Below are positions 1 through 47,053 of a stretch of 47,053 nt of DNA, piece after piece; the stretch's first letter is position 1; each line of letters starts with the position of its first letter. The position numbers and the translations under genes are program-made. The notes beneath the pieces are model-generated. The model did not search any database. It was not told where the DNA came from and saw only the letters and a list, made by a program, of their open reading frames with translations. Origin of the DNA: Deltaproteobacteria bacterium (GTDB taxonomy: Bacteria > Desulfobacterota > Desulfarculia > Desulfarculales > Desulfarculaceae); assembly GCA_020444205.1 (NCBI GenBank), contig JAHLLJ010000015.1, positions 1 through 47,053 of the forward strand, in the 5' to 3' direction.

Positions 1-3000
1 AACACCATCAACAACCAGGCCACCGGCACCGTGGAAGGCAGTGTCTACGGCTCGTACAACGCCGCCCAGGATATCGACGGCGGCAGCAATGAAATAAGCA
101 ACACCGGCACGGTCGAGGGCAGCATCGTCGGCAGCCGCAACCAGGGCTCGGGCTCCAGCGGCGGTTCCAACACCGTGAGCAACGGTCTGCTAGGCGTGGT
201 GGGTACCGTAAAGACCGACTTGATTGGTTCGGTGAACCAAAGCTCAGGGACCAGCGGCGGCAGCAACACGGTGAGCAACTTCGGCACCGTGGAGGGTAGC
301 GCCGTCGGCAGCCTCAACTCGGGCTCGGGCTCCAGCGGCGGCTCCAACACCATCACCAACCAGGCCCTAGGCACCGTCGAGGGCGACGTGGTGGGCTCTT
401 ATAACAGCGGTTATCAGAGCTCCGGCGGCTCCAACAGCATAACCAACCAGCTCACCGCCACGGTCGAGGGCAATGTGGTTGGATCGGACAATCGCAACAC
501 CGAGGCCGAGGGCGGCTCAAACGAAATAGACAACTCCGGCCGGGTTGACGGCAGCATCATTGGCAGCAGCAACAGCGGCCAGGCCTCCAACGGCGACCAA
601 AACATCATTGCCAACCAGATCGGCGGCAGCGTGGGCGGCGATGTGGTGGGTTCGGACAACATCGCCAACAACACCAGCAGCGGATCAAACGAAGTCAACA
701 ACACCGGCACGGTGGAGGGCAGTGTCATCGGCAGCCGCAACTCAGGCTCGGACTCCAGCGGCGGCTCCAACACCGTGGGCAACGGGCTGCTCGGTCTTGT
801 GGGAACCGTGGAAACCGATCTGGTGGGTTCCGAGAACAGCGGCGTGCGCAGCAGCGGCGGCAGCAACACGGTGAGCAACTTCGGCACCGTGGAGGGCAAC
901 GTCGTGGGCAGCCGCAACTCCGGCGGCACCAGCTCCGGCGGTTCCAACAGCATCACCAACCAGGCCCTGGGCACTGTCGAGGGCGATGTGATCGGCTCCA
1001 ACAACAGCGGTACGAACAGCGAGGGTGGCTCCAACACCATCACCAACCAGGCCCTAGGCACTGTCGAGGGCAATGTGATCGGCTCCAAGAATAGCGGCGT
1101 AAACAGCAGCGGCGGCTCCAACAGCATCACCAACCAGCTCACCGCCACCGTCGAGGGCGATGTGGTGGGTTCGGACAACAGCAGTTATGGGAGCGAAGGC
1201 AACTCCAACGAGATAGACAACTACGGCCGGGTTGACGGCAGCATCATCGGCAGCAGCAACAGCGGCACGATCTCCAACGGCGGCCAGAACACCGTCAACA
1301 ACCAGCTGACCGGCAGCGTGGGCGGCGACATGGTGGGTTCGGACAATATCGCCGACGGGGTGAGCAACGGATCCAACGAAGTCACCAACACCGGCACGGT
1401 AGAGGGCAGCGTCATCGGTAGCCGCAACAGCGGCTGGAATTCCAGCGGCGGCGAAAACACCGTAAGCAATGGGCTGCTCGGCGTTGTGGGAACCGTGGAG
1501 ACCGACCTGGTGGGCTCCGAGAACAGCGGCGCGGTTTCCAGCGGCGGCAGCAATACGGTGAGCAACTTCGGCACTGTGGAGGGCAATGTCGTGGGCAGCC
1601 GCAACAGCGGCGACGTCAGCACCGGCAACGGCAACACCATCACCAACCAGGCCCTGGGCGTCGTCGAGGGCAATGTGATCGGTTCCGAGAACAGCGGAGT
1701 TGGCAGCAACGGTGGCTCCAACACCATCACCAACCAGGCCACCGGCAGCGTCGAGGGCGACGTGATCGGTTCCCAGAACAGTGTAATCCTTAGCAGCGGC
1801 GGCTCCAACAGCATCACCAATCAGCTAACCGCCACCATCGGCGGCGACGTGGTGGGGTCGGACAACATCGCCAACAACGCCACCGGCGGATCCAACGAAT
1901 TCAACAACACCGGCACTGTGGAGGGCGATGTCATTGGCAGCCGCAACAGCGGCGGGTTCTCCACCGGCGGTTCCAACACCCTTACCAATCAAATCCTGGG
2001 CACCGTCGAGGGCAATGTAATCGGTTCGCAGAACAGCGGCACCAGCAGCAGCGGCGGCTCCAACACCATCACCAACAAGGCCATGGGCACCGTCGAGGGC
2101 AATGTGATCGGTTCCCAGAACAGCGGCGCCGGCAGTAGCGGCGGCCCCAATACCATCACCAACCAGGCCCTGGGCACTGTCGAGGGTGACGTTATCGGTT
2201 CCCAGAACAGCGGCTCTGGCAGCAGCGGTGGCGCCAACACCATCACCAACGAGTTCACCGCCACGGTCGAGGGCGATGTGGTGGGCTCGGTTAACAGCGG
2301 CGCCGGCTCGACCAACGCGGCCAACGAGATTAACAACTACGGCCGTGTGGACAACGACATCGTAGGCAGCCGCAACTCCGGTGACGGCGTGAGCAACGGC
2401 TCCAACGTCATTAACAACGGCACCCTGGCGGTGGTGGGCAGCGTCGGCGGCGACGTTATTGGTTCGGAGAACAGTGGCGTGGGCAGCAGCGGCGGCTCTA
2501 ACCAGATCACCAACTCCGGCATCGTTGAAGATGGGGTCATCGGCAGCAAGAACTCCGGCGATGACTCCAGCGGCGGCGAAAACGTCATCACCCACAATGG
2601 GATTTACGCGGGGAGCTTGGCTGGCTCGCAGAACTCCGGCGTGGGCAGCAGCGGCGGCGGCAACAGAATTAACAACTCCGGCGTTTACACCGGTGCCATC
2701 TACGGCAGCAACAACACCGGAGAAAACTCCTCTGGCGGCGGGAACACCATCAACAGCAGCGCTGTGGTGTCGGGCACCGTCTACGGCAGCAGCAACAGCG
2801 GCACCAACAGCGAGGGCGGCTCCAATACCATCAACACCTCCGGCCTGTTCGGAGGCTCGGTGTACGGCAGCAGCAACAGCGGCACGGGCAGCAGCGGCGG
2901 CTCCAACATCATCAACAACGACGGCCTGGCCACGCTCAACATTTATGGCTCCCACAACTCGGGCGCCGGCACCAGCAGTGGCAACAACACCATCAACAAC

Positions 3001-3830
3001 ACCGGCGCGGTGGCAAACATTTACGGCTCCTACAACGAAGCCGAGGACAGCAGCGGCGGTGAGAACGAGATAATCAACACCAGCACCATCTCCGGCTCGG
3101 TGCACGGCAGCTACAACGAGGGCAGCGGCTCCAGCGGCGGCTCCAACACCATCGCCAGCAGCGGCGCCATCTCGGGCGTGGTATACGGCAGCACCAATGC
3201 TGGTGAGGACAGCGAGGGCGGTTCCAACACCATCACCACCTTTGGTGACTTCGCCTCCACGGCCACCGGCAGCCACAACCTGGGCGCCGGCAGCAGCGGT
3301 GGCTCCAACACCATCACCAACAACGGGGCGAACACGGCGAGTCTGATCGGCAGCCACAACGAAGGCGAAGACAGCAGCGGCGGCTCCAACACTATCACCA
3401 ATAACGGTACCCTCTCCGGTGATATCCACGGCTCCATCAACCAAGGCGTGGGCAGCAGCGGCGGTTCCAACGTTATAACCAACGTCAGTCCCGACACGGT
3501 GGACGGCGATATTTATGGCAGCAGCAACACCGGCGTGGGCAGCAGCGGCGGCTCCAATGTCATCAACAATCCTGGTACGGTCGCAGGCTCGATCTACGGC
3601 AGCGACAACCAAGGCACCAACTCCACCGGCGGCTCCAACCAGATCTGCAACACCGGCACCGTGGAAGGTAATATCTACGGCAGCAACAACGCCGGCGAGG
3701 GCAGCAGCGGTGGCAGCAATACCATCACCAACCGCGGCACGGTGGAAAACAGCATCTACGGCAGTTACAACACCGGCATCGGCAGCACCACCACGGGCAA
3801 CACTATCTACAACTACGGCACGGTGCTCGA
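1..3830 (+). repeat. in-frame tandem repeat array of the autotransporter passenger
   Basis: Roughly 45 in-frame units of about 80-90 bp, each with a GGSN(T/S)I(T/S)N core followed by a VEGxxxGS core. A higher-order period is visible in the first third: the rarer unit encoding LLGxVGTVxTDLxGS recurs near nt 187, 787 and 1471, each followed by matching neighbours, so blocks of about 0.6-0.7 kb were duplicated. After about nt 2600 the units change character (YGS replaces IGS) and the higher-order period fades. Confidence 0.85.
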
Positions 3831-5700
3831 CAGCATCTTCGCGGGCATCGGCGACGATACCGTGTACATCGCCTCCACCTCCGCAGTAACCAACTGGGTG
3901 GATGGCCAAGCCGGGTACGACTCATTAATCTTCATTAACGGTGGGACCTTCACCGGCACGGGGATCGCCCAATACATCAACTTCGAATACGCGGCGTTCG
4001 ACTTCCCGGGAACCTCGGTGATTGAAGGCATCTTTAACCTGTCGGGCATGGACGTCTACATCAATGACGGCACCGTGTTGGTCAACGGCACCTTTATCAG
4101 CAACACCTTGACCAACTATTCCACCCTGGGCGGCGTGGGCGCCATCAATGCCGACGTCATCAACTACCACATCATCAGCCCGGGCAACATCAACAGCATC
4201 GGTACCCTGGCCGTCAATGGCAACCTGACCTTCATGGACGGCTCCACCTACCTGGCGGATATAAGGGCAGACGGCACTTCAGACCTGTTGAAGGTCAGCG
4301 GCAAGACCATCATTCATTCCGCCGACCTCCGCACTTATCTGCCTCGGGCGCTTTACACTGACGGCACTTCCTGGCGGGTGTTGACCTCTTCCGGCGGCAT
4401 CCATGGCAACTTCAACATCATCGGCCAGCCGGACTCGGTGGTCCTTAGCCTGGCCTCGGTAAACAGAGGCAACGCCTTGGACCTGGTGCTCAACCGTAAG
4501 TCTTACGGCGCCTTTGCCGACTCTCCCAGCGCGTCTCAGGTGGGCCGGGGTCTCGACTCCCTGGTCCCCGTGGCCTTCGGCAACATGGAATCGTTGTTGC
4601 TGACCATGGACTGGGACATGAGCGCCAGCCAGATCGGCAACGTGCTCAACCAACTCAACCCCGAGATGTACACTTCCTTCACCACGGCCTCGTTCGCCAC
4701 GGGATCCATGTTCAGCGATGTCCTTTCGCGGCGCTTGGAAGAGATGCGCCAGCGCAGGGCCTTTAGCCTGGATCCGCAGAAGAGCGCCACGGGCCCGGTG
4801 CAGTTGGCCGCGGCCGAGACCATGCCCACCATCAGCGTAGGCCAAGGCGGCAGCTGCGATTCTTCGGGCTGGACCCTGTGGGGCCGGGGCATGGGTATGT
4901 GGGCCAACAGGACGGCGGAGGACGGATACCTGGGCGTGCGCCAGAGCGGCGGCGGCGCGGCCATCGGCGCGGACGGCCTGCTTAACAACTGGCTGCGCGT
5001 GGGTGTGGCCGTGGGTATCACCCGGACCGACCTGAGCTTCAGCCGCGCCAACTATGGCGGCGATCAAGAGGCCTGGCACACCGGCCTGTACGGTCAGGCG
5101 ACCTTTGGCGAGAGCTTCCTGCGCGCCGCGGTCTCCTATGCCCGCCTCAGCAACGACACCACCCGCGCCGTCTCCCTGGGCTCCATCAACGACTCGGGCA
5201 AGGGGGACTTTGACGGCGATCTGTTCGGCGCCGGTTTGGCGGCCGGCTACGATTGGCGCTTCAGCCCCAACTGGCTCCTGGAGCCCGTGGCATCCTTGGA
5301 GTATCAGCACGTGGAGGAGGACAGCTTCACCGAAAGCGGCATCGGCTTCCTGGGCATGAATATCGACGACCGGGATGAAGACTCGCTGCTCTCGCGCCTG
5401 GGTGTGCGCCTAACCCGCCTGATCAAGACCGAAGACTGGGAGCTGTTGCCCCGGGTGGGCCTGGCCTGGCGTCACCAGTTTGAGAGCGCGAATCCCAGCC
5501 TGACCGCAAGCTTCATCGACTACAGCGCCCAAGGCTTTTCGGTCGAGGGCGCGGCTCCGATCGGAGACATGGCCGAGTTCGAAGCTGGTCTCACCTTCTC
5601 CACAAAGGACTGCGTGTCCTTCTTCACCGATTACCGTCTGTCCTATGCAGACGATTACCAGGTGCAGGCTCTCAGCATCGGCCTGCAGTACAACTTCTAA
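1..5700 (+). CDS. giant repeat-rich autotransporter adhesin, 5' truncated by window edge
   Basis: The reading frame is open from base 1 to the TAA at 5698-5700, so the signal peptide and true start lie upstream; about 1,899 residues are visible. The first ~1,275 residues are degenerate units of about 27-30 residues built on the pattern GSxNSGxxSxGGSNxIxNxGxVxG, rich in Gly, Ser, Asn and Thr, as expected for a secreted beta-helical passenger. Next comes a ~280-residue non-repeat stretch resembling the pertactin/AidA-type stalk (about nt 3830-4700). The last ~290 residues alternate short aromatic strands and end in LQYNF, the terminal-Phe signature of an outer-membrane autotransporter barrel. 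The family (type V secretion) is known to move its own passenger to the cell surface; adhesion or self-aggregation is inferred. No partner genes lie beside it. The barrel call is strong; the ligand cannot be told from sequence. Confidence 0.88.
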   Translation, partial: NTINNQATGTVEGSVYGSYNAAQDIDGGSNEISNTGTVEGSIVGSRNQGSGSSGGSNTVSNGLLGVVGTVKTDLIGSVNQSSGTSGGSNTVSNFGTVEGSAVGSLNSGSGSSGGSNTITNQALGTVEGDVVGSYNSGYQSSGGSNSITNQLTATVEGNVVGSDNRNTEAEGGSNEIDNSGRVDGSIIGSSNSGQASNGDQNIIANQIGGSVGGDVVGSDNIANNTSSGSNEVNNTGTVEGSVIGSRNSGSDSSGGSNTVGNGLLGLVGTVETDLVGSENSGVRSSGGSNTVSNFGTVEGNVVGSRNSGGTSSGGSNSITNQALGTVEGDVIGSNNSGTNSEGGSNTITNQALGTVEGNVIGSKNSGVNSSGGSNSITNQLTATVEGDVVGSDNSSYGSEGNSNEIDNYGRVDGSIIGSSNSGTISNGGQNTVNNQLTGSVGGDMVGSDNIADGVSNGSNEVTNTGTVEGSVIGSRNSGWNSSGGENTVSNGLLGVVGTVETDLVGSENSGAVSSGGSNTVSNFGTVEGNVVGSRNSGDVSTGNGNTITNQALGVVEGNVIGSENSGVGSNGGSNTITNQATGSVEGDVIGSQNSVILSSGGSNSITNQLTATIGGDVVGSDNIANNATGGSNEFNNTGTVEGDVIGSRNSGGFSTGGSNTLTNQILGTVEGNVIGSQNSGTSSSGGSNTITNKAMGTVEGNVIGSQNSGAGSSGGPNTITNQALGTVEGDVIGSQNSGSGSSGGANTITNEFTATVEGDVVGSVNSGAGSTNAANEINNYGRVDNDIVGSRNSGDGVSNGSNVINNGTLAVVGSVGGDVIGSENSGVGSSGGSNQITNSGIVEDGVIGSKNSGDDSSGGENVITHNGIYAGSLAGSQNSGVGSSGGGNRINNSGVYTGAIYGSNNTGENSSGGGNTINSSAVVSGTVYGSSNSGTNSEGGSNTINTSGLFGGSVYGSSNSGTGSSGGSNIINNDGLATLNIYGSHNSGAGTSSGNNTINNTGAVANIYGSYNEAEDSSGGENEIINTSTISGSVHGSYNEGSGSSGGSNTIASSGAISGVVYGSTNAGEDSEGGSNTITTFGDFASTATGSHNLGAGSSGGSNTITNNGANTASLIGSHNEGEDSSGGSNTITNNGTLSGDIHGSINQGVGSSGGSNVITNVSPDTVDGDIYGSSNTGVGSSGGSNVINNPGTVAGSIYGSDNQGTNSTGGSNQICNTGTVEGNIYGSNNAGEGSSGGSNTITNRGTVENSIYGSYNTGIGSTTTGNTIYNYGTVLDSIFAGIGDDTVYIASTSAVTNWVDGQAGYDSLIFINGGTFTGTGIAQYINFEYAAFDFPGTSVIEGIFNLSGMDVYINDGTVLVNGTFISNTLTNYSTLGGVGAINADVINYHIISPGNINSIGTLAVNGNLTFMDGSTYLADIRADGTSDLLKVSGKTIIHSADLRTYLPRALYTDGTSWRVLTSSGGIHGNFNIIGQPDSVVLSLASVNRGNALDLVLNRKSYGAFADSPSASQVGRGLDSLVPVAFGNMESLLLTMDWDMSASQIGNVLNQLNPEMYTSFTTASFATGSMFSDVLSRRLEEMRQRRAFSLDPQKSATGPVQLAAAETMPTISVGQGGSCDSSGWTLWGRGMGMWANRTAEDGYLGVRQSGGGAAIGADGLLNNWLRVGVAVGITRTDLSFSRANYGGDQEAWHTGLYGQATFGESFLRAAVSYARLSNDTTRAVSLGSINDSGKGDFDGDLFGAGLAAGYDWRFSPNWLLEPVASLEYQHVEEDSFTESGIGFLGMNIDDRDEDSLLSRLGVRLTRLIKTEDWELLPRVGLAWRHQFESANPSLTASFIDYSAQGFSVEGAAPIGDMAEFEAGLTFSTKDCVSFFTDYRLSYADDYQVQALSIGLQYNF

Positions 5701-5787
5701 CCTGACGCCGGGGCCGCAAGGCTCCAAGGACGCCAAGCGAGACCACGCAGCGTCAGCCGGATAGACAAGCTAATCACCCCAAACAGC

Positions 5788-5824
5788 AACAGGGGTCGGC
5801 AAAAAAAGCCGACCCCTGTTTTTA
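5788..5824 (+). terminator. intrinsic terminator of the autotransporter gene
   Basis: Perfect 13-bp inverted repeat (5788-5800 with 5808-5820), loop of seven A, followed by a short T run. It is 88 bp after the stop codon. Read on the minus strand the loop is seven T, so it could also stop transcripts arriving from the regulator gene on the right. Confidence 0.85.
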
Positions 5825-6046
5825 GTTGCCTGTGCGCCTGTCGCGCGTTCCCCAGCCCCAAAAAAGCAGGGTCTAACTCTAGAAGCGGTTGTCTAAATCG
5901 CGAGAGGAGTAGTCAAGCTTCCCCCGTTTTTTTATGGCCAAACCAGTCGGCATCATGGTCGCCTTCCAGGCCGCGACACCGGCCCACCTCAAGAATATCT
6001 GTTTGCAGGAACCCCTTGGCGGTAGCTACCGCTGATGAGGCCCAGG
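5825..6046. other. intergenic spacer between convergent genes
   Basis: No supported gene. A 33-codon ATG frame at 5934-6035 (plus) and an open minus-strand frame ending at 5913 both have GC-rich third positions, so this could be a gene remnant, but neither has a convincing ribosome-binding site or a recognisable product. Confidence 0.3.
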
Positions 6047-7597
6047 CTAGTCTGATGGCGCGCTGTTACCTCTGAATTCTGAAAGCGATATGCCGTGTTT
6101 TTTAAGGCGGTATTGCAGGGTGGAACGGGGGACCCCCAACAGGGCGGCGGCTCCCTGTTCGCCGCTCAGCACTCCGTGCGTTTGGGTTAGGACCCGCTTG
6201 ATGTGTTGGCGCTCCACCTCGGCCAGGGTCATGGGGGAGCCGACCGCCTTTGGCTGGCCGGGCTGCAAGAAGCTTTGGATTTCAGAGTCAGTGATGGTCT
6301 GGCCGGGACGCAGGATGAGAAGACGCTTGACCAAGTTTTTTAGCTCACGCACATTGCCCGGCCAAGTGTACTGGGTCAGCTTGTCCATGGCCTCTGGGCT
6401 GTAGGAGGGCGGCTGACGGTAGGTGCGCGATGCCTGCAACTCGTTGAGCCGCTGGATGAGCAAGGGGATGTCCTCTCGCCGCTCGCGCAGGGGCGGCAGC
6501 CGGAGCGACACCGTATTTAATCGGTAAAAGAGGTCCGAACGAAATTGGTTTTGGGCAGCCGCCTCCGCCAAGTCGCGGTTGGTGGCGGCGATGACCCGAA
6601 AGTCCACTTGGATGGTGCGGCTGTCACCCACGCGCTCAAAGCGTTTATCCTGCAACACGTGCAGCAGCTTGGCCTGCAAATGGAGAGGCAGTTCGCCGAT
6701 CTCGTCCAGGAGCAGGCTGCCGCCCTGGGCCATCTCAAAGCGCCCCACCCGCTTACGCTCCGCCCCGGTGAAGGCCCCTTTGGCATGACCGAACAGCTCG
6801 CTTTCGAACAGACCGGCTGACAGGGCGGGGCAGTTTACCTTGACCAACAAGGCATCGCGGCGGGGGCTTCTTCGGTGGAGATGACGGGCCACGAATTCCT
6901 TACCAGTGCCGGTTTCTCCAGTGATGAGCACCGAGGCGTCCGAAGAGGCCATCAACTCGGCTTGGCGCATCACCTCGGCCATCTTGGGCGAGGCGTAGAA
7001 AAAAGAGGACTGACTATAAGAGTCCTCGCTTTCCTCTAATAAGTAGTGTTTCTGCCGCGCCAGGCTTTTATTCCTCTCCTGAAGGCGGGTGTGGGCCAGC
7101 ATGTTCTCCACGGCCACGGCCACCACATCGGCGAACTCCGAGAGAAAAGCGCCTAGATCCTGAAAATCATCAGGTTTTTTAATAAAGGAAAAATGGATGG
7201 AGCCCAAGGCCCGGCCTCTGATTATCAAGGGGAAAGCCATGGAGGCGGTGAGCCCGGCCTGCAACATGGAACGCACCGAGGGCCAGTAGGATCGCTCATT
7301 GAGGTCTGGAATAATCAGGGGCCGGTGGGAGCGTATCACTTCCTGAGCCACGGCCCCTTGAGACAGGGGCCGGTTCTCTGCTTCCAGCCCCTGGTGAGTA
7401 ACTCCTTCAGCCGTGCTGAAGTAGCTTAAGGACTTGGTTTCCGGATCATAAATATTGATGCTAAAGCGATCGTAATGAAATATTTTCCTTATTTCCGTGG
7501 CCAAGGCCTGAAATAGGGACTTGCGGTCGGTGTGCTTGACAATTGCGTTATTGATCTCCAGCAACAGGCGATAGCGCGATGCAGTGTCCATATTCAT
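6047..7597 (-). CDS. sigma-54-dependent activator, GAF-AAA+-Fis (FhlA-like)
   Basis: 516 residues in the usual three-part layout of a bacterial enhancer-binding protein. An N-terminal GAF sensor domain (about 10-165) is followed by an AAA+ domain with Walker A GETGTGKE (about 227-234), the sigma-54 contact loop GAFTGA (about 274-279) and Walker B LLLDEIGE (about 295-302). A Fis-type helix-turn-helix lies at about 475-505. The ATG at 7597 is preferred over an upstream in-frame TTG (7615) because a GGCGGAG ribosome-binding site sits upstream of it. The gene is divergent from the sulfolactate operon, which has a sigma-54 promoter, so it very probably activates that operon. The GAF domain presumably senses sulfolactate or a related sulfonate (inferred). 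A copy of the enhancer-site motif covers its own ribosome-binding site, suggesting autorepression. Confidence 0.93.
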   Translation of the reverse strand: MNMDTASRYRLLLEINNAIVKHTDRKSLFQALATEIRKIFHYDRFSINIYDPETKSLSYFSTAEGVTHQGLEAENRPLSQGAVAQEVIRSHRPLIIPDLNERSYWPSVRSMLQAGLTASMAFPLIIRGRALGSIHFSFIKKPDDFQDLGAFLSEFADVVAVAVENMLAHTRLQERNKSLARQKHYLLEESEDSYSQSSFFYASPKMAEVMRQAELMASSDASVLITGETGTGKEFVARHLHRRSPRRDALLVKVNCPALSAGLFESELFGHAKGAFTGAERKRVGRFEMAQGGSLLLDEIGELPLHLQAKLLHVLQDKRFERVGDSRTIQVDFRVIAATNRDLAEAAAQNQFRSDLFYRLNTVSLRLPPLRERREDIPLLIQRLNELQASRTYRQPPSYSPEAMDKLTQYTWPGNVRELKNLVKRLLILRPGQTITDSEIQSFLQPGQPKAVGSPMTLAEVERQHIKRVLTQTHGVLSGEQGAAALLGVPRSTLQYRLKKHGISLSEFRGNSAPSD

Positions 7598-7609
7598 ACT
7601 CTTTTCTCC

Positions 7610-7623
7610 GCCCAATATTGGTC
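7610..7623. promoter_or_regulatory. candidate autorepression operator
   Basis: GCCCAATATTGGTC matches the two arms of the inverted repeat at 7749-7781 (GCCCA-N4-TGGGC) at 12 of 14 positions. It overlaps the ribosome-binding site and the likely transcription start region of the divergent regulator gene, so binding there should reduce the regulator's own expression. Seen in sequence; the function is inferred. Confidence 0.6.
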
Positions 7624-7633
7624 AGCTAATGAT

Positions 7634-7663
7634 AGCATAAAAATCAATATGTTAAAGTGTCAC
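7634..7663 (-). promoter_or_regulatory. possible sigma-70 promoter of the regulator gene
   Basis: On the minus strand GTGACA (7663-7658) and TATGCT (7639-7634) are 18 bp apart in an AT-rich stretch, with the ATG about 37 bp beyond the -10 element. The fit is moderate. Confidence 0.45.
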
Positions 7664-7748
7664 CATCCAAATAGACCATGCAAAAATAAAAAATTAGTGT
7701 CTTTTGGGCGACTTTTCTGTGATGTTTAACGAAATATAGCCAGAAATT

Positions 7749-7781
7749 GCCCATTATTGGGCATAATGCCCAATAATGGGC
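7749..7781. promoter_or_regulatory. upstream activating (enhancer) site, perfect inverted repeat
   Basis: Two perfect 14-bp arms (7749-7762 and 7768-7781) around ATAAT. Each arm is itself a near-palindrome, GCCCA-N4-TGGGC, so the element is a pair of dyad sites centred 19 bp apart. It lies about 115 bp upstream of the predicted start at about 7881, the usual distance for a sigma-54 enhancer site. It is the likely binding site of the divergent Fis-type activator. Confidence 0.75.
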
Positions 7782-7853
7782 GCCCTTCAGCAGCACCGGA
7801 AAACTACACTGAGATAACATCTTGATATCATGATTAATTTAATGAGGGTCGAT

Positions 7854-7870
7854 TTGGCACCCTCCTTGCT
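7854..7870 (+). promoter_or_regulatory. sigma-54 (-24/-12) promoter of the sulfolactate operon
   Basis: TTGGCAC-N5-TTGCT, with GG at 7856-7857 and GC at 7868-7869 separated by exactly 10 bp, matches the sigma-54 consensus TGGCAC-N5-TTGC. Transcription should start near 7881, giving a leader of about 169 nt before the first gene. Confidence 0.88.
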
Positions 7871-7912
7871 ATTACAGATACATGAAAATTGACAGCCGCG
7901 TTTGGGCCAGGC

Positions 7913-8014
7913 GGCGAAGGGTCCGGAGTTGGCTCCGATACCCGCCTTGAAGCCTGGCTCAAGCCGCAACGGATGCGGAAGCCGGCCGGATGCTCCGGGT
8001 TTTGGAGCCGGCTT
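7913..8014 (+). promoter_or_regulatory. structured 5' leader of the sulfolactate operon
   Basis: The untranslated leader holds at least two hairpins. The first (7913-7946) has a CGGAG/CTCCG core with loop TTGG, extended by GGGT/ACCC and GGC/GCC pairs. The second has arms AAGCCGGC (7979-7986) and GCCGGCTT (8007-8014), with a competing inner GCTCC/GGAGC stem. I recognise no known riboswitch class; no U tract follows, so simple attenuation is not indicated. Confidence 0.4.
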
Positions 8015-8049
8015 GCCAAACCGCACCTTTAACCTAATGAGCGGATTAA

Positions 8050-8985
8050 ATGCCTGACATCGTAATCAGTGAGTTCATGGACCAAGCCGCGGTTGACTCC
8101 GCTATGGCCGACTACCAAGTGGTTTACGATCCCACCTTGGTAGACCGGTCCGAGGATTTGGCCACCCTGCTGTCCGACGCTCGCGCCCTGGTGGTACGCA
8201 ATCGCACCCAAGTCACCGCCCAACTATTGGAGGCCGCTCCCAAGCTCAAGGTCGTGGGGCGCCTGGGCGTGGGCCTGGACAACATTGACACAGTCACCTG
8301 TGAGGCGCGGGGGGTGAAGGTTTGCCCGGCCACCGGAGCCAACGACCTCTCCGTGGCCGAGTGGGTGATTGCCGGCGCCATGATGCTCTTTCGGGCGGCC
8401 TTTTCCGCCCGAGCCAAGGTGCAGGATGGCCAATGGCCCCGCAACCAGTGTATGGGCCGGGAAACCGCCGGCAAGGCTCTGGGCCTGGTTGGCTACGGTA
8501 ACATCGCCCGGGAGGCCGCCCGCTTGGCCCAGGCCCTGGGCATGCGGGTCCTGGCCTTTGATCCCTATGTGGCGCCCGACGACCCGGCCTGGGGAGCGGT
8601 GCAGCGCATGGAATCCCTGGAGCAGCTTTTGGCCGAGGCAGACGCGGTAAGCCTGCATGTGCCCTTGGTTGACTCCACCCGCCACCTCATCGACGCCAAG
8701 GCCCTGGCAAGCATGAAACCGGGCGCCATTCTACTCAACGCGGCTCGCGGCGGAGTGGTGGACGAGGAGGCCTTGGTGGAGGCCTTGCGTTCCGGAGCCC
8801 TGGGCGGCGCGGCCCTGGACGTGTACGAGAGCGAGCCCCTGAGCCAGGAGGGCGGGGCGCGCTTCGCCGGCCTGGACAATGTGCTGCTCACCCCCCACAT
8901 AGGCGGGGTGAGTGTGGAGTCCAATCAGCGGGTGAGCAAGCTCACCATGGCCAATGTGCGCAAGGTGCTGGAGGGCGAGGAATGA
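8050..8985 (+). CDS. slcC: (S)-sulfolactate dehydrogenase, D-2-hydroxyacid dehydrogenase family
   Basis: 311 residues of the D-3-phosphoglycerate/D-2-hydroxyacid dehydrogenase family. The Rossmann motif GLVGYGNIAREAA lies near residue 145. The catalytic Arg is in NAARGGVVDE, the Glu in YESEPL and the His in TPHIGG. The family alone does not fix the substrate. The call rests on position: comC follows with an ATGA overlap, then suyAB, then a TTT transporter, matching the known slc/com/suy gene sets of sulfolactate degraders. There SlcC oxidises (S)-sulfolactate to sulfopyruvate with NAD+. It is the first gene after the sigma-54 promoter. The ATG at 8050 has only a weak GAGCGGA upstream, so translation may depend on leader structure. 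A generic 2-hydroxyacid dehydrogenase is the alternative. Confidence 0.8.
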   Translation: MPDIVISEFMDQAAVDSAMADYQVVYDPTLVDRSEDLATLLSDARALVVRNRTQVTAQLLEAAPKLKVVGRLGVGLDNIDTVTCEARGVKVCPATGANDLSVAEWVIAGAMMLFRAAFSARAKVQDGQWPRNQCMGRETAGKALGLVGYGNIAREAARLAQALGMRVLAFDPYVAPDDPAWGAVQRMESLEQLLAEADAVSLHVPLVDSTRHLIDAKALASMKPGAILLNAARGGVVDEEALVEALRSGALGGAALDVYESEPLSQEGGARFAGLDNVLLTPHIGGVSVESNQRVSKLTMANVRKVLEGEE

Positions 8986-9989
8986 GCGACAAGGTTCTCA
9001 CTTTAGAGCAAACCCGCCAAATGGCGGTCAAGGCTTTGACAAATCATCGGACCAGCCCGGAAAACGCCGTTATGGTGGCCGAGGCCCTGGTAGCCGCCGA
9101 GGCTGAGGGACAAAAGGGGCATGGCCTTTCGCGTCTGCCTTCCTACTGCGCTCAGGCAGCCAGTGGCAAGGTGGACGGCTTTGCCAAGCCCATCGTGAAA
9201 CCGGCGGCCCTGGCAGCCCTCAGGGTGGATGCCGGCAATGGTTTTGCCTATCCGGCCATGGCCCTGGCGGTGGAAAAGCTGGCTGAGCTTGCCCCAGGTA
9301 CCGGCATCGCGGCCGCGGCTGTGCACCACTCCCACCATTGCGGCATGGCCGGGTATCACGTTGAGGCCCTGGCCCGCCGGGGAATGGTGGGGATGCTTTT
9401 CGCCAACACTCCCCAGGCCATCGCCCCCTGGGGCGGCAACCAAGGTCTTTTCGGCACCAACCCCATTGCCTTTTGCGTCCCGCGCGAGGGCCACGCGCCC
9501 ATGGTCATAGACCTTTCCCTGAGCAAAGTGGCCCGGGGAAAGATCATGTTCGCCAAGCAGGAGGGCCAGGCTATCCCCGAGGGCTGGGCCCTGGACTCCC
9601 AGGGAGAGCCCACCACCGATCCCAAGGCGGCCCTAGGCGGCACCATGCTGCCCATGGGCGATGCCAAGGGCGCGGCTTTGGTGTTGATGGTGGAGATTCT
9701 GGCCGCCGCCCTGACCGGGGCCAACTTCGGTTTTGAGGCCAGCTCATTTTTTGAAGCTGGGGGAGAGCCTCCCTCGGTGGGGCAGTTGCTTATCGCCCTG
9801 GCCCCCGGGCCGCTGTCCGGGGACCACTTTGCCAAGCGCTTGGAGACCCTGCTGGAGGCGATCCTGGCCCAGCCAGGCACCCGTCTGCCGGGCGACCGGC
9901 GCTTGGGACTGCGCGAAAAGGCGCGGCAGCAAGGCATAGCTCTGAGCGAAACCCAATACGAGCAGTTACAGCGGCTGTGTGCCGCTTAA
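8982..9989 (+). CDS. comC: (R)-sulfolactate dehydrogenase, LDH2/malate dehydrogenase family
   Basis: 335 residues of the LDH2/MDH2 (type-2 malate/L-lactate dehydrogenase) family, which uses NAD(P)H without a Rossmann fold. Family landmarks include the early GHGLSRLP segment, the catalytic-region HHSHHCGMAGYH, and the FGTNPIAFCVP and GDAKGAAL motifs. ComC reduces sulfopyruvate to (R)-sulfolactate; paired with SlcC it racemises sulfolactate, leaving the R form that the lyase uses. Its ATG overlaps the slcC stop as ATGA, so the two are translationally coupled. The same family includes malate, ureidoglycolate and 2,3-diketogulonate enzymes; the suyAB context decides the call. Confidence 0.82.
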   Translation: MSDKVLTLEQTRQMAVKALTNHRTSPENAVMVAEALVAAEAEGQKGHGLSRLPSYCAQAASGKVDGFAKPIVKPAALAALRVDAGNGFAYPAMALAVEKLAELAPGTGIAAAAVHHSHHCGMAGYHVEALARRGMVGMLFANTPQAIAPWGGNQGLFGTNPIAFCVPREGHAPMVIDLSLSKVARGKIMFAKQEGQAIPEGWALDSQGEPTTDPKAALGGTMLPMGDAKGAALVLMVEILAAALTGANFGFEASSFFEAGGEPPSVGQLLIALAPGPLSGDHFAKRLETLLEAILAQPGTRLPGDRRLGLREKARQQGIALSETQYEQLQRLCAA

Positions 9990-10011
9990 GCGGAAACCAG
10001 CTAAAAAAATA

Positions 10012-10027
10012 CCGGCGGCATCGCCGG
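10012..10027 (+). other. hairpin ahead of suyA
   Basis: CCGGCG-GCAT-CGCCGG, a perfect 6-bp stem with a 4-nt loop, lies 32 bp before the suyA start. A second small stem (GCGGC/GCCGC, 9971-9985) overlaps the end of comC. These are probably mRNA-stability or processing elements; no U tract follows. Confidence 0.4.
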
Positions 10028-10059
10028 GCAACCCTGCTTTTAAACAAGGAGGAAACCAG

Positions 10060-10338
10060 ATGATCCAATTTTTGGTTCACGAAAAGGCCGACACGGTAGG
10101 TGTGGCCACGGTGGACATTTCCGCGGGCAGCGAAGCCACTGGGCTTTATATGGACTCCCAAGAGGAGACCAAGGTCAAGGCCCTGGACGATATCCCCCTG
10201 GGCCACAAGGTCGCCCTCATCGATTTCGCGGACGGTGACAGCGTGACTAAGTACGGCGAGGACATCGGCAAGGTGGTGGCTAAGATCCAAAAGGGCAACC
10301 ACGTACACATTCACAATCTCAAGACCAAGAGGTGGTAG
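10060..10338 (+). CDS. suyA: (R)-sulfolactate sulfo-lyase, small subunit (SAF domain)
   Basis: 92 residues, a single SAF-type domain as in the N-terminal part of altronate/galactarate dehydratases. The ends match the SuyA family as I know it: [13 protein letters not shown] at the start, then [10 protein letters not shown], and [14 protein letters not shown] at the C-terminus. With SuyB it splits (R)-sulfolactate into pyruvate and sulfite. The ATG at 10060 is chosen because AAGGAGG lies at the proper distance; longer frames upstream have no such site. It is followed two bases after its stop by suyB. Confidence 0.9.
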
Positions 10339-10340
10339 CG

Positions 10341-11507
10341 ATGAGCAATCTAGGAACCGTGATGGGCTACCGTCGCGAGAACGGCCGGGTGGGCATTCGC
10401 AACCACGTGCTTATTCTTCCCCTGGACGACCTTTCCAACGCGGCCTGCCAGGCAGTGGCCAATAACATCAAGGGCACCAAGGCCATTCCGCACGCCTATG
10501 GCCGCCTACAGTTCGGCGAGGACCTGAAGCTGTACTTCCGCACCCTTATCGGCACTGGGGCCAACCCCAACGTGGCCGCGGTGGTGGTCATCGGCATCGA
10601 GCCGGAGTGGACCAACATCATCGTTGACGGCATCGCCGAGACCGGCAAGCCGGTTACCGGCTTCAGCATCGAGCGCACCGGCGACATCGGCACCATAGCG
10701 GCGGCCTCTTGGAAAGCTAAGGAGTACGTGCATTGGGCCAGCGAGCTTAAGCGCGAGGAAGTGGACCTGAGCGAGATCTGGGTTTCGGTGAAGTGCGGCG
10801 AGAGCGACACCACCAGCGGCCTGGCCTCCAACCCCACGGTGGGCAACGCCATCGACAAGCTGGTCGAGGCCGGCGCCACCTGCTCCTTTGGCGAGACCTC
10901 CGAGATCACCGGTGCCGAGCACTGGTGCAAGGCCCGCGCCGCCACTCCCGAGGTGGGCGAGGCCTTCATGGCCACCTTCAACAAGTACCAGGCCATGGTG
11001 GAGGCCAACAAGACCGACGACCTCTCGGGCAGCCAGCCCACCAAGGGCAACATCCGCGGCGGCCTGACCACCATCGAGGAGAAGGCCTTCGGCAACCTGC
11101 AGAAGATCGGCAAGAAGAGCCGTTACGTGGGCGTGCTGGACAAGGCCGAGACCCCCACCGGCCCGGGCCTGTGGTACATGGACACCAGCAGCGCGGCGGC
11201 CGAGGCGGTTACCCTGTGGGCGGCGGGCGGTTTCGTGGCCCACTTTTTCCCCACCGGCCAGGGCAACATCATCGGCAATCCCATCGAGCCGGTGATCAAG
11301 CTTTCGGCCAACCCCCTGACCGTCTCCACCATGAGCGAGCACATCGACTACGACTGCTCGGCCATCCTCAGGGGCGAGATGACCCTGGAGCAGTCCGGTG
11401 ACAACCTGCTGGATATGCTGCGGCGCACCTGCAACGGCAGGCGCACTAGCCAGGAGGTCTTGGGGCACGAAGAGTACGTGCTCACCAAGCTGTACGAGAG
11501 CGCCTAA
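10341..11507 (+). CDS. suyB: (R)-sulfolactate sulfo-lyase, large subunit (UxaA family)
   Basis: 388 residues of the altronate-dehydratase (UxaA/GarD) C-terminal family, as a separate subunit. The whole length follows the SuyB pattern: [20 protein letters not shown] at the N-terminus, then [17 protein letters not shown], the [17 protein letters not shown] segment, [22 protein letters not shown] and a C-terminal TKLYESA. The enzyme family is iron-dependent and cytoplasmic; it eliminates sulfite from (R)-sulfolactate to give pyruvate. The ATG at 10341 has an AGAGGTGG site that overlaps the end of suyA, so the subunits are coupled. Sulfite would feed dissimilatory sulfite reduction encoded elsewhere, since no sulfite dehydrogenase or exporter lies in the operon. 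Confidence 0.9.
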
Positions 11508-11515
11508 AGACAACG

Positions 11516-11545
11516 GTGGCCCGCCGAGATACTTCGGCGGGCCAC
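11516..11545 (+). other. 12-bp intercistronic hairpin between suyB and the first transporter gene
   Basis: Perfect 12-bp arms (11516-11527 and 11534-11545) with a 6-nt loop. No T run follows, so it is more likely an mRNA-stabilising or processing hairpin than a full terminator, though partial termination is possible. Confidence 0.6.
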
Positions 11546-11580
11546 TGACGCACCCGAGTATATTTATAGGGAGGTAACTA

Positions 11581-12555
11581 ATGACAATGATGGCAAGACT
11601 AGCCAAAGGCCTTACCATCCTTTCAGTTATGGCCATGCTGCTGGTTCCCTTTTCGCCAGCTCTAGCCGACGACTTTCCAACCAAGCCTATTAAGTTCCTA
11701 ATTCCCTTCAATCCCGGCGGCCAGTCTGACGTGGCCGCCTTACTTTTGCGACCCGGCCTGGAGGAGTTCCTAAAGGTGGACATCGTGCCCCAGTACCGGC
11801 CGGGCGGCGGCGGAGCAGTAGGCTGGACCATGCTCACTCAGCAGAAGCCCGACGGTTACATGATGGCCGTGACCAACCTGCCTCACATCGTGGTGCAGCC
11901 CCTGATGACCAAGGGGGTCAAATATAAAACCGATCAACTGGCGCCGGTATACCTCTACGCCACCACTCCCGGCGGCATCGCGGTGCGCAAAGACAGCCCC
12001 TTCAAGACCCTCAAGGACCTGGTGGCTTACGCCAAGAAAAACCCCAAGAAGCTTTCCATCGGCGGCACCGGCAAGTTCACCGGCAACCACCTGGGCTATT
12101 TGCAATTCACTCAAATGGCTGATTTGAACACCACCTATATCAGCTTTAACGGCGCGGCTCCCCAAACCGCGGCCTTGCTCGGTGGGCACGTGAAGGCGAT
12201 CTATGGCGGCACCTTTATCTTCGCCAACAACCGCGACAAGCTCCGGGTATTGGCCGTGGCCACGGAAAAGCGCCTAGCTGACTTCCCCGATGTTCCCACC
12301 TTCAAGGAGTTGGGCTTTGATTTGGTCACGGGTATTGACCGCGGTGTGACCGTGCCCGCGGGCACTCCCAAGGATCGTATCGAAAAGCTGGCCAAGGCCC
12401 TGCGCTTCGCCACCAGCAAGCCTAAGTTCAAAGAGGGCATGGCCAAGCTGGGTTTCGAATTGAAAGACCTGGGACCGGAACAGTACGCCAAATTTATCTC
12501 GGCCAAAAAACAACAGTATGTCCAAGTGCTCAAAAAGGCCGGTTTCTTAAAGTAG
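11581..12555 (+). CDS. TTT transporter solute-binding protein (TctC/Bug family), system 1
   Basis: 324 residues. A signal peptide with hydrophobic core and cleavage near residues 29-30 (ALA-DD) is followed by the Bug-fold start FPTKPIKFLIPFNPGGQSD. The PGGGGAVGW motif and a C-terminal helical tail also fit the family, which binds carboxylates in the periplasm for tripartite tricarboxylate transporters. By position it matches SlcH, the sulfolactate-binding component of the slcHFG set; the substrate is inferred from context. GGGAGGT precedes the ATG. Hairpins lie on both sides of the gene, which may keep its mRNA more abundant than that of the membrane genes. It differs clearly from the second binding protein at 14750, so the two are not a recent duplication. 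Confidence 0.85.
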   Translation: MTMMARLAKGLTILSVMAMLLVPFSPALADDFPTKPIKFLIPFNPGGQSDVAALLLRPGLEEFLKVDIVPQYRPGGGGAVGWTMLTQQKPDGYMMAVTNLPHIVVQPLMTKGVKYKTDQLAPVYLYATTPGGIAVRKDSPFKTLKDLVAYAKKNPKKLSIGGTGKFTGNHLGYLQFTQMADLNTTYISFNGAAPQTAALLGGHVKAIYGGTFIFANNRDKLRVLAVATEKRLADFPDVPTFKELGFDLVTGIDRGVTVPAGTPKDRIEKLAKALRFATSKPKFKEGMAKLGFELKDLGPEQYAKFISAKKQQYVQVLKKAGFLK

Positions 12556-12565
12556 AAATATCCTA

Positions 12566-12595
12566 GGCGGGCGGCGCAAAGGCGCGTCGCCCGTC
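12566..12595 (+). other. intercistronic hairpin after binding-protein gene 1
   Basis: A 12-pair GC-rich stem (12566-12577 with 12582-12595), with a 2-nt bulge and a 4-nt loop, just after the solute-binding-protein gene and before the membrane component. No T run follows. Confidence 0.55.
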
Positions 12596-12638
12596 TGGTA
12601 ACCAGCGGATTGCAATCCTCTAAGAGAGGCGGCCCAAA

Positions 12639-14654
12639 TTGGAGTGGTTAGGATACGCCCTGACTAACATATTCCTGCCCATGAACCTTCTGGTGCTATT
12701 GGCAGGAGTGGCCGGCGGCATCCTGGTGGGTGCCTTACCTGGCCTCACCGGTACCATGGCAATAGCCTTGTTAGTTCCTTTCACCTACGGATTGCCTCCC
12801 GAGGCAGCTCTGATTATGCTTGGCGGTGTGTATGTGGGCGCCATGTACGGAGGCTCCATAGCCGCGATCCTTATCAACACCCCCGGCGCTCCTGCCAGCA
12901 TCGCCACAACCCTAGACGGCCACCCCATGGCCCAGAAAGGGAAGGCCGAGGAGGCCCTGGCCATCTCGGCCACCAGCTCGGGAGTGGGCGGCATCTTGGG
13001 TACGGTGGTGCTACTGCTTTTCTCCCCCCTGCTGGCCACGGTTTCGCTACAGTTCGGGCCACCGGAATATTTCTGGCTGGGCGTCCTGGGGCTGACCATC
13101 ATCGCCGGCCTCTCGGCCAAGAGCCTGCCCAAGGGGCTCATGGGCGGCTTGTTCGGTGTGCTCATTAGCACGATTGGGCTCTCGCCCAGCACCGGGGCCT
13201 CCCGCCTGACCTTCGATGTCTCGGACCTCTTGGGTGGGGTGGAGATCATCGTGGCCCTGATCGGCCTGTTCTGCATCCCCCAAATCATGACCATGGCCGA
13301 GACCCGGGGCGGCTCCCTGGGCATGGCCAACTTCACTCCCAAGCCGGGGGTGTCGGTGGCCAGCATGTTCCTGGTGTTCAAGCGTTGGGGCAACATCCTG
13401 CGCAGCTCGGTGATCGGGGTGATCGTGGGGATCATCCCCGGTGCCGGAGGCAACGTGGCCGGCCTTCTCTCCTACCAGGAGGCGGTGCGCGCGGCCAAGG
13501 ACAAGGAACAGTTCGGCCACGGGGCCGTCGACGGGGTCATCGCCTCGGAGACGGCCAACAACGCCGAGGTGGAGGGCTCTCTGATTCCCCTGCTCACCCT
13601 GGGCATCCCCGGCGCGCCCCAGGCCGCGGTGCTTTTCGGGGCCCTGCTACTGCAGGGGCTGCGCCCCGGCCCGGAGCTTTTCCGGGGACACGGGGCGGAG
13701 ATCACCTACACCTTCATCCTCAGCCTGTTTTTGGCCAACATCGTCATGTTCTTGATGGCCTTCTTCGGCTCGCGCATCTACGCCCGCGCTTTGAACCTGC
13801 CCCAACACCTGCTCATGCCGGTGGTTCTGGCCCTGTCGGTGGTGGGTTCCTTTGCCGGGCGCAGCAGCTCCCTGGACGTGGTGATCATGCTGCTTCTGGG
13901 CCTGCTGGCCTACGGTGGGCTCAAGGTGGCTATGGCCCCGGCCCCCATCGCTTTGGGGGTGATCCTGGGGCCCATCATCGAACGCGGCCTGGTGGAGTCT
14001 ATGATGCTCTCCCAGGCCACGGGCAGCCTGCTGGAGTTGTTCTTCACCCGGCCCATCTCCCTGATCCTCATCGTGCTAACCGTGGCCTCGGCGGGCTGGC
14101 CCATCTACACCAACCTGCGCGACAAGCGCCGGGCCAAGACGGCCGAGGCCAAGTCGACGGCTCCCGGGGCCCGCAAGCCGCCCCCGGCCGGGGCCCGGGT
14201 GCAGTCCACCTCCAACCTGTGGATCGGCTGCGTGGCCCTGGTCTTCGCCGGGGTCACCTGGTGGGAACTGCAGGGGGTGGATTTGCAGTCGTCCATCCTG
14301 CCCCTGGTCTGTGCCGCGCTCATGGCCTTGGTGGCTGTGGGCCTGCTGATAAAGGCCTGGCAGCTGCGCGCCTCTCCCAAGGTGGAGAAGGTCAAGGCGG
14401 CCAGCCTGGACTCGCGGCGGGTGCTATTGGCCGCGCTCCTGGCCGTGGCCTATGTGCTGCTGCTGCCGGTGATCGGCTTCTACGTGATGACCTTCGTGGT
14501 CTTCTGCCTGCTGGCCCTGATGCTGGCCCCCAAACCGGCGGGCCTCAGGAAACTGCCCGTAATCATGCTCACCGGGGGGCTGGCCTGCCTGGCCTTCTTC
14601 CTGGTGTTTCAAAAGGTGTTCAACGTGCCCTTCCCAGAAGGGCTGATGTTCTAG
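12639..14654 (+). CDS. TTT transporter TctA-TctB fusion, system 1
   Basis: 671 residues. Residues 1 to ~500 are a TctA membrane component with about a dozen membrane segments and the family motifs GALPGLTGTMA, YVGAMYGGSIAAILINTPG, PGAGGNVAGLLSY and LTLGIPGAPQAAVL. A charged, Ala/Pro-rich linker (about 490-520) leads to a TctB-type domain with four predicted membrane segments (about 523-670). Separate tctA and tctB genes are usual, as in system 2 just downstream, so this is a true fusion. It starts with TTG at 12639 behind AAGAGAGGCGG. It should form the permease for the binding protein encoded directly upstream, probably for sulfolactate or a related sulfonate (inferred). Confidence 0.87.
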   Translation: MEWLGYALTNIFLPMNLLVLLAGVAGGILVGALPGLTGTMAIALLVPFTYGLPPEAALIMLGGVYVGAMYGGSIAAILINTPGAPASIATTLDGHPMAQKGKAEEALAISATSSGVGGILGTVVLLLFSPLLATVSLQFGPPEYFWLGVLGLTIIAGLSAKSLPKGLMGGLFGVLISTIGLSPSTGASRLTFDVSDLLGGVEIIVALIGLFCIPQIMTMAETRGGSLGMANFTPKPGVSVASMFLVFKRWGNILRSSVIGVIVGIIPGAGGNVAGLLSYQEAVRAAKDKEQFGHGAVDGVIASETANNAEVEGSLIPLLTLGIPGAPQAAVLFGALLLQGLRPGPELFRGHGAEITYTFILSLFLANIVMFLMAFFGSRIYARALNLPQHLLMPVVLALSVVGSFAGRSSSLDVVIMLLLGLLAYGGLKVAMAPAPIALGVILGPIIERGLVESMMLSQATGSLLELFFTRPISLILIVLTVASAGWPIYTNLRDKRRAKTAEAKSTAPGARKPPPAGARVQSTSNLWIGCVALVFAGVTWWELQGVDLQSSILPLVCAALMALVAVGLLIKAWQLRASPKVEKVKAASLDSRRVLLAALLAVAYVLLLPVIGFYVMTFVVFCLLALMLAPKPAGLRKLPVIMLTGGLACLAFFLVFQKVFNVPFPEGLMF

Positions 14655-14670
14655 GGGCGCCGCGCGCCCC
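14654..14670 (+). other. small GC hairpin at the end of the fusion gene
   Basis: GGGGCGC-CGC-GCGCCCC, a 7-bp stem with a 3-nt loop, begins at the last base of the stop codon and lies 79 bp before the second binding-protein gene. No T run. Confidence 0.45.
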
Positions 14671-14749
14671 ATAGCCGGCGTTAGCTGGCCTGCCCCGGCC
14701 GAGGTCAGCGTTATGTTTTTCCAATAGCTGCTTCAAGGAGGAGGATGAC

Positions 14750-15697
14750 ATGAGAAAATTATTGGTGATAGCGCTGACTGCGTGCCTTTGCCTGGCCTTG
14801 GCCGTGCCGGTCCTGGCCAAATATCCGTCCGAGCCGATCGTCTACCAAATACCTTTTGGACCCGGCGGCCAATCGGATCTGGAAGCCCGGCGCCAACAGC
14901 CCATGCTGGAGAATATTCTGGGGGTGAAGGTTGTGGTGCAGTACAAGCCCGGCGGAGGCGGCTCCATCGGCTGGGCCACCCTGGTCACGCAGAAACCCAA
15001 CGGGTACTTCATAAGCGGCATCAACATTCCCCACATCGTGCTGCAACCTCTGGCTCGGGGCAACGCCGGCTACAAGACCGACCAGCTCAAACCCATCGCC
15101 TTGTTCCAGGCCACGCCCATTGGTTTGGCCGTGCTCAAGGACAGTCCCTTCAAGACCTTGGCCGACCTGGTGGCCTATGCCAAGAAGAACCCCGCCGCGG
15201 TGATCTGCGGTGGATCGGGAACCTGGTCCGGACACCACATCGCCCATCTGCAACTATGCAAGGCCGCCGGTGTCAAGATGACCTACATCCCCTCCAAGGG
15301 CGCGGCTAAAAGCATCGCGGCCTTTCTGGGCGGCCACGTCAAGGCAGTCTGGGCCAACAGCAACGATTTGGTGCAGCACGCCGACAAGATCCGGGTACTG
15401 GCCTTTGGCACCAAGAAACCCTTCCCCAACCTGCCCAAGGTGCCCACCTTTGAAAGCTTGGGCTACAAGATCTACGCCTCCATCGACCGTGGCGCAGCGG
15501 CTCCCCTCAAGACCCCCGACGCCATCATCAAGGTGTTGCAGGATGCCTTTATAAAGATCGCCAGCGATCCCAAGGTGCGGGCCCAGATGGAGAGGGACGG
15601 CTTCGTCCCCTTGACCATGGGCGCGGCCGAGACCAAGGCCTACATTGACGAGAAGGTCAAGGAATGGGCCCCGGTGGTGAAGGAATTCAAAAAGTAG
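14750..15697 (+). CDS. TTT transporter solute-binding protein (TctC/Bug family), system 2
   Basis: 315 residues with a clear signal peptide (cleavage near VLA-KY, residue 23), then YPSEPIVYQIPFGPGGQSD and PGGGGSIGW, the same family landmarks as the first binding protein. The two proteins share the KTDQL and KDSPFKTL-DLVAYAKKNP segments but have diverged elsewhere. The start has a strong AAGGAGGAGG site. It is followed by its own TctA and TctB genes, so this is a second complete tripartite carrier in one operon. Whether it takes the other sulfolactate enantiomer, a precursor such as dihydroxypropanesulfonate, or another carboxylate cannot be read from sequence. Confidence 0.84.
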   Translation: MRKLLVIALTACLCLALAVPVLAKYPSEPIVYQIPFGPGGQSDLEARRQQPMLENILGVKVVVQYKPGGGGSIGWATLVTQKPNGYFISGINIPHIVLQPLARGNAGYKTDQLKPIALFQATPIGLAVLKDSPFKTLADLVAYAKKNPAAVICGGSGTWSGHHIAHLQLCKAAGVKMTYIPSKGAAKSIAAFLGGHVKAVWANSNDLVQHADKIRVLAFGTKKPFPNLPKVPTFESLGYKIYASIDRGAAAPLKTPDAIIKVLQDAFIKIASDPKVRAQMERDGFVPLTMGAAETKAYIDEKVKEWAPVVKEFKK

Positions 15698-15718
15698 ACA
15701 CAACATAGGTAAACATAA

Positions 15719-15754
15719 TGGGCGCCGGAGCCCGTCAATCAGCTCCGGCGCCCA
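15719..15754 (+). other. 13-bp intercistronic hairpin after binding-protein gene 2
   Basis: Perfect 13-bp arms (15719-15731 and 15742-15754) around a 10-nt loop, between the binding-protein gene and tctA. No T run. Its presence argues that tctA starts at the ATG at 15772 rather than at an upstream in-frame ATG at 15718, which would put the hairpin inside the coding region. Confidence 0.65.
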
Positions 15755-15771
15755 ACCTCCGGGGGTCACCC

Positions 15772-17328
15772 ATGCTGGATGTAGCATTCGAAGGTCTATG
15801 CCAGGTATTCATACCCAACAATTTCCTGGTGTTGTTCATTGGCGTGTTCATGGGCATTGTATTTGGGGCGCTGCCTGGGCTGACCGCCACCATGGGCTTA
15901 GCCCTACTGGTGCCGTTCACCTTTACCATGTCCCCCGCCATGGGTTTGGTAATGCTGGCCGGTATCTACGTGGGGGCCATGTACGGTGACGCCATCCCGG
16001 CCATTCTCATAAACACCCCGGGAACTCCGGCGGCCATTGCCACCACCTTTGACGGCTTTCCCCTGACCCAAAAGGGTATGGCCCAACACGGCCTGGTGGC
16101 TGCGGCGGTGGCCAGCGCCTTTGGCTCCTTAGTGGCCAACCTGGTTCTGGCAGCGGCCGCTCCTCCCCTGGCCGAGGTTTCTTTGCAGTTCGGCCCGCCG
16201 GAGTACTTCTGGCTGGGCATCTTCGGCCTGACCATCATCAGCACCCTGTCCACGGGCAGCGTGCTCAAGGGCTTTCTGGCCGGCACCATCGGCATGTTAC
16301 TTTCGGCGGTGGGCATGGCTGATCTGGGCGGTGACATCCGCCTGACCTTCGGATTCCCGGAGCTGCAGGGTGGCATCGAGCTGATCGTGGCCCTGATCGG
16401 CTTTTTCTGCCTGCCGGAAATTCTCAGTAGTGTCATCGGCCAGCGCCGGGCCACCTATAGCGAAAAAGCCTCCAACCCCAAGATAAGCGTGGTGTGGGAA
16501 GTGATTCGCAGCTTGTTCAGGCGCCCCTGGCTCATGCTCCGCTCCGCCATTATCGGTACGGTGGTGGGCTTCGCCCCTGGAGCCGGCGGAAATATCGCCA
16601 GCATGGTCTCCTACAACGAGGCCTGCCGCTGGGACAAGCATCCGGAAGAATTCGGCAAGGGAACGGTCAAGGGCGTGGCTGCATCGGAGGCGGCCAACAG
16701 CGCCATGGCCCCCGGCTCCTTGATTCCCCTGCTCACCTTGGGCATCCCCGGCTCACCGCCGGCCGCGGTTATCCTGGGAGCCCTGATGCTGCACGGCATG
16801 AAGCCGGGGGCCGAGCTGTTCAGCTCGCACGCCCCGGTGACCTTCGCCTTCATTATGGGGCTGCTGGTGGCGGCTTTTCTGGTAACCGTCATCGGGTCTT
16901 TCGGCAGCTTTGTTTTCGCCCGCATCATCAACATACCTTCGCGCTACTTGGCTCCGGCTATCATCTTCATGACCGTGCTGGGTTCCTACGCCATTCGCAA
17001 CAACATGCTCGATGTCTGGATCATGTTCATCTTCGGCATCATCGGCTACGTGAGCGGCAAGCTCAAATTCCATCCCGCGCCGATCGTCCTGGGCTTGATT
17101 CTGGGACCTTTTGTGGAAGAAGGGCTGGTGCAATCCATGTTGGCGGGCAAGGCCGCGGGCGGCACCTTGCACTACATGGTCTTTAGGCCCATCAGCGGGG
17201 TGCTCATCGCCCTGTGTTTGCTGTCCCTGCTGTGGCCCGTTTATGCCTCCTGGCGGGCCAAACGCAGGAAGCCCGATCAAGTATGCCAAGTCCCCGTGGA
17301 GAAACTGGAGAGCCGTGATGAACAGTAA
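15772..17328 (+). CDS. TTT transporter large membrane subunit TctA, system 2
   Basis: 518 residues, the standard TctA length, with about 12 membrane segments. Motifs GALPGLTATMG, IYVGAMYGDAIPAILINTPG, PGAGGNIASMVSYNEA and LLTLGIPGSPPAAVILGALM match the family. The ATG at 15772 follows a GGGGGT site and the hairpin at 15719-15754. Its last bases overlap the tctB start at 17318. It forms the permease of the second carrier with the binding protein at 14750 and TctB at 17318. Confidence 0.88.
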   Translation: MLDVAFEGLCQVFIPNNFLVLFIGVFMGIVFGALPGLTATMGLALLVPFTFTMSPAMGLVMLAGIYVGAMYGDAIPAILINTPGTPAAIATTFDGFPLTQKGMAQHGLVAAAVASAFGSLVANLVLAAAAPPLAEVSLQFGPPEYFWLGIFGLTIISTLSTGSVLKGFLAGTIGMLLSAVGMADLGGDIRLTFGFPELQGGIELIVALIGFFCLPEILSSVIGQRRATYSEKASNPKISVVWEVIRSLFRRPWLMLRSAIIGTVVGFAPGAGGNIASMVSYNEACRWDKHPEEFGKGTVKGVAASEAANSAMAPGSLIPLLTLGIPGSPPAAVILGALMLHGMKPGAELFSSHAPVTFAFIMGLLVAAFLVTVIGSFGSFVFARIINIPSRYLAPAIIFMTVLGSYAIRNNMLDVWIMFIFGIIGYVSGKLKFHPAPIVLGLILGPFVEEGLVQSMLAGKAAGGTLHYMVFRPISGVLIALCLLSLLWPVYASWRAKRRKPDQVCQVPVEKLESRDEQ

Positions 17329-17800
17329 TGCCCCGGTCTCTGACGCCAAGCGCCTCAACAGCGATCTGCTCATAGGGCTTTTCAGCCTAAGCTTGGCGGT
17401 GGTGGCCTATTTCAATACCCGCGACCTGAGCAAGCTGGGAGGAGTGTTCGTAGACTATATCCTGGTGGCCATGGCTGTCCTGGGGGCGATCATCGCGGTC
17501 AAGGGGTTCATCAAGCCCGACCGGGTCCGCTTCTTCGAGTCAATGATCGAGCGCAATAACGTGCTGATTGGGGTGGGCATCCTTTTGCTCTATTTAATCT
17601 TTTTACCCCTGGCTGGTTTTCTGGCCTCCAGCTACGTGTTTTATTTCTGTTTCAATCTCTACTTGGCCGACGATCGCTTCACCACTCGCAATATCCTTTT
17701 CTCGGCCCTGCTTACCGCCGTGGTGGTCACGGCCTTTTACTTCATCTTCAAGGTGTTTTTAGGAGTGCCTCTTCCCCAAAGCACTTGGCTGAATGGGTAG
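17318..17800 (+). CDS. TTT transporter small membrane subunit TctB, system 2
   Basis: 160 residues with four hydrophobic segments (about 17-33, 46-64, 82-103 and 127-147), the usual size and topology of TctB. The ATG at 17318 overlaps the end of tctA, with GGAG upstream. The C-terminal FLGVPLPQSTWLNG resembles the same region of other TctB proteins and the end of the fusion protein at 12639. It is the last gene of the sulfolactate operon and is followed 18 bp later by a strong terminator. Confidence 0.83.
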   Translation: MNSNAPVSDAKRLNSDLLIGLFSLSLAVVAYFNTRDLSKLGGVFVDYILVAMAVLGAIIAVKGFIKPDRVRFFESMIERNNVLIGVGILLLYLIFLPLAGFLASSYVFYFCFNLYLADDRFTTRNILFSALLTAVVVTAFYFIFKVFLGVPLPQSTWLNG

Positions 17801-17818
17801 GCCTCATTCGGCTCGGAG

Positions 17819-17861
17819 AATAGTTGGCCGGGGCTAGGTGGCCCTGGCCAACTATTTTTTT
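17819..17861 (+). terminator. intrinsic terminator of the sulfolactate operon
   Basis: Perfect 11-bp arms AATAGTTGGCC (17819-17829) and GGCCAACTATT (17846-17856), continuing into a run of T to 17861. It closes the transcription unit that starts near 7881. Confidence 0.9.
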
Positions 17862-18011
17862 GAAGGTGTTGGCTACCCAGTGAACAATATGGCAGGGGCC
17901 GCCGCCCTGAGCACCAGGTCCACCATACAGTAGTCACATCCCATCTTCCTCCGCCCGCCCTGTACTGAAGCACACAAGATCCGGCCCCCTATCCGGCCAT
18001 GTTCCGTCGAT

Positions 18012-18039
18012 TTGACTTGATCTTCCAGAACAGTATGAC
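18012..18039 (+). promoter_or_regulatory. possible promoter of the acyl-CoA synthetase operon
   Basis: TTGACT (18012-18017), 16 bp, then TATGAC (18034-18039), in a locally AT-richer part of the 240-bp spacer after the upstream terminator. The fit is modest. The adjoining dyad at 18041-18065 would lie over the transcription start. The rest of the spacer (17862-18011) shows nothing else. Confidence 0.4.
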
Positions 18040-18040
18040 T

Positions 18041-18065
18041 TAAATAAGAACACTGTTTACATTTA
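18041..18065. promoter_or_regulatory. candidate TetR-family operator
   Basis: A 25-bp imperfect palindrome, TAAAT-N3-AACA-C-TGTT-N3-ATTTA: 9 of 12 half-positions are dyad-symmetric about C18053. It sits just after the putative -10 element and 33 bp before the synthetase ATG. The TetR gene at the end of the same gene set is the natural candidate to bind it (inferred). Confidence 0.5.
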
Positions 18066-18098
18066 GAGTACGTGGTTACCATAGGAGGGAGATGGACC

Positions 18099-19616
18099 AT
18101 GCGAATCAATCTGGGGCAGATGCTGACCAACAGGGCTTTTTTGTCGCCGGAGTTGGAGGCAGCCGTGGGGGACGGCTATCGTTACACTTATGCCCAGGTC
18201 AACGCCAGGGCCAACCGCTTTGCTTCTCGCCTGGCCGCTTTGGGCCTGGGCAAGGGCGACCGCATCGCCGTGCTTTGCAAAAACAACGAACACGTCACCT
18301 GCGCTCTGTACGGCGCGGCCAAGATCGGGGTGATCACTACCGTGCTCAACTGGCGGCTCACCCCCCCGGAGCTGGAGTACATCCTGGGCGATTGCGGGGC
18401 CAGCCTGCTGCTGTACGATGACGCCTTTGCGGAGTCGGTGGAATCCCTGCGCGGCAAGGTGGCGGCCCGCCACTTCTTGCGCCATGGCGGGCAGGGGAGC
18501 GACCCGGAGTTCGAGGAGTTCTTGGCCCAGGGCAGGGAAGAGGAGCCGGTCATCCAGTCAGGCGGCGACGACCCCTGCGTGATCATGTACACCAGCGGGA
18601 CCACGGGCAAGCCCAAGGGAGCCATGATCAGCCACGACAACACCTTCTGGGCCTCGGTGGGCCTTACCCACACTATCCCCTGGTTCCCAAGGGACCGCTA
18701 TTTATTGGTAGCGCCTCTGTTCCACATCGGCGGTCTGGCCCCCATCTTCGCCAATGTCCACCTAGGGCTGACCGTGGTGTACATGCCTGATTTCGATCCC
18801 CTGGCCGTGTACAAGACCATCGAGGCGGAGCGCATCAACTTCATGATGTCCGTGCCCCTGATGCTCATGGCCATGACCATGGTGCCTCCCGAGGTGGTTC
18901 AGAGCCTCGATCTGTCCAGCTTCCGCCACTTTATTTGCGGGGCTTCCCAGGTGCCGCCCCAACTCATACAGCTCTACGCTCAGAAGGGCCTCAAAATTTA
19001 CCAGGTATACGGGGCAACCGAGTATGCGGGGGCCATCACCTTTTGGACCCCTGAAATGGGCATGGACAAGGTGGCCTCGGTGGGTAAGGCGGTGTTTCAT
19101 GGCCAGGTCAAGGCCTGCCTGCCGGGAAGCGGCGAGGAAGTCCCGGTGGGGGAGGTGGGCGAGTTGTGCCTGTACGGCCCTCAGGTTTTCCTAGGGTATT
19201 GGCAGAACCCCAAAGCCAGCCAGGAGGCCCTCGATGGCGGGTGCTACCGTTCCGGCGACCTGGGCCGCGTGGACCAGGATGGCTGCGTGTACGTGGTCGA
19301 TCGCCTCAAGGACATGATTATCAGCGGCGGAGAAAACGTATATCCGGCCGAGATCGAGGCGATTCTAAAAAAGCATCCAGCCGTGGCCGAGGTGGCCGTG
19401 GCCGGCCGGCCCGACCAAAAGTGGGGCGAGGTGCCCGTGGCCTTTGTGGTGCTAAAGCCCGACCAATCGGCCACGGAAGAGGATATCATCCAGGTGTGCC
19501 GCCAAAACCTGGCTGGTTTCAAGCAGGTGAAGGAGGTGCGCTTTGTGGAGGCGCTGCCCAAAAACGCCACCGGCAAGGTCCTAAAGACCGAACTACGGGG
19601 GCAGCTGGCCCAATAG
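18099..19616 (+). CDS. AMP-dependent acyl-CoA synthetase
   Basis: 505 residues of the class I adenylate-forming family. The phosphate loop YTSGTTGKPKG lies at about 164-174, the A5-type motif VYGATEYAG in the middle, and YRSGDLGRVDQDG then DRLKDMIISGGENVYPAEIE near residue 400. The C-terminal NATGKVLK carries the catalytic lysine. It activates a carboxylic acid to its CoA thioester in the cytoplasm; the substrate is unknown. The ATG at 18099 follows AGGAGGGA. It is the first gene of a set with an AidB-like acyl-CoA dehydrogenase and a TetR regulator, so a medium or long acyl chain is a reasonable guess. Confidence 0.88.
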   Translation: MRINLGQMLTNRAFLSPELEAAVGDGYRYTYAQVNARANRFASRLAALGLGKGDRIAVLCKNNEHVTCALYGAAKIGVITTVLNWRLTPPELEYILGDCGASLLLYDDAFAESVESLRGKVAARHFLRHGGQGSDPEFEEFLAQGREEEPVIQSGGDDPCVIMYTSGTTGKPKGAMISHDNTFWASVGLTHTIPWFPRDRYLLVAPLFHIGGLAPIFANVHLGLTVVYMPDFDPLAVYKTIEAERINFMMSVPLMLMAMTMVPPEVVQSLDLSSFRHFICGASQVPPQLIQLYAQKGLKIYQVYGATEYAGAITFWTPEMGMDKVASVGKAVFHGQVKACLPGSGEEVPVGEVGELCLYGPQVFLGYWQNPKASQEALDGGCYRSGDLGRVDQDGCVYVVDRLKDMIISGGENVYPAEIEAILKKHPAVAEVAVAGRPDQKWGEVPVAFVVLKPDQSATEEDIIQVCRQNLAGFKQVKEVRFVEALPKNATGKVLKTELRGQLAQ

Positions 19617-19681
19617 ATGCCTTTTCCGAGAGAACAGCCCCGGCCGGGCCTTCTCCCGTCCTTTATAGAGGATGAAAACCC

Positions 19682-21280
19682 ATGAGCTATCCAGATCGCA
19701 ACAACCCTTATTCCTTTAATGAGTTCCTTCAATGGCGCGAGCGGGTGGACTACTACGCCGACGATCCCTTTGCCCAAAAGGTGGTGCGCACCTTTTGCGG
19801 CGACATGGCCCCGGAGGTGGACGCCGCCGCCCGGGAGGTGTCGCGCAAGGCCTCGTCCAAGTGGCGCAAGCTGGCCGAGGCCATCGCCTGGCCTGAGAAG
19901 CGCCCCTATATGATGCACTACGATGGTCACAACAACCGAATCGACCGCATCGTGCGCCCCATGGAAACCGAGATCATGGAGCGAGAGGTCTTTGGGGAGG
20001 CCTTGTTCTCCCAAAAGACCCATCCCTGGGTCAGGCTGATCAAGATGTTTCTCATCTACCAGAACGGCGAGGCCTGCGTGGCCTGCCCCCTCACCTGCAC
20101 CGAGGGCATGGTAACGGTGATGGAGCCCTATGCCGATACGCCAGAGGTACGCGCCGTGTTGGAGCATTGCAAGGAGGGCATTGACGGCGAGTATGCCATC
20201 GGGGCGCAGTATCTCTCGGAAATACAGGGCGGCTCGGACGTTCCCGCCAACTTGCTGGAAGCGGTGCAAGAGGACGGGGTGTGGCGGCTCTACGGCACCA
20301 AGTTCTTCTGCTCAGCCACTCATGCCGACTACGCCATGGTGACCGCCAAGCCCAAGGGATCCGAAAAGGTTGGCCTGTTCGTGATGCCCTCTTGGCTGCC
20401 CGGCGACAAGGAGCGTGAGCGGCGCAATGGCTACACCATTGACCGCATCAAGTGGAAGATGGGCACCAGTGAGCTGACCACCGCCGAGCTGACCCTCAAC
20501 GGCGCAGTGGCCTACCAAGTAGGACCCCTGGAGCGTGGCTTGGCCAACATGGTGGGCGTGGTGCTCACCTACTCGCGGCTCACCGTAGGCCTATCCGGCG
20601 CGGCCTCCATGGTCAGGGCCTGGCGCGAGGCGGCCCAGTATTGCCGCTTCAGGGAGGCCTTTGGCGCGCCTTTGGACAAGTTCCCCATGGTGGCCGGCCA
20701 ACTGCAGGCCATCGAGCGCTCCGCCAAGCGCACCCTGGCCGGGGCATTCCGCCTGTACAAAGAGGTCTTGGACCTGCCCGGCGGCTTCCTGGGTGTGTCC
20801 GGCGTTAAGGAGGAGCCGGCCATGCAGAGAAAGCGCTACCTGGTGCGCGAGCTGGTGATGCTGCAAAAGATCGCCGCCAGCTGGGATTGCCCGGAGGTGC
20901 TGCGTTCGGCCATGAGCCTCTTCGGCGGTCACGGGGTCATGGAGGATTTCTCCAGCCTGCCCAGGCTATACCGCGACGCGGCGGTCAACGAGCTTTGGGA
21001 AGGACCGCGCAACGTGCTGCTCACCCAGATCCACCGCGACCTGCACAAGGCCGCTCCCTGGTATCCGCCGCAAGAGTTCGTGGCCGAGTTGCTTGCGGGC
21101 GCCGACGAGGGTCTGGTAAAAGAGTTCCAGGATGAGAGCGGCCGAATTTTCGAGCATCCCAACCTGCTGGAGATGAGCCCCGCCACGGTGGAGGTTTGTC
21201 GGCAATGGGATGATTTCTGCCACCGGCTGTTCCATGCTTACCAGGACGTAGCCCTGGAGATGGTGGAAAGCCAGGCTTGA
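19682..21280 (+). CDS. acyl-CoA dehydrogenase, large AidB-like group
   Basis: 532 residues, longer than typical ~380-residue acyl-CoA dehydrogenases and close to AidB (~540). The FAD-binding region is seen in YLSEIQGGSDVPANL and the loop KFFCSATHADYAMVTAKP. The later GGHGVMEDF and NELWEGPRNVLLTQIHRDL segments resemble the AidB group, with a Glu in the WEG motif where the classical catalytic Glu lies. Translation starts at ATG 19682 after AGAGGATG. It follows the CoA synthetase by 65 bp and is followed by a terminator-like hairpin. It probably oxidises the acyl-CoA made by its neighbour. AidB itself has a DNA-protection role, so enzyme activity is likely but not proven. Confidence 0.82.
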   Translation: MSYPDRNNPYSFNEFLQWRERVDYYADDPFAQKVVRTFCGDMAPEVDAAAREVSRKASSKWRKLAEAIAWPEKRPYMMHYDGHNNRIDRIVRPMETEIMEREVFGEALFSQKTHPWVRLIKMFLIYQNGEACVACPLTCTEGMVTVMEPYADTPEVRAVLEHCKEGIDGEYAIGAQYLSEIQGGSDVPANLLEAVQEDGVWRLYGTKFFCSATHADYAMVTAKPKGSEKVGLFVMPSWLPGDKERERRNGYTIDRIKWKMGTSELTTAELTLNGAVAYQVGPLERGLANMVGVVLTYSRLTVGLSGAASMVRAWREAAQYCRFREAFGAPLDKFPMVAGQLQAIERSAKRTLAGAFRLYKEVLDLPGGFLGVSGVKEEPAMQRKRYLVRELVMLQKIAASWDCPEVLRSAMSLFGGHGVMEDFSSLPRLYRDAAVNELWEGPRNVLLTQIHRDLHKAAPWYPPQEFVAELLAGADEGLVKEFQDESGRIFEHPNLLEMSPATVEVCRQWDDFCHRLFHAYQDVALEMVESQA

Positions 21281-21309
21281 CCCGGCCGGCCAACAATTAT
21301 TACACGACA

Positions 21310-21346
21310 GGGGAGGCCCGCTCGAGCGGGCATCCCCCGCCTTTTT
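21310..21346 (+). terminator. terminator or attenuator between acyl-CoA dehydrogenase and tetR
   Basis: A 16-nt perfect palindrome (21316-21331) inside an outer GGGGA/TCCCC stem (21310-21314 with 21333-21337), followed after CGCC by five T. The TetR gene starts 35 bp later, so it may be partly read through or have its own promoter. Confidence 0.6.
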
Positions 21347-21380
21347 GATTGACTGCCTCGGCCAAGGGGAGCAACCGAAT

Positions 21381-22001
21381 ATGGCCCCAAAGCGCAAAAC
21401 CTTTGCCACCCTCAGAAAAGAGGAGCGTAAAGCCAGGCAAGGGATCATCGTGGACGCGGCGGAGCGCTTGTTTGGGCGCAAGCCCTTTGAGCAGGTGAGC
21501 ATGCGGGAGATAGCCCAGGAGGCGGGCATTGCGGTCTCTTCCATTTACCGCTACTTTCCCGACCAGCAGAGCCTGTTCGTAGAGGCCTTTGTGCTGGGCA
21601 CCCAGGAGATCATCGCACGGGTGGATCAGCGCATCGCCTCGGGTCAGCTTTCCAACCTCAGCGATTTCTCCCTGATGTACCTGGACTTCCTCATCGAGCA
21701 CGACCATTACTTCCGCATGATGACCCACTTCATGCTCGACGGCCAGCTCTCGGGTCCCTTGCTGGAAAAGCTCAATCAGGCTACGCGTTCCATCCTAGAG
21801 CAGTTCGACCGGCTCATGGCGGGAGATTCTCCCTCCGAGCGCACCCGGCAGCACGCTCACGCCATGTTCGCATCCCTAAACGGCATCCTGATCTCTTTCC
21901 GTAATTACCCGGGCCGGAAGCCGGCCGAGGTGCGTAGCCACATGGAGAAGCTGGCCCGCTTGATAGCCTCCATGTGCGAGAGCCACCACCGGCTCACTTA
22001 A
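21381..22001 (+). CDS. TetR-family transcriptional regulator
   Basis: 206 residues. The N-terminal helix-turn-helix is clear: IIVDAAERLFGRKPFEQVSMREIAQEAGIAVSSIYRYF, about residues 18-55 with flanks. The remaining helical domain would bind a ligand, as in fatty-acid-responsive TetR regulators. The ATG at 21381 follows GGGGAG; an earlier in-frame TTG (21345) lacks a site. Placed at the end of the acyl-CoA set, it most likely represses that set in the absence of an acyl-CoA ligand, perhaps at the palindrome at 18041-18065 (inferred). Confidence 0.88.
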   Translation: MAPKRKTFATLRKEERKARQGIIVDAAERLFGRKPFEQVSMREIAQEAGIAVSSIYRYFPDQQSLFVEAFVLGTQEIIARVDQRIASGQLSNLSDFSLMYLDFLIEHDHYFRMMTHFMLDGQLSGPLLEKLNQATRSILEQFDRLMAGDSPSERTRQHAHAMFASLNGILISFRNYPGRKPAEVRSHMEKLARLIASMCESHHRLT

Positions 22002-22300
22002 TAGCGCGCTCTGGCGGAACCACTTTCGCAACCCGCCACCATCGGCTCTTGGAAATTGCCAAGGCCAGCGGCGTCACTTCACGGTGTTTTCGTTCCTCCA
22101 GAAAACCTTTCAGTCCCAGGTTTTGGGGTGTTCTGCTTCGCATTGTCTGCTCCTTGCCAGTAGCGCACACGCCCTGCAATGCAAAAATTACCAAAAGAGC
22201 CGGGCCCAACTATGGAAGTGGTAAATTGATAATAAGTAAAGAGGCTCATTTCCCGACTGGTCAGTAATCAATTAATGCTCGATGCTGCGGGGCTGTTGAT
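22002..22300. other. intergenic region before the two-component genes
   Basis: No supported gene. It becomes AT-rich after 22180 and presumably carries the promoter of the response-regulator gene, but I see no convincing -35/-10 pair and no copy of the CTTTAA repeats found upstream of msrB. Confidence 0.4.
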
Positions 22301-23008
22301 ATGGCAAAACCCATACTCATCGCCGAAGACGACACCAAGACCGCCAACTTGGTGGCCAAGTATCTGGAACGGGAAGGTTATGCGGTGCTTATCGTCACCG
22401 ATGGCGCCGAAGCCTTACGGCTGGCCGACGAGCATGAGCTTCGTCTGGTGATTTTAGACTTGATGCTGCCCAAGGTGGATGGTTGGGAGGTCTGCCGCCG
22501 CCTCAGGAAAACCAGCAATGTCCCCATTTTGATGCTCACGGCCCGAGGCGAGGAGATCGACCGGGTTTCCGGCCTGGCCTTGGGCGCTGACGATTATGTT
22601 GTGAAGCCTTTCAGCCCACGGGAGCTCGTGGCCAGGGTGCAGGCCTTGTTGCGGCGCACCGAAGGTGAATTAAGGCATGCCCCGGTTCGGCTCAAGGCGG
22701 GCCCTCTGGTCCTGGACCAGGACAGTTACCAGGCCTGGTTGGAAGACCGCAAGCTGGAGCTAACTCTGCACGAGTTCCGCATTTTGGCGGCATTGATGGA
22801 AAAGCCCGGACGAGTGCTCTCCCGCGAGCAATTGCTGTCCTGCCTTTATCCCCAGGGGGAGGCGGTGGTGGACCGGGTGATAGACGTGCACATAGGCAAA
22901 TTGCGCCAAAAGTTGGATACCGATCCCGCAAGGCCCAGCCATATAAAGACGGTGCGAGGGGTGGGATACAGCCTGCTCACCCCGGAAGAGCTCCATGAGA
23001 AAAATTAA
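22301..23008 (+). CDS. OmpR/PhoB-family response regulator
   Basis: 235 residues. The receiver domain (1-~115) has the acidic pocket EDD (9-11), the phospho-acceptor Asp in LDLMLPKVDGWE, the Thr in LMLTARG and the Lys in YVVKPF. A winged-helix DNA-binding domain (about 130-230) shows LTLHEFRILAALMEKPGRVLSREQLL and the wing VIDVHIGKLRQKL. Its stop overlaps the kinase start by 14 bp. OmpR/PhoB proteins bind tandem direct repeats spaced by 11 bp; such repeats lie upstream of msrB at 25955-25982, so the redox genes downstream are the likely regulon. Confidence 0.93.
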   Translation: MAKPILIAEDDTKTANLVAKYLEREGYAVLIVTDGAEALRLADEHELRLVILDLMLPKVDGWEVCRRLRKTSNVPILMLTARGEEIDRVSGLALGADDYVVKPFSPRELVARVQALLRRTEGELRHAPVRLKAGPLVLDQDSYQAWLEDRKLELTLHEFRILAALMEKPGRVLSREQLLSCLYPQGEAVVDRVIDVHIGKLRQKLDTDPARPSHIKTVRGVGYSLLTPEELHEKN

Positions 23009-24104
23009 GTGGCATACCGGCCTGCTCGGCAAGCTCATGAGCATCAACCTGCTGGTGGTGCTTTGCGCCATGGGCATTACCTGGTGGGCCTTGGACAGTC
23101 TGTCCGCGAACTACTTTATGACCTTGATGAAAAAGTTCAACATCTCCAGCGAAGCCACCAACACCATGTTCCTGGAGGCCGTGCACCGCTACCTGATCTG
23201 GGCCGGTATAGGCGCGATTGTTCTGGCCACCCTCTTAAGCCTCTGGTTGATGCGGCGGGTCTTGCGGCCCTTACTAAGCATGAACCGCCTTACCAGGGTC
23301 ATGGCCCATGGCGACTTTGAGCAGAGAGTGCCGCAGGGACCGGCCGATGAAATAGGCGAGTTGGCCGACTCCTTCAACGAGATGGCGGCCAGTCTGCAGC
23401 GCCTGGAAAATCTGAGGCGCAACATGGTGATCGATGTAGCCCATGAACTGCGCACCCCCATCACCAACATTCAAGGTTACCTGGAGGGCATCCAGGATGG
23501 AGTTCTGGAGCCTGACCCGGAAACCTTGGACCTGTTGCACGAAGAGGCTGTTCGCTTGAGCAAACTGGTCAACGACCTCATTGACTTGGCCAGGGCCGAC
23601 GCGGCGCGTTTCGAAATGAAAACACAGCCGATTGATTTGGCAAAATTGATTTCGCAAGAGCTCAAATCCTTCCAATCCCGTTTCGAGCAAAAGGAGTTGG
23701 AACTTAAGATCGATTTCCCCGATTCTCCGGCCTTGGTGATGGCCGACTCCGATAAAATGCGCCGGGTTGTAGCTAATTTGCTGGACAATGCGCTGAATTA
23801 CACGACTCGCGGCGCTTGGGTGCAAATCAGCCTTCGCTCCGAGAACAACCAGGTGACCACTGAAATGGCAAACCCCAGCAGCACCTCCCCGCCCCTAGAC
23901 GCCACCATGGTTTTCGAACGTTTTTATCGGGGAGAAAAATCCAGATCCCGTCAGTTCGGCGGGGCCGGTCTGGGGTTGGCCATAGTAAAAGAACTGGTCC
24001 AGGCCCATGGTTCCCAGGTGGAGGCCGAGGCCCTGGAAGGCACTTTTCGTATCCGCTTCAGTTTGCCGGCCGTCGCTCCCCAAGCCGCTTTACCGAATCT
24101 TTAA
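22995..24104 (+). CDS. membrane sensor histidine kinase (BaeS/CusS-like)
   Basis: 369 residues. Two membrane segments (about 10-32 and 60-83) flank a very short periplasmic loop of roughly 27 residues. A HAMP domain with PLLSMNRLTRVMAHGDF and DEIGELADSFNEMA follows. The phospho-acceptor box is VAHELRTPITN and the N box NLLDNALNYT. The G1 box reads EMANPSSTSP instead of DxGxG, and the G2 box is GGAGLGLAIVKELV. Asn-Pro in place of Asp-x-Gly is also found in CusS/HprS-type kinases, which sense metals or oxidants. A sensor loop this small suggests sensing at the membrane face or through a partner. It pairs with the overlapping response regulator. Confidence 0.9.
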   Translation: MRKIKWHTGLLGKLMSINLLVVLCAMGITWWALDSLSANYFMTLMKKFNISSEATNTMFLEAVHRYLIWAGIGAIVLATLLSLWLMRRVLRPLLSMNRLTRVMAHGDFEQRVPQGPADEIGELADSFNEMAASLQRLENLRRNMVIDVAHELRTPITNIQGYLEGIQDGVLEPDPETLDLLHEEAVRLSKLVNDLIDLARADAARFEMKTQPIDLAKLISQELKSFQSRFEQKELELKIDFPDSPALVMADSDKMRRVVANLLDNALNYTTRGAWVQISLRSENNQVTTEMANPSSTSPPLDATMVFERFYRGEKSRSRQFGGAGLGLAIVKELVQAHGSQVEAEALEGTFRIRFSLPAVAPQAALPNL

Positions 24105-24156
24105 AAAAGCCTGATCTCATCTTTATATTGGGGCCGCTTGCAGGGGTTATCATAAT
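24099..24156 (+). promoter_or_regulatory. weak candidate promoter of the molybdopterin-protein gene
   Basis: CTTTAA (24099-24104, including the kinase stop codon) and CTTTAT (24121-24126) lie 22 bp apart, two turns of the 11-bp pattern seen before msrB, with a degenerate middle site. TTGGGG (24128-24133), 17 bp, then CATAAT (24151-24156) form a possible core promoter. Much weaker than the msrB site. Confidence 0.3.
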
Positions 24157-24198
24157 ACCTAGGAACCTTGTAGGATAAGCAGGGTGAAGGGAGATGTC

Positions 24199-24840
24199 AT
24201 GATATCCCGCCGCAATTTTGTCACCAGCCTGATCAAAGTTTCCACCGGCGTCTTTCTGGGATTGGGCGGCCTGGCGCAAAGCGCCGGTGCCGCGGCCAAA
24301 CGCAAGCTCCTGCCTAAAGGAACCTCGGCGGAGCGGTTGAGCCACCTGAATCCCCAAAACGTAGACGCTTCCCAACTGGGGATCACCCCGCTGGAAAAGT
24401 TCGAGACCATGGGCCTAAGCGACCATCGCGTGGATATTGGCACCTGGCGTTTAGAAGTGGCGGGCAAGGTGGACGCTCCCATGAGCCTTGACTACTCCCA
24501 GGTCAAGAGCCTGCCCATGGTGGAGCGCAAGGAGCTGCTGATCTGCCCGGGCGTCTTTTCCTATAAAGCGCTTTATCAGGGAGTGTTGTTGAAGGTCTTG
24601 TTAGCCAAGGCGGGGCTGGGAAAAGAGGCCAAGGAGGTTATCATCAGCGGCCCCAGGGGCTCTTGGTCTAAAAAGGAACGCTTCACCTTAGGGGAAATCC
24701 ACGCGGGCCGGGTCTTTTTGGCCTGGTCGGTCAATGGGCGGCCCTTGCCTATTAAGCACGGGTTTCCCCTGAGGGTAGTCGCCCCTGATCATTACGGGGA
24801 TGACTGGGTCAAATATGCCGACAAGGTGGAAGTGTTATGA
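24199..24840 (+). CDS. Tat-exported molybdopterin oxidoreductase, sulfite-oxidase fold (MsrP-like)
   Basis: 213 residues. The N-terminus has the twin-arginine motif SRRNFV (residues 3-8) and a hydrophobic stretch, so it is exported folded with its cofactor. The rest is one sulfite-oxidase-fold molybdopterin domain; the molybdenum-ligand Cys is C116 in LLICPGVFS. The C-terminal segment around GFPLRVVAPDHYGDDWVKY is typical of the fold. It lacks the extra length of E. coli MsrP (~330 residues) and no MsrQ haem partner is adjacent, so the electron donor is unknown. The setting (two-component system upstream, MsrB and an MsrA-like protein downstream) suggests a role in oxidised-methionine repair, but a sulfite or other oxo-substrate is possible. 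ATG 24199 is chosen over GTG 24184 because AAGGGAGA precedes it. Confidence 0.78.
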   Translation: MISRRNFVTSLIKVSTGVFLGLGGLAQSAGAAAKRKLLPKGTSAERLSHLNPQNVDASQLGITPLEKFETMGLSDHRVDIGTWRLEVAGKVDAPMSLDYSQVKSLPMVERKELLICPGVFSYKALYQGVLLKVLLAKAGLGKEAKEVIISGPRGSWSKKERFTLGEIHAGRVFLAWSVNGRPLPIKHGFPLRVVAPDHYGDDWVKYADKVEVL

Positions 24841-24874
24841 CCGCTGATAGCGGGCAAGATATGGGCCATTGAAC

Positions 24875-25840
24875 ATGCGAGATGGTTTGATTGGAAACGG
24901 TAAGGGTATGCAGCCGTTTGCGCAAACCTTGAGGAGCCACGGGCTCAACCTAGTCAGGGATGAAACCAGTACCCTGCAGATAAACCTGGGCAGGCTCTGC
25001 AATCAGGCTTGCCGGCATTGCCACCTGGAGGCGGGGCCCGGGCGTAAGGAGCTCATGGGCGTTGACACCGTTGGTCAGGTGGCTGATTACGCCCAGCGGG
25101 GTGGGTTCAACACGGTGGACATCACCGGTGGAGCACCCGAATTAAATCCGTATTTACCGCTTCTGGTGGATATGGTGCGGCCATATGTGCGCAAAATTAT
25201 TCTGAGGATCAACCTCACCGCCATCGGCAACAAGGAGTATAGGTGGTTGGTGCCTTTCCTAGCCGAGCGCGGAGTGTGCCTGGTGGCGTCCTTGCCTTCT
25301 CTGGATCCCCTACAGACCGACGCCCAGCGCGGCCAAGGAGTTTTCCAAGACAGCCTGGCCGCCTTGAGATTTCTCAATGAGTGGGGCTACGGCCTCGACG
25401 GCAAGGGCAAGGAGCTGGACCTAGTCAGCAACCCGGTGGGAGCCGCCATGCCGCCGGATCAGGCTCAAAGCGAAAATCGCTTCCGCGAAGAGTTGCTGTC
25501 CAAGTGGAACATCTCTTTTAACAATTTGTACATCTTTGCCAACGTTCCCTTAGGCCGCTTCAAGGCCTGGCTTATGGACTCGGATAATTTGAAAAGCTAC
25601 CAAGGTCAGCTGGCAACCGGCTTCAACCCCGGTGCGGTTAGAGGCTTGATGTGCCGCAGCATGATCTGCGTTTCCTGGGAAGGGATTCTATACGACTGCG
25701 ACTTCAATTTGGCTGCCAGGCTTCCCTACACGGGCCGCAGGGTAAACGTCTCGCAAATGGCTGGGCCTCCACCGGCCGGGGCCCCCATAGAGGTGGGAGA
25801 TCACTGCTACGCTTGCACCGCCAGCAGCGGCTTCACCTGA
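24875..25840 (+). CDS. radical SAM protein of the ArsS (arsenosugar biosynthesis) family
   Basis: 321 residues. The radical SAM cluster motif is CNQACRHC (C42, C46, C49, CxxxCxxC), followed by the SAM-binding segment VDITGGAPELNP. The C-terminal part carries further cysteines in LMCRSMICVSWEGILYDCDFN and the final HCYACTASSG, the pattern of the ArsS family with its DUF3641-type C-terminal region. ArsS is linked to making the dimethylarsinoyl-ribose core of arsenosugars, but no arsM or other arsenic gene is nearby, so the true substrate here is uncertain. ATG 24875 or TTG 24869 could start it; neither has a strong ribosome-binding site. It lies 34 bp after the molybdopterin-protein gene, so co-transcription is likely. 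Confidence 0.78.
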   Translation: MRDGLIGNGKGMQPFAQTLRSHGLNLVRDETSTLQINLGRLCNQACRHCHLEAGPGRKELMGVDTVGQVADYAQRGGFNTVDITGGAPELNPYLPLLVDMVRPYVRKIILRINLTAIGNKEYRWLVPFLAERGVCLVASLPSLDPLQTDAQRGQGVFQDSLAALRFLNEWGYGLDGKGKELDLVSNPVGAAMPPDQAQSENRFREELLSKWNISFNNLYIFANVPLGRFKAWLMDSDNLKSYQGQLATGFNPGAVRGLMCRSMICVSWEGILYDCDFNLAARLPYTGRRVNVSQMAGPPPAGAPIEVGDHCYACTASSGFT

Positions 25841-25954
25841 TCCGGAGCCATAGGCGCCTGAGTTCAGGCGTTTTCTTGGGGCTCAAAGCCAAAGTTGATT
25901 TACAGAGGCTTGCCTCCACCACAAAGGCGTGCAGCGCGGCCAATTTTATTGAAT

Positions 25955-25998
25955 CTTTAAATTGGCTTTAAGCCTTCTTTAACCAGCGGTCTTACAAT
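25955..25998 (+). promoter_or_regulatory. msrB promoter with three 11-bp-phased CTTTAA repeats
   Basis: CTTTAA occurs at 25955-25960, 25966-25971 and 25977-25982, each start exactly 11 bp from the next, followed 10 bp after the last by a good -10 element TACAAT (25993-25998). There is no consensus -35; the repeats occupy that place, as in PhoB-type activated promoters. The msrB ATG is 70 bp downstream of the -10. The regulator at 22301 is the obvious candidate to bind. Confidence 0.6.
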
Positions 25999-26067
25999 TT
26001 AAATAAGCGTGACATAGGTCGCGAAATCACTTTATTGATTCCAGAACATCAAGCCAAGAGGTGCTTT

Positions 26068-26718
26068 ATGAGCTTTATTAAGGTCCTTATCGTGGCACTC
26101 ATGGCCGTAGCAGCGTTCGTGTTTTATAACCAAAGTATCGCAGCGGCGCAGTCAGGGACCATGGATACCATGGCCGGGAAAAAGGATGCCATGAAACCAA
26201 TGGGCGATACCATGAAGACCATGGGGGACATGAAGAGCAAAGAGGTTGACGGAGGAGGGGCGCAAATGAAAACCAGCGCCATGTACAGCCGCCCGGACGA
26301 TGAGACCCTACGCCGCGAGTTGACCTCCGTGCAATATGAGGTCACCCAGGAAAACGGCACCGAGCCTGCTTTTAAAAATGCCTACTGGGATAACCATGCA
26401 GAAGGCATCTACGTAGACATCGTCTCAGGAGAGCCGCTTTTCAACTCCAAGGACAAATTTAAATCGGGCACCGGATGGCCCAGCTTCACTCGGCCCTTGG
26501 AGCCGGACAATATCGTGGAAAAGATCGACCGCAGCTTTTTCACGACCCGTATCGAAGTGCGCAGCAAGCACGCCTCGTCTCATCTGGGGCACGTGTTTGA
26601 AGATGGGCCCAAGCCCACGGGCCTGCGCTATTGCATCAACTCGGCGGCCCTGCGTTTTGTTCCCAAGGAAGAGCTGGAGAAGCAAGGCTACGGAAAATAT
26701 TTGGAGCTATTCAATTAA
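26068..26718 (+). CDS. msrB: exported peptide-methionine (R)-S-oxide reductase
   Basis: 216 residues. Residues 1-~28 form a signal peptide or anchor, then comes a methionine-rich linker (about 30-72, nine Met) and a complete MsrB domain (about 75-200). Family landmarks are [51 protein letters not shown] and the active-site RYCINSAAL with catalytic C189. The two CxxC zinc motifs found in some MsrB proteins are absent. It reduces methionine-R-sulfoxide in proteins, here outside the cytoplasm. The ATG at 26068 follows AGAGGTG. Sixteen bases after its stop lies an MsrA-like selenoprotein gene, so the pair should cover both sulfoxide epimers. The Met-rich linker might itself be an oxidation target. 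Confidence 0.92.
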
Positions 26719-26734
26719 ATAGAAAGGATATCCC

Positions 26735-27040
26735 GTGGTGAAGCTTGTCTTGGCAATAGTCGTGGCTGTCATGCTCGCCGGATTCCTTGGGTCCGCTTCG
26801 GTTGCGGCAAAGCATGGCGCTTGGTCCAAAATCGTATTTTATGTAGCCTGATATGACGTGGGCAAGGCAGCCCTGGAGGGGTTGCCGGGCGTCAAAGAGG
26901 TGAAAAGAGGGTTCCACTCGGGGCGCGAGATAAACACCGTGATCTATGATCCCCAAGTCATCAACCTTGAAAAAATGATATCCGCGCTCAAGGCTGCCGG
27001 TACTTATATAGGAATTGCAAAGGAGAAGCCCAGACAATAG
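26735..27040 (+). CDS. exported MsrA-like selenoprotein, in-frame TGA read as selenocysteine
   Basis: 101 residues if the TGA at 26849-26851 (codon 39) is selenocysteine. GTG 26735 follows GAAAGGA and begins a signal peptide (about 1-25, ASVAA-KHG). The mature part runs IVFYVA-Sec-YDVGKAALEGLPGVK, then KRGFHSG and VIYDPQVINLEKM. Without gaps this aligns with the MsrA core GCFWxxExxFxxLPGVxxxxxGYxGG, placing Sec exactly on the catalytic Cys; the YDP segment also fits MsrA. The PTYxxVCxGxTGH section and the C-terminal half of normal MsrA are missing. The reading frame is otherwise intact on both sides of the TGA, and a SECIS-like stem-loop follows. MsrB is directly upstream. Alternatives are an HMA-type metal-binding domain (spacing to LPGV is the same, and the C-terminal SALKAAGTY resembles HMA) or a pseudogene. 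Conventional gene callers would miss or split it. Confidence 0.75.
26861..26886 (+). promoter_or_regulatory. SECIS-like stem-loop downstream of the in-frame TGA
   Basis: GGCAA (26861-26865) pairs with TTGCC (26882-26886), and CCC (26871-26873) with GGG (26878-26880), leaving the apical loop TGGA. The loop begins 23 nt after the TGA, within the usual range for bacterial SECIS elements, and contains G residues as SelB recognition normally needs. The inner bulge is large, so the exact fold is uncertain. Confidence 0.5.
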
Positions 27041-27123
27041 GGCATAAACGTAAGCGCTGTTTTGGGGAATTTCGCGCCAGTATCGTCCGGCACGATGCAA
27101 GGCCAGGATAAAGATATAGGTGT

Positions 27124-28107
27124 TTATTTCGCGGAATCTTTGGCAGGCAAAACGCTTAAGCCCGCAACAAGCTCACCCCGCGAGTCCAAAACAATACAGC
27201 GAGCCCGTTTTGGCCATACCTGCAGTACTTGGATCAGGGCCACCCGCCGGGGCAGGTGAATCAGCTTGCCGGTGACTGGGTGGGCCATCTGTTTGATTGC
27301 CATCACCTCGTAGCGCTGCCCGCGAGAGACACCCTGCATTTCACCCTGGTCAATAAAGACCAAACCTCGCTCCACGCGCAGCACCCTGCCCATTCCACCG
27401 GTGGCGGAGTCGGGTGCGGCCGTCGCCCTGACCGACTTGGACGGCTCGGCGGTAGGGCCGGTGGCAATGCGCGATACAGGGGCGCCTAGGTTGTCCGGTT
27501 TGCTGGCCAATAGCGAAGTAGCAGGCGTGGCGGCTGAGGCTGCTGGAGTGGTGGGCCGCAGTTGGGTGGCCTGGCCAGAGGGTCGCACGACCTCCTGGCT
27601 TTCCGCCAGCGGTGCGCCTCGGTCGGCCATTTCCAGTAGACGCTGCGCCTGGTGGAACAGCATCTGCTCTCGCTGCACCTTCCGGAACACTGTATCGGGC
27701 AGCATACGCCGCACCTTCCATTGGCCGCCTCGCCTCACTAACACGGCTACGTAGACGCTTTGCTTGGCAAAGCTCTCGCCGGTTTCCTTGTTGACTATCA
27801 CCGCGCTCACCCTGCAGCGAGCCAGGGCTTGGCGGTCGTCCGGCGCGATGGCCACCTCCACCGGCCCCATCTTAAGGTCGCGGGTGCCCACCCTGGCCCA
27901 GAGGCCTTTGGCGAAATCAGCCGCCTGTTGCCGTTGCTGCGGGCTAAGGTCGCGCGTGGCCAGGTAGGCCTGGAGGTCTTCGGAAGCACTGCTATGGAAA
28001 TACGCGGTAACCACGTGAGCAGCCTGGTCCGTTGCGTCGGCCCATGCCTGGAGGCCCGGAAGCAGGGCCACCACCGTCAGCACCACTATGAGCAGCCAGC
28101 GTTTCAT
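27124..28107 (-). CDS. exported protein of unknown function with FlgT-C-like domain
   Basis: 327 residues with a signal peptide (cleavage near AWA-DA, residue 23). An N-terminal ~110-residue domain (about 25-140) ends in a VYVAVLVRRGGQWKVRRMLP segment like those of small lumazine-binding or SnoaL-like exported proteins. A long low-complexity Pro/Ala/Thr linker (about 175-240) follows. The C-terminal domain, about 245-320, reads GRVLRVERGLVFIDQGEMQGVSRGQRYEV, then HPVTGKLIHLP, resembling the FlgT C-terminal beta domain. It is the third gene of a minus-strand operon; its ATG overlaps the stop of the 1180-residue gene as ATGA. I recognise no specific function. Confidence 0.7.
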   Translation of the reverse strand: MKRWLLIVVLTVVALLPGLQAWADATDQAAHVVTAYFHSSASEDLQAYLATRDLSPQQRQQAADFAKGLWARVGTRDLKMGPVEVAIAPDDRQALARCRVSAVIVNKETGESFAKQSVYVAVLVRRGGQWKVRRMLPDTVFRKVQREQMLFHQAQRLLEMADRGAPLAESQEVVRPSGQATQLRPTTPAASAATPATSLLASKPDNLGAPVSRIATGPTAEPSKSVRATAAPDSATGGMGRVLRVERGLVFIDQGEMQGVSRGQRYEVMAIKQMAHPVTGKLIHLPRRVALIQVLQVWPKRARCIVLDSRGELVAGLSVLPAKDSAK

Positions 28108-31100
28108 TGCTGCCCCATCTCCTTGGAGAACTTGATGCCCAAGCGGCCCAGGCGGCGGGCGCGGTGACCTTCCCGGTCCTTTACCTCCACCAGGATCGGC
28201 AAAAAGGTTATGTCCTCCCAGGACTCCGCAACGGTCAGGAATTTGCGGTGCAATGCGTAAAAGGTCTTGGCGTTTTCATAAACGGCCTTAAGCAGTTCCA
28301 GGCGTATGTCCATGGGCGCGCCGTTGATCATGTCCTGGAAGGTGACTATGGTGTCCACTATCCCCACCCCGGCGTGCAAGCCGTCCAGGGCCGCGTCCAG
28401 GTCATGGTCCGGCCCCATGCTTCCCGACTTGGCGTCTTGAAGCGACTGGCCCGCCGCATTCATTACCTCGGCGGTGTTTTTGGTGATGGACATCACCGCG
28501 TCGGCGTCCCCCAGCATGCCGGTGGCCCAGGTAGCCTCGGGCAAGGCATTTTCGAACTTGGTAACCAGCTTGACCTTGGTGACGATGGTGGTGTCCAGGT
28601 CGCTTCCCAGGCGACCGCCCATCTTGCCCACTTTACTGGCGCCGCCGTAGGTCTTGGTGACCTTGCTGGTGTGGCTTACCGTCTTGGCGGCCCCGGTGAC
28701 CGCGTGCTGTTTGAGCAGCCAGTTGCCGCCCATCAACAGAGCGAGGCGCCCAAACACCTTGGCGTTGGTTTTGCCGAACTCCTTGACCATGTCCCAGTCG
28801 CTGGGGATGTCGTTCAAGTCCAAGCCCATGGGACGGCTCTTGAAGCGGAAGCGGAAGGGGCTGGTAGCGTCCAGGACCTCCAACTTCTCTTGGTACCCGT
28901 GGCCCCCGGCATACCCAAATTCGCCAGGGCCATGGATGGTAATGTCGAATACCTCGTTGTCCGCATCGCTGATCACCACCCGCGAGTCGTCGCCCTGCCA
29001 GTGCCCGGCCAAGTCGCCGCTGGGCAGGGCCAGCTTGCTTATGCGCGGCCATGGGGAGACCAGCTCCAGGGAGGCCCGGGCTTTCCGCTCCGGGTCGGCC
29101 GCGTCCCTTAGCTCCAACTCCACAGGCACCGGGAAATTGCCTACCGGTGTTCCCTTGGGGGTCATGGCTGCGTCGGGCGGTATGTAGAGCACCTCGGCCC
29201 GGCCTTGGGCATCGGTGGTCAGCTCTACCGAGGCCCCGCCGGTATGGTGAAGATAGCCCCCATTGAGCCAGTCTATCTGGGGGTCCACCAGGTGCAGGGT
29301 CATTCGCCGGTTGGCCAAGGGTTGCCCCTGCCCGTCCTTTACGCTGAGGGCGAGCAAAGTCTGGTTCTTGGGGTGGGCAGCCACCGGCCTCTCCGGGGTC
29401 GCTTCTACGCTGAAGGCTCCGCTCGAGAAGTGGTAGTAGATGCGCTCGCTCGGCCCATCCTTTTCCCCGGCGGGCACCAGCTTGAGGCCCACGCCGAACT
29501 GGGGTGAGCCCTCTGGCTGTTTCACCTTGAAGGCGATATCCTGCTCCCCGGCCGGTCCGGGCAGGGGCAGGCTCTGGCTGTACAGAGTGCCGTTGGCATG
29601 GTCCGCGCTGACCTTCAAAATCGCGCTGGGCGCGCCGCCGACCTGGTAGGCAATGTGGATGCGAACCTCGGCCTCTGGGCCGGTAAGGGCGTGGCGCCCC
29701 TCAGGCTCGGGCGAAACCACTTCCAGGTAAGCTCCCGCCACGTCTTGTTGCTTTTGTTCGGCCGGTGGTGGGCTGGGCCGCAAAATGCCCGAGCGGTTTA
29801 TTTTTATCTCCCTGCCCTCGGTGCTCACCTGGTAGTTCCAGGGATAGAGCTTTACCACCTCATAGCGCTTGGACTGCTTGCGGGTGGTCGGATCGATACG
29901 CTTACCCCGGTAGCGCAGCTCGGGATAGGGTCCTTCCCGCAAGTTGAGAGGAGCGCCCATGACACCCCACCCCATGGAGCTGTCCACCAGCCAGTTGTCA
30001 GGCCGCAACGAAGGCAGGCCCGATAAAATAACGGTTCTTTTAGCGGAACTGATAGGCTTGCCGGTGTTATCGAAATCGGTGGCTACATATATGTCCACCG
30101 GCCCAGCGTAGACCAGGGATACACCGCCAAAGGTAGCATTTCCTTTGATCATTTCGCCGTAGCAGGGCGGCTTGGGCCGGTACCTTTGCCAAGCCTCCAG
30201 CTTTTTGCGGAACCTTTTCCTGCAGGCGCGCATTGCCTCGATGCATTGCTTGTTTCCGCGGCAACCGTTTTTAGGCTTGGGGCAGGTATCTTCCTCCCTG
30301 GGAGGGAGGCCCTTGTAAAAGTCAGGGTCCACCGGGGGGTCCAGGCACAAGCGGTTGTCATCATCATGGGCGCTGGGTATGTTTCCGGTGCAATTGGTGG
30401 TGGGGGGATCCATGTCCGTCACGTGGGGCACCGGGCCTTCCACGGTGATGGTATAGGACTCGGATACCGAGGTGGTGCGTTGGCCCACCCGCACCGTGCC
30501 CGACACAGACACGCTGTTTCCCCCCACCCGCAGCGGCACACCGCCGATGTTGGGCATGAACCACTTCCCCCCCTTGCCGTAGATCTGGCCGTGAAAACGG
30601 AAGGCGGGATAAATGCAATCCAGGACGGGAGAGACCGACCCCTCGTCCTGCACGCGGTAGCATTGCCCCTGCGGCTTATTGCCGGGCCCTTTGGTGCCGC
30701 GGTAGGCATGCAAAGCGCCTGATTCATCCAGGTAAAAAGTAAGACCGCGGCTTCGCCGCCCCCCGCTTTTGCCGGTAGGCAGCCGTAAGGGAACCACTGA
30801 GCCTTTTTGGGTTTTCAGGTGATAGGCAAGAAGATACCAGTGCTTCTTCTTATCAACGGCAACCTTGCGCCACCACCACAAGACCTTCTTTTGCACGTTG
30901 TGTACGACGTTACCCGGAACTCCGGTGTTCTTGGACGGATCTACCGGGTTAAAGGAAACCCGTTTTAGATAGATATTGGCCTTGCGGCGAGCCAGGTCTC
31001 CGGATCGCTCCACCTTGGGCATGCGCAAATATGTCACCATCGGCGCGCAACCAGGAGCAACCGCCGCCACTACCGCGTTGCGGTTGGCATCAAAACCAGC

Positions 31101-31646
31101 CACGTATTTGGAAGACTTGTCAGGCCACAGCTTTGCGGTCTGATTTTTGCCGGGAACACCTGCCCACACCTTGGACCAGTCAATGGACTCGTACACCGAG
31201 CGGGTGCGCTCTTTGCCGGTTTTGGGGTCAGTGTATTTTTCGCGCTGCCGGGGAGGGCTGACCTCCAGCACGTGGGTGAAGGGCAGCTTGATTATTGGCG
31301 ACAGCCCACGCGTCTGGAGGCCTTCCTTGGTTTTGGCCACCCGAAACTCGGCAATCGGTATGCCTTTGAGCTTCACGCGATATTTGCCGGGGCGGCGCAA
31401 GTACAGCTTGAATAGGCCGTCCTTGCCCGGTGATAGGCTTTTTTCCGGCGCGGTGCGGCCCTTGATCCCCGGCTCTTGAATGCGGAGGTCGCCATCGGAG
31501 GCCTTGACTAGTTGGACGCCGTCGGCAAAGACCAGCTTGAGTTCAACCCTATGGCTTTTGGCGGAAGCCGGGAGCGCTATCAGGGCCAGGAGCAAAGCGC
31601 CGAGCAGAAAGAAGGCTGATTTTACGGGCCGGGCAGGCATGCGCAC
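28104..31646 (-). CDS. very large exported protein of unknown function
   Basis: 1180 residues. The frame is open further upstream, but GTG 31646 is chosen because GAGGAG sits 8 bp before it and a proper signal peptide follows (hydrophobic core AFFLLGALLLALIAL, cleavage near ASA-KS); ATG 31640 is possible. The N-terminal ~90 residues look like a small beta domain. A Cys-rich segment in the middle (around CPKPKNGCRGNKQCIEAMRAC) has several CxnC pairs. Around two thirds along, residues near LALSVKDGQGQPLANRRMTLHL look like a bacterial Ig-like (Big-1/invasin) domain. The C-terminal ~250 residues are mostly helical with no motif I know. It is coupled to both neighbours. A surface or periplasmic role is inferred only from the signal peptide and domain style. 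Confidence 0.72.
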   Translation of the reverse strand: MRMPARPVKSAFFLLGALLLALIALPASAKSHRVELKLVFADGVQLVKASDGDLRIQEPGIKGRTAPEKSLSPGKDGLFKLYLRRPGKYRVKLKGIPIAEFRVAKTKEGLQTRGLSPIIKLPFTHVLEVSPPRQREKYTDPKTGKERTRSVYESIDWSKVWAGVPGKNQTAKLWPDKSSKYVAGFDANRNAVVAAVAPGCAPMVTYLRMPKVERSGDLARRKANIYLKRVSFNPVDPSKNTGVPGNVVHNVQKKVLWWWRKVAVDKKKHWYLLAYHLKTQKGSVVPLRLPTGKSGGRRSRGLTFYLDESGALHAYRGTKGPGNKPQGQCYRVQDEGSVSPVLDCIYPAFRFHGQIYGKGGKWFMPNIGGVPLRVGGNSVSVSGTVRVGQRTTSVSESYTITVEGPVPHVTDMDPPTTNCTGNIPSAHDDDNRLCLDPPVDPDFYKGLPPREEDTCPKPKNGCRGNKQCIEAMRACRKRFRKKLEAWQRYRPKPPCYGEMIKGNATFGGVSLVYAGPVDIYVATDFDNTGKPISSAKRTVILSGLPSLRPDNWLVDSSMGWGVMGAPLNLREGPYPELRYRGKRIDPTTRKQSKRYEVVKLYPWNYQVSTEGREIKINRSGILRPSPPPAEQKQQDVAGAYLEVVSPEPEGRHALTGPEAEVRIHIAYQVGGAPSAILKVSADHANGTLYSQSLPLPGPAGEQDIAFKVKQPEGSPQFGVGLKLVPAGEKDGPSERIYYHFSSGAFSVEATPERPVAAHPKNQTLLALSVKDGQGQPLANRRMTLHLVDPQIDWLNGGYLHHTGGASVELTTDAQGRAEVLYIPPDAAMTPKGTPVGNFPVPVELELRDAADPERKARASLELVSPWPRISKLALPSGDLAGHWQGDDSRVVISDADNEVFDITIHGPGEFGYAGGHGYQEKLEVLDATSPFRFRFKSRPMGLDLNDIPSDWDMVKEFGKTNAKVFGRLALLMGGNWLLKQHAVTGAAKTVSHTSKVTKTYGGASKVGKMGGRLGSDLDTTIVTKVKLVTKFENALPEATWATGMLGDADAVMSITKNTAEVMNAAGQSLQDAKSGSMGPDHDLDAALDGLHAGVGIVDTIVTFQDMINGAPMDIRLELLKAVYENAKTFYALHRKFLTVAESWEDITFLPILVEVKDREGHRARRLGRLGIKFSKEMGQQ

Positions 31647-31671
31647 GAGTGTTTCTCCTCGCTGGCCGGGA

Positions 31672-33357
31672 TCAGATGTAGCCCAAGCTTTCTCCCACCA
31701 GCCTGGTGACCAAACGGCCGAAAAGACGGCGCACCCTGTCGGCGTCCACCATAATGCTAACCGTGTTCTGATCGTCAACTTTAGTTCGCCGGATAACCAC
31801 CACGAACACCGTGACCCGCTCGTCATATTCCTCTTGGCTTACGCCCCACTTGATGATGACGTCCAGCCCCAGACGATCCATGGCCGCCTCGAGAGCCGGC
31901 CCCTCCAGACGAAATATTTTTTCGGCTTGGTCTGAGGGCACATTCCGCGCGGCCAGGGGACGGTATACGTTGAGCGCCTTGGCCACCGCCTTGGCGGGCA
32001 GGGCCTCTGAGCTAAGCCCTATCAGGCTGCCCCGGGCCTCCATGATGGCCGGCAGCACTCCCACCCGCGTGGCTTTGGGCGACGCGGGTACAGCGGCCTG
32101 GGTGACCAGCGCGGGCGTGGCTGCCTGGGTGATAGGCTTTGGCGCGGTGGCCGGGGGTGGAGCAGGGGCAGCAGGCGCAGCAGGTTTTATTGCCGGGGGC
32201 GAGGAGGGGCTGGTCGTTGCCAACTCCACCTGGGCAGGACCAATCCTGTCGCCCGCCTTGAACGAGCTTCGCTGCCCCAAAACCAACGATACCAAGGAGA
32301 CATCAGGGTACACGCGGCGCACTTGCAACAAAGCAATTTTATGGCCCTGATTGTCCAAGGCCACAAAGCGGTCCCCCACCTTGGCTCCCTTTTTGGCCCC
32401 CTGGTCGATAAAAATGTCCTTGGCCGTAACCTCGACTAGATAGCCACTGGCCGGGGCCGGGACGGATGAGCCGGTTGATACGGCCGGAGCGAGGAGAGCA
32501 GCCGTGGCGGGAAGCTGCATGACCCAAGTGCCGGCTTTAGAGCCGTTGTGGGTAAAGAAGCCCTTGACCTCGCGGGAGTCGACCCTCTGGCCGGTATAGA
32601 CCTGACTACAGGGGCCTCGATGCCCCTGGCCGGTACAGTCGCGGGTGATGCTCAGGGAATCACCCCATACGATTCCCTTGATGGGATCGAGCCGCGCGCC
32701 AGGGCAGCAGGGCCATTTGCTGGTGCCCGTCACCTGATCACCCTGTACGGAAATGGTCCATTCGGAGGGAAATTCCCGCGGGGAAAAAGTCTTCACGGAA
32801 TACCTCCCACTGACCAGCCATGAACCAGCGCTCCCGGCGGTTGCGCTCGTGCTGGCTTGTTGGGGTGCTGTTGTAGCCACTTGGAAAGAAGCCTTGGCGC
32901 CGTTGGCGAAAAACACCGTGAGTTGATAATGAGTTTGCCCCCGGGAAATGGAGCCGTTGTCTTCCACTCTGATCTGCAATATCTCCCGCCCTTGCCCCAG
33001 AGGCACCATCAAGGAGCCGTCGGTGCGGTTCAGGGGGGTGCCATCGCGATTGACCGCCAGCAGCCAGGAACGGGTCTGGGGAAAGGTGTCCCAAATAGAA
33101 AGTTGGCCGTCCACGTTCCTGAGTTCAATGCCGGTGATGGTGCGGCCTGGCGCGGTAAGCTCCATTTGAAACAGAGCATCGTTACGGCCGTTGCCGCGGA
33201 GCGAGCCGTTGGGTCCCACCCAGTCAACGCCACCGTCCAGGCCCTCCAACCAAACCGATCCGGTGACCCCAGGCGAGGCCGCGGCCCAGACACAGGGTGG
33301 CATTGCGAGCAGAAGTATTAGGCAGGTCAGGCACGAAAACAAGCGGACCGCTTTCAT
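31672..33357 (-). CDS. exported multidomain protein of unknown function with FlgT-C-like domain
   Basis: 561 residues with a signal peptide (cleavage near VWA-AA, about residue 25). An N-terminal beta-sandwich-like part (about 30-165) and a second beta domain with paired cysteines (PCCPGARLDP, TRDCTGQGHRGPCSQ; about 185-290) come first. The domain at about 305-370 (VEVTAKDIFIDQGAKKGAKVGDRFVAL) resembles the FlgT C-terminal domain also seen in the protein encoded at 27124. A Pro/Ala linker leads to a C-terminal ~130-residue domain that looks like a TolB-N/CsgG-type fold. ATG 33357 with GGAG upstream is preferred to ATG 33381. It is the first of three closely spaced genes. The style recalls lipoprotein or envelope-assembly factors; no function is claimed. 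Confidence 0.7.
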   Translation of the reverse strand: MKAVRLFSCLTCLILLLAMPPCVWAAASPGVTGSVWLEGLDGGVDWVGPNGSLRGNGRNDALFQMELTAPGRTITGIELRNVDGQLSIWDTFPQTRSWLLAVNRDGTPLNRTDGSLMVPLGQGREILQIRVEDNGSISRGQTHYQLTVFFANGAKASFQVATTAPQQASTSATAGSAGSWLVSGRYSVKTFSPREFPSEWTISVQGDQVTGTSKWPCCPGARLDPIKGIVWGDSLSITRDCTGQGHRGPCSQVYTGQRVDSREVKGFFTHNGSKAGTWVMQLPATAALLAPAVSTGSSVPAPASGYLVEVTAKDIFIDQGAKKGAKVGDRFVALDNQGHKIALLQVRRVYPDVSLVSLVLGQRSSFKAGDRIGPAQVELATTSPSSPPAIKPAAPAAPAPPPATAPKPITQAATPALVTQAAVPASPKATRVGVLPAIMEARGSLIGLSSEALPAKAVAKALNVYRPLAARNVPSDQAEKIFRLEGPALEAAMDRLGLDVIIKWGVSQEEYDERVTVFVVVIRRTKVDDQNTVSIMVDADRVRRLFGRLVTRLVGESLGYI

Positions 33358-33451
33358 GGTGGGGCATCTCCATTCGAGCATTAGGCCATCATCTTAAGCA
33401 ATGGCAAGGGGGCATGGCAACACCGTGGGGTAAAAAGCGCTGTGCTGAGGC

Positions 33452-34135
33452 TCACCATTCCAGGCGCACGCGTTCCAGGTCGGAGCGAAGCCGGGGCGGG
33501 GCGTGGTGCAAAAGCGCTGCGACCAGGGCGCGTTTGGTGCGATTGGGTCCCGGCTCGTAAAGATAGATGTCGTCATCGGGCACCTGAATTACCAGCTCGG
33601 TTTGCAAGCGACTGGGCACGGCCATTCCCACCCGTCCTACAGCCACATAGGAATCATGCAGCTTAAAGCCGGTAATTTGCTCCCAAGTGGCGAAGCGCGA
33701 GTCGCTCGGTCCGTGCCAGGTCAGGCCCTTGGTATTCACCTCCAGGCTCTGACCAGCCATATTGGCCGCGAAAAAGGCCATGAAAGCGGCGCTTGGCAAC
33801 AGCATCCATGACATGACCACCTGTACTCCCTCATCCAGCAAGGGCCGCACTCCCAGCATCCCGGCCAGCATATATTCCCACAAGGCGTAACACCCGGCCG
33901 TTACGGCCAGAGAGAACATTACATCGGTGAACACCGAAGCCCAGCGGGGAGAAACCACAAAGCCTCGCCGGGAGACATAGCCCTTGGCCAGCACCCACAA
34001 ACCAGCCACAAGGCCTGCCGCGGGCAGCATCAGGCCCCACCAATCCCAACCAGGCGAGAGGAGCAACAAGGCGGCCAACCCCAGCGAAAGCCCTAGGGTC
34101 AGGTAACCGACGAGTCTTGCCAAAAAAAGTCCCAT
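33452..34135 (-). CDS. membrane protein of unknown function
   Basis: 227 residues. Four or so hydrophobic segments occupy the first ~130 residues (about 7-27, 33-50, 68-90 and 107-125), followed by a soluble C-terminal ~90-residue domain (LEVNTKGLTWHGPSDSRFATWEQITGFKLHD) that resembles the PH-like domains of YdbS/DUF2244-type membrane proteins. The spacer to the next gene on the same strand is about 94 bp, so it may be co-transcribed with the three exported proteins. The start at ATG 34135 has no strong ribosome-binding site. Not recognised. Confidence 0.6.
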   Translation of the reverse strand: MGLFLARLVGYLTLGLSLGLAALLLLSPGWDWWGLMLPAAGLVAGLWVLAKGYVSRRGFVVSPRWASVFTDVMFSLAVTAGCYALWEYMLAGMLGVRPLLDEGVQVVMSWMLLPSAAFMAFFAANMAGQSLEVNTKGLTWHGPSDSRFATWEQITGFKLHDSYVAVGRVGMAVPSRLQTELVIQVPDDDIYLYEPGPNRTKRALVAALLHHAPPRLRSDLERVRLEW

Positions 34136-34513
34136 CTTTTGGTCCAGGAATATTTAAGGGTTTTCGGTTTAATTTTTTTATTAAAACAAAAATCACCAGG
34201 CTTACAAAAGAGTCTTGTCATCTTGCCGCCAGATGGAGCCAAGAGGGATTTAACTTCCTCACGGACCATGTTGCTTAGATTAGGGGCGCTGATTGTCGAT
34301 CTACATCCAAGCGCCGGCAATGTTTGAGTGCGAACAGAAGCACGAAAGCATGGTCGCTATCACCCGGATCAAACCGGGAAAAGGGGAAGGCCTAATTTTG
34401 TGTTTTCGCCTTGACCGAATGGACCACGCTCATTCAAGGCATCTATATTTGAATTTTGCCCGCCCACCCTTTACCTGGAGACCTTAAAAACGTGAGTGCG
34501 TCAAATTCACCGG
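34136..34513. other. intergenic region, no gene seen
   Basis: AT-rich near 34150-34190, which probably carries the minus-strand promoter of the membrane-protein gene. Short open frames here (for example 34293-34487 plus) look like chance. No terminator could be recognised for the operon ending at 34514. Confidence 0.4.
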
Positions 34514-35668
34514 TTATTGTCTTAAAAGCTCTCGCGCGATAATCATTTTTTGGATTTCCGAGGTCCCTCCGCCTATCTCCACCAATTTGGCATCGCGCAT
34601 GTAGCGCTCCACGGGATACTCGCGCATGTATCCGTAGCCACCGTGAATCTGTATGGCGTCAAGGGCCGCCTGAGTAGCCATGGACGAGGCGTAATATTTG
34701 GCTATGGAGGCTTCCTTGGTCAGGCCGAGCCCCTGGTCGATGAGCGGGCAAAGCGAATAAGTGTAGTGCCGGGCCAGCTCCAGGCGGGCGGCCATCTCCG
34801 CCAGCATGTTCCTAACTAATTGAAAGTCGCTTATGGGCTTGCCGAACTGCTTGCGCTGCTTGGCGTACTTGACCGACTCCTCCAGGCAGGCCTGCATTAT
34901 GCCCACGCTGGTGATCGCTCCCAGCACGCGTTCTTCGTCCAAGGTCTCGAACAGGATGGGAAAGCCTTGGCCCTCGGCGCCCATGATTTGCTTTTCAGAC
35001 ACCTCCACGTTGTCCAAGAACACCTCGCCGGTGGGCGAGCAGCGCATGCCCATTTTCTCGAAAGGCTGACCCGTGGAAATTCCCTGCATGTCCCGCTCCA
35101 GGATAAACAGGGTGCCGCCGCCAGCGCCTGTGGTCCCGTGTTGCCGAGCCACCACCAAAAAGTACTTAGCCAAGGGAGCGTTGGTGATGAAGGTCTTGGA
35201 TCCATTCAACACGTAGGCCGCGCCTTTTTTGATGTAGGTAGTTTTAATGGCCAGGGCGTCGGAGCCTGCCTCCGGCTCGGTCAGGCAGAAGGCGGCCAGC
35301 TGTTCACCGTTGAGTACCGGCGGTATGTAAGTGGTCTTTTGCTTTTCGCTGCCGTACTTGGAGATGAAGTAGCAGAAGTTGGTGGTGCACATGTTCACCG
35401 ACATGCCGAACCCGGCGGCCACCCGGCAGAACTCCTCCTTGATCAGGGCGTTGGTCAGCAGGTCTGCCCCGCCGCCGCCATATTCCACCGGAGAGGTGGA
35501 GCCGATCAGGCCGTTGCGGCCCGCCTCCCGGTAGGCCTCCAGGGGGAAACGTTCTTGCTCGTCGAGCTCTCTGGCGATGGGGGCCAACTCCTTTTCCGCG
35601 AACCTGCGCGCCGTTTCGCGAACCATGCGGTGCTCTTCGGAGAGCAAGACATCCCAAATATTTTTCAC
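34514..35668 (-). CDS. acyl-CoA dehydrogenase, isovaleryl-CoA dehydrogenase-like type
   Basis: 384 residues with the family landmarks [11 protein letters not shown] (about 128-138), [11 protein letters not shown] (about 154-164), [14 protein letters not shown] and [14 protein letters not shown]. At the position where most short-chain enzymes carry the catalytic Glu (YEGT), it has [10 protein letters not shown]. Instead it has Glu in LDEERVLGA (about E246), the place of the catalytic base in isovaleryl-CoA dehydrogenase. That points to a branched acyl-CoA substrate. It starts with GTG 35668 behind GGAGG. It is the last gene of the nine-gene TRAP/catabolic operon and should introduce the alpha,beta double bond before the MaoC hydratase acts. 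Confidence 0.88.
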
Positions 35669-35683
35669 AGCCGATCCTCCTGA

Positions 35684-36139
35684 TTATTCTTCGCCGGAGT
35701 CTTTCCGTAGCATGAGCACGGTGGTAGTGCCGCTTTGCACCACTTGGTACCGTTGGTTGATCACCTCTTTTTCAAAGGTCAGAACTCCGCGGTCGGCCTG
35801 GGAGGTCTCGCGCAGCTCCTTGACCCGCTGCACCACATGAATGGTGTCGCCGATCTTGATGGGGTGATGAAATTGCCAGGTCATGCCCAGAAAGGCCACC
35901 AAGGTGCCCTCCAGGGTGCCCAGCTGTTGTGAAAGGCCGGCGTGGATCACCAAGCCCAGCATGCCATGGGCGATGCGTTCTCCGAACTGGCTCTGGGCAG
36001 CGAATTCAGCGTCGGTGTGCAAAGGGTTGGTGTCCCAGGACAGGGCCGCGAAATTCACGATATCCGCTTCGGTAACCGTCCTGGCCTTGGTTACGAACTC
36101 CTGGCCCACCTCGAAGTCGTCAAAATACATTGGATTCAT
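35684..36139 (-). CDS. MaoC-type enoyl-CoA hydratase
   Basis: 151 residues, a single hot-dog domain. The catalytic hydratase-2 pattern is visible: the Asp/His pair in SWDTNPLHTD (about 34-43) and the RIAHGML helix. ATG 36139 follows GAAAGAGG; an alternative ATG lies three codons on. It should add water to the enoyl-CoA made by the neighbouring acyl-CoA dehydrogenase. It lies between that gene (15 bp) and the CoA-ligase gene (54 bp) in one transcription unit. The operon has no 3-hydroxyacyl-CoA dehydrogenase to follow it, which matters for the type of cleavage expected next. Confidence 0.85.
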   Translation of the reverse strand: MNPMYFDDFEVGQEFVTKARTVTEADIVNFAALSWDTNPLHTDAEFAAQSQFGERIAHGMLGLVIHAGLSQQLGTLEGTLVAFLGMTWQFHHPIKIGDTIHVVQRVKELRETSQADRGVLTFEKEVINQRYQVVQSGTTTVLMLRKDSGEE

Positions 36140-36193
36140 CTTAGGCCTCTTTCAAAAATGCCTTTTCTCACGCGGCCGATGCCTTGCCGTTGC

Positions 36194-37729
36194 TCAGCTT
36201 TCCTTGAATAACTCGCGGAGCTCCCTTTTTAGAACCTTCCCGCCGAAAGTGGTTTTGGGGAGGGCGTCTACGTAACGGATCATGGAGGGTTTCTTGTATC
36301 CGGCCAGGTGCTCGGCGCAGTGCGCCTGGAGGGCCTGGTCGTTCTGGCGGGCGCCTGGTTGAGCCACGATCACCGCGCACACCGCCTCGCCCCAACGAGG
36401 GTGGGGCAACCCTATTACGGCTACGTCGCGTACCAAGGGATGCTTGAGCAGAACCTCTTCTACCTCGCGGGAGTACACGTTCAGCCCGCCGGTTTTGATC
36501 ATGTCCTTGAGCCGGTCCACTACATACAAATAGCCCTTGGCGTCGAAACGTCCCAGGTCCCCGGTGTGCAGCCAGCCGCCGCGCAAGGCGGTCTTGGTCT
36601 CCTGAGGGGCGTTGTAATATCCCTTGAACACGCTGGGGCCCTGCACGATGATCTCGCCGGGCTCACCCGGGGGCTGCTCCATGCCAAAGGCGTCCACCAC
36701 CCGCACCTCGGTGCACATATAGCCCCGGCCCACGCTGCCGGGGTCCTCCGGCTCGTCCCAAGGCTTGAGCACCGTCACCGCCGGGGAGGCCTCGGTAAGG
36801 GCGTAAGAGCTGTAGTAGGCCCCATTGGGCCACAACCTGGTTTCTATTTCCCGCTTTTCTTCAGGCTCCAAAATCCCGTGGGTGTTGAGCCAGCGGCGCA
36901 TGGAACTGGTGTCGCGGGGCTTGCGCTTTATGGCCTCCAAAAGCATCCGGTAGATAGTGGGGTTGCCCACCACAAAGGTGGTGTGCTCGCGTTCCACCAC
37001 ATCCAGGAAGTGGTCAGGGTCAAAGGACTTGCTGCCGATGAAGGTGCCCCCCGCATACATAAAGGCCAGAAAGCGGCTCAAAGAGGCAACATGATACATC
37101 TGCATGGGATAGAAGATGCGCTCGTCCGGAGCTGGGCTGTGGTTCTCGGTGGTCACCGAGATAATGTTCCACAATATGCTCTTGTGGGTCAGCACCGCGC
37201 CCTTGGGTCGGCCGGTGGTGCCGCCGGTGAACAAAATGAACGACTCGTCATCCTCATTCACCACCTGGGGCAGTTCGTCATCGCTCGCGTCTATCAACAG
37301 CTCGCCGTAATCACGGGCAAAGGACGGAGCCGGGCCGCCGAAGGACACCAAGGTCTTCATTCCGGGCAGCCGGTCGCGCAACTCCTCGGCCAAACCCTGG
37401 TAAGAGACGTCGAAGACAAGGGCCGTGCATTGGGTGAGCTCAGCCATGCGGCAGACGTCTTCCGCCGTGCCCCGGGAATCCAGGGGCACCGATACCAACC
37501 CGCGTTTCAGGTTGCCCAGGATCACCTGCATCAGACTAAGGCAGTTGTCCGAAAGGGTGGCCACGTGAGTGCCCTTGGCCAGGCCCAATCCCTCCAGGGC
37601 GTTGCCCCAGCGATTGACCGAGGCGCTCATCTGGGCATAAGTGGCGCTGGCCTGATCGTCGATGCAGGCCACCTTATTGGGAAACTTGCGGGCCGAGCGC
37701 TCAAAGGCCTCGCCTAAGGTCATTTCCAT
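36194..37729 (-). CDS. AMP-dependent acyl-CoA ligase
   Basis: 511 residues of the class I adenylate-forming family. The phosphate loop FTGGTTGRPKG lies at about 167-177, YALTEASPAV in the middle, LHTGDLGRFDAKG and DRLKDMIKTGGLNVYSREVE near residue 410, and the C-terminal catalytic Lys in GGKVLKREL. It should activate the acid imported by the TRAP transporter. ATG 37729 follows GAGAGGA. It differs clearly from the ligase at 18099, so the two serve different acids. Confidence 0.88.
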   Translation of the reverse strand: MEMTLGEAFERSARKFPNKVACIDDQASATYAQMSASVNRWGNALEGLGLAKGTHVATLSDNCLSLMQVILGNLKRGLVSVPLDSRGTAEDVCRMAELTQCTALVFDVSYQGLAEELRDRLPGMKTLVSFGGPAPSFARDYGELLIDASDDELPQVVNEDDESFILFTGGTTGRPKGAVLTHKSILWNIISVTTENHSPAPDERIFYPMQMYHVASLSRFLAFMYAGGTFIGSKSFDPDHFLDVVEREHTTFVVGNPTIYRMLLEAIKRKPRDTSSMRRWLNTHGILEPEEKREIETRLWPNGAYYSSYALTEASPAVTVLKPWDEPEDPGSVGRGYMCTEVRVVDAFGMEQPPGEPGEIIVQGPSVFKGYYNAPQETKTALRGGWLHTGDLGRFDAKGYLYVVDRLKDMIKTGGLNVYSREVEEVLLKHPLVRDVAVIGLPHPRWGEAVCAVIVAQPGARQNDQALQAHCAEHLAGYKKPSMIRYVDALPKTTFGGKVLKRELRELFKES

Positions 37730-37788
37730 GAGATCGGTCCTCTCATACGCCCTGGCCGGTCCGGGGGACCGGCCTGAAACAGGACTGG

Positions 37789-38631
37789 CTATGCTTTATT
37801 GAGCAGGGGCAGCATCTCGCGGGCCTGGTCCACGGTGGCCGGCTCCAGACCCAGCTCATGGGCGATGCGCACCGCTTTCTCCACCAGCTCGGCGTTGCTT
37901 TTGGCCGGCACTCCCTTGGCCAGATACACGTTGTCCTCAAAGCCCACCCTTAGGCCGCCGCCCAGAAGCAGGGCACCGGTGCCCAGGGGGAACTGGTGAC
38001 GGCCGATGCCTATAGCCTGCCAGGAGTAGCTGGGGTCCAGGGCCTCGGTGAGCAGGACCAAGTTCTTGAGGCTGGCCGGGATGCCACCCAACACTCCCAG
38101 CACGAAGCTGACCCTGAAGGGCGGCTCCAGCAGGCCCGGCTTGCGTATCCAGTGCTCCATGTTCTGGATCATGGAAAGGTCGTAAACCTCGAACTCGGGC
38201 ATGACCCCCCATTCACGCATACGCCTGGCGTAAAGCTCCATGGTGTCCGGGGTGTTGGGGAACAAGGCCCGTCCAAAGTTCATGGATCCGGCGTTGAGCG
38301 AGGCCGAATCAGGGCGCAGTTCTTCCACCGGTTTGAGGCGGTCCTCCACGCTGAGCCCCAGGGTGGTGGCTCCGCCGCCGGTGGTGATTTGAGTAATGAT
38401 GGGGCAGGCGTCGCGCACCGCGGCCAGGTAGTCGCGAAACACCGCCAGCTCCGAGGTGGGTTGGCCGGTATCCGGGTTGCGGGCGTGCAGATGCACCACC
38501 GAAGCACCCGCCTCGTAGGAGCGCTTGGTTTCCGCGGCCACCTCCTCAGCGGTGTAGGGGATGTTGGGGTTGTCCTCGCGGGTGGGGATGCTGCCCGTGG
38601 GGGCTACGGTAATGATCACTTTGTTGCTCAT
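37789..38631 (-). CDS. BKACE-family beta-keto acid cleavage enzyme (DUF849)
   Basis: 280 residues. The family's zinc-binding VVHLHARNPDTG (H47, H49) follows the start VIITVAPTGS. QITTGGGATT and the later FEVYD, SFVLG and AIGIGRHQFPLG segments also match. Known members (first 3-keto-5-aminohexanoate cleavage enzyme, Kce) condense a beta-keto acid with acetyl-CoA and release acetoacetate plus a new acyl-CoA. The substrate range of the family is wide and mostly unassigned. Here it lies between the DUF35 and CoA-ligase genes, so it may process a beta-keto acid arising in the same pathway or supply the CoA ester without ATP. Confidence 0.87.
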   Translation of the reverse strand: MSNKVIITVAPTGSIPTREDNPNIPYTAEEVAAETKRSYEAGASVVHLHARNPDTGQPTSELAVFRDYLAAVRDACPIITQITTGGGATTLGLSVEDRLKPVEELRPDSASLNAGSMNFGRALFPNTPDTMELYARRMREWGVMPEFEVYDLSMIQNMEHWIRKPGLLEPPFRVSFVLGVLGGIPASLKNLVLLTEALDPSYSWQAIGIGRHQFPLGTGALLLGGGLRVGFEDNVYLAKGVPAKSNAELVEKAVRIAHELGLEPATVDQAREMLPLLNKA

Positions 38632-38673
38632 AACGACGGCTCTCTCTCAAAGGCGGCAAAGGCCGCGGGCCCA

Positions 38674-39219
38674 CTAATCCAGGGGCTTGAAGTAAACATC
38701 GGTGATGGCACCCAGCCTGAGGTCGCGGTAAACCGCAATGACCTTGGTGCCCACCTTGACCTTGGCCACGTCGTCCACCTCCATGTTGGTCATCAGCAGG
38801 GAGTCGGAGCCGTCGGGCTTTACGTAGGCGCAGACAAAGGGCACTTTTTTTATGAAGCTGCTGGTGGTGTAGTATTGCACGGTGCAAGCCTCGATGGTGC
38901 CGGTGCCGGGCAGCTTCACCCATTGGGTAGGCTGGTAGCAGGTATGGCAGTGGCCGCGCGGCGGGCAATAGGTCTTGCCGCACTCAGGACACCGGGAGCC
39001 GTACAGGGCCTTGTTTTCCCTGAGTTCGCGGAAAAAGCGCGACTGCTGGCCATAGGTGTACTTGAAGATCACTTCCATCTTATCGGGGATTTCCAGCGGC
39101 GCGTCCATGGGGATGTTGCCCTTTAGCTCCTCATCGAACTCGCGCCGCAAGAACTCCACGGGAATGCCGTATTTTTCGTGCTGATAGCTGTACCAGGCTT
39201 CTCTTTCGTTGCGGTTCAT
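38674..39219 (-). CDS. zinc-ribbon/OB-fold acyl-CoA-associated protein (DUF35)
   Basis: 181 residues. The zinc ribbon CPEC-x10-CHTC (C77, C80, C91, C94) is followed by an OB-fold (about 105-175). Such DUF35 proteins act as obligate partners of thiolase-fold enzymes, for example in archaeal HMG-CoA synthase/thiolase complexes and with the steroid side-chain aldolase Ltp2. Residues 1-65 are an N-terminal helical extension. ATG 39219 behind GAAAGG is chosen; the longer frame runs back into the thiolase gene. The thiolase-like gene ends 7 bp upstream, so the two are almost certainly one complex. Confidence 0.85.
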   Translation of the reverse strand: MNRNEREAWYSYQHEKYGIPVEFLRREFDEELKGNIPMDAPLEIPDKMEVIFKYTYGQQSRFFRELRENKALYGSRCPECGKTYCPPRGHCHTCYQPTQWVKLPGTGTIEACTVQYYTTSSFIKKVPFVCAYVKPDGSDSLLMTNMEVDDVAKVKVGTKVIAVYRDLRLGAITDVYFKPLD

Positions 39220-39226
39220 TGGCTGC

Positions 39227-40417
39227 CTACCTTTCCAAAACCAGGCAAATACTCCAGGTGCACAAGGTCCCTCCGATGCTTTGCACCAGGCCCCGGCGGG
39301 CGTCCGGGCGTTGCCGCTCTCCGGCCTCACCCCTGAGGTGTTTGCACACTTCATAGGTCTGCATGATGCCGGTGGCCCCTACCGCGTGTCCGCAGCCGAT
39401 GAGCCCGCCGCTGAGGTTCACCGGCAAGCGGCCCTCGGGCAACACCGTGCCGTCGTCGATGAGGTCCCCGCCGCGGCCCTCCTCGCAGAAAAAGCAGTCC
39501 TCATAGGCCATGATCTCGGTGCCGGTGAAGGCGTCGTGCAGCTCGGCCAGGTCCAACTCCTCCAGCGGGTTGGTGATGCCCGCCATCTCATAGGCTTGCT
39601 TGGCGGCCAGTCGCGACGACTCGAAGGTATGGATGTTGGGCCGGTTGCCGGGCATCACGTAATCCACCGAGGCGCCCAGGCCGCTGATCCAGATGGGATT
39701 TTCGCAGATACTTTTGGCCACCTTTTTGGAGGCCAGGATCACCGCCGAGGCTCCCTCGGTGTACAGGCAATTGTCGTAGAACTTGAAGGGCTCCACGATC
39801 ATGCGTGAATCCAGCACGTCCTGCACGGTAAGGACCTTGGGCGATTGGGCCACCGGGTTTTTGGTGGCGTTAAAGTGGTTTTTCACCGAAACCTTGGCCA
39901 TCTGCTCCTCGGTGGGGTTGCCGTACTTGTCGCGATGAGCCACCACGGCCAGGGCGAAACCCGAGGCCGCGGTGCGCCCGGCCGGGTTGTCGTAGGTCAT
40001 ATCCGCGGTGTAGAGGATGGCCCGCAGCACCTCCGGGGTGGCCATCTGCAACTCATAGTTGTAGGTGTCGGCGCATTTTTCCACGCCCAGCACCAGGCAG
40101 ACGTCCTGCAAACCGCTGGCTACCTCCTGGTAACCGATGCGCAAAGCGGCCCCGCCGGTGGCCCCGCCGGAGTTGACCCTGACCATGGGCTTGAGCCCCA
40201 GGCCCAGATAATCGTGCACAAAGGCGTCGGGTTGGTATTGGCGCTGGAAAAAATCGTTGTAGATTCCATACACCGCGCTGTCCACCCGGTCCTTGCCGAT
40301 GCCCGCATCCTCAAAGGCCATCTTGGCCGCGTCAAAAGCCAGCTCATAGTAGGTCTTGTCCAGCCACCTGGACTTAAATTTCGTGGTTCCGATACCCACG
40401 ATGGCTACGTCTCTCAT
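39227..40417 (-). CDS. thiolase-fold protein lacking both thiolase cysteines, probable aldolase-type
   Basis: 396 residues of the SCP-x/thiolase-like group that pairs with DUF35 proteins. At the nucleophile position of thiolases (CATGG-type motif) it reads NSGGATGG, with Gly at residue 85. The ELHDAFTGTE motif (about 292-301) has Ala where SCP2 thiolases have the second Cys. The His of GCGHAVGATG (H344) is kept. Ltp2-type retro-aldolases are known to use this fold without the thiolase cysteines, so a C-C cleavage of a 3-hydroxyacyl-CoA to a carbonyl compound plus a shorter acyl-CoA is more likely than thiolysis. GGAGGAG precedes ATG 40417. A non-catalytic scaffold is the main alternative. Confidence 0.8.
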   Translation of the reverse strand: MRDVAIVGIGTTKFKSRWLDKTYYELAFDAAKMAFEDAGIGKDRVDSAVYGIYNDFFQRQYQPDAFVHDYLGLGLKPMVRVNSGGATGGAALRIGYQEVASGLQDVCLVLGVEKCADTYNYELQMATPEVLRAILYTADMTYDNPAGRTAASGFALAVVAHRDKYGNPTEEQMAKVSVKNHFNATKNPVAQSPKVLTVQDVLDSRMIVEPFKFYDNCLYTEGASAVILASKKVAKSICENPIWISGLGASVDYVMPGNRPNIHTFESSRLAAKQAYEMAGITNPLEELDLAELHDAFTGTEIMAYEDCFFCEEGRGGDLIDDGTVLPEGRLPVNLSGGLIGCGHAVGATGIMQTYEVCKHLRGEAGERQRPDARRGLVQSIGGTLCTWSICLVLER

Positions 40418-40497
40418 GTCTCCTCCACTAAAACCTTTGCTGCGATTGCTCTAAAAACCCGGTTCAATCCATCCGCTCCGCCTTCAGCTGCAGCCGC

Positions 40498-41802
40498 TTA
40501 GTTCATGAAATTGGGTAGGAATAACGCGATATCTGGAAACAGGGTCACGATGAGCAGGCACAGGGCCTGCAAAATTACAAAGGGGATGATCGAGCGGTAT
40601 ATATCGTTGATGGTTACGTCCTTGGGCACCACCGCCTTCATGATGAACAGGTTGAAGCCAAAGGGTGGGGTGATATAGGCCATCTCCATGTTGATGGTGA
40701 ACACGACGCCGAACCACACCGGATCGAAGCCAAGCTCGATAATCAGGGGCACGAATATGGGGGTGGTGAGCATGATGATGCCCGCGGGGTCCAGGAACAT
40801 GCCCAGCACGAAAAAGCATATTTGGATGCCGACGAAGATCCACCACTTGGAGAGTTCCAGCCCCAGAATGGTGTCCTTGATCAGCCCCGACACTCCGGCA
40901 TAGGCCAGAACGTGGGTGAAGGCCACTGCCCCGATGACGATCCACAACACCATGGCGGTTAAGCTGAAGGTGGAGGACAGGGCGTCTTTCAGGCTGGTCC
41001 AAGAGAGCCTGCGCTGCACCGCCGCGCAGATCAGGGAGCCCACGGCTCCGATGCCCGCAGCCTCGGTGGGAGTGGCCGCGCCGGTGTAGATGACCCCCAG
41101 CACCACGATGATCAATGCGGCGGGCAGGACGATGCCCTTGAGGGCAAAAAGCTTTTCCCTGAAGGAGAACAGCTCCTCCACCGGCGGCCCCAGCTTGGAA
41201 TTGAGGGCGCTGCGCACCAGGATGTAGACGCAAAAGATCAAGGCCAGCAAGATGCCGGGGATCAGACCGCCCATGAACAGCTTGCCCACCGAGACCTCGG
41301 CCATGGTCCCGTAGATGATCATGATGATGCTGGGCGGGATGAGGATGCCCAAGGCGCCGCCGGCGGAGATGCAACCGGTGGCTATGTTCTTGTCATAGTT
41401 CCGCTTGAGCATGGCCGGCAGGGCGATGAGCCCCATGCTCACCGTGGCCACCGAGCTGATGCCCGCCATGGCCGCGAAAATGGCGCAAATGAGGACGGTG
41501 CCGGCGGCCAGCCCGCCGGGCAGGCGGCCCATCCACACATGGATCATGTGATATAGCTCGTCGGCCAAATTCGAGGTCCGCAAAACATTGGCCATCAATA
41601 TGAACAGGGGAACCGCGGTAAGGATGGAGTTGGTGCCTTCGGAGTAGGCGGTCTGGGCCAACATGTACATGCCCTTGGCGCCCCAGATGTAGATGACTCC
41701 CAGAACCGCGATGCCGCCCAGGGAAAAGGCCACGGGCAGCCCCAATATGAGAAACAGCAACAGCAGGCCGGTGATAACGACGGTAAAAAGCGCTGTGTCC
41801 AT
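40498..41802 (-). CDS. dctM: TRAP transporter large membrane subunit DctM
   Basis: 434 residues with about 12 membrane segments and the DctM landmarks GLPVAFSLGG near the N-terminus, SVATVSMGLIALPAM, GALGILIPPSI, TPTEAAGIGAVG and PPFGFNLFIMKA. It is the ion-driven carrier subunit of a tripartite ATP-independent periplasmic transporter. It starts 8 bp after dctQ ends and is followed by the thiolase-like gene after about 80 bp. Confidence 0.92.
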   Translation of the reverse strand: MDTALFTVVITGLLLLFLILGLPVAFSLGGIAVLGVIYIWGAKGMYMLAQTAYSEGTNSILTAVPLFILMANVLRTSNLADELYHMIHVWMGRLPGGLAAGTVLICAIFAAMAGISSVATVSMGLIALPAMLKRNYDKNIATGCISAGGALGILIPPSIIMIIYGTMAEVSVGKLFMGGLIPGILLALIFCVYILVRSALNSKLGPPVEELFSFREKLFALKGIVLPAALIIVVLGVIYTGAATPTEAAGIGAVGSLICAAVQRRLSWTSLKDALSSTFSLTAMVLWIVIGAVAFTHVLAYAGVSGLIKDTILGLELSKWWIFVGIQICFFVLGMFLDPAGIIMLTTPIFVPLIIELGFDPVWFGVVFTINMEMAYITPPFGFNLFIMKAVVPKDVTINDIYRSIIPFVILQALCLLIVTLFPDIALFLPNFMN

Positions 41803-41810
41803 GGGTTCCG

Positions 41811-42386
41811 CTATTCAAAAAAGGATTTACTAAGCCCCAGCTCTTCCAACAGGCCCGGCAGGTCGGAGCTGGGGTGTTTGAGGATGAGCAGGTTTTTCAG
41901 GCTTCGGGAAACGATCTGCAGCAGGAGCAACAGCGCGCCCAAGGGCACCATGAACATGGATGGCCAAAGCGGCATTTCCAGGATGGTGTTGGAGAGCTTG
42001 TTTTTCACCAGGGCCTCGATAGCCATCTCGCCGCCCCACCAGATGATCACCACGCAAAACAAGGCGGCCAGCCACCAAGTCATCAGTTCCATCAGCGCTT
42101 TTTGCTTGTCGCTACGCAAACGGAAAAAGAAATCCACCCGCACGTGCTGGTCTACCAGCAGGCAATAGCTGCCGCCCAGCATGCTCATCAGACACAGCAA
42201 ATACTGGTTGGTTTCGTTTACCCAGTCGGTGGGGGAGTCCAACAAGTAGCGGCAAAAGACCTCCCAGCAGATGCTGAGCGCCATCACCACCACGGTGAGG
42301 GAAAATATCTTCTCCACCCACAATGTAAAGGTGTTTATGCTTCTGATTATTTGGGCGGTGGAACGCCTTGGGCTTGATCCGGTCAT
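41811..42386 (-). CDS. dctQ: TRAP transporter small membrane subunit DctQ
   Basis: 191 residues with four membrane segments, the usual DctQ topology, and the landmark FCRYLLDSPTDWVNETNQYL then DQHVRVDFFF. The C-terminal ~35 residues are a soluble tail, slightly longer than usual. It links the binding protein and DctM in the membrane. A hairpin separates it from dctP. Confidence 0.88.
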   Translation of the reverse strand: MTGSSPRRSTAQIIRSINTFTLWVEKIFSLTVVVMALSICWEVFCRYLLDSPTDWVNETNQYLLCLMSMLGGSYCLLVDQHVRVDFFFRLRSDKQKALMELMTWWLAALFCVVIIWWGGEMAIEALVKNKLSNTILEMPLWPSMFMVPLGALLLLLQIVSRSLKNLLILKHPSSDLPGLLEELGLSKSFFE

Positions 42387-42402
42387 GGCCCCTGCTCAAG
42401 TA

Positions 42403-42428
42403 CGGGACGGCCGCCGCGGGCCGCCCCG
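42403..42428 (-). other. GC-rich intercistronic hairpin between dctP and dctQ
   Basis: Ten-bp arms (42403-42412 and 42419-42428) with one mismatch and a 6-nt loop. As in the TTT operon, it sits directly after a binding-protein gene and lacks a T run, fitting an mRNA 3'-end stabiliser that raises binding-protein levels. Confidence 0.55.
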
Positions 42429-42439
42429 TTCGGATGGTT

Positions 42440-43459
42440 TTACAAAGCGCCTTTTTTCTGCAGGTAAGACTTCAGCAGCTCCACCAGTTGCTTGCTCAAG
42501 GGAGTGGCGCTGCCCACCTTGTCCCACAGCGGCATGCACATCTTGCGCAGCTTGAGTACGTCTGCCTGGGAGAGCTGCAGGACCTTTACGCCCTTGCCCT
42601 CGGCCGCCTTCAGGGCCGCCTGGTCCCACTGGGGGCTCTTGAGCGAGGAGGCGTGGAAGGTCTCCAGACCCGCCTTGTTGAGCGCTGCTTGCAACTCAGG
42701 GGGCAGGGACTTCCAGAAATCAAGGTTGAGGTACAGGCCGGTCATGGCCGGAGTGTGGAAGCCGGGCAGGATGGCGTACTTGATCACCTCGTAGAGCTTG
42801 TAGGTGCTCAAGGTGTAGTAGGGATAGACAACTCCGTCCACGGTGCCCCTTTGCAGGGACATGTAGATCTCCTTAGCGCTGAGGGAAACCGGGGAGGCGC
42901 CCAACAGCTTGACGATGGGGCCGTCCAAGCCCGGAGCCCGCATCTTTTGGCCCTTGAAGTCGGCCAGGCTGTTGACCGGAAAGTTGGTCATGCAGCCCAT
43001 GGTGCCGGCCATCACCGGGAACAGGTACTGCACGTTTTGCTTCTGGTTGGCCTTGCGCATCAGCTCGAGGAAGCCGCCGTTTACATACAGATCATAGGCC
43101 TCCTTGGGGTCACGCCAGGTGAAGGGCAGCCACTCGACCTTGCCCTCCTTCAGGGTGCCCCCGTAATAGATCAAAGCGGAAACCAGCCCCTCCACCATGC
43201 CTTTACTCACGGCGTCGTAGCCCTTTTTGGCGGACACCAACTGGCCGGGCCAAAAGAGTTTGATTTCAACCTGACCCTTGGTGTATTTTTCGGCCTTGGC
43301 TACGAATTGCTTAATCATTTGTGGTACATAGCTGGTTTCGGGGTAGATGCACTGGATGCGTAAAGTATAGGTTTTGGCCTGAACGGCCTCTGGCAAGCCC
43401 GCAACGGCCAGAGCCGCTACCATGGCTAGCAAACAAGCGACCTTAACCAACTTGGTCAT
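42440..43459 (-). CDS. dctP: TRAP transporter solute-binding protein DctP
   Basis: 339 residues. A signal peptide (cleavage near VQA-KT, residue 28) is followed by the DctP fold. The segment LADFKGQKMRAPG carries the conserved Arg that clamps a substrate carboxylate, and the preceding PVMAGTMGCMTNFPV and later PYYTLSTYKLYEV fit the family. It delivers an organic acid to DctQM in the periplasm. GGAGGAGGGAG precedes ATG 43459. It is the first gene of the nine-gene operon, so transport and catabolism of the same acid are likely linked. Confidence 0.92.
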   Translation of the reverse strand: MTKLVKVACLLAMVAALAVAGLPEAVQAKTYTLRIQCIYPETSYVPQMIKQFVAKAEKYTKGQVEIKLFWPGQLVSAKKGYDAVSKGMVEGLVSALIYYGGTLKEGKVEWLPFTWRDPKEAYDLYVNGGFLELMRKANQKQNVQYLFPVMAGTMGCMTNFPVNSLADFKGQKMRAPGLDGPIVKLLGASPVSLSAKEIYMSLQRGTVDGVVYPYYTLSTYKLYEVIKYAILPGFHTPAMTGLYLNLDFWKSLPPELQAALNKAGLETFHASSLKSPQWDQAALKAAEGKGVKVLQLSQADVLKLRKMCMPLWDKVGSATPLSKQLVELLKSYLQKKGAL

Positions 43460-43518
43460 GTCTCCCTCCTCCCATGGGATTCATAAATAAAATAAATTTA
43501 ATTGGTTATATGTTGTGC

Positions 43519-43544
43519 CGTTCTTTGTGGTTCAACAAAGAACG
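43519..43544. promoter_or_regulatory. perfect inverted repeat in the divergent control region
   Basis: CGTTCTTTGT (43519-43528) and ACAAAGAACG (43535-43544), 10-bp perfect arms with a 6-nt spacer, about 60 bp upstream of dctP. It could be an operator or a leader hairpin; no T run follows on the minus strand. Confidence 0.45.
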
Positions 43545-43637
43545 ACAAAAACCTTCGGGCCTGACGCCGCTCCCGGGTCAAGTTCGCCAGTGCTGTAATT
43601 TCCGTGGTTGTTCCGAGAGAAAAAGTTATGACATAAA

Positions 43638-43659
43638 TTTGATTTTTTATAAAATCAAA
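43638..43659. promoter_or_regulatory. AT-rich inverted repeat, candidate operator
   Basis: TTTGATTTT (43638-43646) and AAAATCAAA (43651-43659), perfect 9-bp arms with a TTAT spacer, midway in the 580-bp region between dctP and the GntR gene. Apart from this, the repeat at 43519 and a weak promoter at 43882, the region holds no gene that I can support. Confidence 0.4.
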
Positions 43660-43881
43660 CCACTAGGGATGTCAAGACAAAATACTTACATATTTTGCTT
43701 GGCCGTATGTGGCCCCGAGCGGGAAATAATACCTAACTAGGCATAATTTATATAAAAAATAACGTATTTAATTGAATTGCAGGTCTGGATTTATTATTAG
43801 GCGTTATAGCTGGCGCGGTGTTCTCCTGTACCCAGCAGGATGCTTGATTGCACATTTGGCCATTGTAACCTACTTTTTTGC

Positions 43882-43910
43882 TTGATAAAAACTAACTACA
43901 TATATAAATT
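43882..43910 (+). promoter_or_regulatory. possible promoter of the GntR regulator gene
   Basis: TTGATA (43882-43887), 17 bp, then TAAATT (43905-43910), in an AT-rich stretch about 130 bp before the ATG. TTGTATA (43919-43925) and TTGTACA (43951-43957) downstream resemble GntR-type half-sites. Modest support. Confidence 0.35.
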
Positions 43911-44040
43911 TAATCATATTTGTATAAAAACCGCCTGAAAGGGTTTTTTCTTGTACATGCAGTTGCAAAAGGGTTACCAAAGCATGGAAGACGACTTTAC
44001 AAAGTAGGCCGTCAACACCTGCCAAGGATAAGTACATAAG

Positions 44041-44715
44041 ATGCCAATGAAACGCGGCGTGGTCATCCAAGAAGCTTATGACAAGATCAAGCAGATGATC
44101 TATTCCAATCAGTTGGCCCCAGGCCAGAAAATCGTCTACACCGACCTTGCCAAGAAGCTCAAAATCAGCGTCACTCCCTTGATTCACGCCTTGAATCGGC
44201 TGGAAGCCTCGGACTTTGTCAGCTACATTCCCAACAAGGGTTACTTTTTAAACGAGATCACTCTGGAGGAGGCCACTCAACTCTATGAGGTGCGTGAAGC
44301 CCTGGAACTGCACGCCCTGCCCAAGGTCATCGAGAAAATCGAACAAGCCCACATAGACCAGATAAAGAAAGAATCCAAAAAATACCGTCACCTGGAACAG
44401 GCGCCCGCTGAACGCGACCTGTTTCTGGCCGACGCCCAGTTCCACCTGTACCTGGTGAAGATATCGGGCAACAACATCCTGCACAGGATGCTCAAGGAAA
44501 TATTCGAAAAGCTCTACCTGAAATACCCGCCGCAATACATGGACACCGCCAGGCTCAAGGAGATCGCCTCCGAGCACCGCAGCCTTTTGCAAGCCCTGGC
44601 CCGCCGCGACATCGTTGCCGCCACAGCCATAACCAAGCTGCACATTGCCCAAGGCCGGGAGCGCATTCTGGGCTCCCTGCTCAAAAAGAAAAAAGAGACA
44701 CTGTACGTACCGTGA
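44041..44715 (+). CDS. GntR-family regulator, FCD subfamily
   Basis: 224 residues. The N-terminal winged helix shows AYDKIKQMIYSNQLAPGQKI, then TDLAKKLKISVTPLIHALNRLEASDFVSYIPNKGYF (about 10-70). An all-helical FCD ligand domain follows (about 80-215) with the metal-binding pattern D..H in FLADAQFHLYL and a later ASEHRSLLQAL and KLHIAQGRERI. FCD regulators usually bind small organic acids. Divergent from the TRAP/catabolic operon, it is the likely repressor of that operon, responding to its substrate (inferred). ATG 44041 follows AAGGATAAG. Confidence 0.9.
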   Translation: MPMKRGVVIQEAYDKIKQMIYSNQLAPGQKIVYTDLAKKLKISVTPLIHALNRLEASDFVSYIPNKGYFLNEITLEEATQLYEVREALELHALPKVIEKIEQAHIDQIKKESKKYRHLEQAPAERDLFLADAQFHLYLVKISGNNILHRMLKEIFEKLYLKYPPQYMDTARLKEIASEHRSLLQALARRDIVAATAITKLHIAQGRERILGSLLKKKKETLYVP

Positions 44716-44786
44716 TTATGGGCCTTGTATGAGGCTGCTTTTACGGGTTCATGTCCCTGGTGGTCTTTTTTAAATGTCCCTTGCGG

Positions 44787-45746
44787 TTACACCTCAATCA
44801 GGCAATCCGGGCCCAGGTCGCAGGGCTTCTCTGCCCCCAGCATCACCATGGTGCGCCGCATCTCTTGCTTAAGGCCCCAAATCAAATCCCGCACCCCTTC
44901 AGCCTCTCCAGCGGCCAGAGCGTAAAGGATGGGCCGGCCCAGGCCGATGATATCCGACCCCAGGGCCAGGCCCTTGATGATGTCCGTGCCCCGCCTGAAG
45001 CCGCCGTCCATGATGATGCAGGCTTGGCCCTTAACCACCGAGGTTATCTCCTCGGCCACCTGCAAAGGATGAGGCAAATAGTCTATGGTGTGGGCCCCAT
45101 GGTTGCTGATCACCACCGCGTCCACCCCAGCCTGGACACACAATAGGGCGTCGTGTGCGGAAAGCACCCCTTTGGCGATCATCTTGCCCTTGATCAACCC
45201 ACGCAGCTCTTGTAACTCGGAGAAGCTAAGGGGAGCGCAGCCGGTGGCCATGGGCTTGTCCTCGATCTTGGTGCCCATGGCCGCGTCGATCTCCACCGAT
45301 ATCATGCCCACACCGGCGGCGGTGATCTTCTCCACATCGTCCTTTAGCCTGTCACGGTCCTCATAGGGCTTTACCGAGGCGATCAGCGGCACTCCAGTGG
45401 CCAGTAAACCTTCCAGGTCCTGGGGGATGGGAGTGCCGGTCCACATCACGCTCCCCGCCTCGGACAGGCCCTTAGCTACCTTTAAAAGGCCGTCCTCGCA
45501 AATGCCCGGGATGGGCATGGTCATGGCGCTCATCACCACAGGCGCGGCTATATCAACGCCCAGAAACTCCGTCTCCGTTCCGGCCTTGGCCGGGGCGTTG
45601 ATCACCTTCTGGCGGAAGGCTAGCCGGTCGAAGACAGCCCTGTTGTTGGCCCTGACCCAGCCGGTCTCCACCGCCCCCAATGCGAAACCCAGCTCACGGG
45701 ACATAAGATCCTGTTTGCCCTTGGTATAAATCTCGCCTAGTGTCAT
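44787..45746 (-). CDS. FMN-dependent alpha-hydroxyacid dehydrogenase/oxidase homologue
   Basis: 319 residues of the lactate/glycolate oxidase TIM-barrel family, slightly short (usual ~350-390). Flavin-binding PVVMSAMTMP and the phosphate site MDGGFRRGTD and GLGRPILYALA are present, as are the catalytic Lys (K192, IAKGV) and His (H216). The canonical SNHGxRQ motif reads SNHGAHTID, so the Arg that holds the substrate carboxylate is His (H219). That suggests a changed substrate or a role away from simple 2-hydroxyacids. ATG 45746 follows GAGGGAGAT; the frame is open upstream without a better start. It is convergent with the GntR gene and may belong to the same regulon. Confidence 0.83.
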   Translation of the reverse strand: MTLGEIYTKGKQDLMSRELGFALGAVETGWVRANNRAVFDRLAFRQKVINAPAKAGTETEFLGVDIAAPVVMSAMTMPIPGICEDGLLKVAKGLSEAGSVMWTGTPIPQDLEGLLATGVPLIASVKPYEDRDRLKDDVEKITAAGVGMISVEIDAAMGTKIEDKPMATGCAPLSFSELQELRGLIKGKMIAKGVLSAHDALLCVQAGVDAVVISNHGAHTIDYLPHPLQVAEEITSVVKGQACIIMDGGFRRGTDIIKGLALGSDIIGLGRPILYALAAGEAEGVRDLIWGLKQEMRRTMVMLGAEKPCDLGPDCLIEV

Positions 45747-45783
45747 ATCTCCCTCTTTTTTTGTATTGAACATCCAAGCGGCA

Positions 45784-45804
45784 ACCCCCTGGACCGCAGG
45801 GGGT
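45784..45804 (-). other. hairpin in the leader of the FMN-enzyme gene
   Basis: ACCCCCT (45784-45790) and AGGGGGT (45798-45804) form a 7-bp stem with a 7-nt loop, about 40 bp upstream of the start. Role unknown. Confidence 0.35.
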
Positions 45805-45845
45805 ATGATGCGCGTTCCACGGACCAAGCCCCACCCGATCTCAGT

Positions 45846-45980
45846 TTGAATGAGGGTGAGGTCATCTTACTATATAAACTCTCCGATGAATGGGCCGCGG
45901 ACTACAACTTTCTGAACATGCTCATGATCTTCCACATAAAAGGCAAGGGCTCAAAACCGTCAACCGAATGGTTGATTTGA
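45846..45980 (+). CDS. possible small gene or gene remnant
   Basis: A 44-codon frame from TTG 45846 to TGA 45980, with protein text such as KLSDEWAADYNFLNMLMIFHIKGKG and GC-rich third positions over its central part. The frame stays open upstream to about 45784. No ribosome-binding site and no family I recognise. The rest of 45747-46193 shows nothing else beyond a short AT-rich stretch near 46100-46140 that may hold the promoter of the next gene. Confidence 0.22.
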   Translation: MNEGEVILLYKLSDEWAADYNFLNMLMIFHIKGKGSKPSTEWLI

Positions 45981-46193
45981 GGGATTGCCAATGCCAGGGC
46001 AAAGCGTCCATCGACACAGCCGCCACTGCCGGGTGCACATGACCTTGGCATTTGTATTGGGACCCCATTAACGGGCGGTTTTGTCGCTGGCTAACCAGGC
46101 ATAGTAGATTGTCCGTAAAGGACTATAGGTATATTCTACTCAAGATCGCGGTCATTGAGATCTTCGACCTGGTTCCGTGGAGAGATCATCCAG

Positions 46194-46862
46194 GTGCTTT
46201 TTACAAGAAAGAATAGCTGCCGCCTGCTGATTTTATTACTTTCCATAGACGCGGCGTTTATCGCCATCGATATTATCAGGAGATGCACGCCTTACTTTCA
46301 AAGCTCACTATGGAGCCTGGAAAAGGACCTCGGATATCCCGAAATTTTTCAATATGTAAAATTTTTCTTTATGTGCATCCTCTTGCTGGATACGGCCAAG
46401 ATAAGGCATAAACTGGGCTATGTTGCCTGGGCGGTTCTCTTTTTTTACTTCCTTTTGGACGATGCCCTGAAGGTCCATGAAAGGCTTGGAGGCCGCCTTG
46501 GATTCAGTCATCCTTTCCTCCAATCGCTGGGTTACAGGCCCCTTGATGTTGGCGAGTTGATAGTGTCGGCCGGGGTGGGCCTCGGCCTCATGGGCCTGCT
46601 TGTATTCTTCTACCTAAGGGGAGACCAAGCCTTCCGCAAAACATCCAAAGACCTGGTGCTGCTGGTGGGCATATTGGCCTTTTTCGGGGTCGTTGTGGAC
46701 ATGGCCAAAAAGCCGCTGGAACATTTGGCCAACCATTTGGGCCTGGATAACATCTATTGGCTGGTGGAAGGGGTGATCGAGGACGGCGGCGAGTCTTTGG
46801 CCGCCAGCCTGCTTCTTTGGTATGCCTTTTCATTACCGGGAGTTGGCAAAAACAAGCCGTGA
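46194..46862 (+). CDS. multi-pass membrane protein of unknown function
   Basis: 222 residues from GTG 46194, chosen because GGAGAG lies 9 bp upstream; a TTG at 46155 would add 13 residues. About six hydrophobic segments (near 10-25, 55-70, 77-93, 128-148, 160-176 and 203-217) alternate with charged loops. It has LDDALKVHERLGG in one loop and WLVEGVIEDGGESLAAS near the end. The acidic/His residues at membrane edges recall small ceramidase-like or YhhN-like families, but the match is not good enough to name. It stands alone between two intergenic regions. Confidence 0.62.
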   Translation: MLFTRKNSCRLLILLLSIDAAFIAIDIIRRCTPYFQSSLWSLEKDLGYPEIFQYVKFFFMCILLLDTAKIRHKLGYVAWAVLFFYFLLDDALKVHERLGGRLGFSHPFLQSLGYRPLDVGELIVSAGVGLGLMGLLVFFYLRGDQAFRKTSKDLVLLVGILAFFGVVVDMAKKPLEHLANHLGLDNIYWLVEGVIEDGGESLAASLLLWYAFSLPGVGKNKP

Positions 46863-46964
46863 TTAAATAGCTCCTGAGCGGCAGCCTACCCCCCTGCCAC
46901 ACAAATTCATTATTTGAAATAGCAGGAAGAAATCGCCCCGGCGTCAAGCTGCGGCCGCGGGGAG

Positions 46965-46999
46965 CGGGCGGGAGGCTCCGGCTAAGAGCCTCCCGCCCG
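46965..46999. terminator. hairpin between convergent genes, probable bidirectional terminator
   Basis: Perfect 13-bp GC-rich arms (46965-46977 and 46987-46999) with a 9-nt loop, followed on the plus strand by GTTTGC. The T run is weak, but the position between convergent genes supports a terminator. Confidence 0.6.
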
Positions 47000-47004
47000 G
47001 TTTG

Positions 47005-47053
47005 CTAGCCCTCGATGGGCACCCAGCAGATATCCAAGATGGTGTGAGTGGGG
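47005..47053 (-). CDS. C-terminal end of an unidentified gene, cut by the window edge
   Basis: On the minus strand the last 15 codons read PTHTILDICWVPIEG and stop at TAG (47007-47005), just past the hairpin. The frame looks coding, but too little is visible to name the protein. Confidence 0.5.
   Translation of the reverse strand, partial: PTHTILDICWVPIEG

What the first reader, a model, noticed from the sequence alone, without database searches (positions are those of the whole stretch)
26735..27040. Short, exported MsrA-like protein with selenocysteine at the catalytic position
Seen: an in-frame TGA at codon 39 in an otherwise intact 102-codon frame with its own ribosome-binding site and signal peptide. 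The TGA aligns without gaps on the catalytic Cys of the MsrA core (Cys-x10-LPGV-x5-G(Y/F)). The protein is about half the length of known MsrA and lacks the PTYxxVCxGxTGH section. It directly follows an exported MsrB. A compact periplasmic seleno-MsrA would be unusual, and standard gene calling would hide it.
Basis: partly seen in the sequence, partly recalled or inferred. Interest (0 to 1): 0.86.

Follow-up and report, generated by a model that had tools for sequence, protein, structure and literature searches.

The report
Tiny exported selenoprotein beside methionine-repair genes
A small exported bacterial protein that gene callers are likely to miss carries the rare amino acid selenocysteine where a methionine-repair enzyme has its active cysteine, and it is often encoded next to such repair enzymes, so it is probably a new part of the repair of oxidised proteins outside the inner membrane.

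Summary
The 101-residue frame with TGA at codon 39 is almost certainly a selenoprotein gene. Of 54 relatives found with patterns downstream of the TGA, 53 have TGA at the same place and none has Cys; the 54th (L053) has a non-family N-terminus. A SECIS-type hairpin is supported by covariation and frozen codons. selA and selD are intact in the genome; selB and tRNA-Sec survive as pieces near contig ends. All 53 mature proteins counted have one Sec and no Cys.

The MsrA resemblance is real: profile comparison puts Sec on the catalytic Cys, also with that column masked. The HMA/MerP metal-chaperone family is almost as close, and much of MsrA's active site is missing. The strongest clue is context: Msr genes in 30 of 55 loci, 28 of them adjacent or fused, including one MsrB fusion.

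My reading: a Sec-only family of compact MsrA-plait proteins in envelope methionine-sulfoxide repair. Whether it reduces the sulfoxide or relays electrons is untested. No structure could be predicted. The searches made found no curated family or paper describing it.

The parts
26735..27040 (+). Selenoprotein gene: export-like N-terminus plus one MsrA/HMA-type alpha/beta plait, 101 residues with Sec39
   Evidence: frame; TGA-bearing relatives; family alignment
26849..26851 (+). TGA codon 39, read as selenocysteine
   Evidence: TGA in 53 of 54 named loci
26866..26886 (+). SECIS-type hairpin after the TGA (stem 26866-26874 with 26878-26886, loop 26875-26877)
   Evidence: -23.2 kcal/mol for 26849-26899, z -3.66
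26723..26728 (+). Ribosome-binding-like site AAAGGA
   Evidence: sequence
26068..26718 (+). MsrB with export-like N-terminus and a Met-rich stretch
   Evidence: TIGR00357 E 3.2e-61; SelR domain PF01641; Met-rich stretch
24869..25861 (+). ArsS radical SAM protein; its apparent stop TGA 25838-25840 is probably a second selenocysteine codon
   Evidence: TIGR04167 347.4 bits ending at the TGA, 356.8 bits and full profile when read through
24199..24840 (+). Molybdopterin oxidoreductase of the sulfite-oxidase superfamily
   Evidence: PF00174 95.2 bits; SorA, SoxC and MsrP models match below cut-off
22995..24104 (+). Sensor histidine kinase
   Evidence: best model BaeS, below its cut-off
22301..23008 (+). 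Response regulator
   Evidence: best models CreB and BaeR, below their cut-offs

Best explanation
The gene encodes a small exported selenoprotein made of a single MsrA-type alpha/beta plait with one selenocysteine and no cysteine. It works in the envelope beside MsrA/MsrB, and sometimes a sulfite-oxidase-type molybdoenzyme, in the repair of oxidised methionine. Shown: UGA-decoding signals, conservation, lone Sec, gene linkage and one MsrB fusion. Inferred: Sec39, helped by the invariant Glu65 (spaced from the YDP motif as the MsrA Glu is), attacks a methionine sulfoxide or a related oxidised sulfur group; the selenenic acid or mixed selenenyl sulfide is then resolved by an outside thiol, because the protein has no resolving Cys. 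The most likely detailed form is a compact Sec-dependent MsrA-like reductase; a Sec relay that re-reduces MsrA/B is the close second.
For: TGA conserved in 53 of 54 loci. Hairpin: 53 of 54 against 41.4 expected after synonymous recoding; covariation 0.293 against 0.173, 0 of 500 shuffles; frozen codons. selA, and selD with its own TGA. Profile match to MsrA with Sec on the catalytic Cys: probability 96.7, E 4e-10; score 54.8 with Sec masked against a maximum of 18.6 in 150 column shuffles. Msr gene in 30 of 55 loci, upstream in some and downstream in others, although msrA averages about one copy per genome (15 matches in 14 genomes). One MsrB-Sec fusion. One Sec and no Cys in 53 of 53.
Against: HMA is almost as close by profile, first by solved structures, and CopZ and MerP models match 28 and 20 of 54 members against 22 for the MsrB/A fusion model and 7 for msrA. 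MsrA segments NPTY and DRGxQYR and its second Cys are lacking. A MsrA already stands in 27 of the 30 Msr-bearing loci; 18 of 55 loci have neither Msr nor molybdoprotein in the DNA held, some cut by contig ends. One carrier genome, G077, shows no MsrA at E 1e-15. Three of eight same-genus genomes lack the gene. One relative has Ser. hhalign did not itself pair Glu65 with the MsrA Glu, and the HMA domains aligned here have a Glu at a similar spacing. No structure and no assay.
Confidence: 0.6

Rival explanations
1. Sec-based redox relay: the protein does not act on methionine sulfoxide itself but carries electrons to, or resolves intermediates of, the adjacent MsrA/MsrB through a transient selenenyl sulfide.
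For: Lone Sec without a partner Cys; Msr genes adjacent in 28 of 55 loci, one of them an MsrB fusion; a complete MsrA is usually already present.
Against: Invariant Glu65 and Asn67 and the MsrA register of the Sec suggest a catalytic pocket rather than a plain carrier. No reductase chain for it was identified, and none was specifically searched for. G077 carries the gene without a detected MsrA.
Confidence: 0.25
2. Selenium-containing metal chaperone: an HMA/MerP-type protein in which Sec binds copper, mercury or another soft metal in the periplasm, linked to Msr genes because metal stress oxidises methionine.
For: HMA profile probability 95.6; MerP best solved structure, E 0.0013; 52 of 54 match the metal-binding selenoprotein model NF041115 below cut-off.
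Against: No CxxC or UxxU: the residue three before Sec is Tyr in 33 of 54 and never Cys or Sec, and mature proteins have no Cys. The HMA alignment starts after the Sec. The neighbours are Msr genes; no metal-transport family was among the recurrent clusters.
Confidence: 0.12
3. The TGA is a plain stop and the downstream frame is an accident or a decaying gene.
For: tRNA-Sec did not reach the cut-off and selB is incomplete in the window's own draft assembly. Standard calling ends the gene at the TGA.
Against: TGA in 53 of 54 loci with the frame conserved on both sides; covarying hairpin; selA and a TGA-bearing selD in the genome; 39 bases of tRNA-Sec at a contig end.
Confidence: 0.02

Closest known systems
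MsrA, peptide-methionine (S)-S-oxide reductase (PF01625, TIGR00401), including known seleno-MsrA
   Same: Register of Sec on the catalytic Cys, Phe four before it, aromatic residue after it, (L)xGV, G-aromatic and YDP motifs
   Different: About half the length; no NPTY or DRGxQYR segment, no second Cys, Sec in all family rows used; scores below Pfam and NCBIfam cut-offs for the window protein
HMA / MerP / CopZ metal-binding domains (PF00403)
   Same: Similar beta-alpha-beta-beta-alpha pattern by sequence, (L)xGVxxV, YDP and C-terminal helix LKKAG; profile probability 95.6
   Different: No CxxC; Sec lies outside the aligned columns; 5 of 54 members match PF00403 at E up to 1
NF041383, VPGUxxT thioredoxin-like (seleno)protein type 2
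   Same: 54 of 54 match, window protein on positions 139-204, E 1.5e-8; a full MsrA also matches positions 132-258, so I infer that this half is MsrA-like
   Different: The NF041383 model is 287 positions with a separate thioredoxin-like half; ours stands alone and scores 34.7 against a cut-off of 275 bits
NF041115, UxxU metal-binding (seleno)protein
   Same: Small, Sec-containing, related plait; 52 of 54 match below cut-off
   Different: Two Sec in UxxU (review table; relative L082); ours has one Sec; window protein 28.5 against a cut-off of 95 bits

Membership tests
Selenoprotein (bacterial UGA decoding) | In-frame UGA conserved across relatives with conserved flanks | tested here: met
   53 of 54 named loci; seven further loci in six related genomes
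Selenoprotein (bacterial UGA decoding) | SECIS hairpin just downstream of the UGA | tested here: met
   RNAalifold on its own is weak (5 pairs)
Selenoprotein (bacterial UGA decoding) | SelA, SelB, SelD and tRNA-Sec in the genome | tested here: met
   selA and selD over cut-off; selB in two pieces, not over cut-off; tRNA-Sec only as 39 bases at a contig end
Selenoprotein (bacterial UGA decoding) | Selenium in the protein | not testable with these tools
   needs 75Se labelling or mass spectrometry
MsrA (PF01625 / TIGR00401) | Score over the curated cut-off | tested here: not met
   window protein PMSR 12.4 against 23.7 bits; 16 of 54 match PMSR and 7 of 54 TIGR00401 at E up to 1
MsrA (PF01625 / TIGR00401) | Catalytic Cys (or Sec) in the GCFW context | tested here: inconclusive
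   Sec on the catalytic Cys with Phe at -4 and Tyr or Phe at +1, but Asp, Ser or Asn in place of Trp at +2
MsrA (PF01625 / TIGR00401) | Catalytic Glu before YDP (role recalled) | tested here: inconclusive
   Glu65 invariant with the same spacing to YDP, but hhalign placed its gap on the other side and local HMA domains have a Glu there too
MsrA (PF01625 / TIGR00401) | NPTY and DRGxQYR segments and resolving Cys (roles recalled) | tested here: not met
   absent; 23 of 23 neighbouring MsrA domains have P43, Y45, D92, G94, Y97 and C17
MsrA (PF01625 / TIGR00401) | Reduction of methionine-S-sulfoxide | not testable with these tools
   needs an assay
HMA (PF00403) | CxxC metal-binding motif | tested here: not met
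   no Cys in 53 of 53 mature proteins
HMA (PF00403) | Score over the curated cut-off | tested here: not met
   no PF00403 match listed for the window protein; 5 of 54 members at E up to 1, best 0.022
NF041383 VPGUxxT type 2 | Score over the curated cut-off | tested here: not met
   34.7 against 275 bits for the window protein
NF041115 UxxU metal-binding | Score over the curated cut-off and UxxU motif | tested here: not met
   28.5 against 95 bits for the window protein; single Sec

The most novel reading that the evidence does not exclude
A Sec-only, Cys-free, stripped-down methionine sulfoxide reductase: the MsrA active site reduced to one alpha/beta plait in which selenium stands in for parts that full-length MsrA needs, and whose sequence sits between MsrA and the HMA metal chaperones and may record a common origin of the two.
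Probability: 0.35. Interest if true: 0.85.

Novelty: new variant of a known kind. Interest (0 to 1): 0.72.

Why it matters
It adds a selenoprotein family that searches based on Cys/Sec pairs would be expected to miss, because no Cys form turned up among 54 loci. It places selenium in envelope methionine repair in a protein that is not an ordinary MsrA. If the small protein reduces methionine sulfoxide, it is a near-minimal scaffold for asking what Sec buys an Msr enzyme. If it feeds electrons to MsrA/B, it would be a possible reductant for exported Msr enzymes. Either outcome can be tested with a protein of about 100 residues.

Tried and rejected
Viral contigs: a scan with the window protein found no relative. 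Rfam at gathering scores on the window gave nothing. A search of 297 genomes for NF041383 gave one hit, which is an ordinary MsrA. A search of seven carrier genomes gave one VPGUxxT protein whose match covers only the thioredoxin-like half.

Rejected: plain stop codon (conservation, hairpin); ordinary HMA chaperone (no CxxC); ordinary MsrA (missing segments, score). Replacement of a lost MsrA is rejected as a general rule, because 27 of 55 loci contain MsrA; it stays possible for loci with MsrB alone (window, L036, L070), although the window's genome has one MsrA elsewhere and the genome of L036 (G410) has two msrA matches, one below the cut-off.

Met-rich exported peptides beside the gene: 11 of 54 loci had a Met-rich same-strand frame within 1.8 kb, but several of these are the Msr proteins themselves; by frames it is 11 of 824 near against 6 of 1308 far. 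Suggestive only. The precedent of a Met-rich peptide working with a periplasmic Msr was seen only as a title in a reference list.

Paper searches for this family: searches returned no paper; one search returned four, fifteen (eight listed), one. Nothing in these listings describes it. In the review table of 119 families (PMC13188914) I recognise no entry as this family; I saw passages and parts 1 and 2 of 3 of its section 7. The 2007 Olavius symbiont paper is not held, so an unnamed hypothetical protein there cannot be excluded.

Full report
OBSERVATION. The frame is as described. GTG 26735 opens 101 codons that end at TAG 27038-27040, with one TGA at 26849-26851 as codon 39. The N-terminus is hydrophobic and an AAAGGA site precedes the start. 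The MsrB gene (26068-26718; TIGR00357 E 3.2e-61), itself with an export-like N-terminus, stops 16 bases upstream.

SELENOCYSTEINE. A search of 148 genomes (the own one and relatives) found 10 with a match. Outside the own genome, seven loci in six genomes carry one TGA at the aligned place; one divergent relative has Ser, codon AGC (L011); two weak matches are HMA-type proteins without TGA at the site (L012, L013). Three of the eight same-genus genomes (G004-G006) gave no match although they have selA. To avoid bias for or against TGA, I then searched one genome per species with an alignment whose other rows begin after the TGA. Of 114 pattern matches, 54 loci encode relatives; 53 of 54 have TGA at the aligned place, none Cys. 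The exception, L053, has GCA and a non-family N-terminus and was dropped from the alignments, though it stays in the locus count of 55 below. In a sample of 395 genomes of the phylum, 13 matched. The nine strongest rows lie on places or contigs already seen with TGA, judged by position and contig length (one length differs by 100 bases); the tenth is the Ser relative; the last three are HMA-type proteins, one with UxxU and two with CxxC.

SECIS. In 53 of 54 sequences the first 51 bases from the TGA fold into a hairpin with the SECIS layout that I recalled (apical loop 13-37 bases after the TGA, with G in its first two bases). Random synonymous recoding of the same peptides gives 41.4 expected; mean z is -0.94 and 45 of 54 are below zero (the codon pool included the stretch itself, which makes the control conservative). 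The codons are frozen: Ala46 GCC 50 and GCT 4 of 54, Leu47 CTG 54 of 54, codon 49 GGG 50 of 54, against CTG 151 of 415 other Leu and GCC 184 of 484 other Ala codons of these genes. For the 8-pair stem, 90.3% of cells pair against 83.0% in shuffles and the covariation score is 0.293 against 0.173, both reached by 0 of 500; the number of pairs changed on both sides, 4 against 2.4, is reached by 14 of 500; slid versions pair 36-58%. The outermost pair fails in 20 of 53 distinct sequences. Related sequences inflate such numbers, and RNAalifold on its own finds only 5 pairs at -2.03 kcal/mol. The window's own hairpin folds at -23.2 kcal/mol, z -3.66.

MACHINERY. The window lies in a draft genome of 342 contigs, 82.5% complete and 5.3% contaminated. 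selA is over its cut-off. selD is over its cut-off and itself has an in-frame TGA. selB appears as two pieces, model 1-185 and 399-580, both by contig ends and neither over the cut-off. tRNA-Sec did not reach the cut-off, but its 3' 39 bases, identical to those of a same-genus genome, start contig C249.

FAMILY ANATOMY. All 53 mature proteins of the named collection have one Sec and no Cys, counted from 14 residues before Sec; the window protein has none either. In 54 aligned rows (53 plus the window), Phe35, Val37, Sec39, Gly43, Ala46, Leu47, Gly52, Glu65, Asn67, Asp72, Leu85 and Thr90 are invariant. By a crude count 53 of 54 have a hydrophobic N-terminal stretch, and one has a lipobox. By record title four carriers are Nitrospirota or Thermodesulfovibrionia, two SAR324, one Myxococcales; nearly all others are Deltaproteobacteria or Desulfobacterota groups, mostly draft metagenome assemblies.

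MSRA OR HMA. Single-sequence matches are weak: PMSR E 0.19, Menkes copper domain E 0.29. Over 54 members, 16 match PMSR (best 0.00096) and 5 HMA (best 0.022) at E up to 1. Against solved structures the family profile finds MerP first (E 0.0013) and MsrA at E 0.46. Profile-profile comparison gives MsrA probability 96.7, E 4e-10, over 59 columns with Sec on the catalytic Cys, and HMA 95.6, E 1.3e-8, over 44 columns that start after the Sec; MsrA against HMA gives 42.9. With the Sec column masked, scores are 54.8 and 43.6, while 150 column shuffles reach at most 18.6 and 14.5. In NCBIfam, 54 of 54 match NF041383 and 52 of 54 NF041115; CopZ models match up to 28, the MsrB/A fusion model 22, MerP 20 and msrA 7. 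The matched stretch of NF041383 also matches a full MsrA (L085), so I infer that it is MsrA-like. Phe four before Sec is invariant here and in the 23 MsrA domains aligned (24 extracted, L032 not used); the HMA consensus has none. The Glu argument is weaker: the spacing to YDP fits, but hhalign put its gap on the other side, and the local HMA domains have a Glu there too. MsrA active-site roles are recalled, not looked up.

CONTEXT. In 55 loci (54 plus the window; some cut by contig ends), tblastn finds MsrA or MsrB in 30, MsrA in 27. From the distances printed, 18 have an Msr gene directly upstream and 9 directly downstream on the same strand within 250 bases, 1 is fused and 2 lie farther off. 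A sulfite-oxidase-superfamily molybdoprotein is found in 9, Msr or molybdoprotein in 37, a histidine kinase in 31 and a response regulator in 27; kinases and regulators are large families, so those two counts mean less. In a clustering of predicted neighbours, apart from these families no cluster reaches more than 4 of 55 loci. msrA is rare in these genomes: 15 matches in 14 genomes, none in the carrier G077. G021 has the order molybdoprotein, MsrAB, selenoprotein (L005). In L036 an MsrB with an export-like N-terminus runs in frame into the Sec domain: MsrB model E 4.1e-59, with the MsrB/A fusion model running on to residue 237 and NF041115 and NF041383 over the tail. This is a single instance in one draft genome. 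The molybdoprotein is not a clear MsrP: SorA, SoxC and MsrP models all match below cut-off.

MECHANISM. Shown: UGA-decoding signals, lone Sec, export-like N-terminus, Msr linkage. Inferred: Sec39 is the reactive group of an MsrA-like pocket, with Glu65 as possible acid; the oxidised Sec is resolved by an outside thiol. I give 0.6 to a role in envelope methionine-sulfoxide repair with MsrA-like Sec chemistry, 0.25 to a pure electron relay, 0.12 to metal binding, 0.02 to a plain stop. No structure supports the pocket: the prediction job failed and the tool was then off.

NOVELTY. Known seleno-MsrA is full length (recalled); two carrier genomes also have such a protein (L121, with the PF20939 helical domain, and L122). 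I found no description of this family: not in the review PMC13188914 (passages, and parts 1-2 of 3 of section 7), not in passages of PMC9312934 and PMC12013277, and not in the listings of searches. The library is partial and the Olavius symbiont paper is not held.

Noticed in passing
window 25838-25861: The apparent stop of the ArsS radical SAM gene is a TGA that reads GFT-Sec-SGAIGA before the next stop, as in the GxxU motif listed for ArsS; the model score rises from 347.4 to 356.8 bits and covers the whole profile, and a hairpin follows.
   Followed up: partly
L036 4113-4922: Export-like MsrB fused in frame to the Sec domain, a single instance.
   Followed up: partly
L121 and L122 (G193, G410): Full-length MsrA-type proteins with Sec at the catalytic place in two carrier genomes; L122 reads GUFUG, that is two TGA codons.
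   Followed up: partly
L120 (G000 contig C208): selD of the window's own genome has an in-frame TGA, so it is probably a selenoprotein itself.
   Followed up: partly
L082 (G200): HMA-type domain with a UxxU motif (GMTUMSU) followed by further coding sequence, apparently the NF041115 type joined to another domain.
   Followed up: no
L035, L057, L059, L064; window 26068-26300: Small Met-rich frames next to the selenoprotein gene, and a Met-rich stretch in the window's MsrB, possibly oxidant sinks.
   Followed up: partly
L011 (G075): Divergent relative with Ser (AGC) in place of Sec; none of the Msr or molybdoprotein queries matched in the 3.2 kb held.
   Followed up: partly
L053: The only family locus without TGA; its N-terminus reads like a response-regulator start, so it may be a chimeric assembly.
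   Followed up: no
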